Shown: piece after piece, positions 1-64,000 of the stretch | How the letters are laid out: each line of letters begins with the position of its first letter | Numbering within the stretch: position 1 is the stretch's first letter | NCBI GenBank assembly: GCA_903899985.1 | Contig: CAIULL010000099.1 | Location: forward strand, 1 to 64,000 | Reading direction: 5' to 3' | DNA length: 64,000 nucleotides | Source: an uncultured Schlesneria sp. | Lineage (GTDB): Bacteria; Planctomycetota; Planctomycetia; Planctomycetales; Planctomycetaceae | Made by a program: the position numbers and the translations under genes | Notes under the pieces: generated by a model | Told to the model about the DNA's origin: nothing | The model's database searches: none | What the model saw: only the letters and a program-made list of their open reading frames with translations

Positions 1-146
1 AGGCTTGCACTCACAATTTTACAACAGGACACTTCGATAAAAGGAAGCATTCGAGGTAAACGAAAGGTCTGTGGCTGGGACGAATCCGCGTTTGAGCGAC
101 TTCTCGCTGGTATTTCTGAGGTTTGACGCTCGATTGCCCTGAGCAA

Positions 147-265
147 AACCCCAACGGGGTGGCCCTATTTCGCGAACAATTGCCACCGCAGGAAATCGGT
201 GTAAGCCGCCCCAACCGATGAACCAAACCAACAATCATGTCGACTAGAGCCACCCCGTTGGGGTT
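147..265. repeat. 17-bp perfect inverted repeat pair
   Basis: Arm 147-163 is the exact reverse complement of arm 249-265, with 85 bases between. Each arm is itself nearly palindromic around CCCCAACGGGG. The right arm is also the left end of the dispersed repeat at 249-318, so the pair may mark a whole small element of about 120-170 bp. Confidence 0.8.
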
Positions 266-318
266 CACCGTCACGTAAACGGTACCCAACCCAGGCCGAT
301 GGCCTGGGCTGACATAGG
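249..318 (+). repeat. Dispersed 70-bp GC-rich repeat, copy 1
   Basis: It shares with 3216-3286 the same order of parts: a GCCACCCC..TTGGGGTT palindrome, a variable middle, a perfect hairpin CCCAGGCC-gat-GGCCTGGG (290-308), then CTGACATAGG. Both copies lie on the same strand. The mix of conserved ends and diverged middle suggests an old interspersed element rather than a recent duplication. Confidence 0.75.
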
Positions 319-364
319 GCTGTCGCTTTGCGACGGAAGACCGCACGCGAACGATGCCAACCGG

Positions 365-387
365 TTTGATGGTTTCGAACCATCAAA
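365..387. other. Small hairpin
   Basis: Arms TTTGATGGTT and AACCATCAAA are perfectly complementary around a TCG loop. No T-tract follows on either strand, so a simple intrinsic terminator is not supported. Confidence 0.6.
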
Positions 388-525
388 TCAACGCCCACAG
401 GCTGGCAACTCGCGACACAACACATTTTCGGGCCCCAACACATTTAGAGGGCGTAACAAAACGAAAGCAGGCGACCGTTTCCAGCCGCCCGCTTCGAGGT
501 TCTGATATTTCAACTGAAGGGGGGA

Positions 526-1161
526 CTAAGCGTTCGTTCCGGTTTTTCGTCGTCGATACGCACGGATCGCTAAACCAATTCCACCAAGCCCCAGCAGGGC
601 GAATGTGGATGGTTCAGGAACAGCAGCGCTAACTTGTAAATCAGCAGTGCCGCCGTTCTGTAATCCGTGAGAATAAACTGCAGTCAGCGTGTCGAACGTA
701 TAAACATCGCCTGCGCCCAATGTCCCATCGACGGAATTTTGGCCCGCATTAAGGGAAACGACATCGACGCCAGTTGTGTTATCGTAAATGTCACCGTAAC
801 CTCCGGTCATGTTGACCGACAAATGGTACGTCAGATCCTCGTTTGCAATAAAATAATAGTCAACCTCTTCCTGAGCGTAGTTTCCCGCTGCGGTCGTATT
901 CGCACTTACGCTATCCTCAATGTCCACTAACGCGCCATGAGTTGAATCAGAGATATAGGTGAACCCACCACTAATCGATGCTCCGTTGGATGTCAGCGAA
1001 CTAACCGATCCTCCAACAGCAGGTAAGTTCACGACACCATTTATCGAAAAGGTATGTGTCGCATACCCGGTTGGATTAAAGGAAATGATTTCCCCACCCA
1101 ATGACAATGTAGGAACCAACGCAGCACACATGACAAATGAAGCAACAATTCGGAACGACAT
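526..1161 (-). CDS. PEP-CTERM sorting domain protein, paralogue 1
   Basis: A 211-residue exported protein of unknown binding role. An N-terminal signal peptide (residues 1-23) starts MSFRIVASFVMCAALVP. The C-terminus has a PEP-CTERM tail: VPEPSTFALLGLGGIGLA, a short membrane span, then Arg/Lys-rich RAYRRRK. In known systems such tails are handled by an exosortase at the cell envelope; no exosortase is in this window. The body is rich in Gly, Ser, Thr and Asn, as expected for a beta-rich surface protein. GAGGAAAA lies just upstream of the start. It is clearly paralogous to the gene at 2041-2688 (GYATHTFS, YAQEEVDYYF and GTLGAGDVY match GYTTHAWL, YAQLEVDFYF and GTLTAGDVY). Confidence 0.85.
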   Translation of the reverse strand: MSFRIVASFVMCAALVPTLSLGGEIISFNPTGYATHTFSINGVVNLPAVGGSVSSLTSNGASISGGFTYISDSTHGALVDIEDSVSANTTAAGNYAQEEVDYYFIANEDLTYHLSVNMTGGYGDIYDNTTGVDVVSLNAGQNSVDGTLGAGDVYTFDTLTAVYSHGLQNGGTADLQVSAAVPEPSTFALLGLGGIGLAIRAYRRRKTGTNA

Positions 1162-1315
1162 GTATTTTTCCTCAAAGGTTTTTTTAGATTCCCCAACCAG
1201 CGTTGAGATGGAGGCACTTCAGTGACGAGTAGGTCTGTGATTTAACAACTAGCGTTTTGGTTATGGAGAAATTGCCAGTTAAGGACGTTTGAATCAAAAA
1301 CAGGAACGAGCCAGC

Positions 1316-1939
1316 TCAGGAACACTTTGTCGAGGGCTGTTTCCGTCGTCGATAAGTTCTCACAGCTAAACCAATTCCGCCAAGTCCCAGCAGGGCGAAT
1401 GTGGATGGTTCGGGAACTGTTGCGTTTGAGGCGGCGGCGAACTCAATCGGCCCTGTGTAAGGCAAGACCGAGAACCATACCGACGAGCCGTTATTGACGC
1501 CGCCATAAATGTCGACGCTGGCACCATTCGTATCCCAGGCAAAGTTGTGACTTCCCGGCCCGTATGGTCCGAACTCGATTTGACCGAGCTCAATTGAAAG
1601 GCCCGACAACTCTGCGTCTACTTTCGCATCACCAGAAAGTAACACAACGTGAGGATCGCCAACCAAATTGGAATTTGTCAACGAAAACGACGAGACTCCA
1701 TTCGTCGCGAATGCATCAAACGCCTTGATGTGATTCACATTGGTCGTGTCAATGACTCCAATAAACCCGTCGGTCGTCACCGTTCCCGACAACGTCCAGC
1801 CATTTTGGCGAGCGGGCGTGTCGACGAAGTCATAGATCATGTCTGCATCCGCTTGGCCAATAACGCCCGCGAACAGAATCGCTGCACAAATCACTTTTTT
1901 AACGACTCGACAAAATTCTCGTTTATATAACCCGCACAT
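1316..1939 (-). CDS. PEP-CTERM sorting domain protein, paralogue 2
   Basis: A 207-residue exported protein. The hydrophobic signal core is at about residues 13-31 (VVKKVICAAILFAGVIGQA), following a short basic N-terminus. The C-terminal tail VPEPSTFALLGLGGIGLAVR followed by TYRRRK is nearly identical to its neighbours. The middle differs from the other two paralogues, so only the sorting tail is clearly shared. AAGGAAA 5-8 bases before the ATG supports the start. The ligand or matrix role cannot be read from sequence. Confidence 0.82.
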   Translation of the reverse strand: MCGLYKREFCRVVKKVICAAILFAGVIGQADADMIYDFVDTPARQNGWTLSGTVTTDGFIGVIDTTNVNHIKAFDAFATNGVSSFSLTNSNLVGDPHVVLLSGDAKVDAELSGLSIELGQIEFGPYGPGSHNFAWDTNGASVDIYGGVNNGSSVWFSVLPYTGPIEFAAASNATVPEPSTFALLGLGGIGLAVRTYRRRKQPSTKCS

Positions 1940-2040
1940 GACATTTCCTTAACGTTGTAATAAGGGGAAAACTGTATTTGAAGAAAATAAAGCAACCTTG
2001 GCCATTTCCAAACCGGAACACGCGTCATTCCACAGACGAG

Positions 2041-2688
2041 CTAAGCAACAGCAACACAGCGTCGGCGCCAAACGTGAATCGCCAATCCGATTACGCCAAA
2101 ACCCAACAGCGCGAATGTGGATGGTTCAGGAACTGCGGCGGCAAGATCCATTTCTGAGCCGACTTGGTAGTCCAATCCAGAAGCATGCGCTGCCGCAAGC
2201 GCCGTGAAATCATAAACGTCACCCGCCGTCAACGTTCCGCTGACATAACTATCTCCAGGGCGCACGATAATGTTAGCACCCGATGTGGTATCATATATTT
2301 CAGTGTATACACTATTTCCAACGTAACCGTTAATTGATAAGGTGTAAAATAATGATTCGAGAGGAACAAAATAGAAATCAACTTCCAACTGTGCATACGT
2401 GCCACCGCTTACCGTGTCGGCCCTAGCATTCTCGTAGTATGCACCACCAAAGTCGGGCGAGGGTGGCAAATAGATCCCCCCGGAAGCGATCGCACCGTTT
2501 GAAAAAATCTGTTGGACGGATGAAAATGAACCCGAGAAAAGTAAGTCATGCTTATCCTGCATGCCAGTGGTACTCAACCATGCATGTGTAGTATATCCTG
2601 GCGGGCTAATGGTAATTAAGTCTGCGTTCGATAAGAGAGGAGCTGAAACGACAGACACAACACAAAAAACAAATATACGGAGAGACAT
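2041..2688 (-). CDS. PEP-CTERM sorting domain protein, paralogue 3
   Basis: A 215-residue exported protein with a signal peptide (MSLRIFVFCVVSVVSAPLLS) and a PEP-CTERM tail (VPEPSTFALLGFGVIGLA, then HVWRRR). An upstream in-frame ATG at 2733 exists, but I chose 2688: the sequence before it (TTGAGAAAAAACGCT) lines up with the leader of paralogue 1 (TTGAGGAAAAATAC), and MSLRI aligns with MSFRI. The body aligns with paralogue 1 along its length, so the two come from a duplication that now flanks paralogue 2. Confidence 0.83.
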   Translation of the reverse strand: MSLRIFVFCVVSVVSAPLLSNADLITISPPGYTTHAWLSTTGMQDKHDLLFSGSFSSVQQIFSNGAIASGGIYLPPSPDFGGAYYENARADTVSGGTYAQLEVDFYFVPLESLFYTLSINGYVGNSVYTEIYDTTSGANIIVRPGDSYVSGTLTAGDVYDFTALAAAHASGLDYQVGSEMDLAAAVPEPSTFALLGFGVIGLAIHVWRRRCVAVA

Positions 2689-3384
2689 AGCGTTTTTTCT
2701 CAAGAAGAGTCGTTTGATACTGCATTCCGACACTCGGAACGGGACGATGGTCCGATGAGCGGGGGTTCAGATTTCACGATTTGCAACTAACAAGTGACCC
2801 GGTAACATGAACTTCCGGGCGTTTTAATTGCGAAATGTGATCGCGCCGAACCAGTGCTCACGAAAGGGTTCAACGCCAAATCGCCCGTAAATTCGATTTA
2901 CCGTTGACGAATGAATCCCCGACTCGAACGGTGGACAGCGAGTCCCCCACACCTACCAGAGCGAGAACGAGCGTCGAATTAGGTCAAGAATTCTTCCGAA
3001 AAAAATGAAAAGAGTGAAAAACGACTCAACTCGTGATTGGATCGACCGACGTGCGTAAGGGGCTGGCAGCAGAATTTATCAAGGGGCATTCAGGAGTTGC
3101 GCAGGCTGGGCAGACCCCAAAAAAGACGGGGGGGGGGTACGTTGAGCCGCCAAATAATGCCCCCACGCCTCGCACGGTTTCGATTCCATGCAATTGTGCA
3201 TGTTCGCTTATTGGGGCCACCCCTTTGGGGTTTTGTTTCGTTGTGGGGCGGGGAAGACCCAGGCCGGTGGCCTGGGCTGACATAGGACCACCCCATTCGG
3301 GGTTTAGGAAGCCTTATGAAGAATCGATTTATACCGATTCGAATTCAACAACTTCATACCCGTTCCCGTTAATCGGGTGGATGA
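2689..3384. other. Intergenic stretch with repeat and G tract
   Basis: No supported gene. It contains a run of ten Gs at 3128-3137 and the second copy of the dispersed repeat (3216-3286). Open frames on both strands through 3026-3437 overlap the repeat and do not resemble proteins I know. A short reading with STDVRKGLAAEF near 3037-3072 faintly recalls IS66 TnpB, but it is too short to call. Confidence 0.6.
3216..3286 (+). repeat. Dispersed 70-bp GC-rich repeat, copy 2
   Basis: Second copy of the element at 249-318: GCCACCCCTTTGGGGTT, a variable middle, hairpin CCCAGGCC-ggt-GGCCTGGG (3258-3276), then CTGACATAGG. A further CCACCCC..CGGGG palindrome follows at 3288-3303. The two copies bracket the three PEP-CTERM genes in direct orientation. 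Confidence 0.75.
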
Positions 3385-4374
3385 TCATTTACTGCTACTC
3401 GGGCGATTCTGAGGGGGATGCTTCTTTGCGGTGCTGACACTACGGATTCCACGTCGTTCGACTGTCACCGTCCGAAGTGTCGGAATATGGCAATGAAATT
3501 CGCTGCACAAGCTTTTCAGCAGATGCTCGTCGGCGAATGACGGGTTGTCGCGATAATAGGCGGGCATGTTCAGCTTGTAGATGTGCCCTGCTTCTGCCGC
3601 CCGATGAGCGTCAACGCGTTCCATGCGAGTCGGATAAAAGCCTCGGCGTTTGTACATTTCGGCGGCTGGTTTGTTTTCCAGTTTTCCAGCCCCCTTCATG
3701 ACGTCATATTCTGGTGCCGTATTCAGCACGACCCGATTCGCTCCACCCTTCCATGCCATGGCATTGAGATGATTGAACAACAGATTGCCAAACTTTCGTC
3801 CCTGCATCGCGGTGATGATTCCGGCAAAGACGATTCGCGTCACCCCTTCCCCGTCATTGTTCCGGTCGAGTGCACCGAAACCGATGGGGAGGTCGTCGAG
3901 GTACATTACGTACTTTTCCAGACTGGCAAAATAGCGGCGTGAATCCCAGCGTGAATCGGCCAGGGGCCACCAGCCACTCGCACTGGCGATGGCGTTATAG
4001 AGCGCATGGAATTGTCGGACGCTCAGGACCGCAGGCCTGGTTGTCTCGGGGTCTGTCCTTGTCGCGCCGTTTTCTCCTTCGATTTCGATCGGAATCAGGG
4101 ATGTCCGCGCGACGGTGCGTCGTGAGGGAAAGAAGTTACGCGGCCGGGGTTTGTTGGTCCTACGCTCGGTATGATCAAATGGGCGCTGAGTTTGCTGATA
4201 ATGATGGATCGTAATATCTGCCGGGCGTCCGATATCGCGGTATCGCATGCAGACGGGATTTTCACCTGATGTCTGACCGATCAAATGATGAACTCGACCT
4301 TCGTTATCGATAAAGATCTTGGGACGTACTTTGCCGTGTGGCAGATCCGGTTGTTTGTCGGCCTGATCAGACAT
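3385..4374 (-). CDS. GNAT-fold N-acetyltransferase-like protein
   Basis: A 329-residue, probably cytoplasmic protein. The first 110 residues are polar and basic with no recognised domain. Residues of about 120-265 resemble a GNAT acyltransferase: a strand reading YVMYLDDLPIGFGALDRN, then TRIVFAGIITAMQGRKFGNLLF in the place of the acetyl-CoA pyrophosphate loop, and an AEMYKRRGFYPTRMER ending typical of the fold. The acceptor is unknown. It is the last gene of the minus-strand run beginning at sucC, 41 bases after the TonB-like gene. The tail is Lys/Ser/Pro-rich. The fold is fairly likely; the function is open. Confidence 0.65.
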   Translation of the reverse strand: MSDQADKQPDLPHGKVRPKIFIDNEGRVHHLIGQTSGENPVCMRYRDIGRPADITIHHYQQTQRPFDHTERRTNKPRPRNFFPSRRTVARTSLIPIEIEGENGATRTDPETTRPAVLSVRQFHALYNAIASASGWWPLADSRWDSRRYFASLEKYVMYLDDLPIGFGALDRNNDGEGVTRIVFAGIITAMQGRKFGNLLFNHLNAMAWKGGANRVVLNTAPEYDVMKGAGKLENKPAAEMYKRRGFYPTRMERVDAHRAAEAGHIYKLNMPAYYRDNPSFADEHLLKSLCSEFHCHIPTLRTVTVERRGIRSVSTAKKHPPQNRPSSSK

Positions 4375-4414
4375 GGGTCATCAATCAACTCGCGAATCAG
4401 CAATCAGACAAAGA

Positions 4415-5308
4415 TTACTGGAACAGGATCTGGCGGAAGACAGAAAATTTGTATCCAGGTCCGTCCGGTTCGACGGCAAAATAAGTCCGACGGATTTGCT
4501 TGACGGTACGGTTGCGGTACTCAAGCTCAAGACGTGCCAGCTTGTCTTCCGTTTCTTTCGGATAGAAATGAAAGATGACGGTGGCGGCGTTAACTGTGAC
4601 GTTTGCTTTTCCAAACAACTGGACATCGGCAGAACGGCGTTCGCCCCCCTGCCACGTCATGTAAAGCCTCGCCTCGGCTGAGCCAGTGTTGATGTATCGG
4701 ACATCGGGGATCGGGTTCGACAAATTCTTGAGGTAGGCGAGTCGACCGTCTTGCAGCAGAGCTCCTAACTCGATCCCAAAAAAATCAAGCTGTTTGGCGT
4801 ATTCTTCCTGCGAGGATCGGTCGCCGAATTTGACGAACCAGCGCTGTTCACGTGGGAATCCGCCGGTTCCGGTACCGAAACCGAGTGCCCTGCGTCCGGT
4901 CCCCTTCGCGCTACCAATTTTCCCTGTGTTCTGAATTCCGGTATCAAATTGCTGTTGGACCTGCTGCGTTCCGGCTTCCGACATTTCGACAACCGCCTCG
5001 ACCGCCTCGGCAATTTCCACTTGATCTGCAACCGATTCGGCTGGTACGGCGTCACGCGCCTCAGGCTCGGGTGAATCGACCCGCAGTGTTTCGTCGGGCG
5101 AGCCATCTTCAAAACCGCCGGGCAATTCGACCAGTTCGACGGGAACTGCATCGGGCGGTTTTGGCAGTCGGGATGTAAGCCAGACCGTGACGACAGCTCC
5201 ACAGGTCAGTAGAAGTGCGACAAATAATGAAATGGTCCATGAACTGACCAGGTCATACAGAGTCTCACGCATGACGGGCGTGGCTACCCGAAGTGGTTTG
5301 GTCGACAT
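4415..5308 (-). CDS. Single-span, TonB-like periplasmic protein
   Basis: A 297-residue protein with a cytoplasmic N-terminus, one membrane span at about residues 25-47 (SLFVALLLTCGAVVTVWL), then an acidic, proline-rich linker (about 55-150). A compact C-terminal domain follows (about 155-297, including REQRWFVKFGDRSSQEEYAKQ). The plan recalls TonB or MotB-type energy-transducing proteins, but I do not recognise a TonB C-terminal motif and no ExbB/ExbD partner is nearby. It sits between the terpene-cyclase-fold gene and the GNAT gene on the same strand. Function unknown. Confidence 0.65.
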   Translation of the reverse strand: MSTKPLRVATPVMRETLYDLVSSWTISLFVALLLTCGAVVTVWLTSRLPKPPDAVPVELVELPGGFEDGSPDETLRVDSPEPEARDAVPAESVADQVEIAEAVEAVVEMSEAGTQQVQQQFDTGIQNTGKIGSAKGTGRRALGFGTGTGGFPREQRWFVKFGDRSSQEEYAKQLDFFGIELGALLQDGRLAYLKNLSNPIPDVRYINTGSAEARLYMTWQGGERRSADVQLFGKANVTVNAATVIFHFYPKETEDKLARLELEYRNRTVKQIRRTYFAVEPDGPGYKFSVFRQILFQ

Positions 5309-5362
5309 GCGGCCTTCTTGTTGATTTCAAGCAGAAAATAAATCGCTGGCGAAACAATCTTC

Positions 5363-7105
5363 CTACTTCGTGCTTTGCTTCAGCGAGGTTCTGTCATCGC
5401 GTTCATCGTACGGTCGATTCTTCATATACCAGTCGTACCACCGCTTTTTCGAATCGGTCCTCCATCGATTAAGCGTCGCTTTTCGCTCGTCAGTTGGCGT
5501 TTCATCCGTGAGTCCCATCTGAGCGTCGTCAAGTGGATCAATCGGCAGTCCGCAGCCATCGGGACGACGACTGAGGATACACAGTGCCAGGCTGGCTTCT
5601 CGAATCACAGAAGGATCGGGGTCCGTAAGCCCTTCGATCAACAGCTTTGCCGCCGAAATATCGGCCGAACGACCAAGTGCCCAAAAGGCAGTCCGTCGAA
5701 CTTCGACACGAGGATCGATTGCCAGTTTGCGCAGCCGATCAGACTTACCAATTAATTCCTCGGGACGGTCCAATTGGACTGCCTCGACAACAGCCGCCTG
5801 AATATCAGCCACTTTCGCGTCCGAAGACTTCTCTAATTCGATCAAAAGAGTATCGACCGGACCTGCGATCTTCCTTGCCCCCACGTTGCCATCTTTGACT
5901 TCCACGGCACCGAGCTGGTCAGGCAAACCACGTCCTCCGGCCTGCAGTCCGCCACCAACCAGTGCAATTCGTTTTTTGGGAGCAACAATTGTCGTTGTGG
6001 CTTTGGAAAGAAACATCAGCGCCATCGCTGTTGAGGCCTGCTGACCACCGTGGTCAGCCCAGCTTCCGTCTGGCGCTTGCCTCAACAACAGTTCGTCGGC
6101 ACCTTCTTCGTACCAGTCGTGCCCACCCATTTTGACAACATCAAGCAGTGCTGCGACACGTTCAATCGTATAAAGGTGGTATGCGAACCATTGTTCATGA
6201 TTAGGATTTCTTTCACCAAAGTGAGCACCAATCCAGCGAGTGCTCTCTTTGAGTGCCTTGTCGATCACAGCCGGTTTCATTGTGGGAGGAGTCTTCACCG
6301 TCCGTTTTTGTACCGACTGCTTTTCGTCAGTAAATCGCTCTAAGACTCCGAACCGGCGCTTTGCGTCGGCCGGCCGAATTTCAGGAGCGAGTTCCGCGTC
6401 GTCGAATAACATCCTGCGGATGATTAACAGGCTACTGGTTCCGGCAGCGGTCATCGTATCGGTTGTTTTGTGATGTTCTGGATTATTGTACAACTTCCGA
6501 TCAAAAGGATGGTAGACGAACCCTCCTTCGTCCTTTTGTTTGTCGATGTGCCACCGAGCTGCTTTTTCCCAGACTTCGGTCGGTACATCAATTCCGGCAC
6601 GAGCCGCTGCCCAAAGCCCCATCAGTGCGTATTGAGAGATACTGGTATCTCCGCAATCGGGTTCAATCTGCCGATCGTAAAACCAGGCACCGTTAGGCTG
6701 CTGTGAATGAATCAGGTAGCTGACGATGGCTTCCATCTGGAGGCGATACGCTTCGGCATCGATGGCTTCCAATACCATCAGATCGACACTGGCTTCATAA
6801 TTATGATTTGAGGTTGGTCGATAGTTTGTATTACTCTCGATCTTTCGCAAGATTTCCGTGACGAGTTGTTCAATCTCAGGCAAATGCTTATCGCCACCTG
6901 ACTTCATATAAGCGAGTGCGGCGATGGCACCGCCGCCGCTTCCCCCGCCAAAACGGCTTTGAAGTAGAAATCGCTGTGCCTTAGAGATCGCCGCGTCGAT
7001 CTTAATCTTGTCAGCAGCTAGAACAGGGCCACACAAACTTGAGACCAACATGACGCAAGCCACGCTCAGATGACTGAGACTGGTGCTGATTGGTTTCTGC
7101 GACAT
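5363..7105 (-). CDS. Secreted prenyltransferase/squalene-oxidase-repeat protein with HEAT tail
   Basis: About 580 residues with a signal peptide (SHLSVACVMLVSSLCGPVLA). Residues of about 35-400 carry alpha/alpha-toroid repeats of the terpene-cyclase/prenyltransferase type (HSQQPNGAWFYD, QKDEGGFVYHP, LRQAPDGSWADHGGQQAS). Residues of about 445-520 read as two HEAT-like repeats (DPRVEVRRTAFWALGRS, DPDPSVIREASLALCIL). I chose the ATG at 7105 over 7123 because AGGAG lies nine bases before it. No DxDD or DCTAE cyclase motif is evident, so a binding or scaffold role fits better than cyclisation. It starts 55 bases after sucD and may be cotranscribed. Confidence 0.75.
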   Translation of the reverse strand: MSQKPISTSLSHLSVACVMLVSSLCGPVLAADKIKIDAAISKAQRFLLQSRFGGGSGGGAIAALAYMKSGGDKHLPEIEQLVTEILRKIESNTNYRPTSNHNYEASVDLMVLEAIDAEAYRLQMEAIVSYLIHSQQPNGAWFYDRQIEPDCGDTSISQYALMGLWAAARAGIDVPTEVWEKAARWHIDKQKDEGGFVYHPFDRKLYNNPEHHKTTDTMTAAGTSSLLIIRRMLFDDAELAPEIRPADAKRRFGVLERFTDEKQSVQKRTVKTPPTMKPAVIDKALKESTRWIGAHFGERNPNHEQWFAYHLYTIERVAALLDVVKMGGHDWYEEGADELLLRQAPDGSWADHGGQQASTAMALMFLSKATTTIVAPKKRIALVGGGLQAGGRGLPDQLGAVEVKDGNVGARKIAGPVDTLLIELEKSSDAKVADIQAAVVEAVQLDRPEELIGKSDRLRKLAIDPRVEVRRTAFWALGRSADISAAKLLIEGLTDPDPSVIREASLALCILSRRPDGCGLPIDPLDDAQMGLTDETPTDERKATLNRWRTDSKKRWYDWYMKNRPYDERDDRTSLKQSTK

Positions 7106-7160
7106 GTGACCCTGCTCCTGCATAAGGCGTTGATCACGACCTTTACTGAAATTGTAACAA

Positions 7161-8060
7161 TCACTTCCTCTTTTCGATCGCTTTTTTCACGGCGGTACCC
7201 ATGTCTGCCGGGCTTTGGGCAACGACAACGCCGGCTGCTTCGAGTGCCGCCTGCTTTTCCGCTGCGGTTCCGCTGCCACCCGAAATGATCGCGCCGGCGT
7301 GCCCCATCCGTTTTCCCGGAGGTGCTGTCGCACCAGCGATAAACGCCGCCACAGGTTTGGTCACATGGGACTTGATATATTCTGCTGCCTGAATTTCCGC
7401 ATTTCCACCAATTTCACCGATCATCAGGATCGATTCCGTTTTTGGATCGGCTTCAAACATGGCGAGCAGTTCGATGTACGTCGTGCCGATAATCGGATCG
7501 CCACCGATCCCCACCGCCGTCGTCTGCCCCATGCCAATATTTCCCAATTGCCATGAGGCTTCGTATGTCAGCGTGCCGCTTTTAGAGATCAGGCCGACAG
7601 AGCCGATCTTGTGAATGTAACCGGGCATAATCCCGATTTTCGCCACGCCGGGCGTAATGATTCCAGGACAGTTTGGACCGATCAAACGACTGGTACTTTT
7701 GACCATCGCCCGTTTGACTCGAGCCATATCCAGAACGGGGATCCCTTCCGTGATGCAAACGATCAGACCGATTCCGGCATCGGCCGCTTCCAGGATGGCG
7801 TCAGCGGCAAACGGAGGGGGAACGAAGATCAGCGAGCAGTTGGCTCCGGTCTTTTGAACGGCCTGTTCGACCGTATTGAAGACGGGAAAACCATCGATTT
7901 CGGTTCCCCCTTTACCGGGAGTACATCCCCCGACGAAGACGTCTTCGCCCGGCCGATGTTCTTTGGCGTAGGCCCGACACTGTTGCGAATGAAACAGTCC
8001 GGACTTTCCGGTAATTCCCTGGCAAATGATTTTTGTGTTTTTGTCGACAAGAATGCTCAT
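7161..8060 (-). CDS. sucD: Succinate-CoA ligase, alpha subunit
   Basis: Catalyses, with SucC, interconversion of succinyl-CoA and succinate coupled to nucleoside triphosphate formation in the citric acid cycle. At 299 residues it has the normal length. An N-terminal CoA-binding Rossmann domain contains [13 protein letters not shown] and [10 protein letters not shown]. The phosphohistidine is H254 in [13 protein letters not shown]. It lies 119 bases after sucC on the same strand, the usual order. Assignment is firm. Confidence 0.96.
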
Positions 8061-8179
8061 AGTGTTTGTCGCCGGCCTTATTTGGATAATGAAAACGTGT
8101 ATGGGGTTTGCTGAGTCGCTTTTTTAACTGTTGGCAAATCGATTGTTGGAATCCGCTCGCTTATTGAAGGGGCGGTCTG

Positions 8180-9367
8180 TCAGGCTCCCAACGACTTCAC
8201 AGCTTTCTGGGCAGCATCGGTCAAGTCGGTGCCGACAATAATCGGCTTGCCGCTTTCGGCCAGCATTTTGCGAGCGAGATCAACATTGGTTCCTTCCAGT
8301 CGTACGACCAGCGGAACCTTGATCCCGATTTTGTCATAAGCGGTCAACAGGGCCGTGACGATCGTGTCACACTTCATGATTCCGCCGAAGATATTGACGA
8401 GGACCGCTTTGACATTCGGATCAGCCAGAATAATTCGGAACGCTTCCGTGACCTGATCGACGTTTGCACCGCCACCGACGTCGAGGAAATTTGCGGGAAA
8501 ACCGCCGTGGTACTTGATGATGTCCATGGTGCTCATTGCCAGCCCTGCACCGTTCACGAGACAGCCGATATTTCCGTCTAGCTTTACGTAGCTGAGCCCT
8601 GACGCTTGAGCCTGGACTTCCATCGGTTCTTCTTCCGACAGGTCGCGAAACGGCAGCAGGTCTTGATGTCGGAACATTGCATTGTCGTCGAACGCGACTT
8701 TCGCGTCCCCGACAACCAGATCCCCTTCCGCGGTGACCACCAGCGGATTAATTTCGACCATGCTGCAATCATGATCGATAAAGAATTTGCAGAGCTGTGT
8801 CAGCATCTTTTCGGCAGCGCGAATCGACGGACCCTCTAATCCGAGCCGATAGGCGATGTTACGAGCCTGGAACGGCCTGAGCCCCGCTTCGACATCAAAG
8901 GGCTCGCGCAGGATTTTTTCTGGCGTCTTGTGTGCCACGACCTCAATGTCCATGCCACCTTCGGTCGAGGCAATCAGGATCGGTCCACCCGATTCACGGT
9001 CAACCACCACCCCAAGATAAAGCTCTCGAGCGATCTTCAGGCCCTCTTCGATCAGCACAGTGCTGACCAGTTTCCCTTCGCTGCCGGTCTGAATCGTGAC
9101 CAGTGTGCTTCCGAGCATACGGGATGCATGATCTTTCGCCGCATCAGCCGATTTGACCAGAACGACACCACGTTGATCGGGATGCTGCTTGAAAGTACCC
9201 TTGCCACGACCCCCTGCATGGATCTGCGATTTGACGACAGCAATCTCGCCCCCCAGCTTCGTGTAACCTTCAGCCGCTTCGGCGGGCGTCTTCGCCACGA
9301 CATTTCGGGGAACTTTGACCCCGGCGGCGGATAGTAATTGCTTGGCTTGATACTCGTGAATCTTCAT
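8180..9367 (-). CDS. sucC: Succinate-CoA ligase, beta subunit
   Basis: ATP-grasp subunit of the citric-acid-cycle succinate-CoA ligase; binds nucleotide and hands phosphate to the SucD histidine. At 395 residues it has typical length. Family features include [12 protein letters not shown] at the N-terminus, [12 protein letters not shown] in the grasp domain, [10 protein letters not shown] at the Mg site and [10 protein letters not shown] in the C-terminal ligase domain. First gene of the minus-strand run; its promoter should lie in 9368-9696. Confidence 0.96.
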
Positions 9368-9696
9368 GGTTTATCCTGTGGATACGACGATCAACATCTG
9401 CCCGCCAGCGAGCGAGTCGACGGGGTTTTCGTGGATGATAACTCAGTACGGAGGATTGTTCCACAAGGCGAGACGCTGTCTTCGCGGTCTCGTGTCAAAC
9501 CTGAGAATTTCCGGTCACAATTCTGGGAAAACGAATGTTTTTCCGTGCCGCATTCCGCATTGAAACTCAACACTAATTCCTCGGTGGGGCTTCCTTGCTG
9601 TATTCCGTTTCGGCGAGTAGCCTGAATCGAAATCGATTTTCATGGCGATCTCCCCGCAAATCCCGCTTTTCTGGCATTCTTTGAAAGCGCTCATCA
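9368..9696. other. Divergent intergenic region between sucC and GH2 gene
   Basis: A 329-base spacer between divergently transcribed genes, so it should hold both promoters. I see no clear sigma-70 consensus pair and no riboswitch-like structure. Short frames on both strands look like chance. Confidence 0.5.
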
Positions 9697-12099
9697 ATGA
9701 ATCGAGTTTCTTTTTTCCTCATTTGTTTGTGGTCTCTTCCCACACTTGCTGCTGACTGGAAGCCCAAAACAGCTCCGTTAATGACCAAATGGGCGGCCGA
9801 AGTTTCGCCGGAAAATGCCCATCCGGAATATCCTCGACCGCAACTGGTGCGAGATCACTGGCTGAATCTGAACGGTTTATGGGAATACGCCATCCAACCC
9901 AAAGCGGAAGGAACGCCGCAAAAATGGGAAGCGGACAAAATTCTTGTCCCGTTTCCAATCGAATCGGCCTTATCCGGTGTCATGAAGTTTGTTGGACCGG
10001 AAAACAAGCTGTGGTATCGACGGACTTTTACCGTTCCTGCGAAAGATGGAAAAATTGATCCCGCATGGGCCGACAGGAACACGCTGCTGCACTTCGGTGC
10101 CGTCGACTGGGAAACGACCGTCTGGTTGAACGGAAAAGAACTTGGCTCACATAAAGGAGGCTACGATCCATTCAGCTTTGACATTTCGTCGCTGATCAAG
10201 CTCGACGGAACGAATGAGCTGATTGTTTCGGTATTTGACCCAAGCGACGCGGGCTTTCAGGGACGCGGAAAACAGGTTCAAAAACCGGGCGGAATTTTCT
10301 ACACGCCGACGACTGGGATCTGGCAGACAGTCTGGCTTGAGCCCGTTCCCAAAACGTATATTCGCAACGTCTCCATCACGCCCGATTTCGATCAAACGCA
10401 GCTTGTCATAAAAGCGGATGTCGTCAATCCGCAACCGGGCTGGAAGCTTGGCATTTTCGTAAATTCCAAGGCCAAGGCCAACGGGTTTTCCAATCGAGCC
10501 TGGCAGACGGAAATCGACAAGCCCTTTACTTACTCGATCAAAAAAGAGGGTCAGTCGTTCGACATGAATTACTGGTCACCAGATCATCCGCACCTGATCG
10601 ATGTTTACGTTGCGCTGGTCGCCGATCCTCAGGCAGACCTCTTGGGATTTGGTCAGGAATGGCTACCGAACGATCCTCGCGTGTTTGAAAAGAAGCCTGC
10701 CGTTCAACTGGCGGACCTTGTCAAAAGTTATACGGCCTTAAGGAAAATCTCGCTCGGAAAAGATGACAAAGGGATCAACCGAATCCTGTTCAATAACAAG
10801 CCCCTTTTTCAAGTCGGACCGCTTGATCAGGGGTTCTGGCCTGATGGGCTTTATACGGCTCCTACTGATGACGCGCTCAAGTTCGATATCGAAGAAACGA
10901 AGAAATACGGCTTCAACATGATCCGTAAACACGTGAAAGTGGAACCCGCTCGCTGGTATTACCACTGCGACAAACTGGGGATGATCGTCTGGCAGGACAT
11001 GCCCAGCGGCGATCGATCGGCAGAATGGGACCCGTTTGGAAAATTTGACAACAAAGAATTCACCCGGTCTGCAGAATCGGCGGCGGACTATCGACGTGAA
11101 TGGAAATCGATCATCGATGCCCGACGTAATCATCCCTGCATCGTGATGTGGGTTCCATTCAACGAAGGCTGGGGACAATCAGACACGGTCGCGGTGACGA
11201 AGTGGACCAAGGAATACGATCCAACTCGACTGGTCAACTGCGCCTCCGGTGGAAATGACTTCCCTGTGGGAGACGTGATCGATGTGCATCGTTATCCGGG
11301 ACCATTTGCTCCAAAGCCAACCGAGCAACGGGCTGCCGTTCTCGGTGAATTTGGAGGACTCGGTTTGCCGCTTGAAGGTCATACATGGCAGGGAAAAGAA
11401 AACTGGGGTTACCGCAGCTTTAATGATCAGGCATCACTGACCGCCGCGTACGTCGACCTGTTTGAACAACTTCATCCGATGATCGGCTCACCCGGATTGT
11501 CAGCGGCTGTCTACACGCAGACGACGGACGTTGAAACCGAAGTGAACGGGTTGATGACATACGATCGCAAGGTGATGAAGGTTCCGCAGGATGTTGCTGC
11601 GGAAGCGCACCAGGCCTTGCATCGGCCAGCCCGTCAGACAAAGACGCTGTTACCGACTTCGAAAAACGAGCCTCAGACGTGGAGTTATTCGCTCGAAAAG
11701 CCCGTTGACGGTTGGGAAAAACCAGGATTCGTTGCTGCGTCCTGGAAATCGGCACCCGGTGGCTTTGGTGAAAAATCGACGCCCGGTTCGGTCGTACGAA
11801 CCGAATGGAAATCGAATGACATCTGGCTGCGACGGACATTTGAGTTGAAGTCGACGCCAACCGGCAAAATACGCCTGATCATGCATCATGACGAAGATGC
11901 CGAGGTTTACATCAACGGCGTGCTGGCAACCAAGGCCGCCGGATGGTCGACAGATTACCAGTCGTTCCGAGTCACTGCGGAAGGTGCCTCCGCACTGAAA
12001 GCTGGCACAAACACCTTAGCCGTTCACTGCAAACAAACGGGTGGAGGCCAGTATATCGACGTCGGGATCGTGGAACTGGTTGAAGCCGTTGCGCCGTGA
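9697..12099 (+). CDS. Secreted glycoside hydrolase family 2 (beta-galactosidase-like)
   Basis: An 800-residue exo-glycosidase predicted to be exported (signal MNRVSFFLICLWSLPTLAA). Domain order: jelly-roll sugar-binding domain (about 45-215; LNLNGLWEYAI, VDWETTVWLNGKELGSHKGGYDPF), Ig-like sandwich (about 215-340), TIM barrel (about 345-640), and a C-terminal galactose-binding-like domain (about 690-795; HHDEDAEVYINGVLA). Catalytic acids visible are E490 in FNEGWGQSD (acid/base) and E551 in LGEFGGLG (nucleophile). The family cleaves terminal beta-galactosides, mannosides or glucuronides; the substrate cannot be fixed. Monocistronic, with a terminator 22 bases after the stop. Confidence 0.88.
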   Translation: MNRVSFFLICLWSLPTLAADWKPKTAPLMTKWAAEVSPENAHPEYPRPQLVRDHWLNLNGLWEYAIQPKAEGTPQKWEADKILVPFPIESALSGVMKFVGPENKLWYRRTFTVPAKDGKIDPAWADRNTLLHFGAVDWETTVWLNGKELGSHKGGYDPFSFDISSLIKLDGTNELIVSVFDPSDAGFQGRGKQVQKPGGIFYTPTTGIWQTVWLEPVPKTYIRNVSITPDFDQTQLVIKADVVNPQPGWKLGIFVNSKAKANGFSNRAWQTEIDKPFTYSIKKEGQSFDMNYWSPDHPHLIDVYVALVADPQADLLGFGQEWLPNDPRVFEKKPAVQLADLVKSYTALRKISLGKDDKGINRILFNNKPLFQVGPLDQGFWPDGLYTAPTDDALKFDIEETKKYGFNMIRKHVKVEPARWYYHCDKLGMIVWQDMPSGDRSAEWDPFGKFDNKEFTRSAESAADYRREWKSIIDARRNHPCIVMWVPFNEGWGQSDTVAVTKWTKEYDPTRLVNCASGGNDFPVGDVIDVHRYPGPFAPKPTEQRAAVLGEFGGLGLPLEGHTWQGKENWGYRSFNDQASLTAAYVDLFEQLHPMIGSPGLSAAVYTQTTDVETEVNGLMTYDRKVMKVPQDVAAEAHQALHRPARQTKTLLPTSKNEPQTWSYSLEKPVDGWEKPGFVAASWKSAPGGFGEKSTPGSVVRTEWKSNDIWLRRTFELKSTPTGKIRLIMHHDEDAEVYINGVLATKAAGWSTDYQSFRVTAEGASALKAGTNTLAVHCKQTGGGQYIDVGIVELVEAVAP

Positions 12100-12120
12100 T
12101 GTGGGCAGGATCTGGTTGCG

Positions 12121-12147
12121 CTGTCACATGATTGATGTGACAGTTTT
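12121..12147 (+). terminator. Intrinsic terminator after GH2 gene
   Basis: Perfect 9-bp stem CTGTCACAT / ATGTGACAG with a 5-base loop, followed by TTTT. It lies 22 bases after the GH2 stop codon. Confidence 0.75.
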
Positions 12148-12289
12148 GATGTGATCGTGTGAGAAGATATGCCAGTCGTTCCGATGATCGGGACTGCGCC
12201 AGTCCGCGAATTCGTGCCTCAAAAACCGGTCGTGCAACGGACATTGCCAGAGCTTGTGACCTCGTCCGACCGGGGTCGATACTTGGGGT

Positions 12290-12634
12290 ATGGATGAATT
12301 TGAGCTCGAACAGTTGCGGCGAAACCCCGAATGGGGAACCCTGCTGAACGTCTACCTGCGTCTTCACCAGCAGGAACGAAATCAGTCAAAGGACTTCGAT
12401 GGGTGGACACCGCGGGTCCACGAGGCGGGTGATATTCCGGCGACCGAATTGTCAGGAATCCACGGCAAACTGATCGCCTTCGGATTTCTCAAATTCGATC
12501 TCGCTGGCCGTGACGGAGGAATTCGTTACCAGTTAACGCCACTCGGAAGACAAGGAATCAACGCTTCGATTCCCGATGAAGAAGAAGCGACTGAGCTGGT
12601 CTTAACGGGCAAAGAAGAAGTTGTTGGCTCGTAG
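12290..12634 (+). CDS. Small hypothetical protein, winged-helix-like
   Basis: A 114-residue soluble protein I cannot name. The middle reads like a small helix-turn-helix or winged-helix unit: VHEAGDIPATELSGIHGKLI, then FGFLKFDLAGRDGGIRYQLT, ending LGRQGINA as MarR-like wings do. The tail is acidic. It stands alone between the GH2 terminator and the inverted-repeat element. A DNA-binding role is inference from fold-like patterning only. Confidence 0.6.
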   Translation: MDEFELEQLRRNPEWGTLLNVYLRLHQQERNQSKDFDGWTPRVHEAGDIPATELSGIHGKLIAFGFLKFDLAGRDGGIRYQLTPLGRQGINASIPDEEEATELVLTGKEEVVGS

Positions 12635-12736
12635 ATTGAGCGCTTTGTCGACGTTGGAAATTCCGTTTTTGTGCCACTGAACCGGACTTCCGAAATTTTG
12701 AAACGTGACTCATTCAGTCAAATTTCAAAATCTCTT

Positions 12737-12909
12737 CCAAAGTAGCCATCATCGCTCCGCGTGATGAGCATCCGTCGGAAACGATCCAAGCGTTGCCTTA
12801 ACCTCGTTCTTAATATTTCTTTTGAATTCCTGATTCGAAAAGATGCCGATTGATATTCGCAAGGTTCTCGAACAATGCTCATCACGCGGAGCGATGATGG
12901 CTACTTTGG
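12737..12909. mobile_element. 173-bp element with 35-bp perfect terminal inverted repeats
   Basis: Bases 12737-12771 and 12875-12909 are exact reverse complements (35 of 35), separated by 103 bases. The ends read CCAAAGTAGCC and GGCTACTTTGG. No clear target duplication is visible in the flanks. A minus-strand frame (12749-12979) crosses it and contains a protein-like stretch (EFKRNIKNEVKATLGSFP), so it could carry a gene fragment. Size and perfect ends fit a MITE-like non-autonomous element; a long hairpin between the convergent flanking genes is the alternative. Confidence 0.6.
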
Positions 12910-13019
12910 TCTGAGCAAAGCCTCTCTGAAGTCTGCCACGACGCACTTTTAAAGAGCTTAGGTGAACCAAAGATTGCAAACCCTGGCCACCCGAATTCGC
13001 GAACGAGAACCAACGCGTT

Positions 13020-13841
13020 TTACGTTAGCAGCCCATTTTTCTGCATCAGCTTCTGCGTTTCACGAAACGCCTCCGCAACCCACGCTTCAATCTGGTCTGG
13101 TTCAGGGCTGTATTCCAGTTCGATCGAGACCGAACCTTCGATCCCGAGCTTTGCGATTTCCTGCAGATAGGGGTCGAACTTCACTACGCCACGACCGGGC
13201 GGAAGATCGCCGTGAACTTTTCCGTTGCAATCGGAAATATGAACGTGAATCGCTTTACCGCTGAGCTTGCGGATTTCCTCTGCTGGAACATTGGCCAGAA
13301 CCAGGTGCGAAACATCGATGTTTGCTCGCACCGCTTCGTGGTCGACATCGTCAATGAATCGAACCATCGAGTCGACATTATTCAAAAGCGATAGCGGGAA
13401 CGGTTCCAGTTCGAGGGCAATCTTCAGGCCCAGGTCCGCCGCGTAGTCACCCAATCGCTGACAATTCTCGACGGCGAAACCCCACTGGTCTTCCGGTCGG
13501 ATCACTTCGCGATTCCAGATGTATTCCCCCAGAACGAGCAATACATTCTTCGCAGAAAACTCGTAGGCAAGATCCAGGAACTGTGCGACTCGATCAACAT
13601 GAAATCGCTGCACACTCGGATTGAAGTCAATCAGCCCGGTCGCGACGCAGCACAGTGAAACAATCGGCAACCCAACCCGGTCACATTCCCGGCGAATCAA
13701 CTGACGTTCACGCACGTCAATGTCGAGCGGATCAGTAAAAATATCGATCGTATCGAACCCGAGTTTTTTCGTTTGTTCGATGCCCCAGGCCGTCTCACGT
13801 CCCGCTTGAGCCCATGCCGAATTGATCAGACCAAGTTTCAT
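13020..13841 (-). CDS. Sugar phosphate isomerase/epimerase family TIM barrel
   Basis: A 273-residue cytoplasmic protein of the xylose-isomerase-like AP-endonuclease-2 superfamily. Metal-binding positions of the family are visible: the Glu in ALELEPFP, the Asp/His pair in ANIDVSHL, the His in HVHISDCNG and the Glu in VSIELEY. Closest in pattern to ketose 3-epimerases and inosose-type enzymes, but substrate is not deducible. Transcribed alone, convergent with the small gene at 12290. Confidence 0.8.
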   Translation of the reverse strand: MKLGLINSAWAQAGRETAWGIEQTKKLGFDTIDIFTDPLDIDVRERQLIRRECDRVGLPIVSLCCVATGLIDFNPSVQRFHVDRVAQFLDLAYEFSAKNVLLVLGEYIWNREVIRPEDQWGFAVENCQRLGDYAADLGLKIALELEPFPLSLLNNVDSMVRFIDDVDHEAVRANIDVSHLVLANVPAEEIRKLSGKAIHVHISDCNGKVHGDLPPGRGVVKFDPYLQEIAKLGIEGSVSIELEYSPEPDQIEAWVAEAFRETQKLMQKNGLLT

Positions 13842-13992
13842 AAAAATCGCTCACAGATATCGTGGAGAGAGAAAGAATTGCCTCAGCACCGACAACATAT
13901 CCCTCAACTCAATTCAGTGGAAGCATGGCACAACCTTCTTATCGAGACATCGGTTAGTGACCATTTCAAAAACAAAGCTGATGTAGCGATAC

Positions 13993-14142
13993 TTAAAACG
14001 GAAAATTTCGCAGTAGTTTCAAAACAATCTCAACATCCTTGGTGGGTTTTAGTACAAGCTCGCCAAAGTTGCGGCCGTCCAGTTCGTTTCCACGTTCGCC
14101 GTCGTCAACCAGTAAACTCTTGAAAAGGCGTTCCGGTGACAT
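13993..14142 (-). CDS. Possible 49-residue small protein
   Basis: A short frame beginning MSPERLFKSLLVDD, with GGGAG just upstream of the ATG, and ending LKLLRNFPF. It is charged and helix-like (about residues 22-45: DGRNFGELVLKPTKDVEI), more protein-like than the other frames in this gap. It overlaps by a few bases the start of the opposing frame at 14136, so both are unlikely to be real. No known family. Confidence 0.3.
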   Translation of the reverse strand: MSPERLFKSLLVDDGERGNELDGRNFGELVLKPTKDVEIVLKLLRNFPF

Positions 14143-14324
14143 TGCTCCCGGTGACGATCCAGATGCCGATTACGGGGACAGGTAATCCGGTTCCGGTTTA
14201 CGTGGGCCAATCAGCGACTGCAAACCTTCCAAAAGGCTCGGGAAATTATATGATTATTTTTACAGCTACGCCGGCAAACGGAGGTGTGGCGAAGGATATC
14301 GGCGGGATTTGGACGAGTCCTTGA
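14136..14324 (+). CDS. Possible small protein or remnant upstream of pseudopilin
   Basis: A 62-codon frame with a GTG start, rich in Pro, Gly, Thr and Val (VTIQMPITGTGNPVPVYVG), ending 45 bases before the DUF1559 gene. DUF1559 genes are often accompanied by short secreted Ig-like or carboxypeptidase-regulatory-like proteins; this could be the C-terminal remnant of one. No signal peptide and no ribosome-binding site are evident. Confidence 0.3.
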   Translation: MTLLPVTIQMPITGTGNPVPVYVGQSATANLPKGSGNYMIIFTATPANGGVAKDIGGIWTSP

Positions 14325-14369
14325 AACTGAGATCGTCTGATACCGTCAAAGAATCGAGGGATCGCGAGG

Positions 14370-15392
14370 ATGGATCGAACTTCCCAACGCACTGTTGAAT
14401 TCCGTTTGCGAAACAGTCGACGCGGGCTGACGTTGGTTGAAACTATTGTTGCGATGGCCATCATCGGATTGTTGATGGCCATAATTGTTCCGGCGGTTCA
14501 AGCAGCACGTACGACGTCCCGACGAATGCAATGCCAGAATAATCTTCGTCAAATCACGCTTGCGATGAATAGTTATGCGGACTCGTTCGGTACACTTCCA
14601 CAATGGGCCGTCCCAAACAATGCTTTTGACATTTCCCCAAATGGGTACGAAGGCGCATTCACTGCAATTTTCCCGTATCTAGATCTGCCCGAAAAACGTG
14701 ACGCGATTGCCAGAGGGATGACTCGTATCCCCGTCTTGGAATGTCCGGCCGACAGCGACGTTGGCAACAGTGCAACGCCCCTCAGCTATCGACTCAACGC
14801 CAGTCCAGGCCCGAATTCTGGATACTTAACGTTAGGGCCCTTCATCGCGGAGTTTGGAAGACCGCCAGTTCGCCTGCGCGACGTTATTGACGGAACCAGC
14901 CAGACCGCGTGTTGTTCGGAAGGTATTTGCTTGCGGCTTTCCAATGGAAACCAAAGCGTCGCTGCGGCATCACCTTCGCGGTATACGTGGACCGTGAAAA
15001 TCCCGCCGCTCGACCAGAATGCCGCGACGCCGCTCGCCGCACTCGCGGTCCAGACGGATCTTTCGATCAACGAATGCCTGAGCGATCCCCGACTTTCGAC
15101 TGATGGAGGAACACAGCTGAGTAATGCCAGTTGGCAAATCGCTAATGACTATCAAACCGCATACACTCATTGGTTTCCCCCAAATGCCCCGTTTTGTCGG
15201 GCGTCAAATTTCAACGCAATTCCCATATTTCTTTGGGACAACCATGGCGCTGCGAGCGCGCATGACGGCGGTGTGAATGTTTCTTACCTTGACGGGCACG
15301 TTAAATTCATCAGCCAGGCGATCGACAGAAACGTCTGGCGTGCCGTTGGGACTATCAACGGCATCGAGACCAACACAGAAGGAGCGTATTGA
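14370..15392 (+). CDS. DUF1559 family prepilin-like protein
   Basis: A 340-residue pseudopilin of the type greatly expanded in planctomycetes. Residues 14-37 form the type IV prepilin leader and helix: RRGLTLVETIVAMAIIGLLM, with cleavage expected after the Gly of RRG and the usual Glu at +5. The following SRRMQCQNNLRQITLAMNSY is the DUF1559 signature, and HDGGVNVSYLDGHVKFI near the C-terminus is the family's H-x9-DG motif. Exact role in the envelope is unknown. The next gene begins three bases after its stop. Confidence 0.9.
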   Translation: MDRTSQRTVEFRLRNSRRGLTLVETIVAMAIIGLLMAIIVPAVQAARTTSRRMQCQNNLRQITLAMNSYADSFGTLPQWAVPNNAFDISPNGYEGAFTAIFPYLDLPEKRDAIARGMTRIPVLECPADSDVGNSATPLSYRLNASPGPNSGYLTLGPFIAEFGRPPVRLRDVIDGTSQTACCSEGICLRLSNGNQSVAAASPSRYTWTVKIPPLDQNAATPLAALAVQTDLSINECLSDPRLSTDGGTQLSNASWQIANDYQTAYTHWFPPNAPFCRASNFNAIPIFLWDNHGAASAHDGGVNVSYLDGHVKFISQAIDRNVWRAVGTINGIETNTEGAY

Positions 15393-15395
15393 ATC

Positions 15396-16004
15396 GTGTC
15401 AAAGAAGCTCAGCGTTGGGTTCGCGTTTTTCACACTTCTGATTGCGACGCTATTCCTTTTAAGACCTCGACCAGAGCTTCCAGCAGTATCACCGATGAAC
15501 CGTTTGGAAACTGAATCGCCAATTCTGTCGGACGCCGTCAAAATCGTGGAATTGAAGCTTCAGGGGGATGACGCCACAAAACCGAATCCCAAATGCCAGG
15601 TTGCTCCCGCTTCACACATTAGTCTTGCCGGAAAGATCATCTCGGGAAGAACAAAACTCTCGACGGTTATCACGACGTGGAAACCGCGCGAAGGCGAGGA
15701 GCAAACTGTACGGTCTGAAGGATTTATACCGGGACAGCCCTTCAAATTCTTTATGCTCCATATTCATGGTGAAGATGATTCGAAAAATGGCGGGGTACTT
15801 ACTACGGAAATGGTCGAAGTACGGCCCGGAAAGATCCTCAACGAATCGGGATATGAAATCCGAGCGGATTTTGTCGCACCGAAACGACCCGGGCAGTACG
15901 TGATCGATTTGCAATTCCTCGACAAAGGAAGTGTTGATCCTGAAGACGCGGAGTATAAGCCGGCAGGTTTCCCATTTTGGCGATGCCAACTTACTGTCAA
16001 TTGA
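15396..16004 (+). CDS. Membrane-anchored hypothetical protein paired with DUF1559
   Basis: A 202-residue protein from a GTG start three bases after the DUF1559 stop, so surely cotranscribed. One N-terminal membrane segment (LSVGFAFFTLLIATLFLL) precedes a beta-rich outer domain of about 160 residues with evenly spaced hydrophobic strands (YVIDLQFLDKGSVD). I do not recognise the domain. The pairing suggests it works with the pseudopilin at the cell surface. Confidence 0.7.
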   Translation: MSKKLSVGFAFFTLLIATLFLLRPRPELPAVSPMNRLETESPILSDAVKIVELKLQGDDATKPNPKCQVAPASHISLAGKIISGRTKLSTVITTWKPREGEEQTVRSEGFIPGQPFKFFMLHIHGEDDSKNGGVLTTEMVEVRPGKILNESGYEIRADFVAPKRPGQYVIDLQFLDKGSVDPEDAEYKPAGFPFWRCQLTVN

Positions 16005-16106
16005 CGAAGTAACGGGGTCAGGAGCAGGCAACGTTTGAACCTCGTCCTGTTTCTTTACGTCAAATAGCACTTCGTCGGAGAATGTTCGTTTGGGTATCCT
16101 TTGGAA

Positions 16107-16391
16107 ATGAACCCGCATCTGTTTGTTGAAGTTGATCCTTGAAACTTACACCTGCCGACGACGCGACTCGTTGGCGCTGATGCATACAAGTTTCACCGAC
16201 AGATTGCCCGATTGGGGGCCTCAGTCGTCGATCTGCCGCCAGCGGAAGTGTATCGGGGTAGCGACGGAGAGTTAGTCATCTATAATGGGGTCACCTTTGC
16301 GACCCGAGTTGCAATACTGCTTCCCGTTCGAACGATCACTGTGGAGATTGTGAACGACCTTCCGACGCCGGTTGGTCACTTGCCGATCTGA
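16107..16391 (+). pseudogene. ParB-like small protein, interrupted by in-frame TGA
   Basis: A 95-codon frame starting MNPHLFVEVDP is broken by TGA at codon 12 (16140-16142) and then stays open to 16391. The rest reads like a known small ParB/Srx-fold type of protein (LPTTRLVGADAYKFHRQI, LPPAEVYRGSDGELVIYNG, TFATRVAILLP, ITVEIVNDLP). The match to a family-like pattern argues the frame was coding. Simplest reading: a recent nonsense mutation. A selenocysteine codon or readthrough is possible but I see no SECIS-like hairpin I would trust. Confidence 0.55.
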
Positions 16392-16427
16392 TTTGAGAGA
16401 TCGCCCTCAAAAAACAAGAAGCCGCAT

Positions 16428-17006
16428 GTGAAGCGTCAGTTCCTGAAATTCCTGTCCGGCGTATCGTGCTTGCTCTGTATGGCAACTTGCGCGCTTTGGC
16501 TGCGTAGCCTGTATGGCGTCGACGAGGTCTGGCTTACATACAATCGGTATCTTACTAATGGTCGTGCCGCATCGAACGCGGTCTACTTGACGTCTGAGCG
16601 TCGATTGTGGCTCACCATACTCGGTGGGTCTTTTCCTCCCTACAACGGCCAATTGGTCTCGGGCTACCACATCAACGCTGAGCGTAGCAAGGGGATGCCA
16701 CAAATCGGCTACTACTGCGGTCCCTACGCGGCAACTCCATTTTCTTCTGTCGGTCGCCTCGCAACCGATGACAGCGGCATGTCGGGATGGGGGCCTGTCC
16801 GCTGGCGGGACTACCGCAGGTCAGACAATGGCGAAAGGTTTCGATGTGTCACGATTGGTGTTTCACATTGGTTGGTGCTGACATTTTTTCAGGTGCTTAC
16901 ATTGCCAGGATTCCTGTTGCTGTATCGTTCAATTTCAAACCCCACTGCCACTGCGGCAGTGCTTAACGGGCCTTTGCACGAGGACGAGTGCGACGTCGAA
17001 ACATAA
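16428..17006 (+). CDS. Hypothetical membrane protein, two predicted spans
   Basis: A 192-residue protein with an N-terminal span (FLSGVSCLLCMATCALWL), an external region rich in Tyr, Gly and Arg, and a second span near residues 142-165 (HWLVLTFFQVLTLPGFLLLY). The plan matches a family of small proteins common in planctomycetes whose role is unknown. It follows the broken ParB-like frame by 36 bases. Confidence 0.65.
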   Translation: MKRQFLKFLSGVSCLLCMATCALWLRSLYGVDEVWLTYNRYLTNGRAASNAVYLTSERRLWLTILGGSFPPYNGQLVSGYHINAERSKGMPQIGYYCGPYAATPFSSVGRLATDDSGMSGWGPVRWRDYRRSDNGERFRCVTIGVSHWLVLTFFQVLTLPGFLLLYRSISNPTATAAVLNGPLHEDECDVET

Positions 17007-17349
17007 CGTTCTGATTGAGTGCTACGGCATCGGAGTCTTCGGAGACGCAGTGCCTTCCGTTTTTTCCGAGCAGTCGAAGAGCACTGGGTGACCGAAGACG
17101 GTCATCCAGTGGCACCCTGATCTCTCGCGTTGACGAGGCACTCGCTACCTTTCGCTATTCACATGGAATGCTTGGTCCTAGGGCAAAGGCCCGTTAACCA
17201 ACACCGCGGGGGTGGTGGGGTTTCGATTTTGTTTTCGGCCCGATGTATTGAGTTCCGCTTGAATTGCTGCCACGATATTCGGACACCCCTGAATGGCAAT
17301 CAGCGATGATTGGAAGGGGAGACCTTTTGATAACCGACGGGAGCCGTTC
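17007..17349. other. Intergenic stretch, nothing recognised
   Basis: 343 bases between the two-span protein and the PQQ propeller. Several short frames are open on both strands, none protein-like. An in-frame upstream ATG at 17293 for the next gene is judged unused because it would put a charged stretch before the signal peptide. Confidence 0.5.
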
Positions 17350-18564
17350 ATGCGAAGTTTGATCGTCATCTGTGCGTGGATCGGATGGGCTGCGATTGTC
17401 CAGGCGGGCGATTGGCGGCAATTCCGTGGCAGCGAATCAAACGGCCTTGGCGATGATATCGCGCCACCGACCAGCTGGTCAGCCACTGAGAATATCAGTT
17501 GGAAAAGCTCGCTTCCCGGTCGCGGCCTCTCGTCACCGATTGTGGTAGGTGATCGAGTCTTTGTGACATGCTCCAGCGGGTATCGCGGCGATCGATTGCA
17601 TGTCCTTTGTTTTAACGCGGCAGACGGTTCGAAGTTGTGGGAACGACAGTTTTCGGCGACGGGCCGAACCTCGCATCATCAGAAGACGTGTGTTGCCTCA
17701 TCGACACCTGTCAGCGACGGCCAGCGGGTTTTCGCGTTGTTCTCCAGCAATGACCTGGCGTGCCTTGATCTGGATGGGAATCTGCAATGGTTTCGCGGAC
17801 TGACATACGACCACCCGAACGCGTCGAACAGTCTTGGTATGGCGTCATCACCGATCGTCGTTGGAACGACGTTGATCACTCAAATTGAAAACGATAGTGA
17901 GTCACTTGCCACGGGGATCGACGTGGCGACAGGAGTCTCCCGCTGGACTTCGGCTCGTCCGAAGAAGGCGAACTGGTCATCGGCGATCGTCTGGCCGAAA
18001 CGATACGGCGGGCACGAAGATCTGGCTCTGCTACAGTCATCTGAAGGGATCGCCGCTGTCAGACCTATGACCGGCGATGTCGTCTGGAACTACACAGAAG
18101 GTGCCTCGACGATCAGTTCATCGGTTGCATCGGATGGAATACTTTATGCCGCTTCCAAGGGGATCACCGCTCTGAAACCACCCGGTGAAAGCGCAAGTCT
18201 GGAAAAGATCTGGCAAACGAACAAACTTGATCCTCGCACAATCAGCCCACTTGTTTACAAAGGTCGGCTGTATTCGATCAACGGGGCGGGTGTCCTGCTC
18301 GCGGCCGACCTGAAGACGGGCGATATCAAATGGCAAACACGTGTTGCCGGCCCATTCAGCGGTTCACCCGTTGCATCCGGAGGTCACTTGTACGTCTTCA
18401 ACGAAAAGGGTGACGGACATTGCGTGAAACTGGGTGATGAGGCTGGCGAGTTGATCCATACAGGAAACCTTGATGGAGAAGTTTTCCTGTGCACACCAGC
18501 CGTTTCCAACGGTGCCATTTACGTTCGCAGCGATCAAAACCTTTGGAAGATTTCGGGGAAGTAA
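17350..18564 (+). CDS. Secreted PQQ-like beta-propeller protein
   Basis: A 404-residue exported protein with signal peptide MRSLIVICAWIGWAAIVQA. The mature part starts DWRQFRGSESNGLG, a common opening for planctomycete PQQ-repeat proteins. It has propeller blades with repeated Trp-ending strands (SKLWERQFS, SRWTSARP, GDVVWNYTEG, GDIKWQTRV). The fold is shared with BamB and quinoprotein dehydrogenases, but no catalytic residues of the latter are evident. Likely a periplasmic binding or scaffold protein. The crcB gene begins three bases after its stop. A homologue is at 56329-57627. Confidence 0.8.
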   Translation: MRSLIVICAWIGWAAIVQAGDWRQFRGSESNGLGDDIAPPTSWSATENISWKSSLPGRGLSSPIVVGDRVFVTCSSGYRGDRLHVLCFNAADGSKLWERQFSATGRTSHHQKTCVASSTPVSDGQRVFALFSSNDLACLDLDGNLQWFRGLTYDHPNASNSLGMASSPIVVGTTLITQIENDSESLATGIDVATGVSRWTSARPKKANWSSAIVWPKRYGGHEDLALLQSSEGIAAVRPMTGDVVWNYTEGASTISSSVASDGILYAASKGITALKPPGESASLEKIWQTNKLDPRTISPLVYKGRLYSINGAGVLLAADLKTGDIKWQTRVAGPFSGSPVASGGHLYVFNEKGDGHCVKLGDEAGELIHTGNLDGEVFLCTPAVSNGAIYVRSDQNLWKISGK

Positions 18565-18567
18565 CGC

Positions 18568-18957
18568 ATGTGGAATCTGGTACTGGTTGGGACGGGTGGT
18601 GGCCTGGGCGCGGTGCTGAGATACGGTATCAGCACAATGATGAAGGCTTGGCTGCCCTCCTATGCCGGAGCAGGAACGCTGATCGTCAATGTCATCGGAT
18701 CGTTGGCGATCGGTTACGTTCTGGGTGCGTCTTATACCTCCAAAGGCGTTACCGAGCCGACACGACTGTTTTTTGTTATTGGCGTGCTTGGTGGGTTAAC
18801 AACGTTTTCGTCGCTGACGCACGAAACGGTTGTCATGAGCAGCGTTCCTGGTGCGGGGGTCACGACCGGTCTCGTTCACCTGACGGCAAACGTCTTGCTG
18901 GGACTAGCCGCCGTCTGGTTTGGGGCTTACATCGCGCGCCCGATTTCGGTCGTTTGA
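18568..18957 (+). CDS. crcB: Fluoride ion transporter CrcB/Fluc
   Basis: A 129-residue inner-membrane protein with four predicted spans. It forms dual-topology dimers that export fluoride. Family marks: GTGGGLGAVLRYGIS at the N-terminus, GTLIVNVIGSLAIGY with the pore Asn, and GVLGGLTTFSSLTHE with the Gly-x-Thr-Thr-Phe-Ser break. No fluoride riboswitch is visible; the start lies three bases after the propeller gene, so it is probably read from that transcript. Confidence 0.93.
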   Translation: MWNLVLVGTGGGLGAVLRYGISTMMKAWLPSYAGAGTLIVNVIGSLAIGYVLGASYTSKGVTEPTRLFFVIGVLGGLTTFSSLTHETVVMSSVPGAGVTTGLVHLTANVLLGLAAVWFGAYIARPISVV

Positions 18958-19186
18958 ATGAGTTTTTCGGTCGTGAAAACCGAGACGGCGAAGCTCTTGC
19001 TGAGCCGCAAATCAAATCCATGCATCGAATTCATTGTCTGTCTCCACTTCCGATCCGTGATTGGGCTGCAGTGAAGCGATACGCTCTGATAACGACTGTC
19101 GTTTTGTTGATTTGGTGAACCTTGTTGTCGATTTCCGTGTCCGAAGCGCGGTAACCTGACGTTATTCGAGCTATCATGATCAAATC

Positions 19187-19630
19187 ATGTTTCCCGACGA
19201 ATCAGAAATTCTGAATGTCACTCATCGAATTCGCATCCCTTGTCGCGAGTTCTCATGGTCGACCGCGCGCAGTTCAGGACCGGGTGGGCAAAACGTCAAC
19301 AAGGTGAATTCCAAAGTCATTCTGCGATGGAGCCTTGTCGAATCGGAATCGCTTCCCGGTGACGTGCGAGACCGGTTCGTCGCAGCTTATCGACGGCGAA
19401 TGACCGGAGACGGGGAACTCGTTCTCAGCAGCGAGCGATTTCGAGACCAGCCAAAAAACGTCGCGGACTGTCTCGAGAAGTTACACGCGCTGCTTCAGTC
19501 GGTCGCGACCGCACCGAAACCACGGCGTGTCGTTAAACCGACACTTGCTTCCAAGCGTCGGCGCGTTGAAGACAAGCGAGAGCGAACGGAAACTAAAGAT
19601 CGACGTCGGCCGCCGAAGATCGAAGAGTAA
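19187..19630 (+). CDS. arfB: ArfB-like peptidyl-tRNA hydrolase (stalled-ribosome rescue)
   Basis: A 147-residue class I release-factor-domain protein lacking the codon-recognition domains. The GGQ motif is at 33-35 in SSGPGGQNVNKVNSK, and the C-terminal tail is strongly basic (RRRVEDKRERTETKDRRR), as ArfB needs to enter the empty mRNA channel. It would release peptides from ribosomes without a stop codon in the A site. The exact paralogue cannot be fixed without alignment, but the small size and the basic tail favour ArfB. Confidence 0.9.
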   Translation: MFPDESEILNVTHRIRIPCREFSWSTARSSGPGGQNVNKVNSKVILRWSLVESESLPGDVRDRFVAAYRRRMTGDGELVLSSERFRDQPKNVADCLEKLHALLQSVATAPKPRRVVKPTLASKRRRVEDKRERTETKDRRRPPKIEE

Positions 19631-19826
19631 CTAATTCCAGCGTGCACGCTGCTCGCCACCTGGGGGCAGATCACAACGCTCGCACGCTGCGCCCTGTTTC
19701 CGCGTGGAAAAAATCAACCAAGGCTGAAAACCGAATGTTTTTTAAAAATTGCGAAGCGACTCCATTTTCTTACGGGAACTAATCATCGTCACGGATCAGA
19801 CGGTTTAACGGATGCCTGGCAACGAG

Positions 19827-20288
19827 TCACGTTTTCAGTTCATCTCGCCGTCGTTGAAGGCATGCGCGACCTCCGAGATCATAATCTCGACAGATTTGCG
19901 GCCGAAACTCGTAATGACGACAGGCGCGTGTGACAGGGTCAAACCAGAGGCAGCGGTCTTGTGATTCCTGGCCGCGCGTTAAGCCTGAAAAGTGATTATC
20001 GATCTCTTCGATCAAATTCTGCGGTAACTCCGCTGGACGGAACGGGTGCGGCGCCGGTAATCCAGCCCGTGATGCATACAACAAAACCGGCGACCCAATT
20101 CCTTCACAGCACAGTCCACAACCATCACACGATTCTGGCGGCACGAGCAGTAGCGATCTCTTCAGCGAGCCATCCATCGAGGCGAACATCTCCTTTTTTA
20201 TGCAAGAATCAACAAATCCAGCTTCGTCATCAGGGTTTTGGTCATCGTCGTCAATGATCAAAGGGGTTCTGTGTTTCTCAACATCCAC
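19827..20288 (-). CDS. YkgJ family cysteine cluster protein
   Basis: A 153-residue soluble protein with the CxxC(x)nCC pattern of the family: CDGCGLCCEG near residue 55, then CLWFDPVTRACRHYEFRPQIC and a last Cys in GGRACLQ. Eight or so conserved cysteines probably bind zinc or an iron-sulfur cluster. No function is established for the family. Divergent from the small gene at 20383. Confidence 0.85.
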   Translation of the reverse strand: MDVEKHRTPLIIDDDDQNPDDEAGFVDSCIKKEMFASMDGSLKRSLLLVPPESCDGCGLCCEGIGSPVLLYASRAGLPAPHPFRPAELPQNLIEEIDNHFSGLTRGQESQDRCLWFDPVTRACRHYEFRPQICRDYDLGGRACLQRRRDELKT

Positions 20289-20382
20289 GATAACTTCTTA
20301 ATAGTCGCTTGACCAACCTGCGTGTTGAATGAATAATCCGCTCCACGGATGGACCCGTGTTGACTGGCAAGGAGGCCGTTGA

Positions 20383-20652
20383 ATGTCACAGGCAGATTTG
20401 CAGGAGGTTGGTTTCCGTTGGACAAAGCCAACGTGGGAACGAGCCGGAGACAGGACCTGGGTCTTAATCGTCCCAAGTCGATTCGCTGGAACCGACGAAG
20501 AAGATGGGACAACGGACCCGCGCTTTGATCAGTCACAGCGAATGTACGAAGTCTTCGAGTTTGACGGAACATGGTTCGACCAACTTCACGAACTGCAAAT
20601 CGAGCGAATTCTCGTCAGCCCTCAGTGGCGTCGAGCGTTGCGGTCGCCTTGA
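20383..20652 (+). CDS. Hypothetical small acidic protein
   Basis: An 89-residue soluble protein, rich in Trp, Asp and Arg, of no family I recognise (RTWVLIVPSRFAGTDEE, MYEVFEFDGTWFDQLHEL). AAGGAGG seven bases before the ATG makes translation very likely. A long imperfect hairpin follows at 20666-20706. Confidence 0.65.
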   Translation: MSQADLQEVGFRWTKPTWERAGDRTWVLIVPSRFAGTDEEDGTTDPRFDQSQRMYEVFEFDGTWFDQLHELQIERILVSPQWRRALRSP

Positions 20653-20665
20653 ACTGATATGAGGG

Positions 20666-20706
20666 ATTCAGAAGAGAGAATCGATCAGGATTCTCTCTTA
20701 CTGAAT
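20666..20706. terminator. Long hairpin between two genes, possible terminator
   Basis: Inner 10-bp stem AGAGAGAATC / GATTCTCTCT with a 6-base loop, plus an outer 6-bp stem ATTCAG / CTGAAT after a small bulge. There is no clean T-tract downstream, so termination is plausible but not certain. Confidence 0.5.
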
Positions 20707-20736
20707 TCCATCTCGTTCGAAGGGACGAATCGTTAG

Positions 20737-21918
20737 ATGCAGGCTGTCATCATCTCTTTCGATTCAATCCCGACAAAGTCCCTTGGATGCTACGGTAACG
20801 AGTGGATTGAAACGCCGAATTGGGACCGGCTCGCCGCAACGGGGGCCGTCTTTGATCATTGTTTCATTGATACACTGGGTACTTCAGCAGGCATGGCCTG
20901 GTCAACGGGAAGACACTCATTGTTGCCATCGCGTTCTCCGTCGATTCGCATGGGAAATCTCTTGCATGCTGGACCGGTCGAAACACAATTAATTGCATCA
21001 GGCGTGCCTCGCAATTGGCAACAAGCTTTTGATTTCGACGATGTGATTCGGGTTCAAGAGCGTGAGAGAATCGAGCCTAAGCCGGACGAAATTCCGTTCG
21101 CCGAGGCAGTCAAAGCTGCGATTTTGGCTCGGAAAGTGTCGCCAATCAGCAGACAGCCAAAGTTGTTGTGGGTTCACGCGCCCGGACCGGGATTTCCGCC
21201 CGAAGGTTTTGAAGATCTTTATTTTGAAGATTTTGAAGAGCGGGGCCAGGATTTTTCCTGTCTTTCAGACGATGATCGATCACGGCACCCTGCAGTCTAT
21301 GCAGGGTCAGTGTCATTATTGGACTACTGGCTGGGAGAACTTCTTGCACAGATATCCAAGGACGTTGAAGACGAACCTCTGCTGGTGATCGTGATGGCCG
21401 CAACCGGCTTTGGCTGGCAGCACATCAAACAATCAAAACTGGATACTTCGTTAAGTAAATCCCATCTTCTTGGCGACCAACTGACTCAGATCCCTCTTGT
21501 GATGAACGTGATTCGAGATGAGCGATTTCCGAATCTCAACTCTCTTCGATCAGATCGACTCGTTCAAACGCTTGACCTTGCTCCCACGCTCATTGACTGG
21601 TTCAACCTGGCTCCTTTTGCTGTCGATCCGGAATTCCCGGGAAGAAGTTGGCTGCGAGAATTAACAGAAGACGCGCCACCGCGTTCGATGGTCTGGTATG
21701 GTGATGGCGCCCAGGCAAAAGCGATCCGGACAAGTGACTGGCTGTGTATTCATACGAACTCAATCGATTCGCAAGTCGACCTCTCGAAATCGAGCCACAC
21801 AACTCAGACAGCCCTGTTTTTCAAACCGGACGACATTTGGGACGTTAATGATATCGCGGCCCAACAGCCCGAAGTCGTTGCCGAACTGTTGAGCCAGATC
21901 CCTGGTAATTCGTTGTAA
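20737..21918 (+). CDS. Sulfatase/alkaline-phosphatase-superfamily protein lacking the formylglycine cysteine
   Basis: A 393-residue protein with the sulfatase fold: VIISFDSIPTKSLGCYGNE at the N-terminal metal site, ETPNWDRLAATGAVFDHCF as in arylsulfatases, and later TLDLAPTLIDWFNL and FPGRSW. Where sulfatases have C/S-x-P-S-R this protein reads DTLGTSAGMAWSTGRHSL, with no Cys or Ser-Pro-Ser-Arg. Sulfatase chemistry by formylglycine is therefore unlikely; a phosphodiesterase-type or binding role may remain. There is no signal peptide, unlike most planctomycete sulfatases. Confidence 0.75.
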   Translation: MQAVIISFDSIPTKSLGCYGNEWIETPNWDRLAATGAVFDHCFIDTLGTSAGMAWSTGRHSLLPSRSPSIRMGNLLHAGPVETQLIASGVPRNWQQAFDFDDVIRVQERERIEPKPDEIPFAEAVKAAILARKVSPISRQPKLLWVHAPGPGFPPEGFEDLYFEDFEERGQDFSCLSDDDRSRHPAVYAGSVSLLDYWLGELLAQISKDVEDEPLLVIVMAATGFGWQHIKQSKLDTSLSKSHLLGDQLTQIPLVMNVIRDERFPNLNSLRSDRLVQTLDLAPTLIDWFNLAPFAVDPEFPGRSWLRELTEDAPPRSMVWYGDGAQAKAIRTSDWLCIHTNSIDSQVDLSKSSHTTQTALFFKPDDIWDVNDIAAQQPEVVAELLSQIPGNSL

Positions 21919-21928
21919 AACAGAAGAC

Positions 21929-22525
21929 TTACAGCTTCTTTTCCACTCCCAGTTGATGGAAATAGTGCGTCACGTCGTTTTGGTTTTCGAGCAACCAGTC
22001 GATTCCCGGTTCGTTATGCATCGCTTTGTGAATAGCCTTGGCCGTTGCCTGTCGATTGGTTTCGAACAGGATATTATGATCGACTTCAACCTTCGTCACG
22101 CTGGGATCAAGCCAGACAGAAACAATAATTCCAAGATCATTTGCCTTTTCCTTGGGGATATCTCCCGCTCGAACAGCGTCGAGGACTCCGTTGGCAATAC
22201 CTGCCTGGACTGATCCCATCAGAATATTCGTGTATTTTGTGTTTTTTACCGTGACTTTGCTGACCATCAGTGTGACAGGGCGAACCTGAACATCGCAATT
22301 TAAAATAGCAAATACTCGCGAGTGCCCTTTGGTCTGGTCGCCGATCAAGTTCGCAATGGCATAGCCGACGGGGCCGTCCAACTCGCCGATCACAACTTCT
22401 GGTTCCGCTGCCGAGTACGCTGGCTCGGCTTCGACCAGCGCTTCGCCAGTCCGCATGACAATTCGTTGTGATTTGACCGAATCGTCTTTGGCCGAAGTCT
22501 TTTTCGCGGCTTTTTTCTTAGGCAT
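21929..22525 (-). CDS. Formaldehyde-activating enzyme (Fae) homologue lacking the catalytic His
   Basis: A 198-residue protein. Residues 26-175 match Fae, which condenses formaldehyde with tetrahydromethanopterin in C1 metabolism of methylotrophs, archaea and planctomycetes: GEALVE, VIGELDGPVGYAIAN, VRPVTLMVSKVTVKN, IPKEKANDLGIIVSVWLDP. The segment that in true Fae reads AHIDL with the catalytic His is here AAEPEVV, placing Glu41 at that position. The N-terminus has a Lys/Ala-rich extension (KKKAAKKTSAKDD) and the C-terminus an extra 25 residues. Probably a Fae paralogue with a changed or regulatory function. Convergent with the gene at 20737. Confidence 0.8.
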   Translation of the reverse strand: MPKKKAAKKTSAKDDSVKSQRIVMRTGEALVEAEPAYSAAEPEVVIGELDGPVGYAIANLIGDQTKGHSRVFAILNCDVQVRPVTLMVSKVTVKNTKYTNILMGSVQAGIANGVLDAVRAGDIPKEKANDLGIIVSVWLDPSVTKVEVDHNILFETNRQATAKAIHKAMHNEPGIDWLLENQNDVTHYFHQLGVEKKL

Positions 22526-22733
22526 GAGCGGAGTCCTGATTCATGAAACGGGTATGATTCGTCGAAACATTCTTATGGTGACACGCGGGAGTACAAATCG
22601 TCAAATCATGGTCGTCGAATTTGGTGATGCTGAGCATCGATTAAATAAAAAATGATGGCCGATGCCGCTTCCAACATGGCCGCGTTTCTCGATAATACCT
22701 TCCTTGATTTTAAGTCAATGCCCCCAGTTCAGC

Positions 22734-23579
22734 ATGAATCGAGATATTGTGTCATCCACCTCAAACAGCAACGAACGTCCGACTTTTTCAGAAGGCAAGA
22801 AATTGCCGCAGGGAAAGACGATTGCAGTAATGCCCGCTTACAATGCCGCTCGAACGCTCGAACGGACTGTCGCAGATATTCCCGCAGGATCGGTCGATGA
22901 AATTATTCTGGTTGATGACTGCAGCAGCGATAATACCGTTGAAATTGCCGAGCGAATTGGCCTGACGGTGATCCGGCACGAAAAAAATCTTGGTTACGGT
23001 GGCAACCAGAAAACCTGCTATCGTCGAGCCCTTGAAAATGGTGCAGATTACGTTGTGATGATCCATCCGGATTATCAATATGACAGTCGAGTGATTCCAG
23101 CCGCGATTGACATTATTCGGCTGGGGATTTGCGATTTTATTATGGGATCGCGGATTCGAACAAGGCGCGAGGCATTATCCGGCGGAATGCCTCCGTGGAA
23201 ATACATCGCCAATCGTTGTTTGACACTCACTGAAAATATCGCCCTCGGACAAAACCTCGGTGATTTTCATAGCGGATTTCGTGCCTATCGCCGCGAAGTG
23301 CTGGAAACGATCCCTTATTTGAAAAACTCGAATGATTTCGTATTCGATAGCGAGTTTTTAGCACAGGCAGTCTATTTCGATTTCAAACTGGGCGACATTC
23401 CGGTTCCTGTCCGCTACTTTGATGAAATGTCCAGCATTAATTTCCGGCGAAGTGTCACATACGGATTTTCCACGTTGAACGTGCTGGCAAAATTCTGGGC
23501 TCAGAAATTGGGCGTCTGGCGATCGCCGCTGTTCGACTCCCCACTCAGGAAATCGAATGCTGAGGGACTTTTGAAATGA
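22734..23579 (+). CDS. Glycosyltransferase family 2 (dolichyl-phosphate-mannose-synthase-like)
   Basis: About 281 residues. GT-A fold: [27 protein letters not shown] and a metal-binding region HPDYQYD. It lacks the C-terminal membrane helices of larger relatives, so it is likely peripheral. It would move a sugar from a nucleotide donor to a lipid or glycan acceptor. I prefer the ATG at 22734 over 22662 because the extra 24 residues are unlike the family N-terminus. It overlaps the UxuA-like gene by four bases (ATGA), so the two are coupled. Confidence 0.83.
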
Positions 23580-24529
23580 TGCGACTGGCGACTGTTTTGA
23601 CTCCGATGTCAGACGAGAATCTCACTCTCGCCGCGCAATGCGGAGTCACCGACGTCGTGGGAAGATATCCTGGTTCGAATCTTGATGACTTGCTGCAGTT
23701 GCGAGATCGGATTGAGTCGTTTGGTATGAACCTGTCTGTGATTGAAGGCTATCTTCCAATTGAACAGTTGAAAGCTGGCCGGGACGATGGAAGCGAGTTG
23801 TCCGCCATGACATCGCTTCTTCAAAACATGCAGAAAGCAGGCATTCCGCTCCTCTGTTACAACTTTATGGCAGGTACCGACTGGGTCAGGACGCGGCTCG
23901 ATGTTTCAGAGCGAGGCGGAGCAAAGGTCACGGCATTTGACCTGGCGGATGTCCATCGAGCGATGTCACTCAATGCAAACGCGTCGAAAATGTCTTGCGA
24001 AGCGATATCGTCGGAAAAGCTCTGGCAGAACCTGGAATGTTTTCTGAAGGCCCTTATTCCAGTCGCTGAAACTGCGAACGTGACAATGTGCATGCACCCG
24101 GACGATCCGCCGCTCCCTGAATTACAGGGCAAAGCGCGCATTATGAACTCGGTTGAGAATTTTGAAAAACTGGTCGATCTATTTCCTAGTCCATCCAACG
24201 CAATCTGTTTCTGCCAGGGGACGTTCGCTTCCATGGGGGTTGATATTCCTGCCTCAATTCGTCGCCTGGGAAAGCACATAAAATACGTTCATTTTCGTGA
24301 TGTTCGTGGAACAAACGAGTCATTCGTCGAAACATTTCATGACAATGGCGATACCGATATGTCGGCTGCGATGCGCGCTTACCGTCAGGTCGGTTTTAGC
24401 GGTCCGATCCGACCGGACCACGTTCCACAACTCTACGGTGAAGACGAAGGAGAACCGGGATATACGATGCTCGGTCGCTTGTTTGCTTACGGGTATATTC
24501 GTGGATTGATGCAGGCAACGGAAAGTTGA
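23576..24529 (+). CDS. Mannonate dehydratase (UxuA)-like TIM barrel
   Basis: A 317-residue cytoplasmic protein of the mannonate dehydratase family, which turns D-mannonate into 2-keto-3-deoxygluconate in hexuronate breakdown. Family positions present: [37 protein letters not shown] and RPDHVP. It is shorter than the roughly 390-residue E. coli enzyme but near that of the short bacterial group. No other uronate genes are adjacent, so physiological substrate is uncertain. Coupled by overlap to the GT2 gene; MazG-like gene follows after 9 bases. Confidence 0.82.
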
Positions 24530-24538
24530 AAGGCCAAA

Positions 24539-24856
24539 ATGACTGATTCGAGCCCGCTTTCATTACGAGATCTACAATCTCTGATCCAAAAAATGTATGG
24601 TCCCAAGGATGTCGCACGGGGTGTCGACGGAACATTCATGTGGCTGATGGAAGAAGTCGGGGAATTAGCCGCTGCATTGCGGGAGGGAACTCCTGAAGAA
24701 CTGGCTCTTGAATTCGCCGATGTCCTTGCCTGGTTGGCTACGATTGCGAACGTCGCCGGAGTGGATCTTGATGCGGCAGTCCGCAAGAAATACGGCTCGG
24801 GATGCCCTGGATGCGGTCAATTTTCATGTCAATGTGATCTCAGCGAAAAACCCTGA
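24539..24856 (+). CDS. MazG-like nucleotide pyrophosphohydrolase with zinc-ribbon-like tail
   Basis: A 105-residue protein. Residues of about 5-85 match the all-alpha NTP pyrophosphatase fold, with the metal-binding EEVGELAAALREG and a later EFADVLAWLATIAN (E-x2-D type). The C-terminus ends in a four-cysteine cluster, CPGCGQFSCQCD, that probably binds zinc. Enzymes of the group clear non-canonical nucleotides. Second-last of a tightly spaced run from 22734 to 25696. Confidence 0.85.
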   Translation: MTDSSPLSLRDLQSLIQKMYGPKDVARGVDGTFMWLMEEVGELAAALREGTPEELALEFADVLAWLATIANVAGVDLDAAVRKKYGSGCPGCGQFSCQCDLSEKP

Positions 24857-24895
24857 CGTCTGCAGGCTTGATCGACTGGATTTCCCGAAAGACAA

Positions 24896-25696
24896 ATGAT
24901 GTTGAGAACAATTGAAGTTTCCGGCGTCCGTTTCCGGTTGGTCGACGAGGGAACGGGGCCTGTGATTCTGTTTGTACACGGCTTTCCACTCGATCACACC
25001 ATGTGGTTGTCACAAATCAAAGAGTTTTCGAAAACGAACCGCGTGATTGCTCCTGATTTACGGGGATTTGGTGGTACGGATGGTGCTCTTTATACCGTTT
25101 CCATGGAGCAATACGCCGACGATCTTGTGGCGTTACTGGAAGCACTTCAAGCCGATCAACCGATTACGTTTTGCGGCCTTTCGATGGGAGGATACATCGG
25201 TTGGCAATTTGCGTTGCGACACCCCAAGTGGCTCGGTCGCTTGATTCTCTGTGATACTCGATCTGCCGCGGACTCAGCCGATGCGGCATCAAACCGCCTG
25301 AAAATGGCTGAGATCGTCATGAAAGAGGGGCCGGAACCGGTCGCATGGGCCATGATGCCCAAACTGTTCGCGCCAGCGACCAGCCAGCTTCAACCTGAGT
25401 TAACTGAACAAATTCGAAAAACGGTGCTGGCAACAAACCCAATCGCGATCGCCGCCGCGCATCGTGGGATGGCGGTCCGGCCCGATGTTTCTTCGTATCT
25501 GCCAACCATGATGGTGCCCACATTAGTGATTGTCGGCGAATTTGACGTGATTTCTCCCCCTGCGGAAATGAAGGCAATCGCCCAGGCACTGCCAGATGCA
25601 CAATTCAGCGTGATTTCGAACACGGGACACATGGCTCCGGTCGAAGATCCAGACGCGGTCAATCAGGTCATTCGGGAGTTTCTTGCGCGTACGTAA
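24896..25696 (+). CDS. Alpha/beta hydrolase
   Basis: A 266-residue cytoplasmic enzyme. Visible features: oxyanion region FVHGFPLDHTMW, nucleophile elbow FCGLSMGGYIG with the catalytic Ser, acid in VIVGEFDVISPP, and His in ISNTGHMAPVEDP. Resembles 3-oxoadipate enol-lactonase and related esterases; substrate unknown. Two adjacent ATG codons (24896 and 24899) are equally possible starts. It follows the MazG-like gene by 39 bases. Confidence 0.88.
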   Translation: MMLRTIEVSGVRFRLVDEGTGPVILFVHGFPLDHTMWLSQIKEFSKTNRVIAPDLRGFGGTDGALYTVSMEQYADDLVALLEALQADQPITFCGLSMGGYIGWQFALRHPKWLGRLILCDTRSAADSADAASNRLKMAEIVMKEGPEPVAWAMMPKLFAPATSQLQPELTEQIRKTVLATNPIAIAAAHRGMAVRPDVSSYLPTMMVPTLVIVGEFDVISPPAEMKAIAQALPDAQFSVISNTGHMAPVEDPDAVNQVIREFLART

Positions 25697-25860
25697 ATCC
25701 GTCGCGATTTGTGACTGGCAGTGTTCCGCAGGCTGTTTGATCTGGTTTCATTTCATTTATTCGCCGTACGCCTATACTAAATGCAGCGACGCTGCCTGTG
25801 TTACCGTTTTTGCTTGTTCCCCAAGGCTTGGCGTTCGAATCGCACCTGTGCCAATACAAA

Positions 25861-25877
25861 CCAGACAAGCAGTCTGG
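25861..25877 (+). other. Hairpin in leader of bifunctional nuclease gene
   Basis: CCAGAC-aagca-GTCTGG forms a 6-bp stem 24 bases upstream of the GTG start. No T-tract; possibly a leader structure. A TATACT box is visible around 25774 but without a good -35 partner. Confidence 0.35.
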
Positions 25878-25901
25878 CACCCGACATGAGGAGTCCCTGT
25901 T

Positions 25902-26303
25902 GTGCTCGTTCAGATGGAATTGGCCAGAATTATCATCAGTGAGATTAATGACCAGCAAGTCATTTTTCTGCGAGAAGTCGAAGGTGAACGAGAATTTCCA
26001 ATTCTTATCGGCCTGTTTGAGGCGACGAGCATCGACCGTTGTGTCCAGGGTGAAGAACCACCTCGACCATTGACTCACGATTTGCTCAAATCGACGATCG
26101 AGGCACTCGGGGGTGAACTTCAGGACGTGATTATTCACAAACTGGAAGAACATACCTATTTTGCTTCGATCCGAATCCGGCAGGATGGGGAGTTGATCGA
26201 AGTTGACAGCCGCCCGAGTGATGCCGTGGCGTTGGCCGTTCATTATGATCCCCATCTTCCGATCTACGTTGCTGAAGAAGTATTAGAGCAAGCCGCCGGA
26301 TAA
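25902..26303 (+). CDS. Bifunctional nuclease family protein (DUF151)
   Basis: A 133-residue protein of the BFN/DUF151 domain family, reported in plants to have RNase and DNase activity; in bacteria the role is unclear. Typical motifs: QVIFLREVEGEREFPILIG, GLFEATSID and SRPSDAVALAV. GAGGAG-type sequence (25887-25893) is well placed for the GTG at 25902; the ATG at 25914 would be too far. Stands alone. Confidence 0.85.
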   Translation: MLVQMELARIIISEINDQQVIFLREVEGEREFPILIGLFEATSIDRCVQGEEPPRPLTHDLLKSTIEALGGELQDVIIHKLEEHTYFASIRIRQDGELIEVDSRPSDAVALAVHYDPHLPIYVAEEVLEQAAG

Positions 26304-26465
26304 AAATCCGTTCGTCACACCTTTGGTCGCGGTTGTCATACAACGATATGACTGTCGGTTGACAGGTGTCAAAACCCGGAAAAACTTGTCTTCCCGCATT
26401 TCCGTTTTCCTGCTATGAAGCGGCTCTCCACACCATTTTTTGTTGATCAAATCAAGGGCTGCGCA

Positions 26466-26918
26466 ATGAAGGCCGCATTCGGTCACACTGTCTACATCGC
26501 TTGCTTGATGTCAATTTTCAGCGGCGTCATGTGCGGATGTACGATTGGTGGTAAGAGCTTTTCGATCGACAGCAATTCACGAGTTCCGTTTTTTGGTCTT
26601 GAATTGAAAGAGCGGAAACCAAAGAGGACCGTTCCTTCTTATCAATCGATTTCGCAGACAAATCGAGACAAGTCAGACGTGAAAATTGCCCTGCCCGTCG
26701 GTCCGTCAAGCCCCATATCGGGACTGAAAAAACGCGACAACCGACTCGTCGCCACTTCTTTGCCAGATCAACTTCCGTTGTCTTCAACTCCGTCAAAGGG
26801 TGTCGCGAGTACGACAAGAGACGCCAAGGCCATCTCGATTCCGCTTCCAAGAACAGACGTGGATGAACCACGAGTCGGCCAGCAGCGAAGAAGCTCGTCC
26901 GCAGCCGATTTTCAGTGA
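26466..26918 (+). CDS. Predicted lipoprotein, hypothetical
   Basis: About 150 residues. The N-terminus MKAAFGHTVYIACLMSIFSG ends in a lipobox-like VMC-GC, so it is likely lipid-anchored. The rest is Ser-, Lys- and Pro-rich and probably disordered. An in-frame ATG at 26415 would bury the signal, so I chose 26466. No family recognised. Confidence 0.55.
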   Translation: MKAAFGHTVYIACLMSIFSGVMCGCTIGGKSFSIDSNSRVPFFGLELKERKPKRTVPSYQSISQTNRDKSDVKIALPVGPSSPISGLKKRDNRLVATSLPDQLPLSSTPSKGVASTTRDAKAISIPLPRTDVDEPRVGQQRRSSSAADFQ

Positions 26919-27311
26919 GTTAACTCGCCGAAAGGTTGAGAGTCGGACGACAACTTCGCACTTCAGTCAGGTTGTCCGTTGACATGAATCATCACGCATG
27001 GTGATTGAGCGGCAAGTCCCTGGGCGATCTTGTTTTTTCAAAGGCAAAGATCCGGTTGTACGTTATTTGGTTTTCCTTATCCTGCCGAAGTGTTACACTT
27101 TAGCGGTCGGATCTCCTTATTTTCGTGAAATCCGGACAGGATCGCATGTCAGTTGGATGTCAATCGTGACGGGCCCGAGTGTCTCAGTGATTGACGGACG
27201 ATTCCTGTGGAATACAATCAAGGCATTGATTTCCCCGGGGGCGTTGTCTTCGGGGTTATTTTGTCAGAAGCAAAATTGTCAATTGGGTTCTTTAAGAAAG
27301 AGTAGGTTTCG
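26919..27311. other. Intergenic region upstream of hpf
   Basis: 393 bases with no convincing gene. It should contain the promoter of hpf and perhaps of the PTS genes. I see no sigma-54 consensus (GG-N10-GC with flanks) and no clear sigma-70 pair. Confidence 0.5.
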
Positions 27312-27668
27312 GTGCAAGTCGCCATTACCAGCAGACACGGTACACTCAGTCCCAGCGCACACGAACACATTGCTCGTAAGGCGGAAAAACTGTTGACATA
27401 CTTCGATCGGGTCACTGCGATCAATGTGACGGTCGATTTTTCCAATGATCGAATTAATGTTGAAATTCTGGTTGATGCCGAACATCGACATGATTTTGTG
27501 GCAAGCGAGTCGGGTGATAACGTCATACCCGTCTTCGATGCCGCACTCCACAAGATGGAACAGCAAGTCCGGAAGTATAAAGAGAAGATTCAGGACCATC
27601 GTGGCGACCCGGGGCTCAGTGAAATTGCGGAAGCTGCGGAAAAGCGAAGCCCAGAAGCGAAGCCATAA
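27312..27668 (+). CDS. hpf: Ribosome hibernation promoting factor, short form
   Basis: A 118-residue protein that binds the 30S decoding site and silences ribosomes in slow growth. It has the RaiA/HPF beta-alpha fold (VAITSRHGTLSPSAHEHIARKAEKL, VTVDFSNDRINVEILVDAEH) and lacks the dimerising tail of long HPF. Start is GTG. It is followed by ptsN after 124 bases, an association also seen around rpoN in Proteobacteria. Confidence 0.88.
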   Translation: MQVAITSRHGTLSPSAHEHIARKAEKLLTYFDRVTAINVTVDFSNDRINVEILVDAEHRHDFVASESGDNVIPVFDAALHKMEQQVRKYKEKIQDHRGDPGLSEIAEAAEKRSPEAKP

Positions 27669-27792
27669 TCGCTACGCTGCAACAGATTTCAAGTAATGAT
27701 GTCGAACCGAAATGTTCGGCCGACAATTCAACGCGGTCTTGAGAATCGTCAAAAAGTATTCATAAACGGCGATAAGCCGAAGGGGAGAATTT

Positions 27793-28263
27793 ATGAAGTT
27801 GTGTGACTTCGTTGTTCCAGGAGCGATCGTTCCGGAACTTCCGGCCGGTAACAAAGAGTCAGCAATTCGCGCCATGGTCGCCAGCCTTCAAAAGGCAGGC
27901 AGCATCAAAGCGGAGGACGAGGAAAACATTGTTGCTGCAATTCTGAAACGAGAAGAACTCGGATCGACTGGAATCGGACGTGGTGTTGCTGTTCCGCACA
28001 CAAAACATGGTTCAACCGACAAGTTAATTGCCGCAATTGCACTCGCGAAAGAGGGCGTTGATTTTGCCAGCTTAGATGGCGAGCCGGTTTACATCATCTT
28101 TCTGCTTGTTTCACCTCCTGATCGGCCTGGCGATCATCTGAGGGGCCTTGAAAATATTTCGCGGCACTTGCGAAACGATCACTTCTGCAAATTCCTTCGT
28201 CAATCGAAGACCAGCGAAGATATTTGGGAGCTTTTGACAGAAGCTGATAATAACGAAATTTAG
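27793..28263 (+). CDS. ptsN: PTS EIIA component, PtsN-like
   Basis: A 156-residue phosphoacceptor of the fructose/mannitol EIIA family. The phosphorylated His is H69 in [11 protein letters not shown]. Other family parts: [17 protein letters not shown] and [19 protein letters not shown] before the ATG. With no EIIB or EIIC in sight it is likely regulatory, as PtsN is in the nitrogen PTS. Confidence 0.88.
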
Positions 28264-28447
28264 AGTTTTTTCCCGGTGTCGTTGAGCATCGGGCAGGGCG
28301 CTATGTGGACTCCGGATTTAACGCAGGGTTTCCAAGAGAAGCGTCGAGAATCTGTATCGTCTTTCGGTCACTTCTCTTTTGTTTTTCCCCGCATATCCGC
28401 CAACCGTGTCACTTTGTTCAAAACATCCACGTGATGATCGACTCATC

Positions 28448-28741
28448 ATGTCTGAGGCAGTTATTCATCGACGAACGGTTACAGTAATCAATGAGCAAGG
28501 GCTTCATTTTCGCCCCTGTCAGTTGATCGCGCTCGCCGCACAACAACATCAAAGCTCCGTAATTCTTTCTCGAGGTGCGACTCGAGCTGACGCGAAGAGT
28601 CTGCTGGAGTTACTGACGTTGGCAGCGGAACAAGGGACAAACCTTGAGCTTGAAGTGGCTGGGCCTGACGCGATTGATGCCTTAAACGAAGTGACTGAAC
28701 TTTTCTCGTGTGGTTTTCAGTCGCCGCCTCGGTCTGTTTAA
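28448..28741 (+). CDS. ptsH: HPr-type phosphocarrier
   Basis: A 97-residue HPr. The phosphoacceptor is H20 in EQGLHFRPCQ, and a Ser (S51 in DAKSLLELL) sits 31 residues later, the same spacing as His15/Ser46 in classic HPr. That Ser could be an HPr-kinase site, but no hprK is in the window. Upstream in-frame starts exist; I chose the ATG that gives the family N-terminus. ptsI follows within 50 bases. Confidence 0.88.
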   Translation: MSEAVIHRRTVTVINEQGLHFRPCQLIALAAQQHQSSVILSRGATRADAKSLLELLTLAAEQGTNLELEVAGPDAIDALNEVTELFSCGFQSPPRSV

Positions 28742-28788
28742 TTGATTGTTACATACTGTGGCGATGTTACCTGTAGATTGTGTCATTT

Positions 28789-30540
28789 ATGCAGATCAAA
28801 CGCGGCATCGCAGTTTCGCCCGGCGTGGCGATTGGTCCAGCGATGGTCCTCGGTTCCGAGAATTTTCGAATCCCTCACCGATACCTATCGGCGAGTGCAG
28901 TCGGATTTGAACTGAACCGCTTTCATACCGCCCTCGATGCCGTGTGCCGAGAAATCTCGCTTAATGAAAAACTGGCTCGCGAGCGTCTGGGTGAACAATA
29001 TGCGGCGATTTTCTCTGCTCATTTGATGCTCGTGCGGGACCCTCAACTCATCGAACAGGTTGAGACGCGAATCCAGCAGAAACAGTCACCGGAATACGCC
29101 GTCAGCCAGGTTCTCGGGCAGTATGCAAAGCAACTCCAGAATCTTGGTGGACATTACCTTGCGGAGCGTTCCGTCGATATTTTTGACCTCGAAAAACGGA
29201 TCTTGCGCCATTTACTTGGCGAACGACGTGAGGAGTTAGGAAACCTTACCCAGCCTGTTCTGGTGCTGGCGAGTAACCTGACACCCAGCGAGACTGCCAA
29301 TTTAGACCGTAAATTTGTACTTGGTTTTGCGACGGAAGTTGGCGGCCACACAAGCCATACGGCAATTCTCGCTGGGGCGATGGAAATTCCGGCAGTCGTC
29401 GGAATTGGAAAGTTTCTATCGGATGTCGCGGGCTCGGAAACGATTATTATTGACGGTAGTCATGGGGTTGTGATTATCGACCCGGATGAGGAAACACTCG
29501 TCAAATATCGCGATTCGGAAGAGCGATTCCGAAGCCATGAACGGCGATTGAAGTCACTCAGTAAACTTCCCTGTGAGACTCAAGACGGGGTCGCGATCAG
29601 CCTGCTTGGTAACATTGAATTTCCTCAGGAGGCGGGACCTTGCAAAGAAAAGGGCGCTGCGGGAATTGGTCTTTATCGAACGGAGTTTCTTTATCTCGAG
29701 TCAAATCGAGAGCCGACCGAAGAGGATCACTATCAGGCGTATTGTCAGGTTCTAAAAGCATTTCCCAATCAGCCTGTCACAATTCGAACGCTCGATCTCG
29801 GTTCCGACAAAATGCCCGGTGCGCTGCGCGCTAAATATCCCGAGAGCGTGAACCCCGCGTTGAGCGTGCGGAGCATTCGACTGAGCCTTCAGCATCTTCA
29901 GCTGTTCAAAACACAGTTGCGGGCGGCGCTGAGAGCCGCTGAATTTGGAGATCTTCGGATCATGTTTCCGTTGATTTCGACGTTGCTCGAATATCGTCAG
30001 GCGAAAATGGTTTTAAGTGACGTCGTCGAAGATTTAGAGGAACAAGGAATTCCATTTCGACGGGATGTTCCGATCGGAATGATGGTTGAGGTCCCGTCCG
30101 CTGCGATCATGGCAGAAGAATTCGCTCAAGAAGTCGGGTTCTTCTCGCTTGGGACAAATGACCTGATCCAGTACACTCTTGCAGTGGATCGGGCAGATCA
30201 AGCTGTTGCAAATCTTTATCGCTCAGGAGACCCTTCGATCCTGCGAATGATTCGTAACGTTGTGAATGCAGCAAGGAAGCACAATATCCCCGTTTCTGTT
30301 TGCGGCCAAATGAGTTCCGATGCTGTATTCCTGCCGCTGCTGATTGGAATGGGAATTCGCCAGTTTAGTGTCACACCCCATGCAATACCTGAACTTAAGG
30401 AGGTTATTCGGAATTTGACGATCTCAAAGGCGGAAAAAATCGCCGCGCGAGCCGAGACTCTGGAAGTGGCTCGTGATGTTGAGAACTATCTTGGAGGGGA
30501 ACTGAGGCGACTCTGCCCTGACTTAATGCAGATGGACTGA
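28789..30540 (+). CDS. ptsI: PTS enzyme I (phosphoenolpyruvate-protein phosphotransferase)
   Basis: About 583 residues, normal length. It takes phosphate from phosphoenolpyruvate and passes it to HPr. Visible: GIAVSPGVAIGPAM at the N-terminus, active His in EVGGHTSHTAILAG, PEP-binding TLDLGSDKMPGALR, GTNDLIQYTLAVDR, and the C-terminal Cys in SVCGQMSSD. A GTG at 28780 is an alternative start three codons earlier. It completes a EIIA-HPr-EI set with no sugar transporter. Confidence 0.95.
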   Translation: MQIKRGIAVSPGVAIGPAMVLGSENFRIPHRYLSASAVGFELNRFHTALDAVCREISLNEKLARERLGEQYAAIFSAHLMLVRDPQLIEQVETRIQQKQSPEYAVSQVLGQYAKQLQNLGGHYLAERSVDIFDLEKRILRHLLGERREELGNLTQPVLVLASNLTPSETANLDRKFVLGFATEVGGHTSHTAILAGAMEIPAVVGIGKFLSDVAGSETIIIDGSHGVVIIDPDEETLVKYRDSEERFRSHERRLKSLSKLPCETQDGVAISLLGNIEFPQEAGPCKEKGAAGIGLYRTEFLYLESNREPTEEDHYQAYCQVLKAFPNQPVTIRTLDLGSDKMPGALRAKYPESVNPALSVRSIRLSLQHLQLFKTQLRAALRAAEFGDLRIMFPLISTLLEYRQAKMVLSDVVEDLEEQGIPFRRDVPIGMMVEVPSAAIMAEEFAQEVGFFSLGTNDLIQYTLAVDRADQAVANLYRSGDPSILRMIRNVVNAARKHNIPVSVCGQMSSDAVFLPLLIGMGIRQFSVTPHAIPELKEVIRNLTISKAEKIAARAETLEVARDVENYLGGELRRLCPDLMQMD

Positions 30541-31184
30541 ACCGCGAATGCTTCTCGTCGAGTGGCTCGCTACGATGCTGTCGCCTGCAAAACCGTAAGG
30601 TTGCCGCGGTTATGTGACCGCGACGAAACATATTGGATTGGATTCATTTCGAGTGCGCAATTGCGACCCAGGTGCCGACGAACGATTGCCGAGTGATCGA
30701 GCATCGCGATGTTGGAATGATGACCTTGTTTTTCGCTGCCAAGAGCAGTCGCCAGGTCTGTGCGCGCCGAGTTGGCAGATCGTGTTCACGCACGTACGTG
30801 ATCGAAGACCACCGCAATTCGGTGGCGTTGAAGGACGACTGGTAATCGCGTCTGCGGTCACCACCGTATCAGGAAAGGGCTGTCCGAAAGGGGACCGTCT
30901 CATCCACCATCGACGTTTTCAACGGTCGTCTACGTCTCTTTCTGTCAATTCGGGTCTTCCCGACGTCGAGCGAGCAGCCTCTTCGTTCGAATCGGTCAGT
31001 GCACCTCAGCGCATCGCGTCGTTTTACGATTTTTACAGGGTATCCTTTTCCGGGAATGCCCGTTTGCGAAACCCGGCTCGAGATGTCGAAATCTTATTCG
31101 GATTTTTGCATCGGAAAAAATTCAGGGTGGCCCAGACATTATTGCAAAACGTTCCGCGCACTCATTCTTTGTTAAGGGTGAGTA
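30541..31184. other. Intergenic region between ptsI and RNase E/G gene
   Basis: 644 bases without a convincing gene. A 210-codon frame (30614-31246) overlaps the start of the next gene, is rich in Arg and Ser and has no protein-like pattern. A CGCGGT-tatgtg-ACCGCG hairpin is at 30608-30625. Otherwise I see nothing. Confidence 0.5.
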
Positions 31185-32795
31185 ATGAAAAAAGAAATGC
31201 TGATGAATGTCCTCCAACCGGAGGAAAGTCGAATTGCCATCGTTGAAGATGGAATATTGCAAGAGCTCTATGTCGAGCGAAACAGTCTCGAAAATTATGT
31301 CGGCAACATTTACAAGGGCCGGGTCGTCAACATCGAACCCAGTATCCAGGCGGCGTTTGTCGATTTTGGGGTCGGGCGCAACGGATTCCTGCACGTCAGC
31401 GATGTTGAATTTCAGTATTACAAGCATCTTGTCGACGGCCGGGAAGCCGATGATCTGGACGCTGATGATGATGACGACAGCCGACCGTCTCGTTCACCGA
31501 AGGGTAAGTTCAACGAGCGAAGTACCCGAAATAAACCGCCGATTCAAGACATCCTGAAACGGGGCAGCGAAGTACTCGTACAGGTGATCAAAGGGGCGAT
31601 TGGATCTAAAGGACCAACGCTTTCCACATATGTCAGTATTCCTGGGCGTTATCTGGTTTTAATGCCGGGACTGCAGCGGGTTGGCGTCAGTCGCAAAATC
31701 GCCGACGACGATGCGCGAAAGCGACTGAAACGAATTCTTCGCGACCTCAGTCCTCCTGAAGGATTGGGATTTATCATTCGGACCGCTGGGGTCGATCGAT
31801 CCCAGGCAGATCTGCAACGAGATTTGAACTATCTTTTGCGACTCTGGAAGGTGATTGTCAGTCGAGTCAAAAAATTCCCGGCTCCCGTGGATATTTACGA
31901 AGAAAGCGACATGATCACGCGGACGATCCGCGACATCTATACATCGGAAATCGACACGATCTGGATCGATGAACCTCGAGCTTTTGAGCGGGCGTGCGAA
32001 TTCATGAAGATCGTACTTCCTCGCCATGTAGACCGGGTCATGCTTTACGATGGAAAAGAACCCATTTTCCAACAACACGACATCGAACAGGAAATTACCC
32101 GGATCCAAAGTCGGCATGTGCCTCTGAAAGGGGGCGGTTCGATTGTCATCGATCAGACAGAAGCGCTTGTGGCGATCGACGTTAACAGCGGTAATTTTCG
32201 GATGGATGACGATGCCGAGGAGAATGCGTACCAGGTTAATCTGCGAGCCGCCGAGGAAATCAGCCGACAAATTCGCCTGCGCGACTTAGGTGGTGTGATT
32301 GTCAACGATTTTATCGATATGCGAGAAGAGCGACATCGACGTGGTGTTGAACGAGCCCTTCATAACGCCGTGAAACGAGATCGTGCTCGGACAAAAATCC
32401 TTCATATCAGCCCGTTCGGTCTGATTGAAATGACGCGTCAAAGAATTCGTCCATCCCTCAGACGTTCGGTTTACGAAGATTGCCCCTGCTGCTCTGGAAC
32501 GGCTCAGGTCAAGACCGGGGAAAGTATGGCGATTGATGTGATGCGATTGCTGATGTCGCACGCGAATCGGGACGATGTTTCCAGAATTACGGTCGAAGTT
32601 CACGAACGAGTTGCCGCCTTTCTGAATAATCGAAAACGGAAAGATATTACGCAACTTGAAGAGACATATGATGTTTCTGTGACGGTGGACTCTAAAGTTG
32701 GAGTTGGTCCAGAGCATCTGAAATTCCACTGTTCGAACGCAACCGGGACAGAAGTCAGAATTTTGACCCCGGTAGACTCGAAATCAAAGAGCTAA
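31185..32795 (+). CDS. rng: Ribonuclease E/G family endoribonuclease
   Basis: A 536-residue endoribonuclease for rRNA and mRNA processing. Order: S1 domain (about 30-130; NIYKGRVVNIEPSIQAAFVDFG), interrupted by an acidic insert (DDLDADDDDDSRPSRS) as in many non-enteric homologues, then an RNase-H-like and catalytic part with VAIDVNSG and IVNDFIDM carrying the Mg-binding aspartates, and a zinc-link CPCCSG. It lacks the long degradosome scaffold of E. coli RNase E. GTGAG before the ATG. rplU follows after 95 bases, a common pairing. Confidence 0.92.
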   Translation: MKKEMLMNVLQPEESRIAIVEDGILQELYVERNSLENYVGNIYKGRVVNIEPSIQAAFVDFGVGRNGFLHVSDVEFQYYKHLVDGREADDLDADDDDDSRPSRSPKGKFNERSTRNKPPIQDILKRGSEVLVQVIKGAIGSKGPTLSTYVSIPGRYLVLMPGLQRVGVSRKIADDDARKRLKRILRDLSPPEGLGFIIRTAGVDRSQADLQRDLNYLLRLWKVIVSRVKKFPAPVDIYEESDMITRTIRDIYTSEIDTIWIDEPRAFERACEFMKIVLPRHVDRVMLYDGKEPIFQQHDIEQEITRIQSRHVPLKGGGSIVIDQTEALVAIDVNSGNFRMDDDAEENAYQVNLRAAEEISRQIRLRDLGGVIVNDFIDMREERHRRGVERALHNAVKRDRARTKILHISPFGLIEMTRQRIRPSLRRSVYEDCPCCSGTAQVKTGESMAIDVMRLLMSHANRDDVSRITVEVHERVAAFLNNRKRKDITQLEETYDVSVTVDSKVGVGPEHLKFHCSNATGTEVRILTPVDSKSKS

Positions 32796-32890
32796 ATCGG
32801 TATTCTCTCCCTCCCCCCTCTGGGTCGCCAGAGCCGGTACGTCAATAGGTTGCTCTGGAAACCAGGGCAAGCGCTTTCAAGGTCGATGCA

Positions 32891-33289
32891 ATGTTCGCAG
32901 TATTTGAAGACGGTGGTCGTCAATTTCGAGTCCAGATGGGCGATGTTTTAGCGATTGACTATCGAAATGATGTTAGTGACGGTCAGGTTTTGACATTTGA
33001 CAAGGTTCTTCTTGCGAATGGCGGCGGGCCAAGTATTGTTGGCCAGCCCCTTATTTCAGGGGCAACCGTTACCGCTGAGGTCGTAACGGCTCTGTTAAAG
33101 GGCTTGAAACTCGAAATTCAGACGTTTCATCGCCGAAATGCGTCCAAGCGTCACACTGGCCATCGGCAGAAATATACCCGGGTGAAGATTACGGGAATTA
33201 CCATTCCGAATCTTCAAATCGTCGAGCGGCCAAAAGCGGCAGAAAGTTCTTCTTCAGATTCCCCTTCTGTGGCAACCGCTGCAACCTGA
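32891..33289 (+). CDS. rplU: Ribosomal protein bL21
   Basis: A 132-residue large-subunit protein (MFAVFEDGGRQFRVQMGD; FHRRNASKRHTGHRQKYTRVKI). The C-terminus carries a Ser/Ala-rich tail of about 25 residues beyond the usual end. rpmA (L27), which usually follows, is absent; instead a strong terminator closes the unit 35 bases downstream. Confidence 0.95.
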   Translation: MFAVFEDGGRQFRVQMGDVLAIDYRNDVSDGQVLTFDKVLLANGGGPSIVGQPLISGATVTAEVVTALLKGLKLEIQTFHRRNASKRHTGHRQKYTRVKITGITIPNLQIVERPKAAESSSSDSPSVATAAT

Positions 33290-33323
33290 TTCCGGGATTT
33301 GGTTGTTTGAACGAAAAATTTTG

Positions 33324-33358
33324 AGCGTGGGACGAGAAATCGTCCCACGCTTTTTTTT
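33324..33358 (+). terminator. Intrinsic terminator after rplU
   Basis: Perfect 12-bp stem AGCGTGGGACGA / TCGTCCCACGCT with a GAAA tetraloop, followed by eight Ts. One of the two strongest terminators in the window. Confidence 0.93.
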
Positions 33359-33828
33359 GTTTTTTCATGGTCGACGATTCGCTTGGTCGCTTTCTGCTTG
33401 GATCAAAATTCCGACAGCTGTGCAGAGAAGGATGAATTTACTCGACTATGTGCAAACTTCGACGATCAGAGTCGGTGGCAACAGCGTTGCGTTTTAATCC
33501 ATATGGCCGTTTCTGGGGTGTCAGAATTCTGGCTGATAAAGCTTCGTTGTAGAAATCGGTCAAATCGGCAGCGTGAACGTTTTTTGGGGTTCATTCAAAT
33601 CGTCCAACATGAAGATAGTGTTAATCAGTCTGCACCAAAATGCAACATGCCTGAGGGGTGTGTTCGTAAAACCGCATGAAAACATGGGTTTTGCTCAGCT
33701 TTAGGAAAAACGTAAAAAATTTGGAAAAAAACTATTGCCGTTCTGGAACGATCGACTACCATCTCCGCGTCGGGCGATTTGAACGATTTGAACGATTTGA
33801 TTTCCTTCTGGTTGGGTAGTGAACGATT
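33359..33828. other. Intergenic region upstream of sigma factor gene
   Basis: 470 bases with no convincing gene. Just before the sigma factor is a 9-base unit CGATTTGAA repeated three times (33775-33801, last copy with one change), which could be a regulatory site or a small slipped repeat. Confidence 0.5.
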
Positions 33829-34767
33829 ATGAAGTTGGCAGCATCATCAACGAATGGATCTGAAATCAGCAAGAGTCAATTGCGATTGGAAAGGATCTTG
33901 AAGCTTGAGATCGAATTCATCGAAAGCGACGAGTTTGAATCGATGCTGGCCGCTCAGACTCGACCCGGCGTGTTTGAAATCGTTCCTTTGAGTGCTTCAC
34001 CAAAGGTTCAAGAGGAAGTTGAAGCTGAAAATCTTCCTTGTCTCGCTCCTGCATTGGGCGAGCCTCTGCTCTCCTTCGCTGAAGAGCAACATGAATTTCG
34101 TCGGATGAACTTCTTAAAGTTCCAGGCTGCTCGATTGCAGTTGTCACTCGACGCCGCCCGGCCAGATGAAGAAACGATGAATCAGATTGAGCGATTGCTT
34201 TCCCAGGCAAAAGACGCTCGCGATCACATTATTCGGTCAAATATGCGACTCGTTGTCTCCAACGCGGGTAAGTACTGCACGTCTAGCTACGGATTTGAAG
34301 ACCTGGTGAGCGACGGATCCTTGTCCTTGATGGAAGCCGTTGAGAAATTCAATTACCAGCTCGGTTTCCGATTCAGTACCTACGCGACACACGCTATTCG
34401 ACGAAGCTTTTTCCGACGAATCGAAAGAAAGCAGAAAGATCGCAAGCGATTTGCTGTCACTGACCCTGAAATCATGATGACCGCCCCGGATCATCAGGAA
34501 GTTGACTACGATGCTCCAGCAGAAGCTCGGCTGATGGATCACATGGTTGAAGTGATGTCGGATCACCTCACCGAGCGTGAACGTCAAATCATCGAAGGGC
34601 GATTCGGACTGAACGGGCGAGGTGAGCCCAAGACTTTGATGCAGCTTTCCAGCGAATTGGGGATTTGCAAAGAACGAGTCCGGCAGGTCGAAGGAACCGC
34701 ATTGAAGAAATTGCACGCTGTGGCTGTCGAATATTCTCGGAAACAACTGGCTTCGGTCAAGGCATGA
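33829..34767 (+). CDS. Sigma-70 family RNA polymerase sigma factor
   Basis: A 312-residue sigma factor without region 1.1. The first 95 residues are unlike other sigma factors and acidic. Region 2 is about 125-205 (RSNMRLVVSNAGKY, FEDLVSDGSLSLMEAVEKFNY, FRFSTYATHAIRRSFFR); region 4 is about 240-300 (LTERERQIIEGRFGL, LGICKERVRQVEGTALKKL). Region 3 is short. It overlaps the next gene by four bases (ATGA), so it is translated with the lipid-modification genes that follow and may control them. Confidence 0.88.
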   Translation: MKLAASSTNGSEISKSQLRLERILKLEIEFIESDEFESMLAAQTRPGVFEIVPLSASPKVQEEVEAENLPCLAPALGEPLLSFAEEQHEFRRMNFLKFQAARLQLSLDAARPDEETMNQIERLLSQAKDARDHIIRSNMRLVVSNAGKYCTSSYGFEDLVSDGSLSLMEAVEKFNYQLGFRFSTYATHAIRRSFFRRIERKQKDRKRFAVTDPEIMMTAPDHQEVDYDAPAEARLMDHMVEVMSDHLTERERQIIEGRFGLNGRGEPKTLMQLSSELGICKERVRQVEGTALKKLHAVAVEYSRKQLASVKA

Positions 34768-35558
34768 GTCTCGCTCCGGCATCACAACTTGCGTGGGCTT
34801 TATTTTTCTCCAGCCTGCTGATGTTCGTGCTGTGGTGCATCCAATACCGAACACGTGATGCCGGCATTGTGGATGTGGGCTGGTCAGGATGTCTGGGTTT
34901 GCTGGCCGTCTTTTATGGCGTCACACAACCCCAGTTCACTTCGAGAATCGGGGTCGTTGCCACAGTCGCGTTTCTCTGGTCAATGCGACTCGCTCTGTAT
35001 CTCCTTCGTGATCGCGTTCTCGGAAAGCCAGAGGACGGTCGATACCAGAAGCTACGAGCTGGTTTCGGATCGCGGGCCAACTTGTTTTTTTTGGGATTCT
35101 TCCAATTACAGGCGCTTCTCGCCTGGTTGTTTGCACTTTCATTCTGGCTGGCAATGCAACGCATCGCCCCGATTGATGCCTGGGATTTTATCGGAATATC
35201 AATCTGGGGAATCTCTGTCACTGGCGAAACTTTCGCGGATTTGCAATTGGAACGGTTTCGTGCCAATCCGTTGAATCGAGGGATAACCTGCCGAAACGGG
35301 TTGTGGAAGTATTCGCGTCATCCTAATTATTTCTTCGAATGGCTACACTGGTGGACCTACGTTGTCATCGCGTGGATGACTCCGTGGGGGTGGGCGACCC
35401 TGTCTGCACCAGCGCTGATGTGGTTCTTTTTGTTTAAAGTGACCGGTATCCCTGCAACAGAAGCGCAAGCGCTGATCAGTCGCGGCGACGACTACCGAAA
35501 ATACCAGCAGACAACTAGCATATTCGTTCCTTGGTTCCCGAAGAAATCTCCAGATTAA
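34764..35558 (+). CDS. DUF1295 / steroid 5-alpha-reductase-like membrane protein
   Basis: A 264-residue protein with six or seven predicted spans. The C-terminal part resembles isoprenylcysteine methyltransferase and steroid 5-alpha-reductase proteins: LNRGITCRNGLWKYSRHPNYFFEWLHW is split here as the RNGLWKYSRHPNYFFEW core, and YRKYQQTTSIFVPWFP closes the domain. It may reduce or modify a lipid double bond. Start chosen at the ATG overlapping the sigma-factor stop, which suggests translational coupling. Confidence 0.85.
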   Translation: MSLAPASQLAWALFFSSLLMFVLWCIQYRTRDAGIVDVGWSGCLGLLAVFYGVTQPQFTSRIGVVATVAFLWSMRLALYLLRDRVLGKPEDGRYQKLRAGFGSRANLFFLGFFQLQALLAWLFALSFWLAMQRIAPIDAWDFIGISIWGISVTGETFADLQLERFRANPLNRGITCRNGLWKYSRHPNYFFEWLHWWTYVVIAWMTPWGWATLSAPALMWFFLFKVTGIPATEAQALISRGDDYRKYQQTTSIFVPWFPKKSPD

Positions 35559-35575
35559 TTGAACACGGGTATCGA

Positions 35576-36616
35576 ATGCTGTCTGGTTTAGAGCTTGCAG
35601 AGCGAGGATGGTTGCCTGATCAGCTGATCCGTTTTGGGATCCGTCGATTACTCGCGGCACGTCTCGTCGAAGAATCCCGGCTCGGATGTGAAGGACTCAG
35701 CGAGCTCAATCGTTCCTTTGTATCAGAAATACGCCAAAGCCCCATCGCGCTGCATACTGCTTCTGCGAATCAACAACACTACGAAGTTCCTGCAGCCTAT
35801 TTCGAGCTCGTCCTCGGTCCGCACCGGAAATACAGTTCTTGTCTCTGGCCCGAAGGGGTCGTCGACCTCAGCACCGCCGAACAAAAGATGCTTGAGCTGA
35901 CCTGTCAGCGGGCGGACTTGCAGAATGGGATGGAGATTCTGGAACTCGGTTGCGGTTGGGGTTCGCTGTCGCTCTTTATGGCCGCACGATATCCCGGCAG
36001 CCGGCTTCTCGCCGTTTCGAATTCTGCATCACAGCGAGAATTCATTCTCAAACAAGCGGCTGTTCGAGGCATTTCGAATCTCGTCGTCGAAACGCAAGAT
36101 ATGAATAACTTTCAAACCGAACAAACTTTCGATCGCGTGGTGTCGGTCGAAATGTTCGAACATATGCGTAACTACGAAGAGTTATTTTTCAGAATCTCTC
36201 GCTGGCTGAAGCCCAAAGGAAAACTTTTCACCCACGTTTTTTATCACGGTCGTTGCGCCTATCCGTTCGAGACCGATGGAAACAACGACTGGATGGCACG
36301 CCATTTTTTTACGGGTGGACTGATGCCGTCCGCCGATTTGTTTCTAGAATTCCAGCGAGATTTGTTATTCGAAGATCGGTGGCTCATCAACGGCAGGCAC
36401 TATCAGAAAACCCTTGAGGCATGGCTGAAACGTCACGATTCATCTCGCGAGCAAATTCTGCCGCTGTTCCGGGAAACATACGGTCCAGAACTGACAAACG
36501 TGATGTTTCAGCGATGGAGGATGTTCTACCTCGCATGTGCCGAGTTGTTTGGCTATCGCGGGGGAGAGGAATGGGGTGTGGCTCATTTCTTGTTCTCCAG
36601 GCGTGAGGGAATGTGA
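35576..36616 (+). CDS. SAM-dependent methyltransferase, cyclopropane-synthase-like
   Basis: About 346 residues. SAM-binding motif LELGCGWGSLSLFMA is central, followed by SVEMFEHMRNYEELF, as in cyclopropane-fatty-acid synthase and coclaurine N-methyltransferase-type enzymes. A TTG at 35531 is an alternative start; I prefer the ATG 17 bases after the DUF1295 stop. It probably methylates an unsaturated acyl chain or a small amine. Distinct in sequence from the Cfa-type gene at 38862. Confidence 0.85.
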   Translation: MLSGLELAERGWLPDQLIRFGIRRLLAARLVEESRLGCEGLSELNRSFVSEIRQSPIALHTASANQQHYEVPAAYFELVLGPHRKYSSCLWPEGVVDLSTAEQKMLELTCQRADLQNGMEILELGCGWGSLSLFMAARYPGSRLLAVSNSASQREFILKQAAVRGISNLVVETQDMNNFQTEQTFDRVVSVEMFEHMRNYEELFFRISRWLKPKGKLFTHVFYHGRCAYPFETDGNNDWMARHFFTGGLMPSADLFLEFQRDLLFEDRWLINGRHYQKTLEAWLKRHDSSREQILPLFRETYGPELTNVMFQRWRMFYLACAELFGYRGGEEWGVAHFLFSRREGM

Positions 36617-36728
36617 TCGATTCACGAGATTTTCGAAATCAAAATCTTTCGATCACGGACATTGGCTCATTTCCACCAGAACATTGCCTGTGATTAATCG
36701 TCGGCGATGCTCGCGGTAAGGTATTTTC

Positions 36729-37970
36729 ATGAAGATTGCGATCATCGGGACGGGAATCTCGGGCATGGTTGCGGCATGGTATCTCCAGCGCGAACACTCG
36801 ATCACGGTGTTCGAAGCGAACAACTATGTTGGCGGACACACCCACACCGTTCCCGTCGAAAAAGAGGGCCGTTCTTACTCGATTGACACGGGCTTTATCG
36901 TTTTCAACCAGCGAACTTACCCGAATTTCTGCAAGTTGCTCGATCGTCTTGGTGTTGAATCGCAAGAAAGCGAAATGAGTTTCAGCGTGAAATGCGAGCG
37001 AACGGGACTGGAATATTGTGGAACCTCGCTGAACACTCTGTTCGCCCAGCGGACGAATCTGTTCCGGCCATCGTTTCTGCAAATGCTGATGGAAATCCTG
37101 CGGTTCAATCGCCAGTCTCCCCAATTATTATTGGAGGATGCCGACGAAATCTCACTGGGTGATTATCTCGACCGAGGTCGCTATTCGCAGACGTTTCGCG
37201 AAAACTATTTGATCCCGATGGGAGCCGCGATCTGGTCAACGTCACCTTCGAAAATGCTCGAGTTTCCGGCGCGTTACTTTATTCAGTTCCTGGTTAATCA
37301 CGGACTCGTCACGCTGACGGATCGCCCAATCTGGCGTACGATCGTCGGTGGCTCGTGGAAATACATCGATCGACTTACCGCTTCTTTTCGCGATCAAATT
37401 CGGTTGAGTTGTCCGGTGACTTCGGTGCGTCGTACTGCAGATGACGTTGAAGTCACATCAGCTGTCGGGTCTGAGCGATTCGATCAGGTTGTGTTCGCCA
37501 CTCATGGAGACCAGGCACTGCGATTGCTCCACGACCCGAGTTCTCTCGAACGCGAGGTCTTAACCCCGTTTGTCTGTTCAAAGAATGTCGCCGTGCTCCA
37601 TACAGACGCCTCCCTGTTGCCGAAGCGTCGCCGTGCATGGGCCAGCTGGAATTACCATTTGTCGGACAGCCCGCTGGATGCACCATCGGTGACTTACCAG
37701 ATGAACATTCTTCAACGATTGAATGCGACCGAAACATTTTGTGTGACGCTAAACAGGGAAGATGCGATTCGACCGGACAAAATTCTGGGACGATTTGTGT
37801 ATGAGCATCCGATCTATTCTCCGGAAGCCGTCTTGTCGCAATGTCGCCATTCGGCGATCAGCGGTCTCCACCATCGAACCCACTATTGCGGGGCTTACTG
37901 GGGATTTGGGTTTCATGAAGATGGAGTGAAAAGCGCCATGGTCGTCGCTAAGGCGTTCGGTATCGAATAG
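36729..37970 (+). CDS. FAD-dependent amine-oxidase-like oxidoreductase (COG2907 type)
   Basis: A 413-residue flavoprotein. N-terminal dinucleotide-binding motif IIGTGISGMVAAWYL and the ensuing VFEANNYVGGHTHT are typical. Later GFIVFNQRTYPNF and WGFHEDGVKSA-type C-terminus (GAYWGFGFHEDGVKSA) match the group that is genetically linked to DUF1365 and cyclopropane synthase. In Rhodobacter, relatives in such clusters take part in making methylated or furan fatty acids, as a desaturase; this is carried over by analogy. Confidence 0.86.
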   Translation: MKIAIIGTGISGMVAAWYLQREHSITVFEANNYVGGHTHTVPVEKEGRSYSIDTGFIVFNQRTYPNFCKLLDRLGVESQESEMSFSVKCERTGLEYCGTSLNTLFAQRTNLFRPSFLQMLMEILRFNRQSPQLLLEDADEISLGDYLDRGRYSQTFRENYLIPMGAAIWSTSPSKMLEFPARYFIQFLVNHGLVTLTDRPIWRTIVGGSWKYIDRLTASFRDQIRLSCPVTSVRRTADDVEVTSAVGSERFDQVVFATHGDQALRLLHDPSSLEREVLTPFVCSKNVAVLHTDASLLPKRRRAWASWNYHLSDSPLDAPSVTYQMNILQRLNATETFCVTLNREDAIRPDKILGRFVYEHPIYSPEAVLSQCRHSAISGLHHRTHYCGAYWGFGFHEDGVKSAMVVAKAFGIE

Positions 37971-38017
37971 AAGTTGGCAGCAGCAACTCAAAAAACGCTG
38001 ATCGTTAGGGCTGGATC

Positions 38018-38857
38018 ATGCAGAGTGGCATTTATGAAGGGACGGTTCGGCACCGACGATTCGAGCCCGTCAGGCACGAATTTCGCGCGTCTCTCTTTTT
38101 AATGTACCTCGATCTCAACGAACTTCCTGATCTGTTTCAAGGTCGGTGGTTCTGGTCGAATGAAAAATGGAATCTCGCCACGTTTCGTCGGCGTGATCAT
38201 TTTGGTGACACGACTCTGCCGCTGGACGAATCAGTCCGAAATCTTGTCGAAGATCAAACCGGTAATCGCCCCTCAGGACCTATTCGGCTGCTGACGCATT
38301 TGAGTTATTGGGGATACTGCTTCAACCCGTTAACCCTGTTTTTTTGTTTCGATGTCACTGGAAACAAAATTGAATGCATTGTCGCCGAAGTCACGAATAC
38401 CCCATGGCAAGAACGACACTGCTATGTGTTACCCGTTGTCGATTCAAAGCAGAATTCTCCGCCGCGTTCACCAGCCGAACCCGAAAAGCATCAGTTTCTT
38501 TTTGCCAAATCGTTTCATGTTTCGCCATTCATGACGATGGACTATGAGTATCGCTGGAATCTCGTTGGCCCAAGCCGCCAGATTGTGCTTCAGGCTGAAA
38601 ATTGGCAGAGTGAGCAGGTGCGTTTTGATGCGACATTAAATCTGAAGCGACGGGAAATCACGACCTGGTCGCTTGCAAGAGTTCTTGCGTTGTATCCATT
38701 GATGACAGCACAAGTTATGGCCAATATCTATTGGCAGGCATTCCGACTGTGGTGGAAACGTATTCCGTACGTTCCTCATCCCGAAAGTAGTCGATTGGAC
38801 GAATCAGATAAGATTCCCCAAACGGAAACTCCGACCGAAGATCCCAGCGAGAACTGA
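38018..38857 (+). CDS. DUF1365 family protein
   Basis: A 279-residue protein. Family signatures: [20 protein letters not shown] at the start, [20 protein letters not shown] in the middle, and [14 protein letters not shown]. No biochemical role is firmly known, but it is nearly always beside the COG2907 flavoprotein and a cyclopropane synthase, as here. The cfa gene begins four bases after its stop. Confidence 0.92.
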
Positions 38858-38861
38858 CGAC

Positions 38862-40157
38862 ATGAGCAGCATTACCGAATCGCAACCAACACTTCCTTTG
38901 GAAAGTTATTGCAGCGAACGCGATGTCTCACCTCGTTGTCTACGCGAAAAATTTGCCAGAAGCGCGGTTGTCTCGCGTCTGAAAGGGATCCAACAAGGAA
39001 AAATCACTCTCATAGAAGGATCGTCCCAGCAGACTTTTGGCCAGACAACGTCGAACTGCCCTCTTCATGTGGTTTTGACCGTTCATCGATCACGTTTTTA
39101 TCCTCGAGCGGCGTTCGGAGCTGACCTTGGTGCCGCAGAAGCGTTCATGGACGGTGATTGGTCCTGCGACAATTTGACTGACCTTGTCCGGATCCTCGTT
39201 ATCAATTCGCAATCAAAAGCCGCTAAACCGGGATGGCTCTCGTGGATGTTCGAGCCGCTTTATCAGATTTCTCATCGTCTGAATCGAAATTCCCGACGCG
39301 GAAGCCGCAAAAACATCGCCACCCATTACGATCTGGGGAACGATTTTTTCAAGCTGTTTCTCGATGAAACCATGATGTACTCATGCGGAATTTACGAAAA
39401 ACCCCAAAGCACGCTTTTTGACGCTTCAACGGCGAAAAATGAACGGATTTGCCAGAAGCTTCGTCTCTCGCCGCAGGACCACCTCCTCGAAATCGGAACC
39501 GGTTGGGGTGGATTTGCCCTGCATGCGGCGAGGAATTTCGGCTGCCGGGTGACAACGACGACGATTTCACAAGAACAGTTTGAATTGGCAACTCGTCGAA
39601 TCGCCGATGCGGGTTTGAGCGATCGCGTGACGGTCGTGAAGCAAGATTACCGGGACCTCAAAGGCCAGTACGACAAACTCGTTTCGATTGAAATGATTGA
39701 GGCTGTCGGCCATGAATTCTTTGACACTTATTTTCAATGCTGTAGTCGATTGTTGAAACCGGATGGCCTTTTCGTTCTGCAGGGAATCACGATCGCCGAC
39801 CAGCTTTATCAGGGCTACATTCGTAACGTCGATTTTATCCAGCGATACATCTTTCCCGGTGGGTGCCTCCCCTCGGTGACTCACGTCTGCAACGTACTGA
39901 CTCGCTCGACCGATTTACGTTTAACCCATCTGGAGGACTTCCCGGACCACTACGCCAGGACACTTCGCGACTGGCGGACTCGGTTCTTCGAACAGATTGC
40001 CGAAGTCAGACGACTCGGATTTGACGATCGCTTCATTCGGATGTGGGACTATTATCTCTGCTACTGTGAAGGGGCGTTTCTCGAACGAAACTGCGGACTT
40101 GTGCAGATGGTTCTCGCAAAGCCCGCCAGTCGCTCCAGTGCGTTCAATGTCAAATAA
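38862..40157 (+). CDS. cfa: Cyclopropane-fatty-acyl-phospholipid synthase family enzyme
   Basis: A 431-residue enzyme that transfers a methylene or methyl group from SAM to an unsaturated phospholipid acyl chain. N-terminal lipid-binding part (about 30-135), then ATHYDLGNDFFKLFLDE, the SAM motif LEIGTGWGGFALHAA, and SIEMIEAVGHEFFDTYF. GGCLPSVTH near the C-terminus is typical. Last gene of the operon from the sigma factor. It could be a true Cfa or a UfaM-like methylase of a methylated/furan fatty-acid route. Confidence 0.92.
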   Translation: MSSITESQPTLPLESYCSERDVSPRCLREKFARSAVVSRLKGIQQGKITLIEGSSQQTFGQTTSNCPLHVVLTVHRSRFYPRAAFGADLGAAEAFMDGDWSCDNLTDLVRILVINSQSKAAKPGWLSWMFEPLYQISHRLNRNSRRGSRKNIATHYDLGNDFFKLFLDETMMYSCGIYEKPQSTLFDASTAKNERICQKLRLSPQDHLLEIGTGWGGFALHAARNFGCRVTTTTISQEQFELATRRIADAGLSDRVTVVKQDYRDLKGQYDKLVSIEMIEAVGHEFFDTYFQCCSRLLKPDGLFVLQGITIADQLYQGYIRNVDFIQRYIFPGGCLPSVTHVCNVLTRSTDLRLTHLEDFPDHYARTLRDWRTRFFEQIAEVRRLGFDDRFIRMWDYYLCYCEGAFLERNCGLVQMVLAKPASRSSAFNVK

Positions 40158-40177
40158 CGAGCTGCAACAACAGCTCG
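40158..40177. terminator. Hairpin between convergent genes
   Basis: CGAGCTG-caacaa-CAGCTCG, a 7-bp perfect stem, sits between the cfa stop and the lipase stop. No T-tract on either side; a two-way terminator is plausible. Confidence 0.5.
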
Positions 40178-40184
40178 AACGTCA

Positions 40185-41051
40185 TTATTTCTTCCCCATC
40201 AGCTTATCGATCATGGTGTGATAGCTGGGCATCAGATGGGCCTCGACCGTTTGTGAGACCGCCTTCCAGACATCGTCAACCAAAGTTCCCTGAATGACTC
40301 CGTTGGCGGATCGACTCAAGAAATCAGCGAACAGTGCTGCTGAGGACGATGCGCCGGGCCCGACACCGGTCGACATCTCTTTCTGAACATGACCATAGTC
40401 GTTCGCAATCAGGCTCACCGTGGGAAGCTTCGGGACCGGATCGGGGCCATTCACGTACCGAAAAATCTTGCCGGCAAGTTCGCGATCAAAGGCCCTGGAC
40501 GCTTCGACGTTTCCAATCATCGGGCCGCCAAAGGTGTAAACCTGATGGACGTTCACGAATTTTCGCGTGAACAGCCAGGTACTCAAAACAGCCAAAGCAC
40601 CGCCGAGGCTGTGTCCGGTGATCCATAGCGGACGGTCGGCTCGTTTGATTTCGTCTTCAACGCCCGAAAACAACGGCAGCCAGATATCATCCAGGGCATT
40701 GATGAAACCTTGATGAAACCGCGCACCCACTCCGGCCGCAGCAAAATCCGTCCCCAGCCGACCGGTGGGTAGAATTAACAGGTTAACGGCATCGGAAAGC
40801 AGCCAGTCTTTCAGGCCCTCGAATGTTGTGGGAGACTCAGTTCCCCGAAAGGCGACAACGATATTATTCGCATTTTGTGCGATGTAAGCCTGAGTATTCC
40901 CCACGCTGATCAGTCGCGCATCGAGTCCCAGCTGTGCTGCAAATTCTGCTTTTCCGAGATCTTCAGGAAGATAGGCCAGCTCTGATGCCTTGGCCAGAGT
41001 CCTCGCATTTCGATGGTCACCGAAAGAATCTTCGTAGAGATCCAACACCAT
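40185..41051 (-). CDS. Lipase family protein (class 3)
   Basis: About 288 residues. Alpha/beta hydrolase of the fungal-type lipase 3 group: VVAFRGTESPTTFEGLKDWL, nucleophile Ser148 in WITGHSLGGALAVLS, acid in VNGPDPVPKLP, and a probable His in SYHTMIDK. No signal peptide. An upstream ATG at 41117 is possible but its Cys-rich extension is unlike the family. Convergent with cfa. Confidence 0.85.
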   Translation of the reverse strand: MVLDLYEDSFGDHRNARTLAKASELAYLPEDLGKAEFAAQLGLDARLISVGNTQAYIAQNANNIVVAFRGTESPTTFEGLKDWLLSDAVNLLILPTGRLGTDFAAAGVGARFHQGFINALDDIWLPLFSGVEDEIKRADRPLWITGHSLGGALAVLSTWLFTRKFVNVHQVYTFGGPMIGNVEASRAFDRELAGKIFRYVNGPDPVPKLPTVSLIANDYGHVQKEMSTGVGPGASSSAALFADFLSRSANGVIQGTLVDDVWKAVSQTVEAHLMPSYHTMIDKLMGKK

Positions 41052-41363
41052 TTTGCCACCCTGTCTGGAACTAAAACCTGTAAGTACGCAATCGACACAA
41101 GCACCGATTGCGTACATTCATCAAGTGACTGTAACCACAAACCAATCGGCGTGTTCGTCAGAGGCCTTGCGTATCATAATCAGCAGAGTGGCAAGAGACG
41201 AGCCGATTCGTGATGATATCGTTTTACGAATTTGGATCTCGTTACGTCGGAAGTTCGGGCCTTCGATCCCCGACCGCCGTCTTACGGAGAGCAGATCACA
41301 ATGCCAAACTAAGTGGCAAAGTGAGAGAGATTTACAAAAACCAGAAGAGGAAGAGTTTTTTCG
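41052..41363. other. Divergent intergenic region
   Basis: 312 bases between the lipase and the Dabb gene, read in opposite directions. It must contain both promoters. I see no gene and no clear consensus element. Confidence 0.45.
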
Positions 41364-41696
41364 ATGACTGATCACGCAAACCAATCAATGCTGGTCCACA
41401 ACGTCTTTTTCACGCTCAAGGAAGGTACTGCCGAAAACATCCAGAAACTGACCGACGCCTGTTTCAAGTACCTTAAAGATCATCCGGGGGTCGTTTTTTT
41501 CGGAGCTGGGCCGTTAGTCGCAGAGCTCGAACGTCCGGTCAATGATCGGGATTTCCACGTCGCTTTGCTGGTCGTTTTCAAGTCCAAACATGATCACGAT
41601 GTTTACCAGACCGCTCCGGCTCACTTGAAATTCATCGAAGAGAACAAGCCAACATGGGACAAGGTTCGCGTGTTCGACAATTACACGAAGGCGTGA
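41364..41696 (+). CDS. Dabb (stress-responsive alpha/beta barrel) protein
   Basis: A 110-residue dimeric ferredoxin-like barrel. Typical opening MLVHNVFFTLKEGTAENIQKL and ending HLKFIEENKPTWDKVRVFDN. Family members bind small hydrophobic molecules or catalyse cyclisation; no ligand can be assigned. GAAGAGGAAG lies well upstream. A strong hairpin follows at 41759. Confidence 0.88.
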   Translation: MTDHANQSMLVHNVFFTLKEGTAENIQKLTDACFKYLKDHPGVVFFGAGPLVAELERPVNDRDFHVALLVVFKSKHDHDVYQTAPAHLKFIEENKPTWDKVRVFDNYTKA

Positions 41697-42060
41697 GATC
41701 GAATTCGGCATGGTGGCCCTGATAGAAACGGCTTCACCACAATGCGTCGGACGTTTCAGACGATCCCAATCGCCCTGCGGGAACGATTGGGATCGTCAAC
41801 CCACGTGTCGTATCTCGTCCGCGCCGGTGGACGTGTGAAATCCCGTGCAATTGATCCGCACGGTATTCGACAAAAAAGGCTCAATTCGGTTTTGTCGTCT
41901 GCCGAGTGATTCCTTGTTGGGATAGAATGGTATGAGTTCGGATTGTTTCCGGACTTTCCGATATTTCCGACTGATGGGCCGGGGCAGGATGTTCATGCGG
42001 CCGAGGTTTGCGAGCGACGTCTTGATGGCTTATCTCGCCCAGCGGTGAATCGAAAATTGC
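41697..42060. other. Intergenic region upstream of HtrA gene
   Basis: 364 bases with the long hairpin at 41759-41797 and otherwise no gene. The frames open on both strands at 41796-42302 look like chance. Confidence 0.5.
41759..41797. terminator. 14-bp perfect stem-loop after Dabb gene
   Basis: GACGATCCCAATCG pairs exactly with CGATTGGGATCGTC around an 11-base loop that itself can form CCC-tgc-GGG. No T-tract follows. Either a structure-dependent terminator or an mRNA-stabilising 3' hairpin. Confidence 0.6.
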
Positions 42061-43548
42061 ATGCGACAACCAACGGCCCTGATTCTGTCTGCCGGTACTT
42101 TGATTGCAGGAATGATGATTGGCGCCGGCCTGATGTGGCTGCCGGTCAACCGCACTGTCCACGCCCAGAACCTGGACGGTGCGACGGCGGAAAGAATCTA
42201 CCGCGAACTCAGCACGGAAGGGTCGTCATTACAAGACGGAAGCGTGCTTCTCGCAAAAATCGCAGCCGTTACAACGCCGAGTGTTGTTCACATTCAATGT
42301 GAAAAACGAGTTCAAGGAGGCCGCGGAAGAGAAGAAGAAACCGGGTCGGGGGTGATCCTGACAAGCTCCAAAGCAAGCGGCTATTTCGTCGTCACCAATT
42401 GTCACGTCGTTGACAAGACCCCGGTCGATTCCATTTCGATTTCACTTTATGACGGCCGTGTCATTCAGCCAGAACGAGTCTATACCGATGCCGAATCGGA
42501 TATCGCAGTCCTGAAGATCGGAACCACGAATGTCACCGCGGCAAAGTGGGGAGACAGCCGAAAGGTCGACATCGGCCACATGGTCCTCGCCATGGGAAGC
42601 CCTTTCGGACTCAGCCGGTCGGTCACGCTCGGGATCATCAGTGCCCGTGGTCGGCGTAAACTGCAGCTCGGCCGTACGGAAGTCATCAATCAGGACTTCC
42701 TTCAGACAGATGCCGCGATTAATCCTGGGAATAGCGGAGGGCCGCTGATTGATCTTCAAGGGCGAGTGATCGGCATCAACACCGCTATTGCCACGTCCAG
42801 CGGGGGCAATGACGGGATTGGATTCAGCATACCGAGCTACCTGGCGCAGCGCGTCATGGATCAGCTGCTCGAACACGGAGTCGTACCGCGAGCCTGGATC
42901 GGGGTCAAACTGGATGAACATTTTGATATCAAAGTCGCCAACAAACTGAAATTGGATCGGGCCATGGGTGCACGAGTCAATGAGGTTTATGAAAACTCTC
43001 CCGCGTCGCGCGCCGGATTGCAGCTAGGCGACGTCGTCTTGAACTTTGACGGATATGATGTTCAAGATCATGACCATTTAATCAATCTTGTCAGCCTGTC
43101 ACCGATTGGAAAACAAATCCGCATGTCTGTCTGGCGGGCTCAGAAAAAGGTGACACTTTCGATCGTACTCGCCGACCGCAGCGATCTGCGAAAAACCAGC
43201 GAGGCGCCCCCACAGCAAGGTCGAGGCGTTCCCGTTCGGCCCATGGGTTTAATCGTGCATCCCTTGGACGGAGACCTGGCAGAACAACTGGGGCATCAAC
43301 GAACATCACGTGGCCTGCTTGTATTGAAAGTCGAACGGGGCAGTACGCTCAGCGGCGACCTGGAGGCTTATGATGTCCTTGAAGCGGTTGGCCGCACGCC
43401 GGTGGCAAGCCTCGATGACCTGAGTCAGGCACTCGAACAAAATGCATACAGCGAATCCGTGATTCTCAAGATTCATCGGACCTCGCAGTCTGAAGCGAAA
43501 AACCAACTCGTTATCTGGCACAAGTGGATTGCATCCAGACCTCAATAG
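42061..43548 (+). CDS. HtrA/DegP-type periplasmic serine protease with two PDZ domains
   Basis: A 495-residue envelope protease. Signal anchor at 7-35 (ILSAGTLIAGMMIGAGLMWL). Trypsin-like domain with full triad: H115 in VTNCHVVDK, D147 in ESDIAVLKI, S225 in NPGNSGGPLI. First PDZ at about 275-365 (ARVNEVYENSPASRAGLQLG), second, more diverged, at about 395-490 (LLVLKVERGSTLSGDLEAYD). It likely degrades or refolds misfolded exported proteins. Convergent with the reductase gene at 43589. Confidence 0.92.
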   Translation: MRQPTALILSAGTLIAGMMIGAGLMWLPVNRTVHAQNLDGATAERIYRELSTEGSSLQDGSVLLAKIAAVTTPSVVHIQCEKRVQGGRGREEETGSGVILTSSKASGYFVVTNCHVVDKTPVDSISISLYDGRVIQPERVYTDAESDIAVLKIGTTNVTAAKWGDSRKVDIGHMVLAMGSPFGLSRSVTLGIISARGRRKLQLGRTEVINQDFLQTDAAINPGNSGGPLIDLQGRVIGINTAIATSSGGNDGIGFSIPSYLAQRVMDQLLEHGVVPRAWIGVKLDEHFDIKVANKLKLDRAMGARVNEVYENSPASRAGLQLGDVVLNFDGYDVQDHDHLINLVSLSPIGKQIRMSVWRAQKKVTLSIVLADRSDLRKTSEAPPQQGRGVPVRPMGLIVHPLDGDLAEQLGHQRTSRGLLVLKVERGSTLSGDLEAYDVLEAVGRTPVASLDDLSQALEQNAYSESVILKIHRTSQSEAKNQLVIWHKWIASRPQ

Positions 43549-43588
43549 TCTGCGTTTCTAAGACCTTCTTGCAACCTGCTCGCTGAAA

Positions 43589-44593
43589 TTAATTCTCAAG
43601 CCCGGCAGACGCGCGGGGAATTTCGACGATCACTTTGCCGAACACGTTTTCGCGTAATTTTTCGAAAGCGGCTGCCGCATTCTCCAGCGGAAATCGCTGG
43701 TCGATAATCGGGCGAGCTTGGGTGCGGTTCATCAAGTCAACGATCTGCTCCCACGCCGATTGCGCCTGCTGAGGAGTGTCATCCGTGACAAGAACTCCGT
43801 GAATCGAAGCCCGTTTGAACATTAGGGCGGGAATTGGAATCGTTCCTTCGACTCCACCCAGAACACCCACGACGCTGACTCGCCCGTGAAGACCCAGCAA
43901 ATGGACTGACGTTGCGAGTGACGTCCCGCCGACGTTTTCGACAACCAGGGAAACTCCTTTGGCTTTCACGGCATCGCAGATTTTTTCCTTTAAATGCGGG
44001 TCATCGGGGGCGAAAACGTGGTGTGCTCCAATCTGGTGAAGTTGCGAACGCTTGGCGTCGGAACGGGACAGGGCGACAACAGTGGCTCCAGCAGAACGGG
44101 CTAATTGGATTGCAGCAAGTCCGACGCCGCCGGAAGCCCCCGTCACGACGACTGACTGGCCAGCCTTCAGGCCACCCAGATCAAACAGGGCTTTCCAGGC
44201 GGTATGAAACACAAGCGGCGCGGCAGCCGCTTCGGCATCGGTCCATGCTTCGGGCTTTCGAGCCAGGTTTTCTGCTGCGATCCACTGCTGTTCGCACAGG
44301 GTTCCGTTTGTGAGATCGGTTGTTGAGGTTTGAAGCACCACGACCGCGTCACCCGGCTGCCATTTACCAAGGCTGTCACCTCGAACAACGACACCGCAGG
44401 CATCTCGGCCTGAAATGAACGGCGGCTTGGGTCCGCCAGGATATTTTCCTTCGATCTGGAAATTGTCGGCCGGGTTCAGACCAACGGCGTGAATCCTCAC
44501 CAGTACATCATCGGGCCGACCTTCCCGTAATTCGATCGGGGTCAATTGTGTATGAGACCAGCCACCTGGCGGTGAAGTGACAAGAGCGTGCAT
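43589..44593 (-). CDS. NADPH:quinone reductase-like zinc-type dehydrogenase
   Basis: A 334-residue medium-chain dehydrogenase/reductase. GroES-like part with VGLNPADNFQIEGKYPG and GRDACGVVVRGDSLG; Rossmann part with VVVTGASGGVGLAAIQLA. Structural zinc cysteines are not evident, so it belongs with the zinc-free quinone oxidoreductases. Substrate unknown. It follows the gene at 44613 by 19 bases on the same strand. Confidence 0.88.
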   Translation of the reverse strand: MHALVTSPPGGWSHTQLTPIELREGRPDDVLVRIHAVGLNPADNFQIEGKYPGGPKPPFISGRDACGVVVRGDSLGKWQPGDAVVVLQTSTTDLTNGTLCEQQWIAAENLARKPEAWTDAEAAAAPLVFHTAWKALFDLGGLKAGQSVVVTGASGGVGLAAIQLARSAGATVVALSRSDAKRSQLHQIGAHHVFAPDDPHLKEKICDAVKAKGVSLVVENVGGTSLATSVHLLGLHGRVSVVGVLGGVEGTIPIPALMFKRASIHGVLVTDDTPQQAQSAWEQIVDLMNRTQARPIIDQRFPLENAAAAFEKLRENVFGKVIVEIPRASAGLEN

Positions 44594-44612
44594 GATTAAC
44601 CACCCGTGGCAT

Positions 44613-46109
44613 TCAAACTTTACGACGATGACTCAGTCGTTGTGCAATGATCTGCTCAACGATCGGCTTGGGGCTCCCATCGGCACGCAAAAGTCCCGCA
44701 TGGGGAATGCTGTGAGGATCAGCATCAGAAAACTGAGGGAAAAAGACACCTGCCACGCGTGGCTTGGCGACCAGCAATTCGAGCATCAGATTCAGCCATT
44801 TTGCCTGTTGATCGTCGTCGCACGGACCATCCCAGACGCGCGGATTAACGTTGATCTCTGATCGAGCGTTTGGGTCTGGACTGGCCGATGAAGGAGACGC
44901 CAGCGTCACGAAGATCGGGATGTCCAGAATCGTCCAGGCATCGATCAATCGAGAGCATTCCAGCAGATCGCGCCTGGCCGATCCGAACGACTTAAAACCG
45001 TTGGCAATTTCAAGATTCACACCGGACAAACCGACACCGGATCGGAGCAGTGCGTCAACAACTTGTAGCGGCGATAAGCGAAGTAACCCTCGCGACTGAT
45101 AGTCACCCCAGGGCTGATCGACGCGAACAACCAGTTGAGCGTCTTCATCAACCTGCCGAGCCACGTCGAAAACTCGAGCGGCCAGAGTGAGGCGACTCTC
45201 TTCGGTCAGGTTCAGAACTCCACCCGTGTTGATTCGACTGCAGATTTCCCAGACGTGGATGCGACCGAAATACCGCGAGATTGCGGTTTCTACAAAATCA
45301 CAAACAAAGCTTTGCAGGTTAAAGACGTCATGCTCCCAGCGAGCCAGCCAGGTCGGCAAGCCGCCAGGGCCAAGATCAAGCAAAGGGCCCCCTCGGACCA
45401 TCTGCTTTTGTGATTCGCACCATTCGATTTGCCGGTCGACCGAGTCCCAGTTGTACTCACCTTCGACTTCCTCAATCGTGGTCCAGGGAATCGAGACGGT
45501 GGCCGAGTTGAACATTTCATTGAACATCCCGGAATCCGTTGCCGATGGGATTGCTCCCATCAATTCACAGCCGATTGAAACGGGAAGAGTTCCGAACCGT
45601 TGTAACCGACCGGCTAGTGCCTGGGCGGCATAAGATCGTGTCAGAATTTCCGCAGCCTCGCAGGCATATCGAATGGCATCGTTCGCCAGAGCACTGGATT
45701 CTTCTGGCTGGTTCTGTGATGCAGCAGCACGAGAAAACGCGCGGTGAGCGGCTCGATTTGGATCATTGAATTCCGGCGGGATCTTCAGGCCAGCCAGTTC
45801 CCACTGAGCCGACTGATTTCGAACTTGAACGATCTTTCCCCGAGCAAGTTCAACGGCTAAGAGGTAAGGCTCTTCGCGCTCAGGCAATGACGCCGTCGGG
45901 ATAACGATGCGACCAAATCCCTGCACCGGCCAGACAACATGAAATTTGGCACTTTCCGAAGAAGTTCGACGACAACCCACAATGTTATTGAGGATCTCGA
46001 TCCGGGTGGGAAAGATTCGCCCGTCGGCACCTGATAAATATCCCGCATGAACTTCTGGCCAGTCACTGAGCAGGTTAGCCGGGTAGACAGCAAACCGAAT
46101 CAACCCCAT
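44613..46109 (-). CDS. GH10-xylanase-like TIM barrel without catalytic glutamates
   Basis: A 498-residue protein, no signal peptide. An N-terminal beta region (about 1-150) precedes a barrel resembling family 10 xylanases (FNSATVSIPWTTIEEVEGEYNWDSVDRQ is the -WTTIEEVEGEYNWDSVDRQ entry strand). Where GH10 has WDVVNE the protein reads VWEICSRIN, replacing the acid/base Glu with Arg; where GH10 has TELD it reads IFVTLASPS, losing the nucleophile. It may bind sugars without cutting them. Such proteins recur in planctomycetes; function unknown. Confidence 0.75.
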   Translation of the reverse strand: MGLIRFAVYPANLLSDWPEVHAGYLSGADGRIFPTRIEILNNIVGCRRTSSESAKFHVVWPVQGFGRIVIPTASLPEREEPYLLAVELARGKIVQVRNQSAQWELAGLKIPPEFNDPNRAAHRAFSRAAASQNQPEESSALANDAIRYACEAAEILTRSYAAQALAGRLQRFGTLPVSIGCELMGAIPSATDSGMFNEMFNSATVSIPWTTIEEVEGEYNWDSVDRQIEWCESQKQMVRGGPLLDLGPGGLPTWLARWEHDVFNLQSFVCDFVETAISRYFGRIHVWEICSRINTGGVLNLTEESRLTLAARVFDVARQVDEDAQLVVRVDQPWGDYQSRGLLRLSPLQVVDALLRSGVGLSGVNLEIANGFKSFGSARRDLLECSRLIDAWTILDIPIFVTLASPSSASPDPNARSEINVNPRVWDGPCDDDQQAKWLNLMLELLVAKPRVAGVFFPQFSDADPHSIPHAGLLRADGSPKPIVEQIIAQRLSHRRKV

Positions 46110-46380
46110 CGCTGCACCGGCCTGCTTGTAAGAGAAAGGAACTCAAAATCCGGCGAGTCTGCGACCTGAAAGCCTATGCCTGCAGGAACATCACAATCAA
46201 ACAAGCCGGTGTGAACATGGGAAAAATAAAAACAGATGGCTGGCGGACCAAACCACCAAATATCAGTGTAGTACTGGCGGCCACGTTGTTCAACTAGTCC
46301 GACGTCTGGTAGTCTTTTTTGAAAATCTCTGTGCCAAATGTTTTACATTGAGAATTTTCCTCAGACGATGACATCACCCT

Positions 46381-47265
46381 ATGAACACGTTACTAAAAAG
46401 TGAGATCCCCGGTCGAAATCCGATTCGTGGTAAAGTTCGTGACGTCTACGATTTCGGCGATCGGCTGCTGATTGTGGCAACCGATCGAATCAGTGCGTTC
46501 GACTGGATCCTTCCGACCGGTATCCCCGATAAGGGGCGTGTCCTGACACAACTAAGCCGCTTCTGGTTTGACCTGCTGCAGGTGCCACATCATCTGTTAA
46601 GTATGAATGCTGCTGACCTTCCGTTGCCAGACGGCACCGACATTGCCGCGCTGGATGGCCGCAGCATGGTGGTCCGGAAAACAAAAGTCTTTCCCATTGA
46701 ATGCGTTGTGCGCGGGTATCTGTCCGGCTCAGGCTGGAAAGAATATCAGTCGAGCCATACGGTTTGCGGGCTTTCATTGCCATCAGGTTTACGTGAAAGC
46801 GACCGATTGCCAGACCCGATTTTTACACCCGCCACGAAAGCCGAAACCGGCCACGACGAAAACATCTCGTTCGAACGGATGTCGACAATCATCGGTGATG
46901 AACATGCGGTCCGGTTGCGTGAATTCAGCATGCAGGTCTACACCAAGGCCGCCGACTACGCGAAGGCTCGTGGAATCATTATCGCCGACACAAAATTCGA
47001 GTTTGGAGTCGTGAATGACTCGATCATCCTGATTGATGAAGTCTTAACGCCCGACAGCTCGCGCTTCTGGCCGGCCGACCAATTTTCACCCGGCAAATCG
47101 CAACCGAGTTTTGACAAGCAATTTGTCCGCGACTGGCTGGAAACAACCTCCTGGGACAAGAACAGTCCGCCACCCGCACTTCCAGATCGTGTCGTGGAAG
47201 GGACTCGCGATAAGTACATCGATGCATACGAGCGTTTGACGGGAACGACATTTCCCTGGAAATGA
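46381..47265 (+). CDS. purC: Phosphoribosylaminoimidazole-succinocarboxamide synthase
   Basis: A 294-residue enzyme of purine biosynthesis that joins CAIR and aspartate using ATP. Markers: [74 protein letters not shown] and SRFWPADQ. It belongs to the SAICAR synthetase group of about 290-305 residues. The membrane gene follows after nine bases. Confidence 0.95.
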
Positions 47266-47274
47266 GACACTGCC

Positions 47275-47733
47275 GTGAGACGCCTGACTATTTTCTTCAG
47301 CCTGATGTCGTGGTGGATGCGTCTGCAAATCCTGGTAATGATCCTGTTCATGATCTTTCAATTCAGGTTTGACGTTCGCAGAGGATTCTGGCCCGTTGCG
47401 GTCGCGATTTTCATCGTAACCTGGCTCGTCGGCTGGCTGTTGATGAAGTTGATGATCGCTTATCCGCGACCAGCGTTTAAGATCTGGAGCTCGCTGGCTG
47501 GTGTCATCCTGTTCGTGCTTTTAACGATGTACATTCAGGCGAGGGGCCAACGATGGTGGTTCAAACTGGGAGCCCATTTCGGACGCGAAATTGTCATCGG
47601 ACTTTATCTGAGTTGCGGATATTGGTTCCTTTCAGAATTGCGTCTTCTGCAAGACCGCCCGAAGATAGAATCTGAACGCGAGCAAGACATTTTCCCGCCT
47701 GCTTATGACGAAAGTCGTCTGACGAATGAGTAA
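47275..47733 (+). CDS. Hypothetical membrane protein between purC and pyrF
   Basis: A 152-residue integral membrane protein with about four spans ([60 protein letters not shown]) and an acidic cytoplasmic tail. Start GTG. Overlaps pyrF by eight bases, so coupled with it. No family recognised. Confidence 0.65.
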
Positions 47734-48667
47734 TCACTACGCCACACGATTGCACGCCGCAATCAAAGCCAAACAAACACCGGTTCTGGTCGGTCTCGAT
47801 CCCAGACTGGATCAACTTCCTCCGGATGTCTTGCGACACGCCAGAGATGAACACGATGACCCCGTCGCGCAGGCGGCTGCGGCGTTTGAAGAGTTCTGTG
47901 TCCGCCTGATCGATGTCGTCGCGCCGCTGGTTCCCGCCGTCAAACCACAGTCCGCGTTTTTTGAGGAGTGGGGACCGGATGGCTGCCTGGCGCTCTCTCG
48001 TGTGATCCGCTATGCACGATCGAAAGGCTTGATCGTCATCTGCGATGCGAAACGAGGCGATATCGGCACCACGGCAGAAGCCTATGCCAGAGGTTATCTC
48101 GCCGGAGCCGATCCGAAGGCCGCCTTGTGGCAATCTGACGCCCTGACCGTCAATCCCTATCTCGGGCGAGATACGCTTGAGCCATTCGTCAAGATTGCAA
48201 AAGAACGTGGGGCGGGGATCTATGTGCTGGTCAAAACCAGCAATCCCGGCTCCGCCTCGTTCCAGGATCAAAACGCCGGTGGAACGACGATTTACCAACA
48301 TGTTGCGCGTGTCGTGGAAGAGCTGGCTCTGGAAACCGCCGAAGATGGTTTTGGTTGTGTTGGAGCGGTGGTCGGGGCCACCTACCCACGTGAACTGGTC
48401 GAACTACGGGCCTCCATGCCGCATGTTCCGTTGTTGATTCCGGGTTACGGCAGCCAGGGAGGAGCGGCTGCAGACGTCGCCCCGGCGTTTCAGGAATCGG
48501 GATTGGGAGCCGTCGTCAACAACTCGCGAGGGATCAACTTTGCTTACAAGCTGGAACCGTATGCGGAAGAATTTGGCCCGAGAAAATGGGAAGCGGCAGC
48601 CGAGGCCGCGACAAAACGGATGATTGCCGATCTGGCGGCAAATACGACGGCTGGAAAACTTTTATAG
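47726..48667 (+). CDS. pyrF: Orotidine-5'-phosphate decarboxylase (long form)
   Basis: A 313-residue enzyme that makes UMP in pyrimidine synthesis. It belongs to the longer group also found in actinobacteria and myxobacteria. Catalytic Lys/Asp array in [18 protein letters not shown]; other parts [25 protein letters not shown] and [12 protein letters not shown]. Purine and pyrimidine genes are thus together here. Confidence 0.95.
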
Positions 48668-48710
48668 TCCTCATTTCACGTGATATTGTTCATTCTCGAA
48701 AGGTTCGGTC

Positions 48711-50051
48711 ATGTCACAGGCTTCTCGTTCGAATCGTCGGTCTTTTCTGAAACAAGCGGCACTCGGTGCATTTGCCGCTCCCGTGTTTATCCGCGACTTG
48801 CGAGCCGCATCTCCGAATGACGTTGTCCGGCATGCCAGTTTTGGTGCATCGGGAATGGCCGGTGCCGACCTCTCAGAAATTGCCAGCCATCCGAAAGCCA
48901 AACTGATCGCCGTCGCAGATGTTGACCTGGGACGGGCCGAACAGCTGAAGAAAAAATTCCCGGATATTCGCGTCTACCAGGACTGGCGACAGTTGCTCGA
49001 TAAAGAGCACGCCAATCTCGATTCGGTCAATGTTTCCACACCAGATCACATGCATGCGTCACTCGCCATGGCATCAATGCAGCGTGGACTGAACGTCTAT
49101 GGCCAGAAGCCACTGACACATGATGTCTACGACTCACGACGACTGGCTGAGGTTGCGGCAGAAAAGAAACTGGTGACTCAGATGGGTATCCAGATTCATT
49201 CGCATCCCGCCTATCGGTCTGCCGTGCAACTGATACAAGGGGGTGCGATCGGCAAAGTGCAAAGCGTTCATTCGTGGAGCAGCAAGAAATGGGGCGATGA
49301 AACCGCGCGGCCTGATCGAACTGATCCTGTTCCCGCCAATTTTGATTGGGATCAATGGCTGGGCGTTTGCGAAGCTCGACCGTTTATCGGGAACGGCTAT
49401 TACCATCCCGGCAACTGGCGAAAGCGACTCGATTTCGGGACTGGAACGTTCGGTGACATGGGCTGTCATATCTTCGACCCGGTCTTCAAAGCTCTGGAAC
49501 TCACCGCTCCGCTGACTTTGAAGTCCACGGGCCCCGCACCAACCGCTCATAACTGGGCGAACAACGCTCTTGCGCACCTGACCTTTCCGCAGACGAACCA
49601 GACGATTGGTCCGGTGATTCCGATCACCTGGTACGACGGAGACCAGCGGCCAGCCCCTGAGATCATTTCCAAGCACCTGAAAAATCGACCGCTCCCCGAT
49701 CAAGGGTCTTTGTTTATCGGAGAAAAAGGGGCGATGTTATTGCCGCACGTCGATATGCCTGTATTGCTTCCAGAAGACCAGTTTAAGGATTATCCAAGAC
49801 CTAAACTGACTGACATCAATCACTGGCATCAGTTTGTCGATGCAGTACAAGGGAAGGGAACCACGTCGACTCACTTTGGATATTCCGGGCCTCTAACAGA
49901 GAGCGTGTTACTCGGCGGCGTCGCGACCTTCTTCCCGAACGAAACGCTCGAATGGAACGCCGCCAAGCTACAGTTCACAAACAAGCCAGAGGCCGCTCGG
50001 TTGATTCGCCGCCCAACTCGCAAAGGCTGGGAAGTCGCGGGATTGAGCTGA
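48711..50051 (+). CDS. Tat-exported Gfo/Idh/MocA family oxidoreductase
   Basis: A 446-residue NAD(P)-binding oxidoreductase. A twin-arginine signal is at the N-terminus (SNRRSFLKQAALGAFAAP). Rossmann fold (FGASGMAGADLSEI, IAVADVDLGRAEQLKKKFP) and the family EKP-type motif, here GQKPLTHD. Family members act on sugars or inositols; substrate unknown. Export of cofactor-bound protein by Tat is common for this group in planctomycetes. Monocistronic. Confidence 0.9.
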   Translation: MSQASRSNRRSFLKQAALGAFAAPVFIRDLRAASPNDVVRHASFGASGMAGADLSEIASHPKAKLIAVADVDLGRAEQLKKKFPDIRVYQDWRQLLDKEHANLDSVNVSTPDHMHASLAMASMQRGLNVYGQKPLTHDVYDSRRLAEVAAEKKLVTQMGIQIHSHPAYRSAVQLIQGGAIGKVQSVHSWSSKKWGDETARPDRTDPVPANFDWDQWLGVCEARPFIGNGYYHPGNWRKRLDFGTGTFGDMGCHIFDPVFKALELTAPLTLKSTGPAPTAHNWANNALAHLTFPQTNQTIGPVIPITWYDGDQRPAPEIISKHLKNRPLPDQGSLFIGEKGAMLLPHVDMPVLLPEDQFKDYPRPKLTDINHWHQFVDAVQGKGTTSTHFGYSGPLTESVLLGGVATFFPNETLEWNAAKLQFTNKPEAARLIRRPTRKGWEVAGLS

Positions 50052-50475
50052 TTTTAAACCGATATGAAATGGCTTCGGCGACTTCTATTCAAAGTCTTCT
50101 CTTCCATCCTGCCAACCTCACATCGCCGCGAAAATTGGTGTGAGAGTTCGCATGAGTTCGCGCGACTTCGACCATTTTTCATAATTCATTGGCTTCTGGC
50201 GACCGTTCCCCATTTTTCCATCATTAATGAGTTCACCCGATTTCGCGTGAATTCACCAGAGTTCGATTTAGTTGAAATCCCATCTCTCTATCAACTCAGG
50301 CGAGCCGCGTCAGCCCACGGCATGCCTGGACTGTTTTTATATATGTTTCGTGGTTAAAACTCTTCTCGTGATAAGGTTGCGGGCGAAGCCCTCGTCAGGC
50401 GATTCGTCAGATTCGTGGTCAAAACTCTTTTGCGTTTATCTGTCTGTTTCAGTGAGCATCTGTGGCGATGTCTCT
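50052..50475. other. Intergenic region, convergent genes
   Basis: 424 bases with no gene. A 14-base segment, CGTGGTTAAAACTC at about 50350 and CGTGGTCAAAACTC at about 50413, is repeated with one change. Several GAGTTCGCG/GAATTCACC-like words recur at 50140-50270 but do not form a clear repeat. Confidence 0.45.
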
Positions 50476-51729
50476 TTACTTGCCCTGGTCCGATCTTGAG
50501 GGATCGAAGTTGAAATCTTCCATCGGCACAAAACCCAATTTGTCGTCGTAGGCATAAGATTTTTTCGTGGTCTCGTCATATTTCCGATCAGCGTATTTCA
50601 GACCGAGCGTGACCAGTTCGAATTCGGCTGCCGCGATCGGCTGGTTGAGAGACTCCGTTTCGATCTTGAGTGTTCGAGAGTGTGCAAATGTGCTCCTGGA
50701 CTCGACTTGGTCAGAGATTTGACTGGTCTGCAACTCACACGGTACGAACTTCTCGTCAATTTCCGTGTATTTGATTGTGCGCCAGATATTCGGGTCCCCT
50801 TTCAGCGTTTGCGTGTACCGAGTGACGTTGTAGCCGACCTTTCCATCGAACTGATAAATCGAACTCAATAGCGTTAGCCCAGGTTTTCCGTAAACGAGTG
50901 TCACGACGGGAGGTTCTTCCGCAGTTGTGTAAAGCCGAGCATATTGTTTGCTGAGTGTCGTGTCTCTTTCTGATCCCTCTCCGCGAAGATGAGCGGCTAT
51001 TTTTCCAGCGTAATTTGCAAAGAATTGCGACGAAGGGCTGTTGAATGAAACACTGCTATCAGACCCGAAGCATTCGAGCAGATTGATCAGCGAAGGAGTG
51101 ATCCCGTTGCGTGCGGTCGTGACAAAAGCGACACGTGCTTTTGGAAAGATTTTGTCCTCAAGTCCCGGTTTCGGGATACGTGTCAAAAAGCGATCGGGGC
51201 TGAATTCCACCACCTGCACGGTGTCGAAAACAGTGAATGTTTTCGGCGATGGGTAAATTCGGCGATGTCGATATCCAGAGACCGGGTCCCAGAAATACTC
51301 GAAATCGCTCGGCTGTTTCAGGACTCGGTATCGTTTGTTGGTCTGATCCAGAAGGAATTCTGCTGTTCCTTCTCTGAGGTACCAGTATCCCTCTTTGGCT
51401 TGAAGCGTCTCCCGAGCCTGGGCAATTTTCTCGTCCGGGAACTGAAATTCCTTAAACTGATCGCTTCCAGGGTTTTGGGTGGACGTTGGATTGTCCTTGG
51501 TGGAGTAGTCGGAATCTCGGTATTCGCACTTTCCCTTCCATGTTTGGATGCCCTCCTGATTCCGCCTGATTTGTTTTGAGATGCGGTCAAGCGTGGAGGT
51601 CAACCGTTCCCCGGTCATTTCCTGCCCGTATTGATCGACGTCTTCCGCCATCACATGGCAAGAAAATCGTTCGTGTACGATGAATACCAACAGTGTCAGC
51701 AATAAGTTTCGAATCGGACGTGACTGCAT
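50476..51729 (-). CDS. Secreted hypothetical protein, LolA-like
   Basis: A 417-residue protein with an N-terminal hydrophobic signal (LLLTLLVFIVHERFSCHVMA). The body is mostly beta with long amphipathic strands and may be an outer-membrane lipoprotein carrier (LolA)-type sheet: GYWYLREGTAEFLLDQTNKRY, split by turns. Secreted proteins of this size and plan are common in planctomycetes, with no known role. The 1.9 kb upstream of it holds no certain gene. Confidence 0.6.
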   Translation of the reverse strand: MQSRPIRNLLLTLLVFIVHERFSCHVMAEDVDQYGQEMTGERLTSTLDRISKQIRRNQEGIQTWKGKCEYRDSDYSTKDNPTSTQNPGSDQFKEFQFPDEKIAQARETLQAKEGYWYLREGTAEFLLDQTNKRYRVLKQPSDFEYFWDPVSGYRHRRIYPSPKTFTVFDTVQVVEFSPDRFLTRIPKPGLEDKIFPKARVAFVTTARNGITPSLINLLECFGSDSSVSFNSPSSQFFANYAGKIAAHLRGEGSERDTTLSKQYARLYTTAEEPPVVTLVYGKPGLTLLSSIYQFDGKVGYNVTRYTQTLKGDPNIWRTIKYTEIDEKFVPCELQTSQISDQVESRSTFAHSRTLKIETESLNQPIAAAEFELVTLGLKYADRKYDETTKKSYAYDDKLGFVPMEDFNFDPSRSDQGK

Positions 51730-51994
51730 GGGTGCGTCTCAACGAGAAAAGGTGACATGATGATAGACGTTTTGAGTGACGACATACCAGGAATTTCCAA
51801 CCCGGCAAAGCCGGTTCATGCGAGTCTTGCGACTGGCTTAAAATAAGATCATCACTCGCGCGTTGACATCGAACGCGACGTAAGACGAAGAGGAGAGCGT
51901 TGGTCGGTCGCCCGTGCCGGACCAGCCGACGCGCGCACAATGGGCTCGCGTCCCATGAGACAATGTTGATCTAACAAACATTTTTTATTTTCTA
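51730..51994. other. Intergenic DNA before the AT-rich promoter
   Basis: No gene seen. A CCGG-caaag-CCGG type hairpin lies near 51799-51812. Base composition changes abruptly to AT-rich at 51970. Confidence 0.45.
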
Positions 51995-52024
51995 TTGACT
52001 TTTTTGTTGTATTTTTGTGATAAT
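51995..52024 (+). promoter_or_regulatory. Near-consensus sigma-70 promoter
   Basis: TTGACT at 51995-52000, an 18-base spacer, and GATAAT at 52019-52024 with an extended -10 TGT before it. It lies in a 60-base AT-rich island, the clearest promoter in the window. Transcription would run rightward, starting near 52031, into a structured leader, a 44-codon frame and the tandem-repeat array. Confidence 0.75.
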
Positions 52025-52292
52025 ATTAGTGCTGAGGTGTTTGGCAAGAGCGTTGGCCCCGTAAAGAGTGAATTTGCCGGAATACGCCGCTTTGCTCGCG
52101 TGCGTTTTTAACGTCCCAACAGAGGCCGCGGGTGATCCGTGGGGGTTCGTTGCTTGTCGGTCATCTGCGACGGCATTTTTTCGTGCTTTCGAACTTTCGT
52201 GTTTTCGTGATCCTCATTGTCTACCAGTCGCAGGAATTGCAGACGAGATCAAATCACGAAACTTTGAAATCACGAAAAGGAGAGAGGCGAAC

Positions 52293-52427
52293 ATGCGAGA
52301 GATCTTGGGGCGTACACCAGTCTCCAAGGTTCTGGCGGAGCTTCGAATGCTCGGTTCACGTTGTGGGCTGTCAACCGGTATCAATTTGGTCAAATTGGCC
52401 AAGTTCAAGTATGCAAAAAGCCTATAA
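52293..52427 (+). CDS. Possible 44-residue leader protein before repeat array
   Basis: A short frame from the ATG at 52293, with AAGGAGAG ideally placed nine to ten bases upstream. It reads MREILGRTPVSKVLAELRML and ends in the first, partial repeat at KFKYAKSL. It is basic and helix-like. The good ribosome-binding site and upstream promoter argue it may be translated; no family is known. Confidence 0.4.
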   Translation: MREILGRTPVSKVLAELRMLGSRCGLSTGINLVKLAKFKYAKSL

Positions 52428-53512
52428 AACACGGAACTTGGCCAACTCCGCCAACCTGGTCAACTTTTTTCGATGTCCTCATGCGAGTTCAACAACTTGT
52501 TCCACGCTGAGACGACACAAGAGGATCGAAGTCGGTCAACTTTGCCAACCTGGTCAAATTCAAAAACCCGAACAAAAGCCTGCAAAACAGGGAACTCCGC
52601 CAACTTGGTCAACTTTTTTTTGATGTTCTCGTGCAAGTTCAACGACGTGTACCACGCGGAGATCCGGCGAGAGGATCGAAGTTGGTCAACTTCGCCAACC
52701 TGGTCAAATTCAAAAACCCGCACAAAAGCCTACAAAACAGGGAACTGCGCCAACTTGGTCAACTTTTTTTCGATGTTCTCGTGCGAGTTCAACGACGTGT
52801 ACCACGCGGAGATCCCGCGAGAGGATCGAAGTTGGTCAACTTTGCCAACCTGGTCAAATTCAAAAACTCGCACAAAAGCCTGCAAAACACGGAACTCCGC
52901 CAACTTGATCAACTTTTTTCGATGTTCTCGCGCGAGTTCAACGACTTGTTCCACGCGGAGATCCCGCGAGAGGATCGAAGTTGGTTAACTTTGCCAACGT
53001 TGTCAAATTCAAAAACCCGCACAAAAGCCTGCAAAACAGGGAACTCTGCCAACTTGGTCAACTTCTTTCGATGTTCTCGTGCAAGTTCAACGACGTGTAC
53101 CACGCGGAGATCCCGCGAGAGGATTGAAGTTGGTCAACTTCGCTAACCTGGTCAAATTCAAAAACTCGTACAAAAGCCTGCAAAACACGGAACTCCGCCA
53201 ACTTGATCAACTTTTTTTCGATGTTCTCGTGCGATTTCAACGACGTGTACCACGCGGAGATCCGGCGAGAGGATCGAAGTTGGTCAACTTCGCCAACCTG
53301 GTCAAATTCAAAAACTCGCACAAAAGCCCATAAAACAGGGAACTCCGCCAACTTGGTCAACTTTTTTTGATGTTCTCGTGCAAGTTCAACGACTTGTTCC
53401 ACGCTGCGATCCCACAAGAGGATTGAAGCTGGTCAACTTTGCCAACGTGGTCAAATTCAAAAACATGAACAAAAGCCTATAAAACATGGAACTCCGCCAA
53501 CTCTGCCAACTT
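52376..53512 (+). repeat. Tandem array, about 7.6 copies of a 149-150 bp unit
   Basis: Anchoring on GATCGA/GATTGA, copies begin at 52525, 52674, 52824, 52973, 53122, 53272 and 53421, with partial copies at both ends. The unit length differs by one base because a T-tract varies. Each unit holds a self-complementary AAGTTGGTCAACTT, three TGGTCAA words on one strand and a T6-T8 run. Frames stay open on both strands through the array, but since 149 is not a multiple of three the frame shifts from copy to copy; a normal repeat protein is unlikely. Inner copies are more alike than the two edge copies, as in arrays kept uniform by recombination. Confidence 0.9.
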
Positions 53513-53658
53513 GATCATCTTGATATCTGGATTTCAATGAGCCGTCGTGTTTGAGGTTTCGGTGGGCGTTCGAAATGGCGAAGAGTTTGAATTCGTTTCC
53601 AAGACCACTATGATTCAGATACGAATGATTTCGTCCCACCGCTACAGAAAGTCCTGCC

Positions 53659-54753
53659 GTGAGCCAACTTGCCGAACTCGCCGCCAAAGCCAAATCACAA
53701 CTTGATGCCCACACCTATGAAAACGTGCAGTGGCATTTCCATGAATCGACCGGAAGCCCGTTCTGGCTCGAAAAAGCCAAAACATACAAGTTTGACCCGC
53801 TGAAGGAGGTCAAATGCTTCGATGATCTGAAGAAGTTCCCTCATTTCGAAGACGAATGGCTGCGAGGGGGCCCGATCAGTCGTTGGATTCCAAAAGGCCT
53901 TGCAGGCAAGCCAGCGTACGTGTTTGAGACGGGTGGTACGACGGGCATTCCCAAAAGCCGCATGGTGATTGAAGATCACTGGATCGACTACGAGAATTTC
54001 AGTGACACTCTGCCCGACGAATATTTTCCTCGAGGTGCCAACTGGCTGATGCTGGGACCTTCGGGCCCTCGCCGATTGCGTCTGGCTGTCGAGCATCTGG
54101 CTCAGTACCGCGGCGGAATCTGTTTCTGCGTCGATCTTGATCCTCGCTGGGTGGTTAAACTGCTGAAGAAGGGGAAGATTCAAGAGGCTGAAGACTACAA
54201 AGCACATGTGATTGACCAGGCTGTCACGATCCTGTCGGCCAACCACAACATTCAATGTGCGTTCATGACGCCGAAGTTATTGGAAGCCCTGGCCATGCGA
54301 TTGCTCGACGACGGAACGAGCATTGCCGAATCGGGGATCAAGGGGATCTTCGCCGGGGGAACCGAGTTCACTCCTCAATGGTATCGTACCTGTCGCGAAG
54401 AATTGCTTGGACCGGACGTGTATATCACTCCGACCTATGGCAATACCTTGATGGGGCTTGCCTGCGGAAAGCCTTTTGATCCTGCGGACAACTACAAGAT
54501 CACATACTACGCTCCACAGCCGCGGGCGGTGATCGAAACGGTTGAGTTTAAGGATTACAACCAAGTTGTTGGTTATGGACAGACCGGCCGCGTGAAGCTG
54601 TACACGATGACCAAAGAACTGTTCATCCCCGGTTTCATGGAACGGGATGAAGGTGAACGCGAAAAGCCTCATGAAAAATTCCCCTGGGACGGCATCAGCG
54701 GTACTCGACCATTCCATGAGTATGCAAAAACAACCACCGTTGGGGTTTATTGA
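53659..54753 (+). CDS. ANL-superfamily adenylate-forming enzyme, PaaK/LuxE-like
   Basis: A 364-residue enzyme with the ATP-binding loop FETGGTTGIPKSR (residues 89-101), IFAGGTEFTPQW, and ITPTYGNTLMGLACG as in phenylacetate-CoA ligases. It is about 60 residues shorter than PaaK and lacks an evident C-terminal lid Lys, more like LuxE. It would activate a carboxylic acid as adenylate. The aldehyde dehydrogenase 97 bases downstream is a likely partner. Confidence 0.78.
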   Translation: MSQLAELAAKAKSQLDAHTYENVQWHFHESTGSPFWLEKAKTYKFDPLKEVKCFDDLKKFPHFEDEWLRGGPISRWIPKGLAGKPAYVFETGGTTGIPKSRMVIEDHWIDYENFSDTLPDEYFPRGANWLMLGPSGPRRLRLAVEHLAQYRGGICFCVDLDPRWVVKLLKKGKIQEAEDYKAHVIDQAVTILSANHNIQCAFMTPKLLEALAMRLLDDGTSIAESGIKGIFAGGTEFTPQWYRTCREELLGPDVYITPTYGNTLMGLACGKPFDPADNYKITYYAPQPRAVIETVEFKDYNQVVGYGQTGRVKLYTMTKELFIPGFMERDEGEREKPHEKFPWDGISGTRPFHEYAKTTTVGVY

Positions 54754-54850
54754 TTATTTCAAAGGCAAGAACAGGTCCTGATGGTCTATAAGTCCTTCAG
54801 GAACTGTCATGTCGAATTTCGCGGGCGTTTACCCTACTTGAGAAACCACG

Positions 54851-56287
54851 ATGTTTGAAATTCCGATTCTTCGATTTGGCCAGACTTACGAGTCGATGGA
54901 AAAGCAGTCCGTTGTTCATTTTGACACGGGTGAACCGGTCGCTCAGTTGCATCAGGCGACCGGGGCCATGGTGAAGCTGGATCTCAAAAAGTCTCAGAAA
55001 GCTCGCGATGCTTTACGAGCCGTGCCAATTGCCAAGCTCATCGATATTTGCAAAGCAGCAGCGAGGATGTATCTGGAAGAGACTCTTCCCTGCGGCAATG
55101 GCTCTTTGACACCGGCGGAATTCTGCCGTCTGCAATCGGCAACCACAGGATTGCCGGAGAACATGTGTGCCGCCAACATGCGGAAGAACGCATTTGTGCT
55201 TGGTCATATGGACGAAGTACTGGATGCACTGACGCGCGGATTGCCATATGAGATCATGGAAAAGGGTTATGGAAAAGAATCTCGCGGGGTGATGGTTTCG
55301 TATCAGGCGACGACGCCTGTGTTCGGGATGGTTTTGCCAAACAACTCGCCCGGTGTGCACACTTTATGGCTTCCGGCAATTCCGATGCAGATTGGCTTGT
55401 GTATCAAGCCGGGGTCGCAGGAGTTCTGGACTCCCTACCGAATCACAGAAGCCTTTTTCAAGGCGGGTCTGCCGCGGGAAGCGATTTCGGTCTATCCTGG
55501 CGGACACGATGTTGGTGGGGCGGTGATGACCGATTGTCAGCGGGCGATGATTTTCGGCGGACAGACGACTGTCGATCAGCATGCGGGAAACCCCAAGATC
55601 TCGGTGCATGGTCCCGGTTTTTCGAAAGTGATTCTCGGCGACGACGTGGTTGATCGCTGGGAGGATTATCTCGACCTGATGGTCGACAGCGTGTTTGCGA
55701 ACAGCGGACGAAGCTGTATCAATGCCAGTGGGATCTGGGCATCGAGACACACTCGCGAAATCGCGGACGCAATTGCTCAGCGGCTGGGTCCCGTTGTGCC
55801 ATTGCCGCCAAACGACCCGAAGTCGGCACTGGCGGCCTTTACAACACCGGGTGCGGCCGAAGCGATGAATGCTCAAATCGATGAAGGCTGTCAGGCAGAT
55901 GGAGTGACAGAGATGACGGCGAAGTACCGTAATGGTCCTCGTCTGGAAAAACGAGAACGCTGCGACTATTTGCGTCCGACGGTCATTCACTGCACGGGTC
56001 CTGACGTGCCACTGGCCAATACCGAATACATGTTCCCGTTCGTGTCTGTCGTTGAGTGTCCGCAGAACAAGATGATTGCTCAGATTAAGCAGACGCTGGT
56101 CGGCACAGCCTTGACCGATGATGCGAAATTCAAGCAACAACTGCTCGACGCAACGAATATTGATCGATTGAATATCGGGCCGGTGAAGACGGTTCAGCTG
56201 AACTGGCTGCAGCCGCATGAAGGGAACATTGTCGACTTCCTGTTCCGAAACCGTGCGTTCCAGGATACGCCACCGGCGGCTCACTAA
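54851..56287 (+). CDS. Aldehyde dehydrogenase family, probable acyl reductase
   Basis: A 478-residue NAD(P)-dependent enzyme. Catalytic Cys289 in NSGRSCINASG; cofactor region PVFGMVLPNNSPGVH and an IKPGSQEFW segment. Next to an acid-activating enzyme, it more likely reduces an activated acid to an aldehyde (LuxC-like direction) than oxidises an aldehyde. The product is unknown. Followed after 41 bases by the PQQ propeller. Confidence 0.82.
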   Translation: MFEIPILRFGQTYESMEKQSVVHFDTGEPVAQLHQATGAMVKLDLKKSQKARDALRAVPIAKLIDICKAAARMYLEETLPCGNGSLTPAEFCRLQSATTGLPENMCAANMRKNAFVLGHMDEVLDALTRGLPYEIMEKGYGKESRGVMVSYQATTPVFGMVLPNNSPGVHTLWLPAIPMQIGLCIKPGSQEFWTPYRITEAFFKAGLPREAISVYPGGHDVGGAVMTDCQRAMIFGGQTTVDQHAGNPKISVHGPGFSKVILGDDVVDRWEDYLDLMVDSVFANSGRSCINASGIWASRHTREIADAIAQRLGPVVPLPPNDPKSALAAFTTPGAAEAMNAQIDEGCQADGVTEMTAKYRNGPRLEKRERCDYLRPTVIHCTGPDVPLANTEYMFPFVSVVECPQNKMIAQIKQTLVGTALTDDAKFKQQLLDATNIDRLNIGPVKTVQLNWLQPHEGNIVDFLFRNRAFQDTPPAAH

Positions 56288-56328
56288 TCGATTCATTCAG
56301 AGAGTCTGTTCTGGTGGAGATTTCCCGT

Positions 56329-57627
56329 ATGAATTGGTTGTCGGGTCATTATTGTCTTATTTGTGCCTGCATTTGTGCGATGTTTGCAGGTTCGTCGGCG
56401 ACTGCTGATGAGAAAGGAATTGCCAGCTATCCTCGACTTTCCGCCGAACGTGACTGGCCTTGGTGGCGTGGCCCGAAAAGAAACGGCATCGCGGAAAATG
56501 TCCCGGTTCCGACGACTTTCAGTGAGACGGACAACGTCGTCTGGAAGGTTCCCGTGCCGGGGCGAGGGCATTCATCTCCAACCGTCGTGGGGAATCAGAT
56601 TTTCCTCACAACGGCCGACAAAAAAGAGCAGATCCATTACGTGCTCGCGTTTGATCGTCAGACGGGGAAATTGAATTGGCAAAAGGGAGTCAATCAGGGG
56701 GGATTTCCAGAGAAAAATCACGCGAAAAACACTGAAGCAACGCCGACAGTCGCGAGTGACGGCGAACGATTGTTTGTGGCGTTCTATCATCATGACAAGG
56801 TTGTGGCACTCTCGCTCGATTTTGACGGAAAAGTGGTGTGGGAAAAAGAGGTTTGTCGGTTTCGACCTCGGACTTACGAGTATGGATACGCCCCTTCGCC
56901 AATCATTTATGGAAATTCGGTAATCGTCTCGGCGGAGTACGATGGGGACAGCTTCCTGACGGCATTAGATCGACAGACGGGCGAACGGATCTGGCAGGAA
57001 CCTCGACCGACGATGATCAGCTTTTCAACTCCGGTGATCGCCCACGTCGCCGGGAAGGACCAGATGCTGATGAGTGGTGCTCAAAAGGTCTGGTCATACG
57101 ACCCGGCAACGGGAAAGCCATTGTGGTCTACCGAGGGAACGACGTTCGCCACCTGCGGAACAATGGTTTGGGATGGTGACATCGTATTTGCCAGTGGCGG
57201 TTTTCCGAAGGCAGAAACGTTGGCAGTGAGAGCCGACGGCAGCGGTGAAGTCCTGTGGAGAAACGGGCAGAAGTGCTACGAGCAATCGATGCTCGCCTAT
57301 AACGGATACCTTTATGCACTTACCGGCAACGGAGTCATTTTCTGCTGGCGAGGATCAGATGGTAAAGAGATGTGGAAAGAGCGGCTGAAAGGGCCTGTCA
57401 GTGCCTCGCCGATCCTGGCCAATGGAAACATCTACTGGGCGAACGAATTGGGAACGATGTATGTCATTCGAGCGACTTCTGAACGATTCGAGATTATCGC
57501 CGAGAATCAGATCGGGACTGATTCCTTTCCGAGTCCCGCGATTTGCGGAGGCCAGATTTTTTTGCGAGTGGGTCAAGGCGCAGGGAGCGAACGTCAGGAG
57601 TGGCTGTTTTGTTTTGGAAAGCGATGA
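56329..57627 (+). CDS. Secreted PQQ-like beta-propeller protein
   Basis: About 432 residues. Signal peptide MNWLSGHYCLICACICAMFA. Propeller blades: DWPWWRGPKRNGIAENVP at the start, GKLNWQKGVNQGG, GKVVWEKEV, GERIWQEPRP, GKPLWSTEG, KEMWKERLKG. Same family as 17350-18564 with the same W-RG-NG opening. GTG at 56314 would add five residues; the ATG is better for the signal. Likely periplasmic, no catalytic motif seen. Confidence 0.82.
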   Translation: MNWLSGHYCLICACICAMFAGSSATADEKGIASYPRLSAERDWPWWRGPKRNGIAENVPVPTTFSETDNVVWKVPVPGRGHSSPTVVGNQIFLTTADKKEQIHYVLAFDRQTGKLNWQKGVNQGGFPEKNHAKNTEATPTVASDGERLFVAFYHHDKVVALSLDFDGKVVWEKEVCRFRPRTYEYGYAPSPIIYGNSVIVSAEYDGDSFLTALDRQTGERIWQEPRPTMISFSTPVIAHVAGKDQMLMSGAQKVWSYDPATGKPLWSTEGTTFATCGTMVWDGDIVFASGGFPKAETLAVRADGSGEVLWRNGQKCYEQSMLAYNGYLYALTGNGVIFCWRGSDGKEMWKERLKGPVSASPILANGNIYWANELGTMYVIRATSERFEIIAENQIGTDSFPSPAICGGQIFLRVGQGAGSERQEWLFCFGKR

Positions 57628-58032
57628 TACCAAAACTTTATTACAAGCGAGGCGTGACAAATCTGTGAGCTGCCGGAAAAGTTGGTGCAATCGACTTACT
57701 GAGATTGCAAGGATTGCCGGGAACAAATGATTTCACGTGCATCTCGTCCGAACGGTTGGACTTGTGCAACTTGTCACCCGATAACTCAGAAGCCCGCGAA
57801 CGATGCCTCGGCGAACTTCGTGGGACTGGAAAAGGTTTGGTAGGCTGGAACGGATTGCTTCAGGGGAGAATTTATCTCCGGCAAGCTGGTCAGTCCCGTA
57901 TCGACAACCGAGCTGACACCCACCATGTGACAATTTTCGGGAAGTAGACCGGCGAAAATGCAGTGGGACAAGAAGCATCACGACATTCAACATTAACTGC
58001 ATTATCCGACTGTTTGCCTAGCCTTTCCTACG
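57628..58032. other. Unassigned DNA upstream of a strong terminator
   Basis: 405 bases with no convincing protein frame, yet ending in a strong rightward terminator at 58033-58080. Either the 3' untranslated tail of the propeller gene or a separate small RNA. I do not recognise tmRNA, RNase P or SRP RNA signatures. Confidence 0.4.
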
Positions 58033-58080
58033 TCGCCGTCGTTGAGCCACCCCCTCGGTTCCACGACGGCGATTTTTTTT
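58033..58080 (+). terminator. Intrinsic terminator
   Basis: TCGCCGTCGT pairs perfectly with ACGACGGCGA across a 20-base loop, followed by eight Ts (58073-58080). Confidence 0.88.
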
Positions 58081-58309
58081 GCTCGACACATCAGTTCCGC
58101 CCAACGTTAGTGAAAAACTGCCTGTGATCAGAGCAGTACTCAGTGAAATATTGTTTCGGTTTGCCGCACATTTCCAGGCAGATCAGTTTTTTCAGCTGGA
58201 CATTGGAGTGGATTTGTATTTACGACATTCAGGAGAACCGTACGGCACGCTGATTGCTGTTTCTCTCTTTTAGTAATTTCCAAAATGAACGAGATACAGA
58301 ACAAATCCG

Positions 58310-58690
58310 ATGATTGCCGCTGCCCCCCATTACGAATCCTCAAATGTGGAGAATCGCGAGCTCGAGTACTTACTACTCGGTGATTTGCGGCAGGTATTGG
58401 AAGAACCGTCAGGGCCGCTTAATTCACGCTGGCTGCTGGCGATCCTCGATATGATTCTTGTTGGTCGACCTCGGGTTCATCGGTCGATTTATCTGCCGAT
58501 TCAGTCCCCGGCTGACCCTTATCGCCCAAGGTCGATCGAATCAGGTTCACTGGTAGAAAAACTGAGGCGACTGCGAGACCGGGTCGCCCACCGAGCTGGT
58601 CATTCCGCCCTTGCTAATGAAATTCGCGAGGAGCTTCGCGAGGTCATGCAAGGACGGATGAGTTCAGCGGGGTGCCTTTACGATGCCTGA
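58310..58690 (+). CDS. Small hypothetical protein
   Basis: A 126-residue soluble protein, helical, basic at the C-terminus (LRRLRDRVAHRAGHSALANE). I do not recognise it; it could be a regulatory or RNA-associated protein but nothing shows that. It stands alone, convergent with the trans-sulfuration gene. Confidence 0.6.
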   Translation: MIAAAPHYESSNVENRELEYLLLGDLRQVLEEPSGPLNSRWLLAILDMILVGRPRVHRSIYLPIQSPADPYRPRSIESGSLVEKLRRLRDRVAHRAGHSALANEIREELREVMQGRMSSAGCLYDA

Positions 58691-58781
58691 TTTGCTCTAT
58701 CGCACAAGTTTTGGCGCACTCAATTTGTGAACGATAAGTCAGGCCACTGCGGATTCGTGACCTGACTTCAGCACGCAGAAC

Positions 58782-59921
58782 CTACTCTGAAAGTGCTTTG
58801 GCAAAATCAGCGATTAAGTCATCCGGGTGTTCAATGCCGACGGAAACTCTTAACGTGGAATCTGTAATTCCTGCTTCTCTTCGCGCGGGTTCGGTCATTG
58901 AGGCGTGGCTCATGGAATCCGGGTATTCAATCAATGATTCCACCCCACCGAGTGACTCAGCCAACTGAAACAGCTTCAGTCGACTGACAATCTTCTCGAC
59001 GGCGGGTCGTCCGCCGTTGACGTCGAAGCTTAACATGGCACCAAACCCGGACTGTTGTCGCTTTGCCAATTCGTGTTGTGGGTGATCGACAAGTCCCGGA
59101 TAGTAGACGTGTTTTACTCGATCATGCGAATCAAGAAACTTTGCCAGTGCCATGGCACCACGTTGATGAGCTTCCATGCGTGGACCAAGTGTTTTGATTC
59201 CACGAAGAACAAGCCATGCGTCAAACGGCGAGCAGGCGAGACCTAGTGCATTGACGATATAACTGACTTTATCGGCGTGGACTTTCTGGTTTGTGACAAC
59301 GCAACCGCCGACGACGTCAGAATGCCCATTCAAGTATTTGGTCGTCGAATGGACAACGACATCAACGCCATGTTCGAACGGTCGCTGACAATAAGGTGAA
59401 AGGAACGTATTATCGGCAATCGTGATCAATCCGGCGGCTTTCGCAATCGCTGTGATTGCCGAGATATCCACGATATTAAGAAGTGGATTGCTTGGGGTTT
59501 CGATCCAGATGCACTTTGTTTTTGGTGTGATCGCCTTGCGAACCTGCTCGGGATCGCCCATGCGAACAAAAACAAAGTCGAGTCCCATACTTCTGAAGAC
59601 CGAATCGAACAGTCGGTAAGTTCCTCCGTAAATATCGTGCCCGGCAATAATCTGATCGCCAGGCTGGAAAAAATGCATTGTTGCTGTAATCGCGGACATT
59701 CCCGTGCATGTTGCACGACAATCGATTCCGCCTTCTAAAGCGGCGATGTTTTCTTCGAGCGCACGCCGGGTTGGATTTCCACTTCGCGTATAATCAAAAC
59801 CCCGATGCGTCTTAAGATCATCCCAGCGAAACGTAGAAGATGGGTAAATCGGGGTTGTCGCGCTATTGAAAGTCGAATCTTTGTCGACCCCAACATGGAC
59901 ACAACGAGTCTCGAACTGCAT
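58782..59921 (-). CDS. Trans-sulfuration PLP enzyme (cystathionine gamma-synthase/beta-lyase type)
   Basis: About 379 residues. Cys/Met metabolism PLP family: FNSATTPIYPSSTFRWDD, FDYTRSGNPTRRALEENIA, PLP Lys in VVHSTTKYLNGHSDVVGG. AGGAT lies seven bases before the chosen ATG; an upstream ATG at 59945 is less likely. It may make or cleave cystathionine; MetB, MetC and CGL-type enzymes cannot be separated by eye. No SAM riboswitch seen. Confidence 0.9.
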   Translation of the reverse strand: MQFETRCVHVGVDKDSTFNSATTPIYPSSTFRWDDLKTHRGFDYTRSGNPTRRALEENIAALEGGIDCRATCTGMSAITATMHFFQPGDQIIAGHDIYGGTYRLFDSVFRSMGLDFVFVRMGDPEQVRKAITPKTKCIWIETPSNPLLNIVDISAITAIAKAAGLITIADNTFLSPYCQRPFEHGVDVVVHSTTKYLNGHSDVVGGCVVTNQKVHADKVSYIVNALGLACSPFDAWLVLRGIKTLGPRMEAHQRGAMALAKFLDSHDRVKHVYYPGLVDHPQHELAKRQQSGFGAMLSFDVNGGRPAVEKIVSRLKLFQLAESLGGVESLIEYPDSMSHASMTEPARREAGITDSTLRVSVGIEHPDDLIADFAKALSE

Positions 59922-60176
59922 GTTAACTATCCTACAACGAACCAACGACCAAATTGAACCGACATGTTAAAGGGACGGTTCCGCCCCGACAATCGAGTTC
60001 AGCAAAACTCTCAGGTTGATCCGTTTTTTCCGCGGTTAATCACCAGGAAATTCCGTCTCAAAACCAAAAAAAACGATGATCAGTACAAATCGGGGTTTGA
60101 CAGTCGCTCGAAAAGCATTTCGACGTTAATCTTCATCAAAATCGATTTCCACACGTACAGATTCTGGAACTTGCTC

Positions 60177-61400
60177 GTGACTCAGTCGAAAGCCTCCGCT
60201 CCTGACAAAGTAGATCCTGGTTCATCGGAACTGAATCCTCGCCTGAACTTCGCACTGAACGTCGCAAAAGAAGCCAGCGAGTTAATTCTCAAGTATTACC
60301 AGACGGCGGATCTCGCTGTCGAACGCAAGGGTGACGCCAGCCCTGTGACCGAAGCGGACAGGGGTGCAGAGCTTTTGATTCGCGAGCGTTTAGCCGCCTC
60401 GTTCCCCGACGACGCAATTCTCGGTGAAGAATTTCCTGACAAGCCCGGAACGACCGGATTTCGCTGGATTCTCGACCCGATTGACGGAACCAAATCCTTC
60501 ATTCATGGCGTTCCACTTTTTGGGACACTGATCGGCGTTGAGTACAACATGCGATGCGTGATTGGTGTCTGCCGGTTTCCAGCCTTGAATGAAGTCGTTT
60601 ATGCGGCTAAAGGAAGTGGCGCCTGGTGGCAGATTGGTGACCACGAACCCCGTCGCGCGCGTGTTGCGACAACATCGACATTGGAAGAATCGACGTTCTG
60701 TACGACGAATGTCACTCGATGGCAGAAGATCGATCGCTGGAATGAACTCGAAACGCTGTTGAATTCCGTCAATCTTGCTCGTGGCTGGGGTGATTGTTTC
60801 GGACATATGATGGTGGCCACCGGCCGTGCCGAACTGATGGTCGACCCGGCAATGAATCCCTGGGATGCAGCGGCTCTATTACCGATCGTCGAAGAAGCTG
60901 GAGGACATTTCATCGACTGGAGCGGAAAGTCGACAATTTATGGTGGGAATGGGTTGTCGGTCGTACCCGGTTTAAAAGACAAAATCCTTGGGATTCTTAA
61001 ACCAACGTATGAGATTGACGGTGCGAACTTCTCAACGCTGGAAGGGTTCTATGATGAAATTGAGCGGATTTTGATCCCAGGTAAGGCTTGGGGACGCAAT
61101 CTCGACGCCTTCAACGACATCCTGCGAGGCGGATTTAGAACACCCGATAATGGTTTTGTCTTTCGATGGAAGAATTCGGAACAATCAAGGGTTCGCCTTG
61201 GTTTTGCCGAGACAGTTCGTCAACTCGAGCATCGGCTTTCAACGGCCCATCAATCGAACCGGGCATCCATTGAACATGACATCAAGCGGGCAAAATCGGA
61301 ACATGGCTCGACGGTTTTTGACTGGCTTGTGAAGTTGATCAAGGAACATGGGGCCACAGGCGAAGAATCTCACGATCGGGTTGAATTGATTTTGGAATAA
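60177..61400 (+). CDS. Fusion of inositol-monophosphatase-type phosphatase and barstar-like domain
   Basis: About 407 residues. Residues of about 17-272 are an IMPase/HisN-like phosphatase: GEEFPDKPGTTGFRWI, metal motif DPIDGTKSF (100-108) and NPWDAAALLPIVEEAGG with D230. Residues of about 276-407 resemble barstar, the inhibitor of barnase-type RNases: YEIDGANFSTLEGFYDEIE, WGRNLDAFNDILRGGF and TVFDWLVKLIKEHG. No barnase homologue is in the window. A longer frame from 59964 has an unlike, basic N-terminus, so the GTG at 60177 is preferred. Possibly a histidinol-phosphatase with an added protein-binding domain. Confidence 0.8.
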   Translation: MTQSKASAPDKVDPGSSELNPRLNFALNVAKEASELILKYYQTADLAVERKGDASPVTEADRGAELLIRERLAASFPDDAILGEEFPDKPGTTGFRWILDPIDGTKSFIHGVPLFGTLIGVEYNMRCVIGVCRFPALNEVVYAAKGSGAWWQIGDHEPRRARVATTSTLEESTFCTTNVTRWQKIDRWNELETLLNSVNLARGWGDCFGHMMVATGRAELMVDPAMNPWDAAALLPIVEEAGGHFIDWSGKSTIYGGNGLSVVPGLKDKILGILKPTYEIDGANFSTLEGFYDEIERILIPGKAWGRNLDAFNDILRGGFRTPDNGFVFRWKNSEQSRVRLGFAETVRQLEHRLSTAHQSNRASIEHDIKRAKSEHGSTVFDWLVKLIKEHGATGEESHDRVELILE

Positions 61401-61524
61401 TGCCGCTTGTCTCTGACCGGGAGTTCGAAGATCTCGGCTCAGAATGAAGGCTCGTTTTTTCAACTCGTTTTGTAAATCGTTAAAATGCAATGAATCTCAA
61501 ATATGACTGTTAGGAATCTGAGGC

Positions 61525-63030
61525 ATGGCAGGAAGCCAGCAACGCAATTTGGCGACGCTTATCCTTGTGACAATGATTCTCCGACTCGCCTGGGCTGCCG
61601 GTCTTGAGACTGGTCAGGACGAGGCCTATCACTTTCTTTATACGGTTCATCCAGATTGGAGCTACTTCGATCATCCTCCGATGGTGATGTATGTCGCCAA
61701 ATTTGGAATTGCGGTTTGTGGTGGTTGGATCCATCCATTGTCCGTCCGCCTGGGATTCGTTCTGCTCTTTGCAGGTTCGACGTCGGTTCTCTACTTTTGG
61801 ACCAGACGCTTTTATGGTGAGCTGGCAGGATTCTACGCGGCACTCGCGCTCAATTTGAGTGCCTATTACACGGCCGCTGCAGGTGCATTTGTCCTGCCTG
61901 ACGGTCCGCTGTTGTTCTTTGCGTTGTTAACGATGTGGGGTGTCTGTGAGGCGCTTGTCGGATCCCCTGGCCGCCTTCTTCCCTGGATCTGGGTCGGTCT
62001 CGCCTGCGCCGGAGCGATGCTCAGTAAGTATCACGCGGTGTTTTTGCCGCTGGGAACAGTCTTTTATGTTCTGGTCACCCCTTCGGCCCGTTGGAATCTG
62101 ACGAGACCGGGGCCATACCTGGCTGCAGGTATCGGGTTTCTCGGACTGATTCCCGTTCTGATCTGGAACTCACAACACGATTGGGCCTCCTTCGCGTTTC
62201 AGAGTTCTCGAGCCGTGGGATGGGAGTTTCGGCCGGGTGGGCTGGCTCTGATGCTGTTCGGCCCGATGGGATTCCTGTTTCCCTGGATCTGGTTTTCGTT
62301 TGCACTGATTCTTGTGACTCGCGTTCCCAGACTGCTGTCGGCGACGGGAATCGATCGGTTGTTACTTTGTCTGTCACTCTTGCCACTGATACTCTTCACC
62401 GTTGTCGCTTGTTTTCGTCCGATCCTGCCCCATTGGCCGCTCATTGGATTTCTGCCCTTGTTTCCGATGGTCGGTTCGATCTGGGCATCGCGCTCCGATC
62501 ACGAACCTGTTGTTGTTCGGCGCTGGCTGGTTTTTATGTCCACGGCACTCGTCATGATCGCTGGCGCGTTTCTTATCCAGGCAAGATTCGGTCTGATCAA
62601 GTTTCCGTTTCGCGACCCGTGTATTGAAATCAGCGGGTGGGAGTCGGTTGGTGAAACCTTGCGTCAACGTGGCCTGGTCGATCGACCAAATACCTTTTTG
62701 TTCACCGATCGGTGGTATGACAGCGGTGAATTGGCATTCGCCGTTCGTAACAAGATCCCCGTAGCCTGCTACCGTCAGGGGGATGCCCGTGGCTTTGCCT
62801 TCTGGAGTCGACCCGAGGATTGGCTTGGCCGAGACGGAGTCTTGATTGACGAAGAGGCCAGGCCGGATCTTGGCGACGAATACAAGTCGTATTTTCGTGA
62901 AATTCAGCCACTCCCCTCAATCGAAATGACTCGCGGAGGCCGACCGTTTCGAACGCTGAAGGCGTACCTGTGCATCGACCAGCAACAGCCATATCCATTT
63001 ACCTACGAACGCAAGGTCGAATCGAAATAA
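61525..63030 (+). CDS. GT39/ArnT-like membrane glycosyltransferase
   Basis: A 501-residue polytopic membrane enzyme with about ten spans. N-terminal catalytic loop GQDEAYHFLYTVHPDWS and FDHPPMVMYVAKFG match the PMT/ArnT-type family, which transfers a sugar from a polyprenyl-phosphate donor. The acidic pair DE in the first loop is the expected catalytic site. The acceptor could be lipid or protein. AGGCATG before start; no operon partners. Confidence 0.85.
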   Translation: MAGSQQRNLATLILVTMILRLAWAAGLETGQDEAYHFLYTVHPDWSYFDHPPMVMYVAKFGIAVCGGWIHPLSVRLGFVLLFAGSTSVLYFWTRRFYGELAGFYAALALNLSAYYTAAAGAFVLPDGPLLFFALLTMWGVCEALVGSPGRLLPWIWVGLACAGAMLSKYHAVFLPLGTVFYVLVTPSARWNLTRPGPYLAAGIGFLGLIPVLIWNSQHDWASFAFQSSRAVGWEFRPGGLALMLFGPMGFLFPWIWFSFALILVTRVPRLLSATGIDRLLLCLSLLPLILFTVVACFRPILPHWPLIGFLPLFPMVGSIWASRSDHEPVVVRRWLVFMSTALVMIAGAFLIQARFGLIKFPFRDPCIEISGWESVGETLRQRGLVDRPNTFLFTDRWYDSGELAFAVRNKIPVACYRQGDARGFAFWSRPEDWLGRDGVLIDEEARPDLGDEYKSYFREIQPLPSIEMTRGGRPFRTLKAYLCIDQQQPYPFTYERKVESK

Positions 63031-63141
63031 TGGAGTTCCGTCACAGACGCAACGTTTTCGTAGCCGAATTTCCAAAAATGCGATCGCAACCCACGTACAT
63101 CACTGACCGCTCGAACGTTGTTCGATACAATCGATGACATC

Positions 63142-64000
63142 ATGACTGGAAATTCATTTGGACAAGCGTTTCGAATCACAACGGCTGGCGAAAGTCACGG
63201 GCCGGCGAATGTCGTCATTATTGATGGTGTTCCCTCGGGGATTCCGCTGACCGTCGAAGATTTGCTGATTGATCTTAACCGTCGGCGACCGGGTCAAAGC
63301 CATATCGTCACCCAACGTGACGAATCAGACACTCCCGAGATTCTTTCCGGAGTGTTTGAAGGCCGAACGACAGGGACGAGTCTCGCAATCCTGATTCGAA
63401 ATCAGGATCAACGCAGCAAGGATTATGGCAATATCCAGCATGTCTACCGCCCTGGACACGCTGACTACAGTTTCGACGCAAAATATGGGTTTCGAGATTA
63501 TCGAGGTGGTGGACGTTCGAGTGCTCGTGAAACCACAGTCCGGGTCGCAGCAGGCGTTGTCGCCAAGAAGATTCTCGAACAAGCATTCAACGGCCGCGTT
63601 GTCGGGTACGTCACTCAAGTTGGTGGAATAAAAGCCCGGATTGATGACCCTGCAGGGATCACACTGTCGCAAGTTGAGACCCTGCCCGGTGGTGAGCCGA
63701 ATATCATTCGATGTCCCGACCTTTCCGCCGCCTCACAGATGATTGAACTGATCGAGCAGGTGCGAAAAGAGGGCGATTCCATCGGCGGAGCGACAGAGAT
63801 CGTCGCAACCAATATACCTGCCGGGTTGGGTGAGCCTGTCTTTGACAAAATCAAAGCGGATCTCGCCAAAGCGCTCTTCAGCCTGCCTGCGGTTTTAGGG
63901 GTCGAGTACGGCATTGGGTTTGGCTGCGTCACGATGCGCGGCAGCGAGCATAATGACCATTTCATCCCGTCATCCACCCCCCGGCGCGATGGCCGCAACG
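63142..64000 (+). CDS. aroC: Chorismate synthase, 5' part
   Basis: Shikimate-pathway enzyme converting 5-enolpyruvylshikimate-3-phosphate to chorismate. The frame opens MTGNSFGQAFRITTAGESHG and stays open for 286 codons to the edge of the window, where it is cut off. Conserved parts: ESDTPEILSGVFEGRTTG, YRPGHADYSFDAKYG, RDYRGGGRSSARETT with the FMN-binding Arg, and GSEHND. Assignment is firm; the C-terminal end is not in the window. Confidence 0.95.
   Translation, partial: MTGNSFGQAFRITTAGESHGPANVVIIDGVPSGIPLTVEDLLIDLNRRRPGQSHIVTQRDESDTPEILSGVFEGRTTGTSLAILIRNQDQRSKDYGNIQHVYRPGHADYSFDAKYGFRDYRGGGRSSARETTVRVAAGVVAKKILEQAFNGRVVGYVTQVGGIKARIDDPAGITLSQVETLPGGEPNIIRCPDLSAASQMIELIEQVRKEGDSIGGATEIVATNIPAGLGEPVFDKIKADLAKALFSLPAVLGVEYGIGFGCVTMRGSEHNDHFIPSSTPRRDGRN

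Follow-up and report, generated by a model that had tools for sequence, protein, structure and literature searches.

BrickBuilt of Porphyromonas gingivalis is a minisatellite inside a MITE, reported to consist of a leader, 23-nt tandem repeats and a tail, to be present in 19 intergenic copies and to possess promoter activity (PMC4596501). boxA is known upstream of rRNA and CRISPR arrays (PMC7862264), and GTAG-tagged REP elements have been reported in Planctomycetes (PMC3733652).

The locus analysed here lies in the window, a 64,000-nucleotide stretch from the genome of an uncultured Schlesneria species (G000; G001–G006 denote other Schlesneria genomes and G015 another genus). Its family shares with BrickBuilt that it is multi-copy, intergenic and narrow in host range, that a leader, tandem repeats and a tail follow each other and, by prediction, promoter activity. 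It differs in that the repeats of BrickBuilt are 23 nt long and its ends are small inverted repeats (PMC4596501), whereas the Schlesneria units measure 144–201 bp and their 23-bp box, P, has no inverted copy; the family furthermore has this box phased to a promoter, a boxA-like word and several ordered hairpin modules. The succession of promoter, boxA-like word and long untranslated repetitive DNA recalls rRNA leaders and CRISPR loci (PMC7862264). Unlike rRNA operons, however, the Schlesneria loci have no Rfam match and are dispersed by the dozen, and antitermination would be ascribed to them by analogy. In contrast to CRISPR arrays, whole units repeat and there are no unique spacers; since the spacers repeat along with the units, the arrays are not CRISPR. 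Module C of the family consists, by eye, of GTAG and a palindrome on the reverse strand and thereby resembles the REP/RAYT elements (PMC3733652), whereas cores B and E are longer and tandem, and in the window's own genome the Y1 transposase matches have no core B in the 1.5 kb around them. Like the large ornate RNAs GOLLD, ROOL and OLE, the family would encode long structured bacterial RNAs, the transcript being predicted from sequence; unlike them, its unit is modular and repetitive instead of having one fixed fold, again with no Rfam match.

The array and its surroundings in the window

The feature lies in a 1.9-kb gap between two divergent ORFs (Table 1). The 417-aa gene is found at this position in G000 and G004 only, and the downstream gene in all 15 Schlesneria genomes. 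A home-made codon-usage gene caller predicted no gene between 51729 and 53659, in agreement with the sequence-only reading that no ordinary gene explains these 1.5 kb. That reading had also named the promoter in front of the array the clearest sigma-70 promoter of the window, which is a fair description: seven sites of the 64-kb window reach 10 of 12 hexamer matches, so that it is tied with six others, and it is alone in having the TG of an extended −10. The same TTGACT-18-GATAAT stands at the counterpart locus of G004, where the sequence is 73% identical from 51993 onward and the proposed arrangement of promoter, leader and array recurs. The complementary words noticed earlier in the leader are real; they form one inverted repeat, module A, which belongs to a dispersed family with copies elsewhere in the own and related genomes.

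The 44-codon ORF, noted earlier for its fine ribosome-binding site, does not look gene-like. Its counterpart in G004 carries one 1-nt and one 9-nt indel, codon differences are mostly amino-acid-changing (about 12, versus 5 silent ones, by hand count on the alignment), a Pfam search of the ORF gave no match, and its start region with the ribosome-binding site is, by eye, the junction of two dispersed modules. The promoter-like site of the downstream gene lies outside the array, and on visual inspection 8 of the 12 genomes compared have it too. Further family pieces were seen in the window: one comprising core E, repeats and a Y-like hairpin (50052–50475, minus strand) between the 417-aa gene and a GFO/IDH/MocA-type gene, and an intergenic inverted pair of module U (12737–12759 and 12887–12934; E 1.5e-8 and 2.2e-4).

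Table 1. Features of the locus and its neighbourhood, in window coordinates
Feature	Position	Strand	Basis
Core E and adjacent 9-bp-type repeats, far side of 417-aa gene	50155-50216	-	profile E 9.7e-14
417-aa ORF	50476-51729	-	no Pfam family
Sigma-70-like promoter TTGACT-18-GATAAT, TG before -10	51995-52024	+	hexamer matching
Module Q 3' fragment without boxA-like word	52117-52155	+	weak profile match, E 7.6e-4, 14.7 bits
Module A, TTTCGTG/CACGAAA inverted repeat, dispersed family	52177-52281	+	profile E 3e-28
44-codon ORF, judged non-gene	52293-52427	+	ORF list, G004 alignment, Pfam
First core B, least altered, long stem kept	52374-52472	+	core motif and fold
Tandem array, 149-150 bp units	52444-53502	+	TRF: period 149, 7.1 copies, 90% match
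Further core B motif starts	52574, 52724, 52874, 53023, 53172, 53322, 53471	+	core motif
Promoter-like site of downstream gene, TTGAAT-16-TATGAT, outside array	53587-53614	+	hexamer matching
364-aa ORF, downstream gene	53659-54753	+	sub-threshold AMP-binding match (Pfam)

The array of near-identical 149–150 bp units is confirmed by TRF and by motif, which gives eight occurrences of a roughly 90-bp core, termed core B, at spacings of 158, 150, 150, 149, 149, 150 and 149 bp. Copy-number difference and homogenisation, the marks of a minisatellite or VNTR, are both found, with eight cores in G000 versus four, at 159-bp spacing, at the same place in G004. The inner window units A2–A6 are 89–96% alike, and a deletion of about 10 bp is common to A2–A7, whereas A1, A8 and the units of G004 do not have it. 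Divergence is greater in the edge units A1, A7 and A8, A1 being nearest to unit B3 of G004 (0.88 versus 0.87 to its best mates in G000); mean unit identity is 0.85 within G000, 0.84 within G004 and 0.81 between the two. Homogenised inner units with diverged edges represent the pattern of expansion and homogenisation from inside. A profile search of the 15 Schlesneria genomes finds a core upstream of the downstream gene only in G000 and G004; the 13 others include G001, with only 466 nt of upstream sequence, and G003, with none. In G001 a single decayed core is discernible there by eye only, and none by profile among the ten cores listed. The refuting condition named earlier, absence of the array from close relatives together with random drift between copies, thus gives a mixed result: an array in G004 and homogenised inner units on one side, and on the other no core by profile in the 13 further genomes, two of them with little or no upstream sequence. 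Three of the eight units were folded in silico: the first is predicted to fold strongly (−27.2 kcal/mol) and two inner units weakly (−10.7 and −13.5 kcal/mol).

A dispersed family of ordered modules in Schlesneria

Array, core and leader repeat each belong to dispersed families, and the window copy is, judged by its sequence, a decayed one; both points had escaped the sequence-only reading. With a 501-base query from the array we obtained 66 matches on 31 contigs (contigs counted by hand) in the own genome, three of which are the window array itself. Among 59 genomes searched as relatives seven match, namely the own, five further Schlesneria and one of another family, in which the match covers 31 bases. 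When genome_contigs (84,980 species), which may omit records of the own genome, was searched by pattern, 28 stretches were returned, all from uncultured Schlesneria in four MAGs. A 65-core profile of core B, applied to 150 candidates per genome, counts at least 130 copies in G000, 145 in G001, 147 in G004, 111 in G005, 129 in G006 and 12 in G002, and no core B in the other nine Schlesneria genomes. The search for the unit in related planctomycetes, suggested earlier, thus finds the core in the own genome and, of the 14 other Schlesneria genomes, in 5. Most of these genomes are draft assemblies, and several arrays end at contig ends; in G000, arrays reach the ends of contigs C81, C143, C164 and C238, so that copy numbers in this draft genome are underestimated. 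The periods of the fetched B arrays range from 144 to 201 bp, each array having its own. In G006 (L068–L073) core B occurs as a variant of its own, often as two cores 53 bp apart and with no P box, and these cores overlap ORFs of 220–285 aa by a simple ORF call.

A predicted gene lies within 400 bp on the T side of 33 of 57 B clusters and on the other side of 1 of 36, figures which omit the clusters with no predicted gene in the stretch (10 of 67 and 31 of 67, respectively). Two of the 67 clusters overlap a gene predicted by the home-made caller, and the other shared modules sit on the gene-poor side of B, opposite the T side. Rfam 15 gave no match at gathering score in the window or in 14 loci, the best sub-threshold hit (E 0.045) being to a plant-type microRNA model. 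Among the matches listed by a search of the open-licence literature on Schlesneria or Planctomycetes repeats, noncoding RNA, boxA and REP, the family is not described.

A better-preserved locus spans about 1.3 kb, seems to be free of genes and comprises the P box, 18 bp, a sigma-70-like promoter, a TTGATCTTTGACA segment, the TTTCGTG repeat, core E and the core B array. P is a near-invariant 23-bp box, GAGCACCTTCCAAACGTTAAGAA, which with up to three mismatches occurs 38 times in G000, 49 in G005, 49 in G001 and 62 in G004 and is absent from the 11 other Schlesneria genomes; the reversed pattern gave 0 in all 15. Among 392 genomes drawn from the phylum, the own genome holds the box and the 391 others do not. 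The figures below refer to 79 P sites with up to four mismatches from fetched loci; many of these loci were fetched because B is present, which makes the proportion containing B too high. Of the 25 sites that were added through the search for P, 23 contain one or more of Q, A, E and B (hand count).

Conservation starts abruptly about 6 bases 5′ of P. A promoter with at least 9 of 12 matches lies within 75 bp of P at 60 of the 79 sites (13.6 in shuffles), the spacer measures 17 bp in 61 of the 75 sites that reach at least 8 of 12, and most −35 hexamers begin 17–19 bp past the box. TTGAC is found 10–30 bp past P in 62 of 79 sites (2.2 when shuffled), and TGTCG follows it after 31 nt in 42 of the 48 sites having both words. 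The fixed-distance placement of P upstream of the promoter resembles that of the sites of class I activators. P is never covered by a predicted gene, the nearest gene being a median of 1271 bp away (43 loci; 20 on the same strand, 23 on the other). Among the 85 neighbour proteins of P loci the largest cluster numbers five; a gene family linked to the loci was dismissed because the neighbours are diverse.

Module Q, with 51 copies among the 79 P loci, holds the highly conserved TTGATCTTTGACA, each base reaching at least 85%. Similar words occur in rRNA leaders (TGATCTTTGAAAA in G004, GATCTTTGAAAA in G002): G004 has TGATCTTTGAAAACACGGTTGGA 259 nt before 16S, G002 has GATCTTTGAAAACATGGTTGGA at 231 nt before 16S, and G015 has GTTCTTTGACAATTTGG in both rRNA operons; in the own MAG no 16S was found. 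From their position and the E. coli consensus, we take these words to be boxA. Downstream of P and on its strand the boxA-like word is exact at 28 of 79 sites and present with up to one mismatch at 42, with 0 for four controls; at two mismatches the count is 55 of 79 (controls 0–2), some of these being a different, related word. A 21-base form occurs genome-wide 29, 35, 35 and 49 times in the four P-box genomes and at most once in each of the other 11. In G000, 15 of the 29 sites have a same-strand P box within 600 bp upstream and none downstream, and 14 have no upstream P box. As in a boxA locus, the family presents a sigma-70-like promoter upstream on the same strand (60 of 79) and the word in the leader; the window copy has a promoter-like site and lacks the word.

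The main modules keep their order and strand. By first occurrence, Q precedes A in 13 of 13 loci, E in 36 of 36 and B in 38 of 38; A precedes E in 14 of 15 and B in 15 of 15, E precedes B in 38 of 41, and C precedes B in only 7 of 29. All profile matches of Q (51 of 51), E (79 of 79) and C (47 of 47) lie on the P strand. For A and B, being palindromic, the strand is uninformative, and the small modules X, T and U are found in either orientation. In nine pairs of loci from different species the two members have an orthologous neighbour in common, and one of these pairs has such neighbours on both sides. In the six such pairs having boxA in both members, identity is 0.90 in P and 0.94 in boxA versus 0.63–0.74 around, the between-species values for P and boxA being inflated because both were found by similarity; the pair L219/L229 aligns poorly, with a P identity of 0.70. 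At locus L117, two copies of a further module, V (GGGACAGGCACC type; 2217–2258 and 2818–2859), lie 3′ of a Y1 transposase gene (match 1501–1839), which hints that module V is a REP-type element of this transposase.

The pair counts draw on 23 Y matches out of 37, on 28 Q stretches out of 54 and, for B, on 65 of the 76 cores that are non-redundant among a total of 98; the B alignment omits the G006 cores and L050. Hairpin Y has 14 double-change cells versus 2.7 in shuffles, indicative of covariation, and hairpin Q 12 versus 4.5. The B stem shows no convincing covariation beyond shuffles (82.7 versus 82.2% paired), and a structured-RNA model builder found no consensus pair in B, so that the resulting model R1 is a sequence-only one; a separate fold with other scoring gave the B stem. 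Since the B stem lacks covariation support, a folded B RNA is not established. The idea that the T run of B belongs to an intrinsic terminator was discarded, as no terminator-like site was found there on the plus strand and such sites show no clear excess over shuffles. An integron attC site, whose consensus did not seem to fit, was set aside. A CsrA sponge acting through the GGA of core B stays a mere conjecture: GGA is invariant in core B (65 of 65), but the invariant word of core E is TCGAA and its GGA varies.

Candidate RNA loci and competing explanations

We regard it as evenly balanced whether the 1.5 kb of the window are a decayed member of a family, with some 40–60 loci per genome in four closely related Schlesneria species, that encodes long untranslated RNAs. 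This reading suits the facts best, since the box, the promoter and the boxA-like word go together with a common strand and order, and there is no gene for them to serve. From these features we infer transcription, a regulator, antitermination and a scaffold or sponge role. A shared regulator would bind the P box at a fixed distance upstream of the sigma-70 promoter, and RNA polymerase would begin the transcript right past the −10. The boxA of module Q, about 270 nt downstream, could then load Nus factors as in rRNA leaders and shield the transcript from early termination, so that read-through of A, E and B would yield an RNA ending in near-identical repeats, possibly a multi-site scaffold or sponge. 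Unequal recombination would multiply or shrink the B units and homogenise the inner ones.

In the window the box-plus-promoter profile gives no match, neither P box nor boxA is found, module A is strong and Q weak; G005 has, upstream of the same downstream gene, a P box (2 mismatches) and a Y hairpin and no array. The window copy is therefore read as decayed, its promoter surviving and its B unit multiplied, and perhaps all that is left today is a repeat that expands locally beside the remnant of a promoter. Several findings count against RNA loci: conservation sets in just before P with the sharp edge that a mobile element would have, little more than half of the P loci have the boxA-like word with at most one mismatch (42 of 79), the B stem lacks covariation, and the window copy lacks P and boxA. 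So do the 14 of 29 boxA sites of G000 with no P box upstream, the lack of a terminator-like site at the T run of B on the plus strand, and the irregular placements, with C ahead of B at 7 of 29 loci, A behind E at 1 of 15, and X, T and U in either orientation.

The main rival, a serious one which we consider possible if rather doubtful, is a non-autonomous, MITE-like mobile element with an internal minisatellite and promoter, like BrickBuilt, that spread through the genome, the modules being its parts or later insertions. The dozens of intergenic copies, the abrupt 5′ boundary, the narrow host range and the internal tandem repeats would suit it, and BrickBuilt, with its promoter activity and 19 intergenic copies, provides a precedent (PMC4596501). 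However, no inverted P copy with up to seven mismatches lies within 2.5 kb downstream in any of the 79 loci, so that P lacks the partner of a terminal inverted repeat. In addition, at least nine locus pairs share an orthologous neighbour between species, and transposition needs neither a boxA nor a promoter phased at 18 bp. The Y1 transposases also speak against it: 0 B cores lie within 1.5 kb of the 11 matches in the own genome, and for this lack of association a RAYT origin of B was rejected as well. Such an element may nevertheless carry these signals, which makes it compatible with RNA loci.

A local, functionless satellite, made up of palindromic repeats from several families that built up in intergenic DNA, with one unit amplified through unequal recombination, appears improbable; it would account for the homogenised inner units, the diverged edges, the eight versus four copies, the B stem without covariation and the weakly folding inner units, but not for the way in which Q, A, E and B follow P and promoter, strictly in order and strand, in four species. 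Still less credit is due to a DNA-level array of binding sites for a nucleoid or regulatory protein. CAACTT words recur by eye in each core with a periodicity of about 9 bp and the array adjoins the promoter region, yet promoter and boxA-like word lie on one strand and the words vary between copies. The decoy of TGGTCAA sites contemplated earlier is not supported, as that word varies between copies as GGCC, GGTC, GACC and TGCC. A repeat protein or small-peptide gene we hold to be very improbable: forward ORFs of 171 aa traverse the units, but with units of 149 and 150 bp the frame changes along the array, the periods of other B arrays run from 144 to 201 bp, and the 44-codon ORF is disrupted in G004 and without a match in Pfam. 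Both were dropped for frame shifts and lack of conservation. What survives of the non-protein function originally proposed is thus the exclusion of a repeat protein and, for the family, a favoured role at the RNA level.

If the RNA-locus reading is true, the pairing of a common promoter box with a boxA-like word at dozens of repeat loci would be an unusual use of antitermination. Only tentatively, as a suggestion we rate on the unlikely side, might the family represent a class of bacterial genes not seen before, in which dozens of dispersed, co-regulated long noncoding RNAs, antiterminated through boxA, made of the same ordered hairpin modules and ending in amplifying arrays of RNA units, form one regulon that arose recently in one Schlesneria clade. 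The family would allow a test of whether regulated repeat RNAs are maintained in bacteria or whether rRNA-type transcription signals have been captured by a repeat element, and its arrays let satellite-like homogenisation be followed across sister bacterial species.
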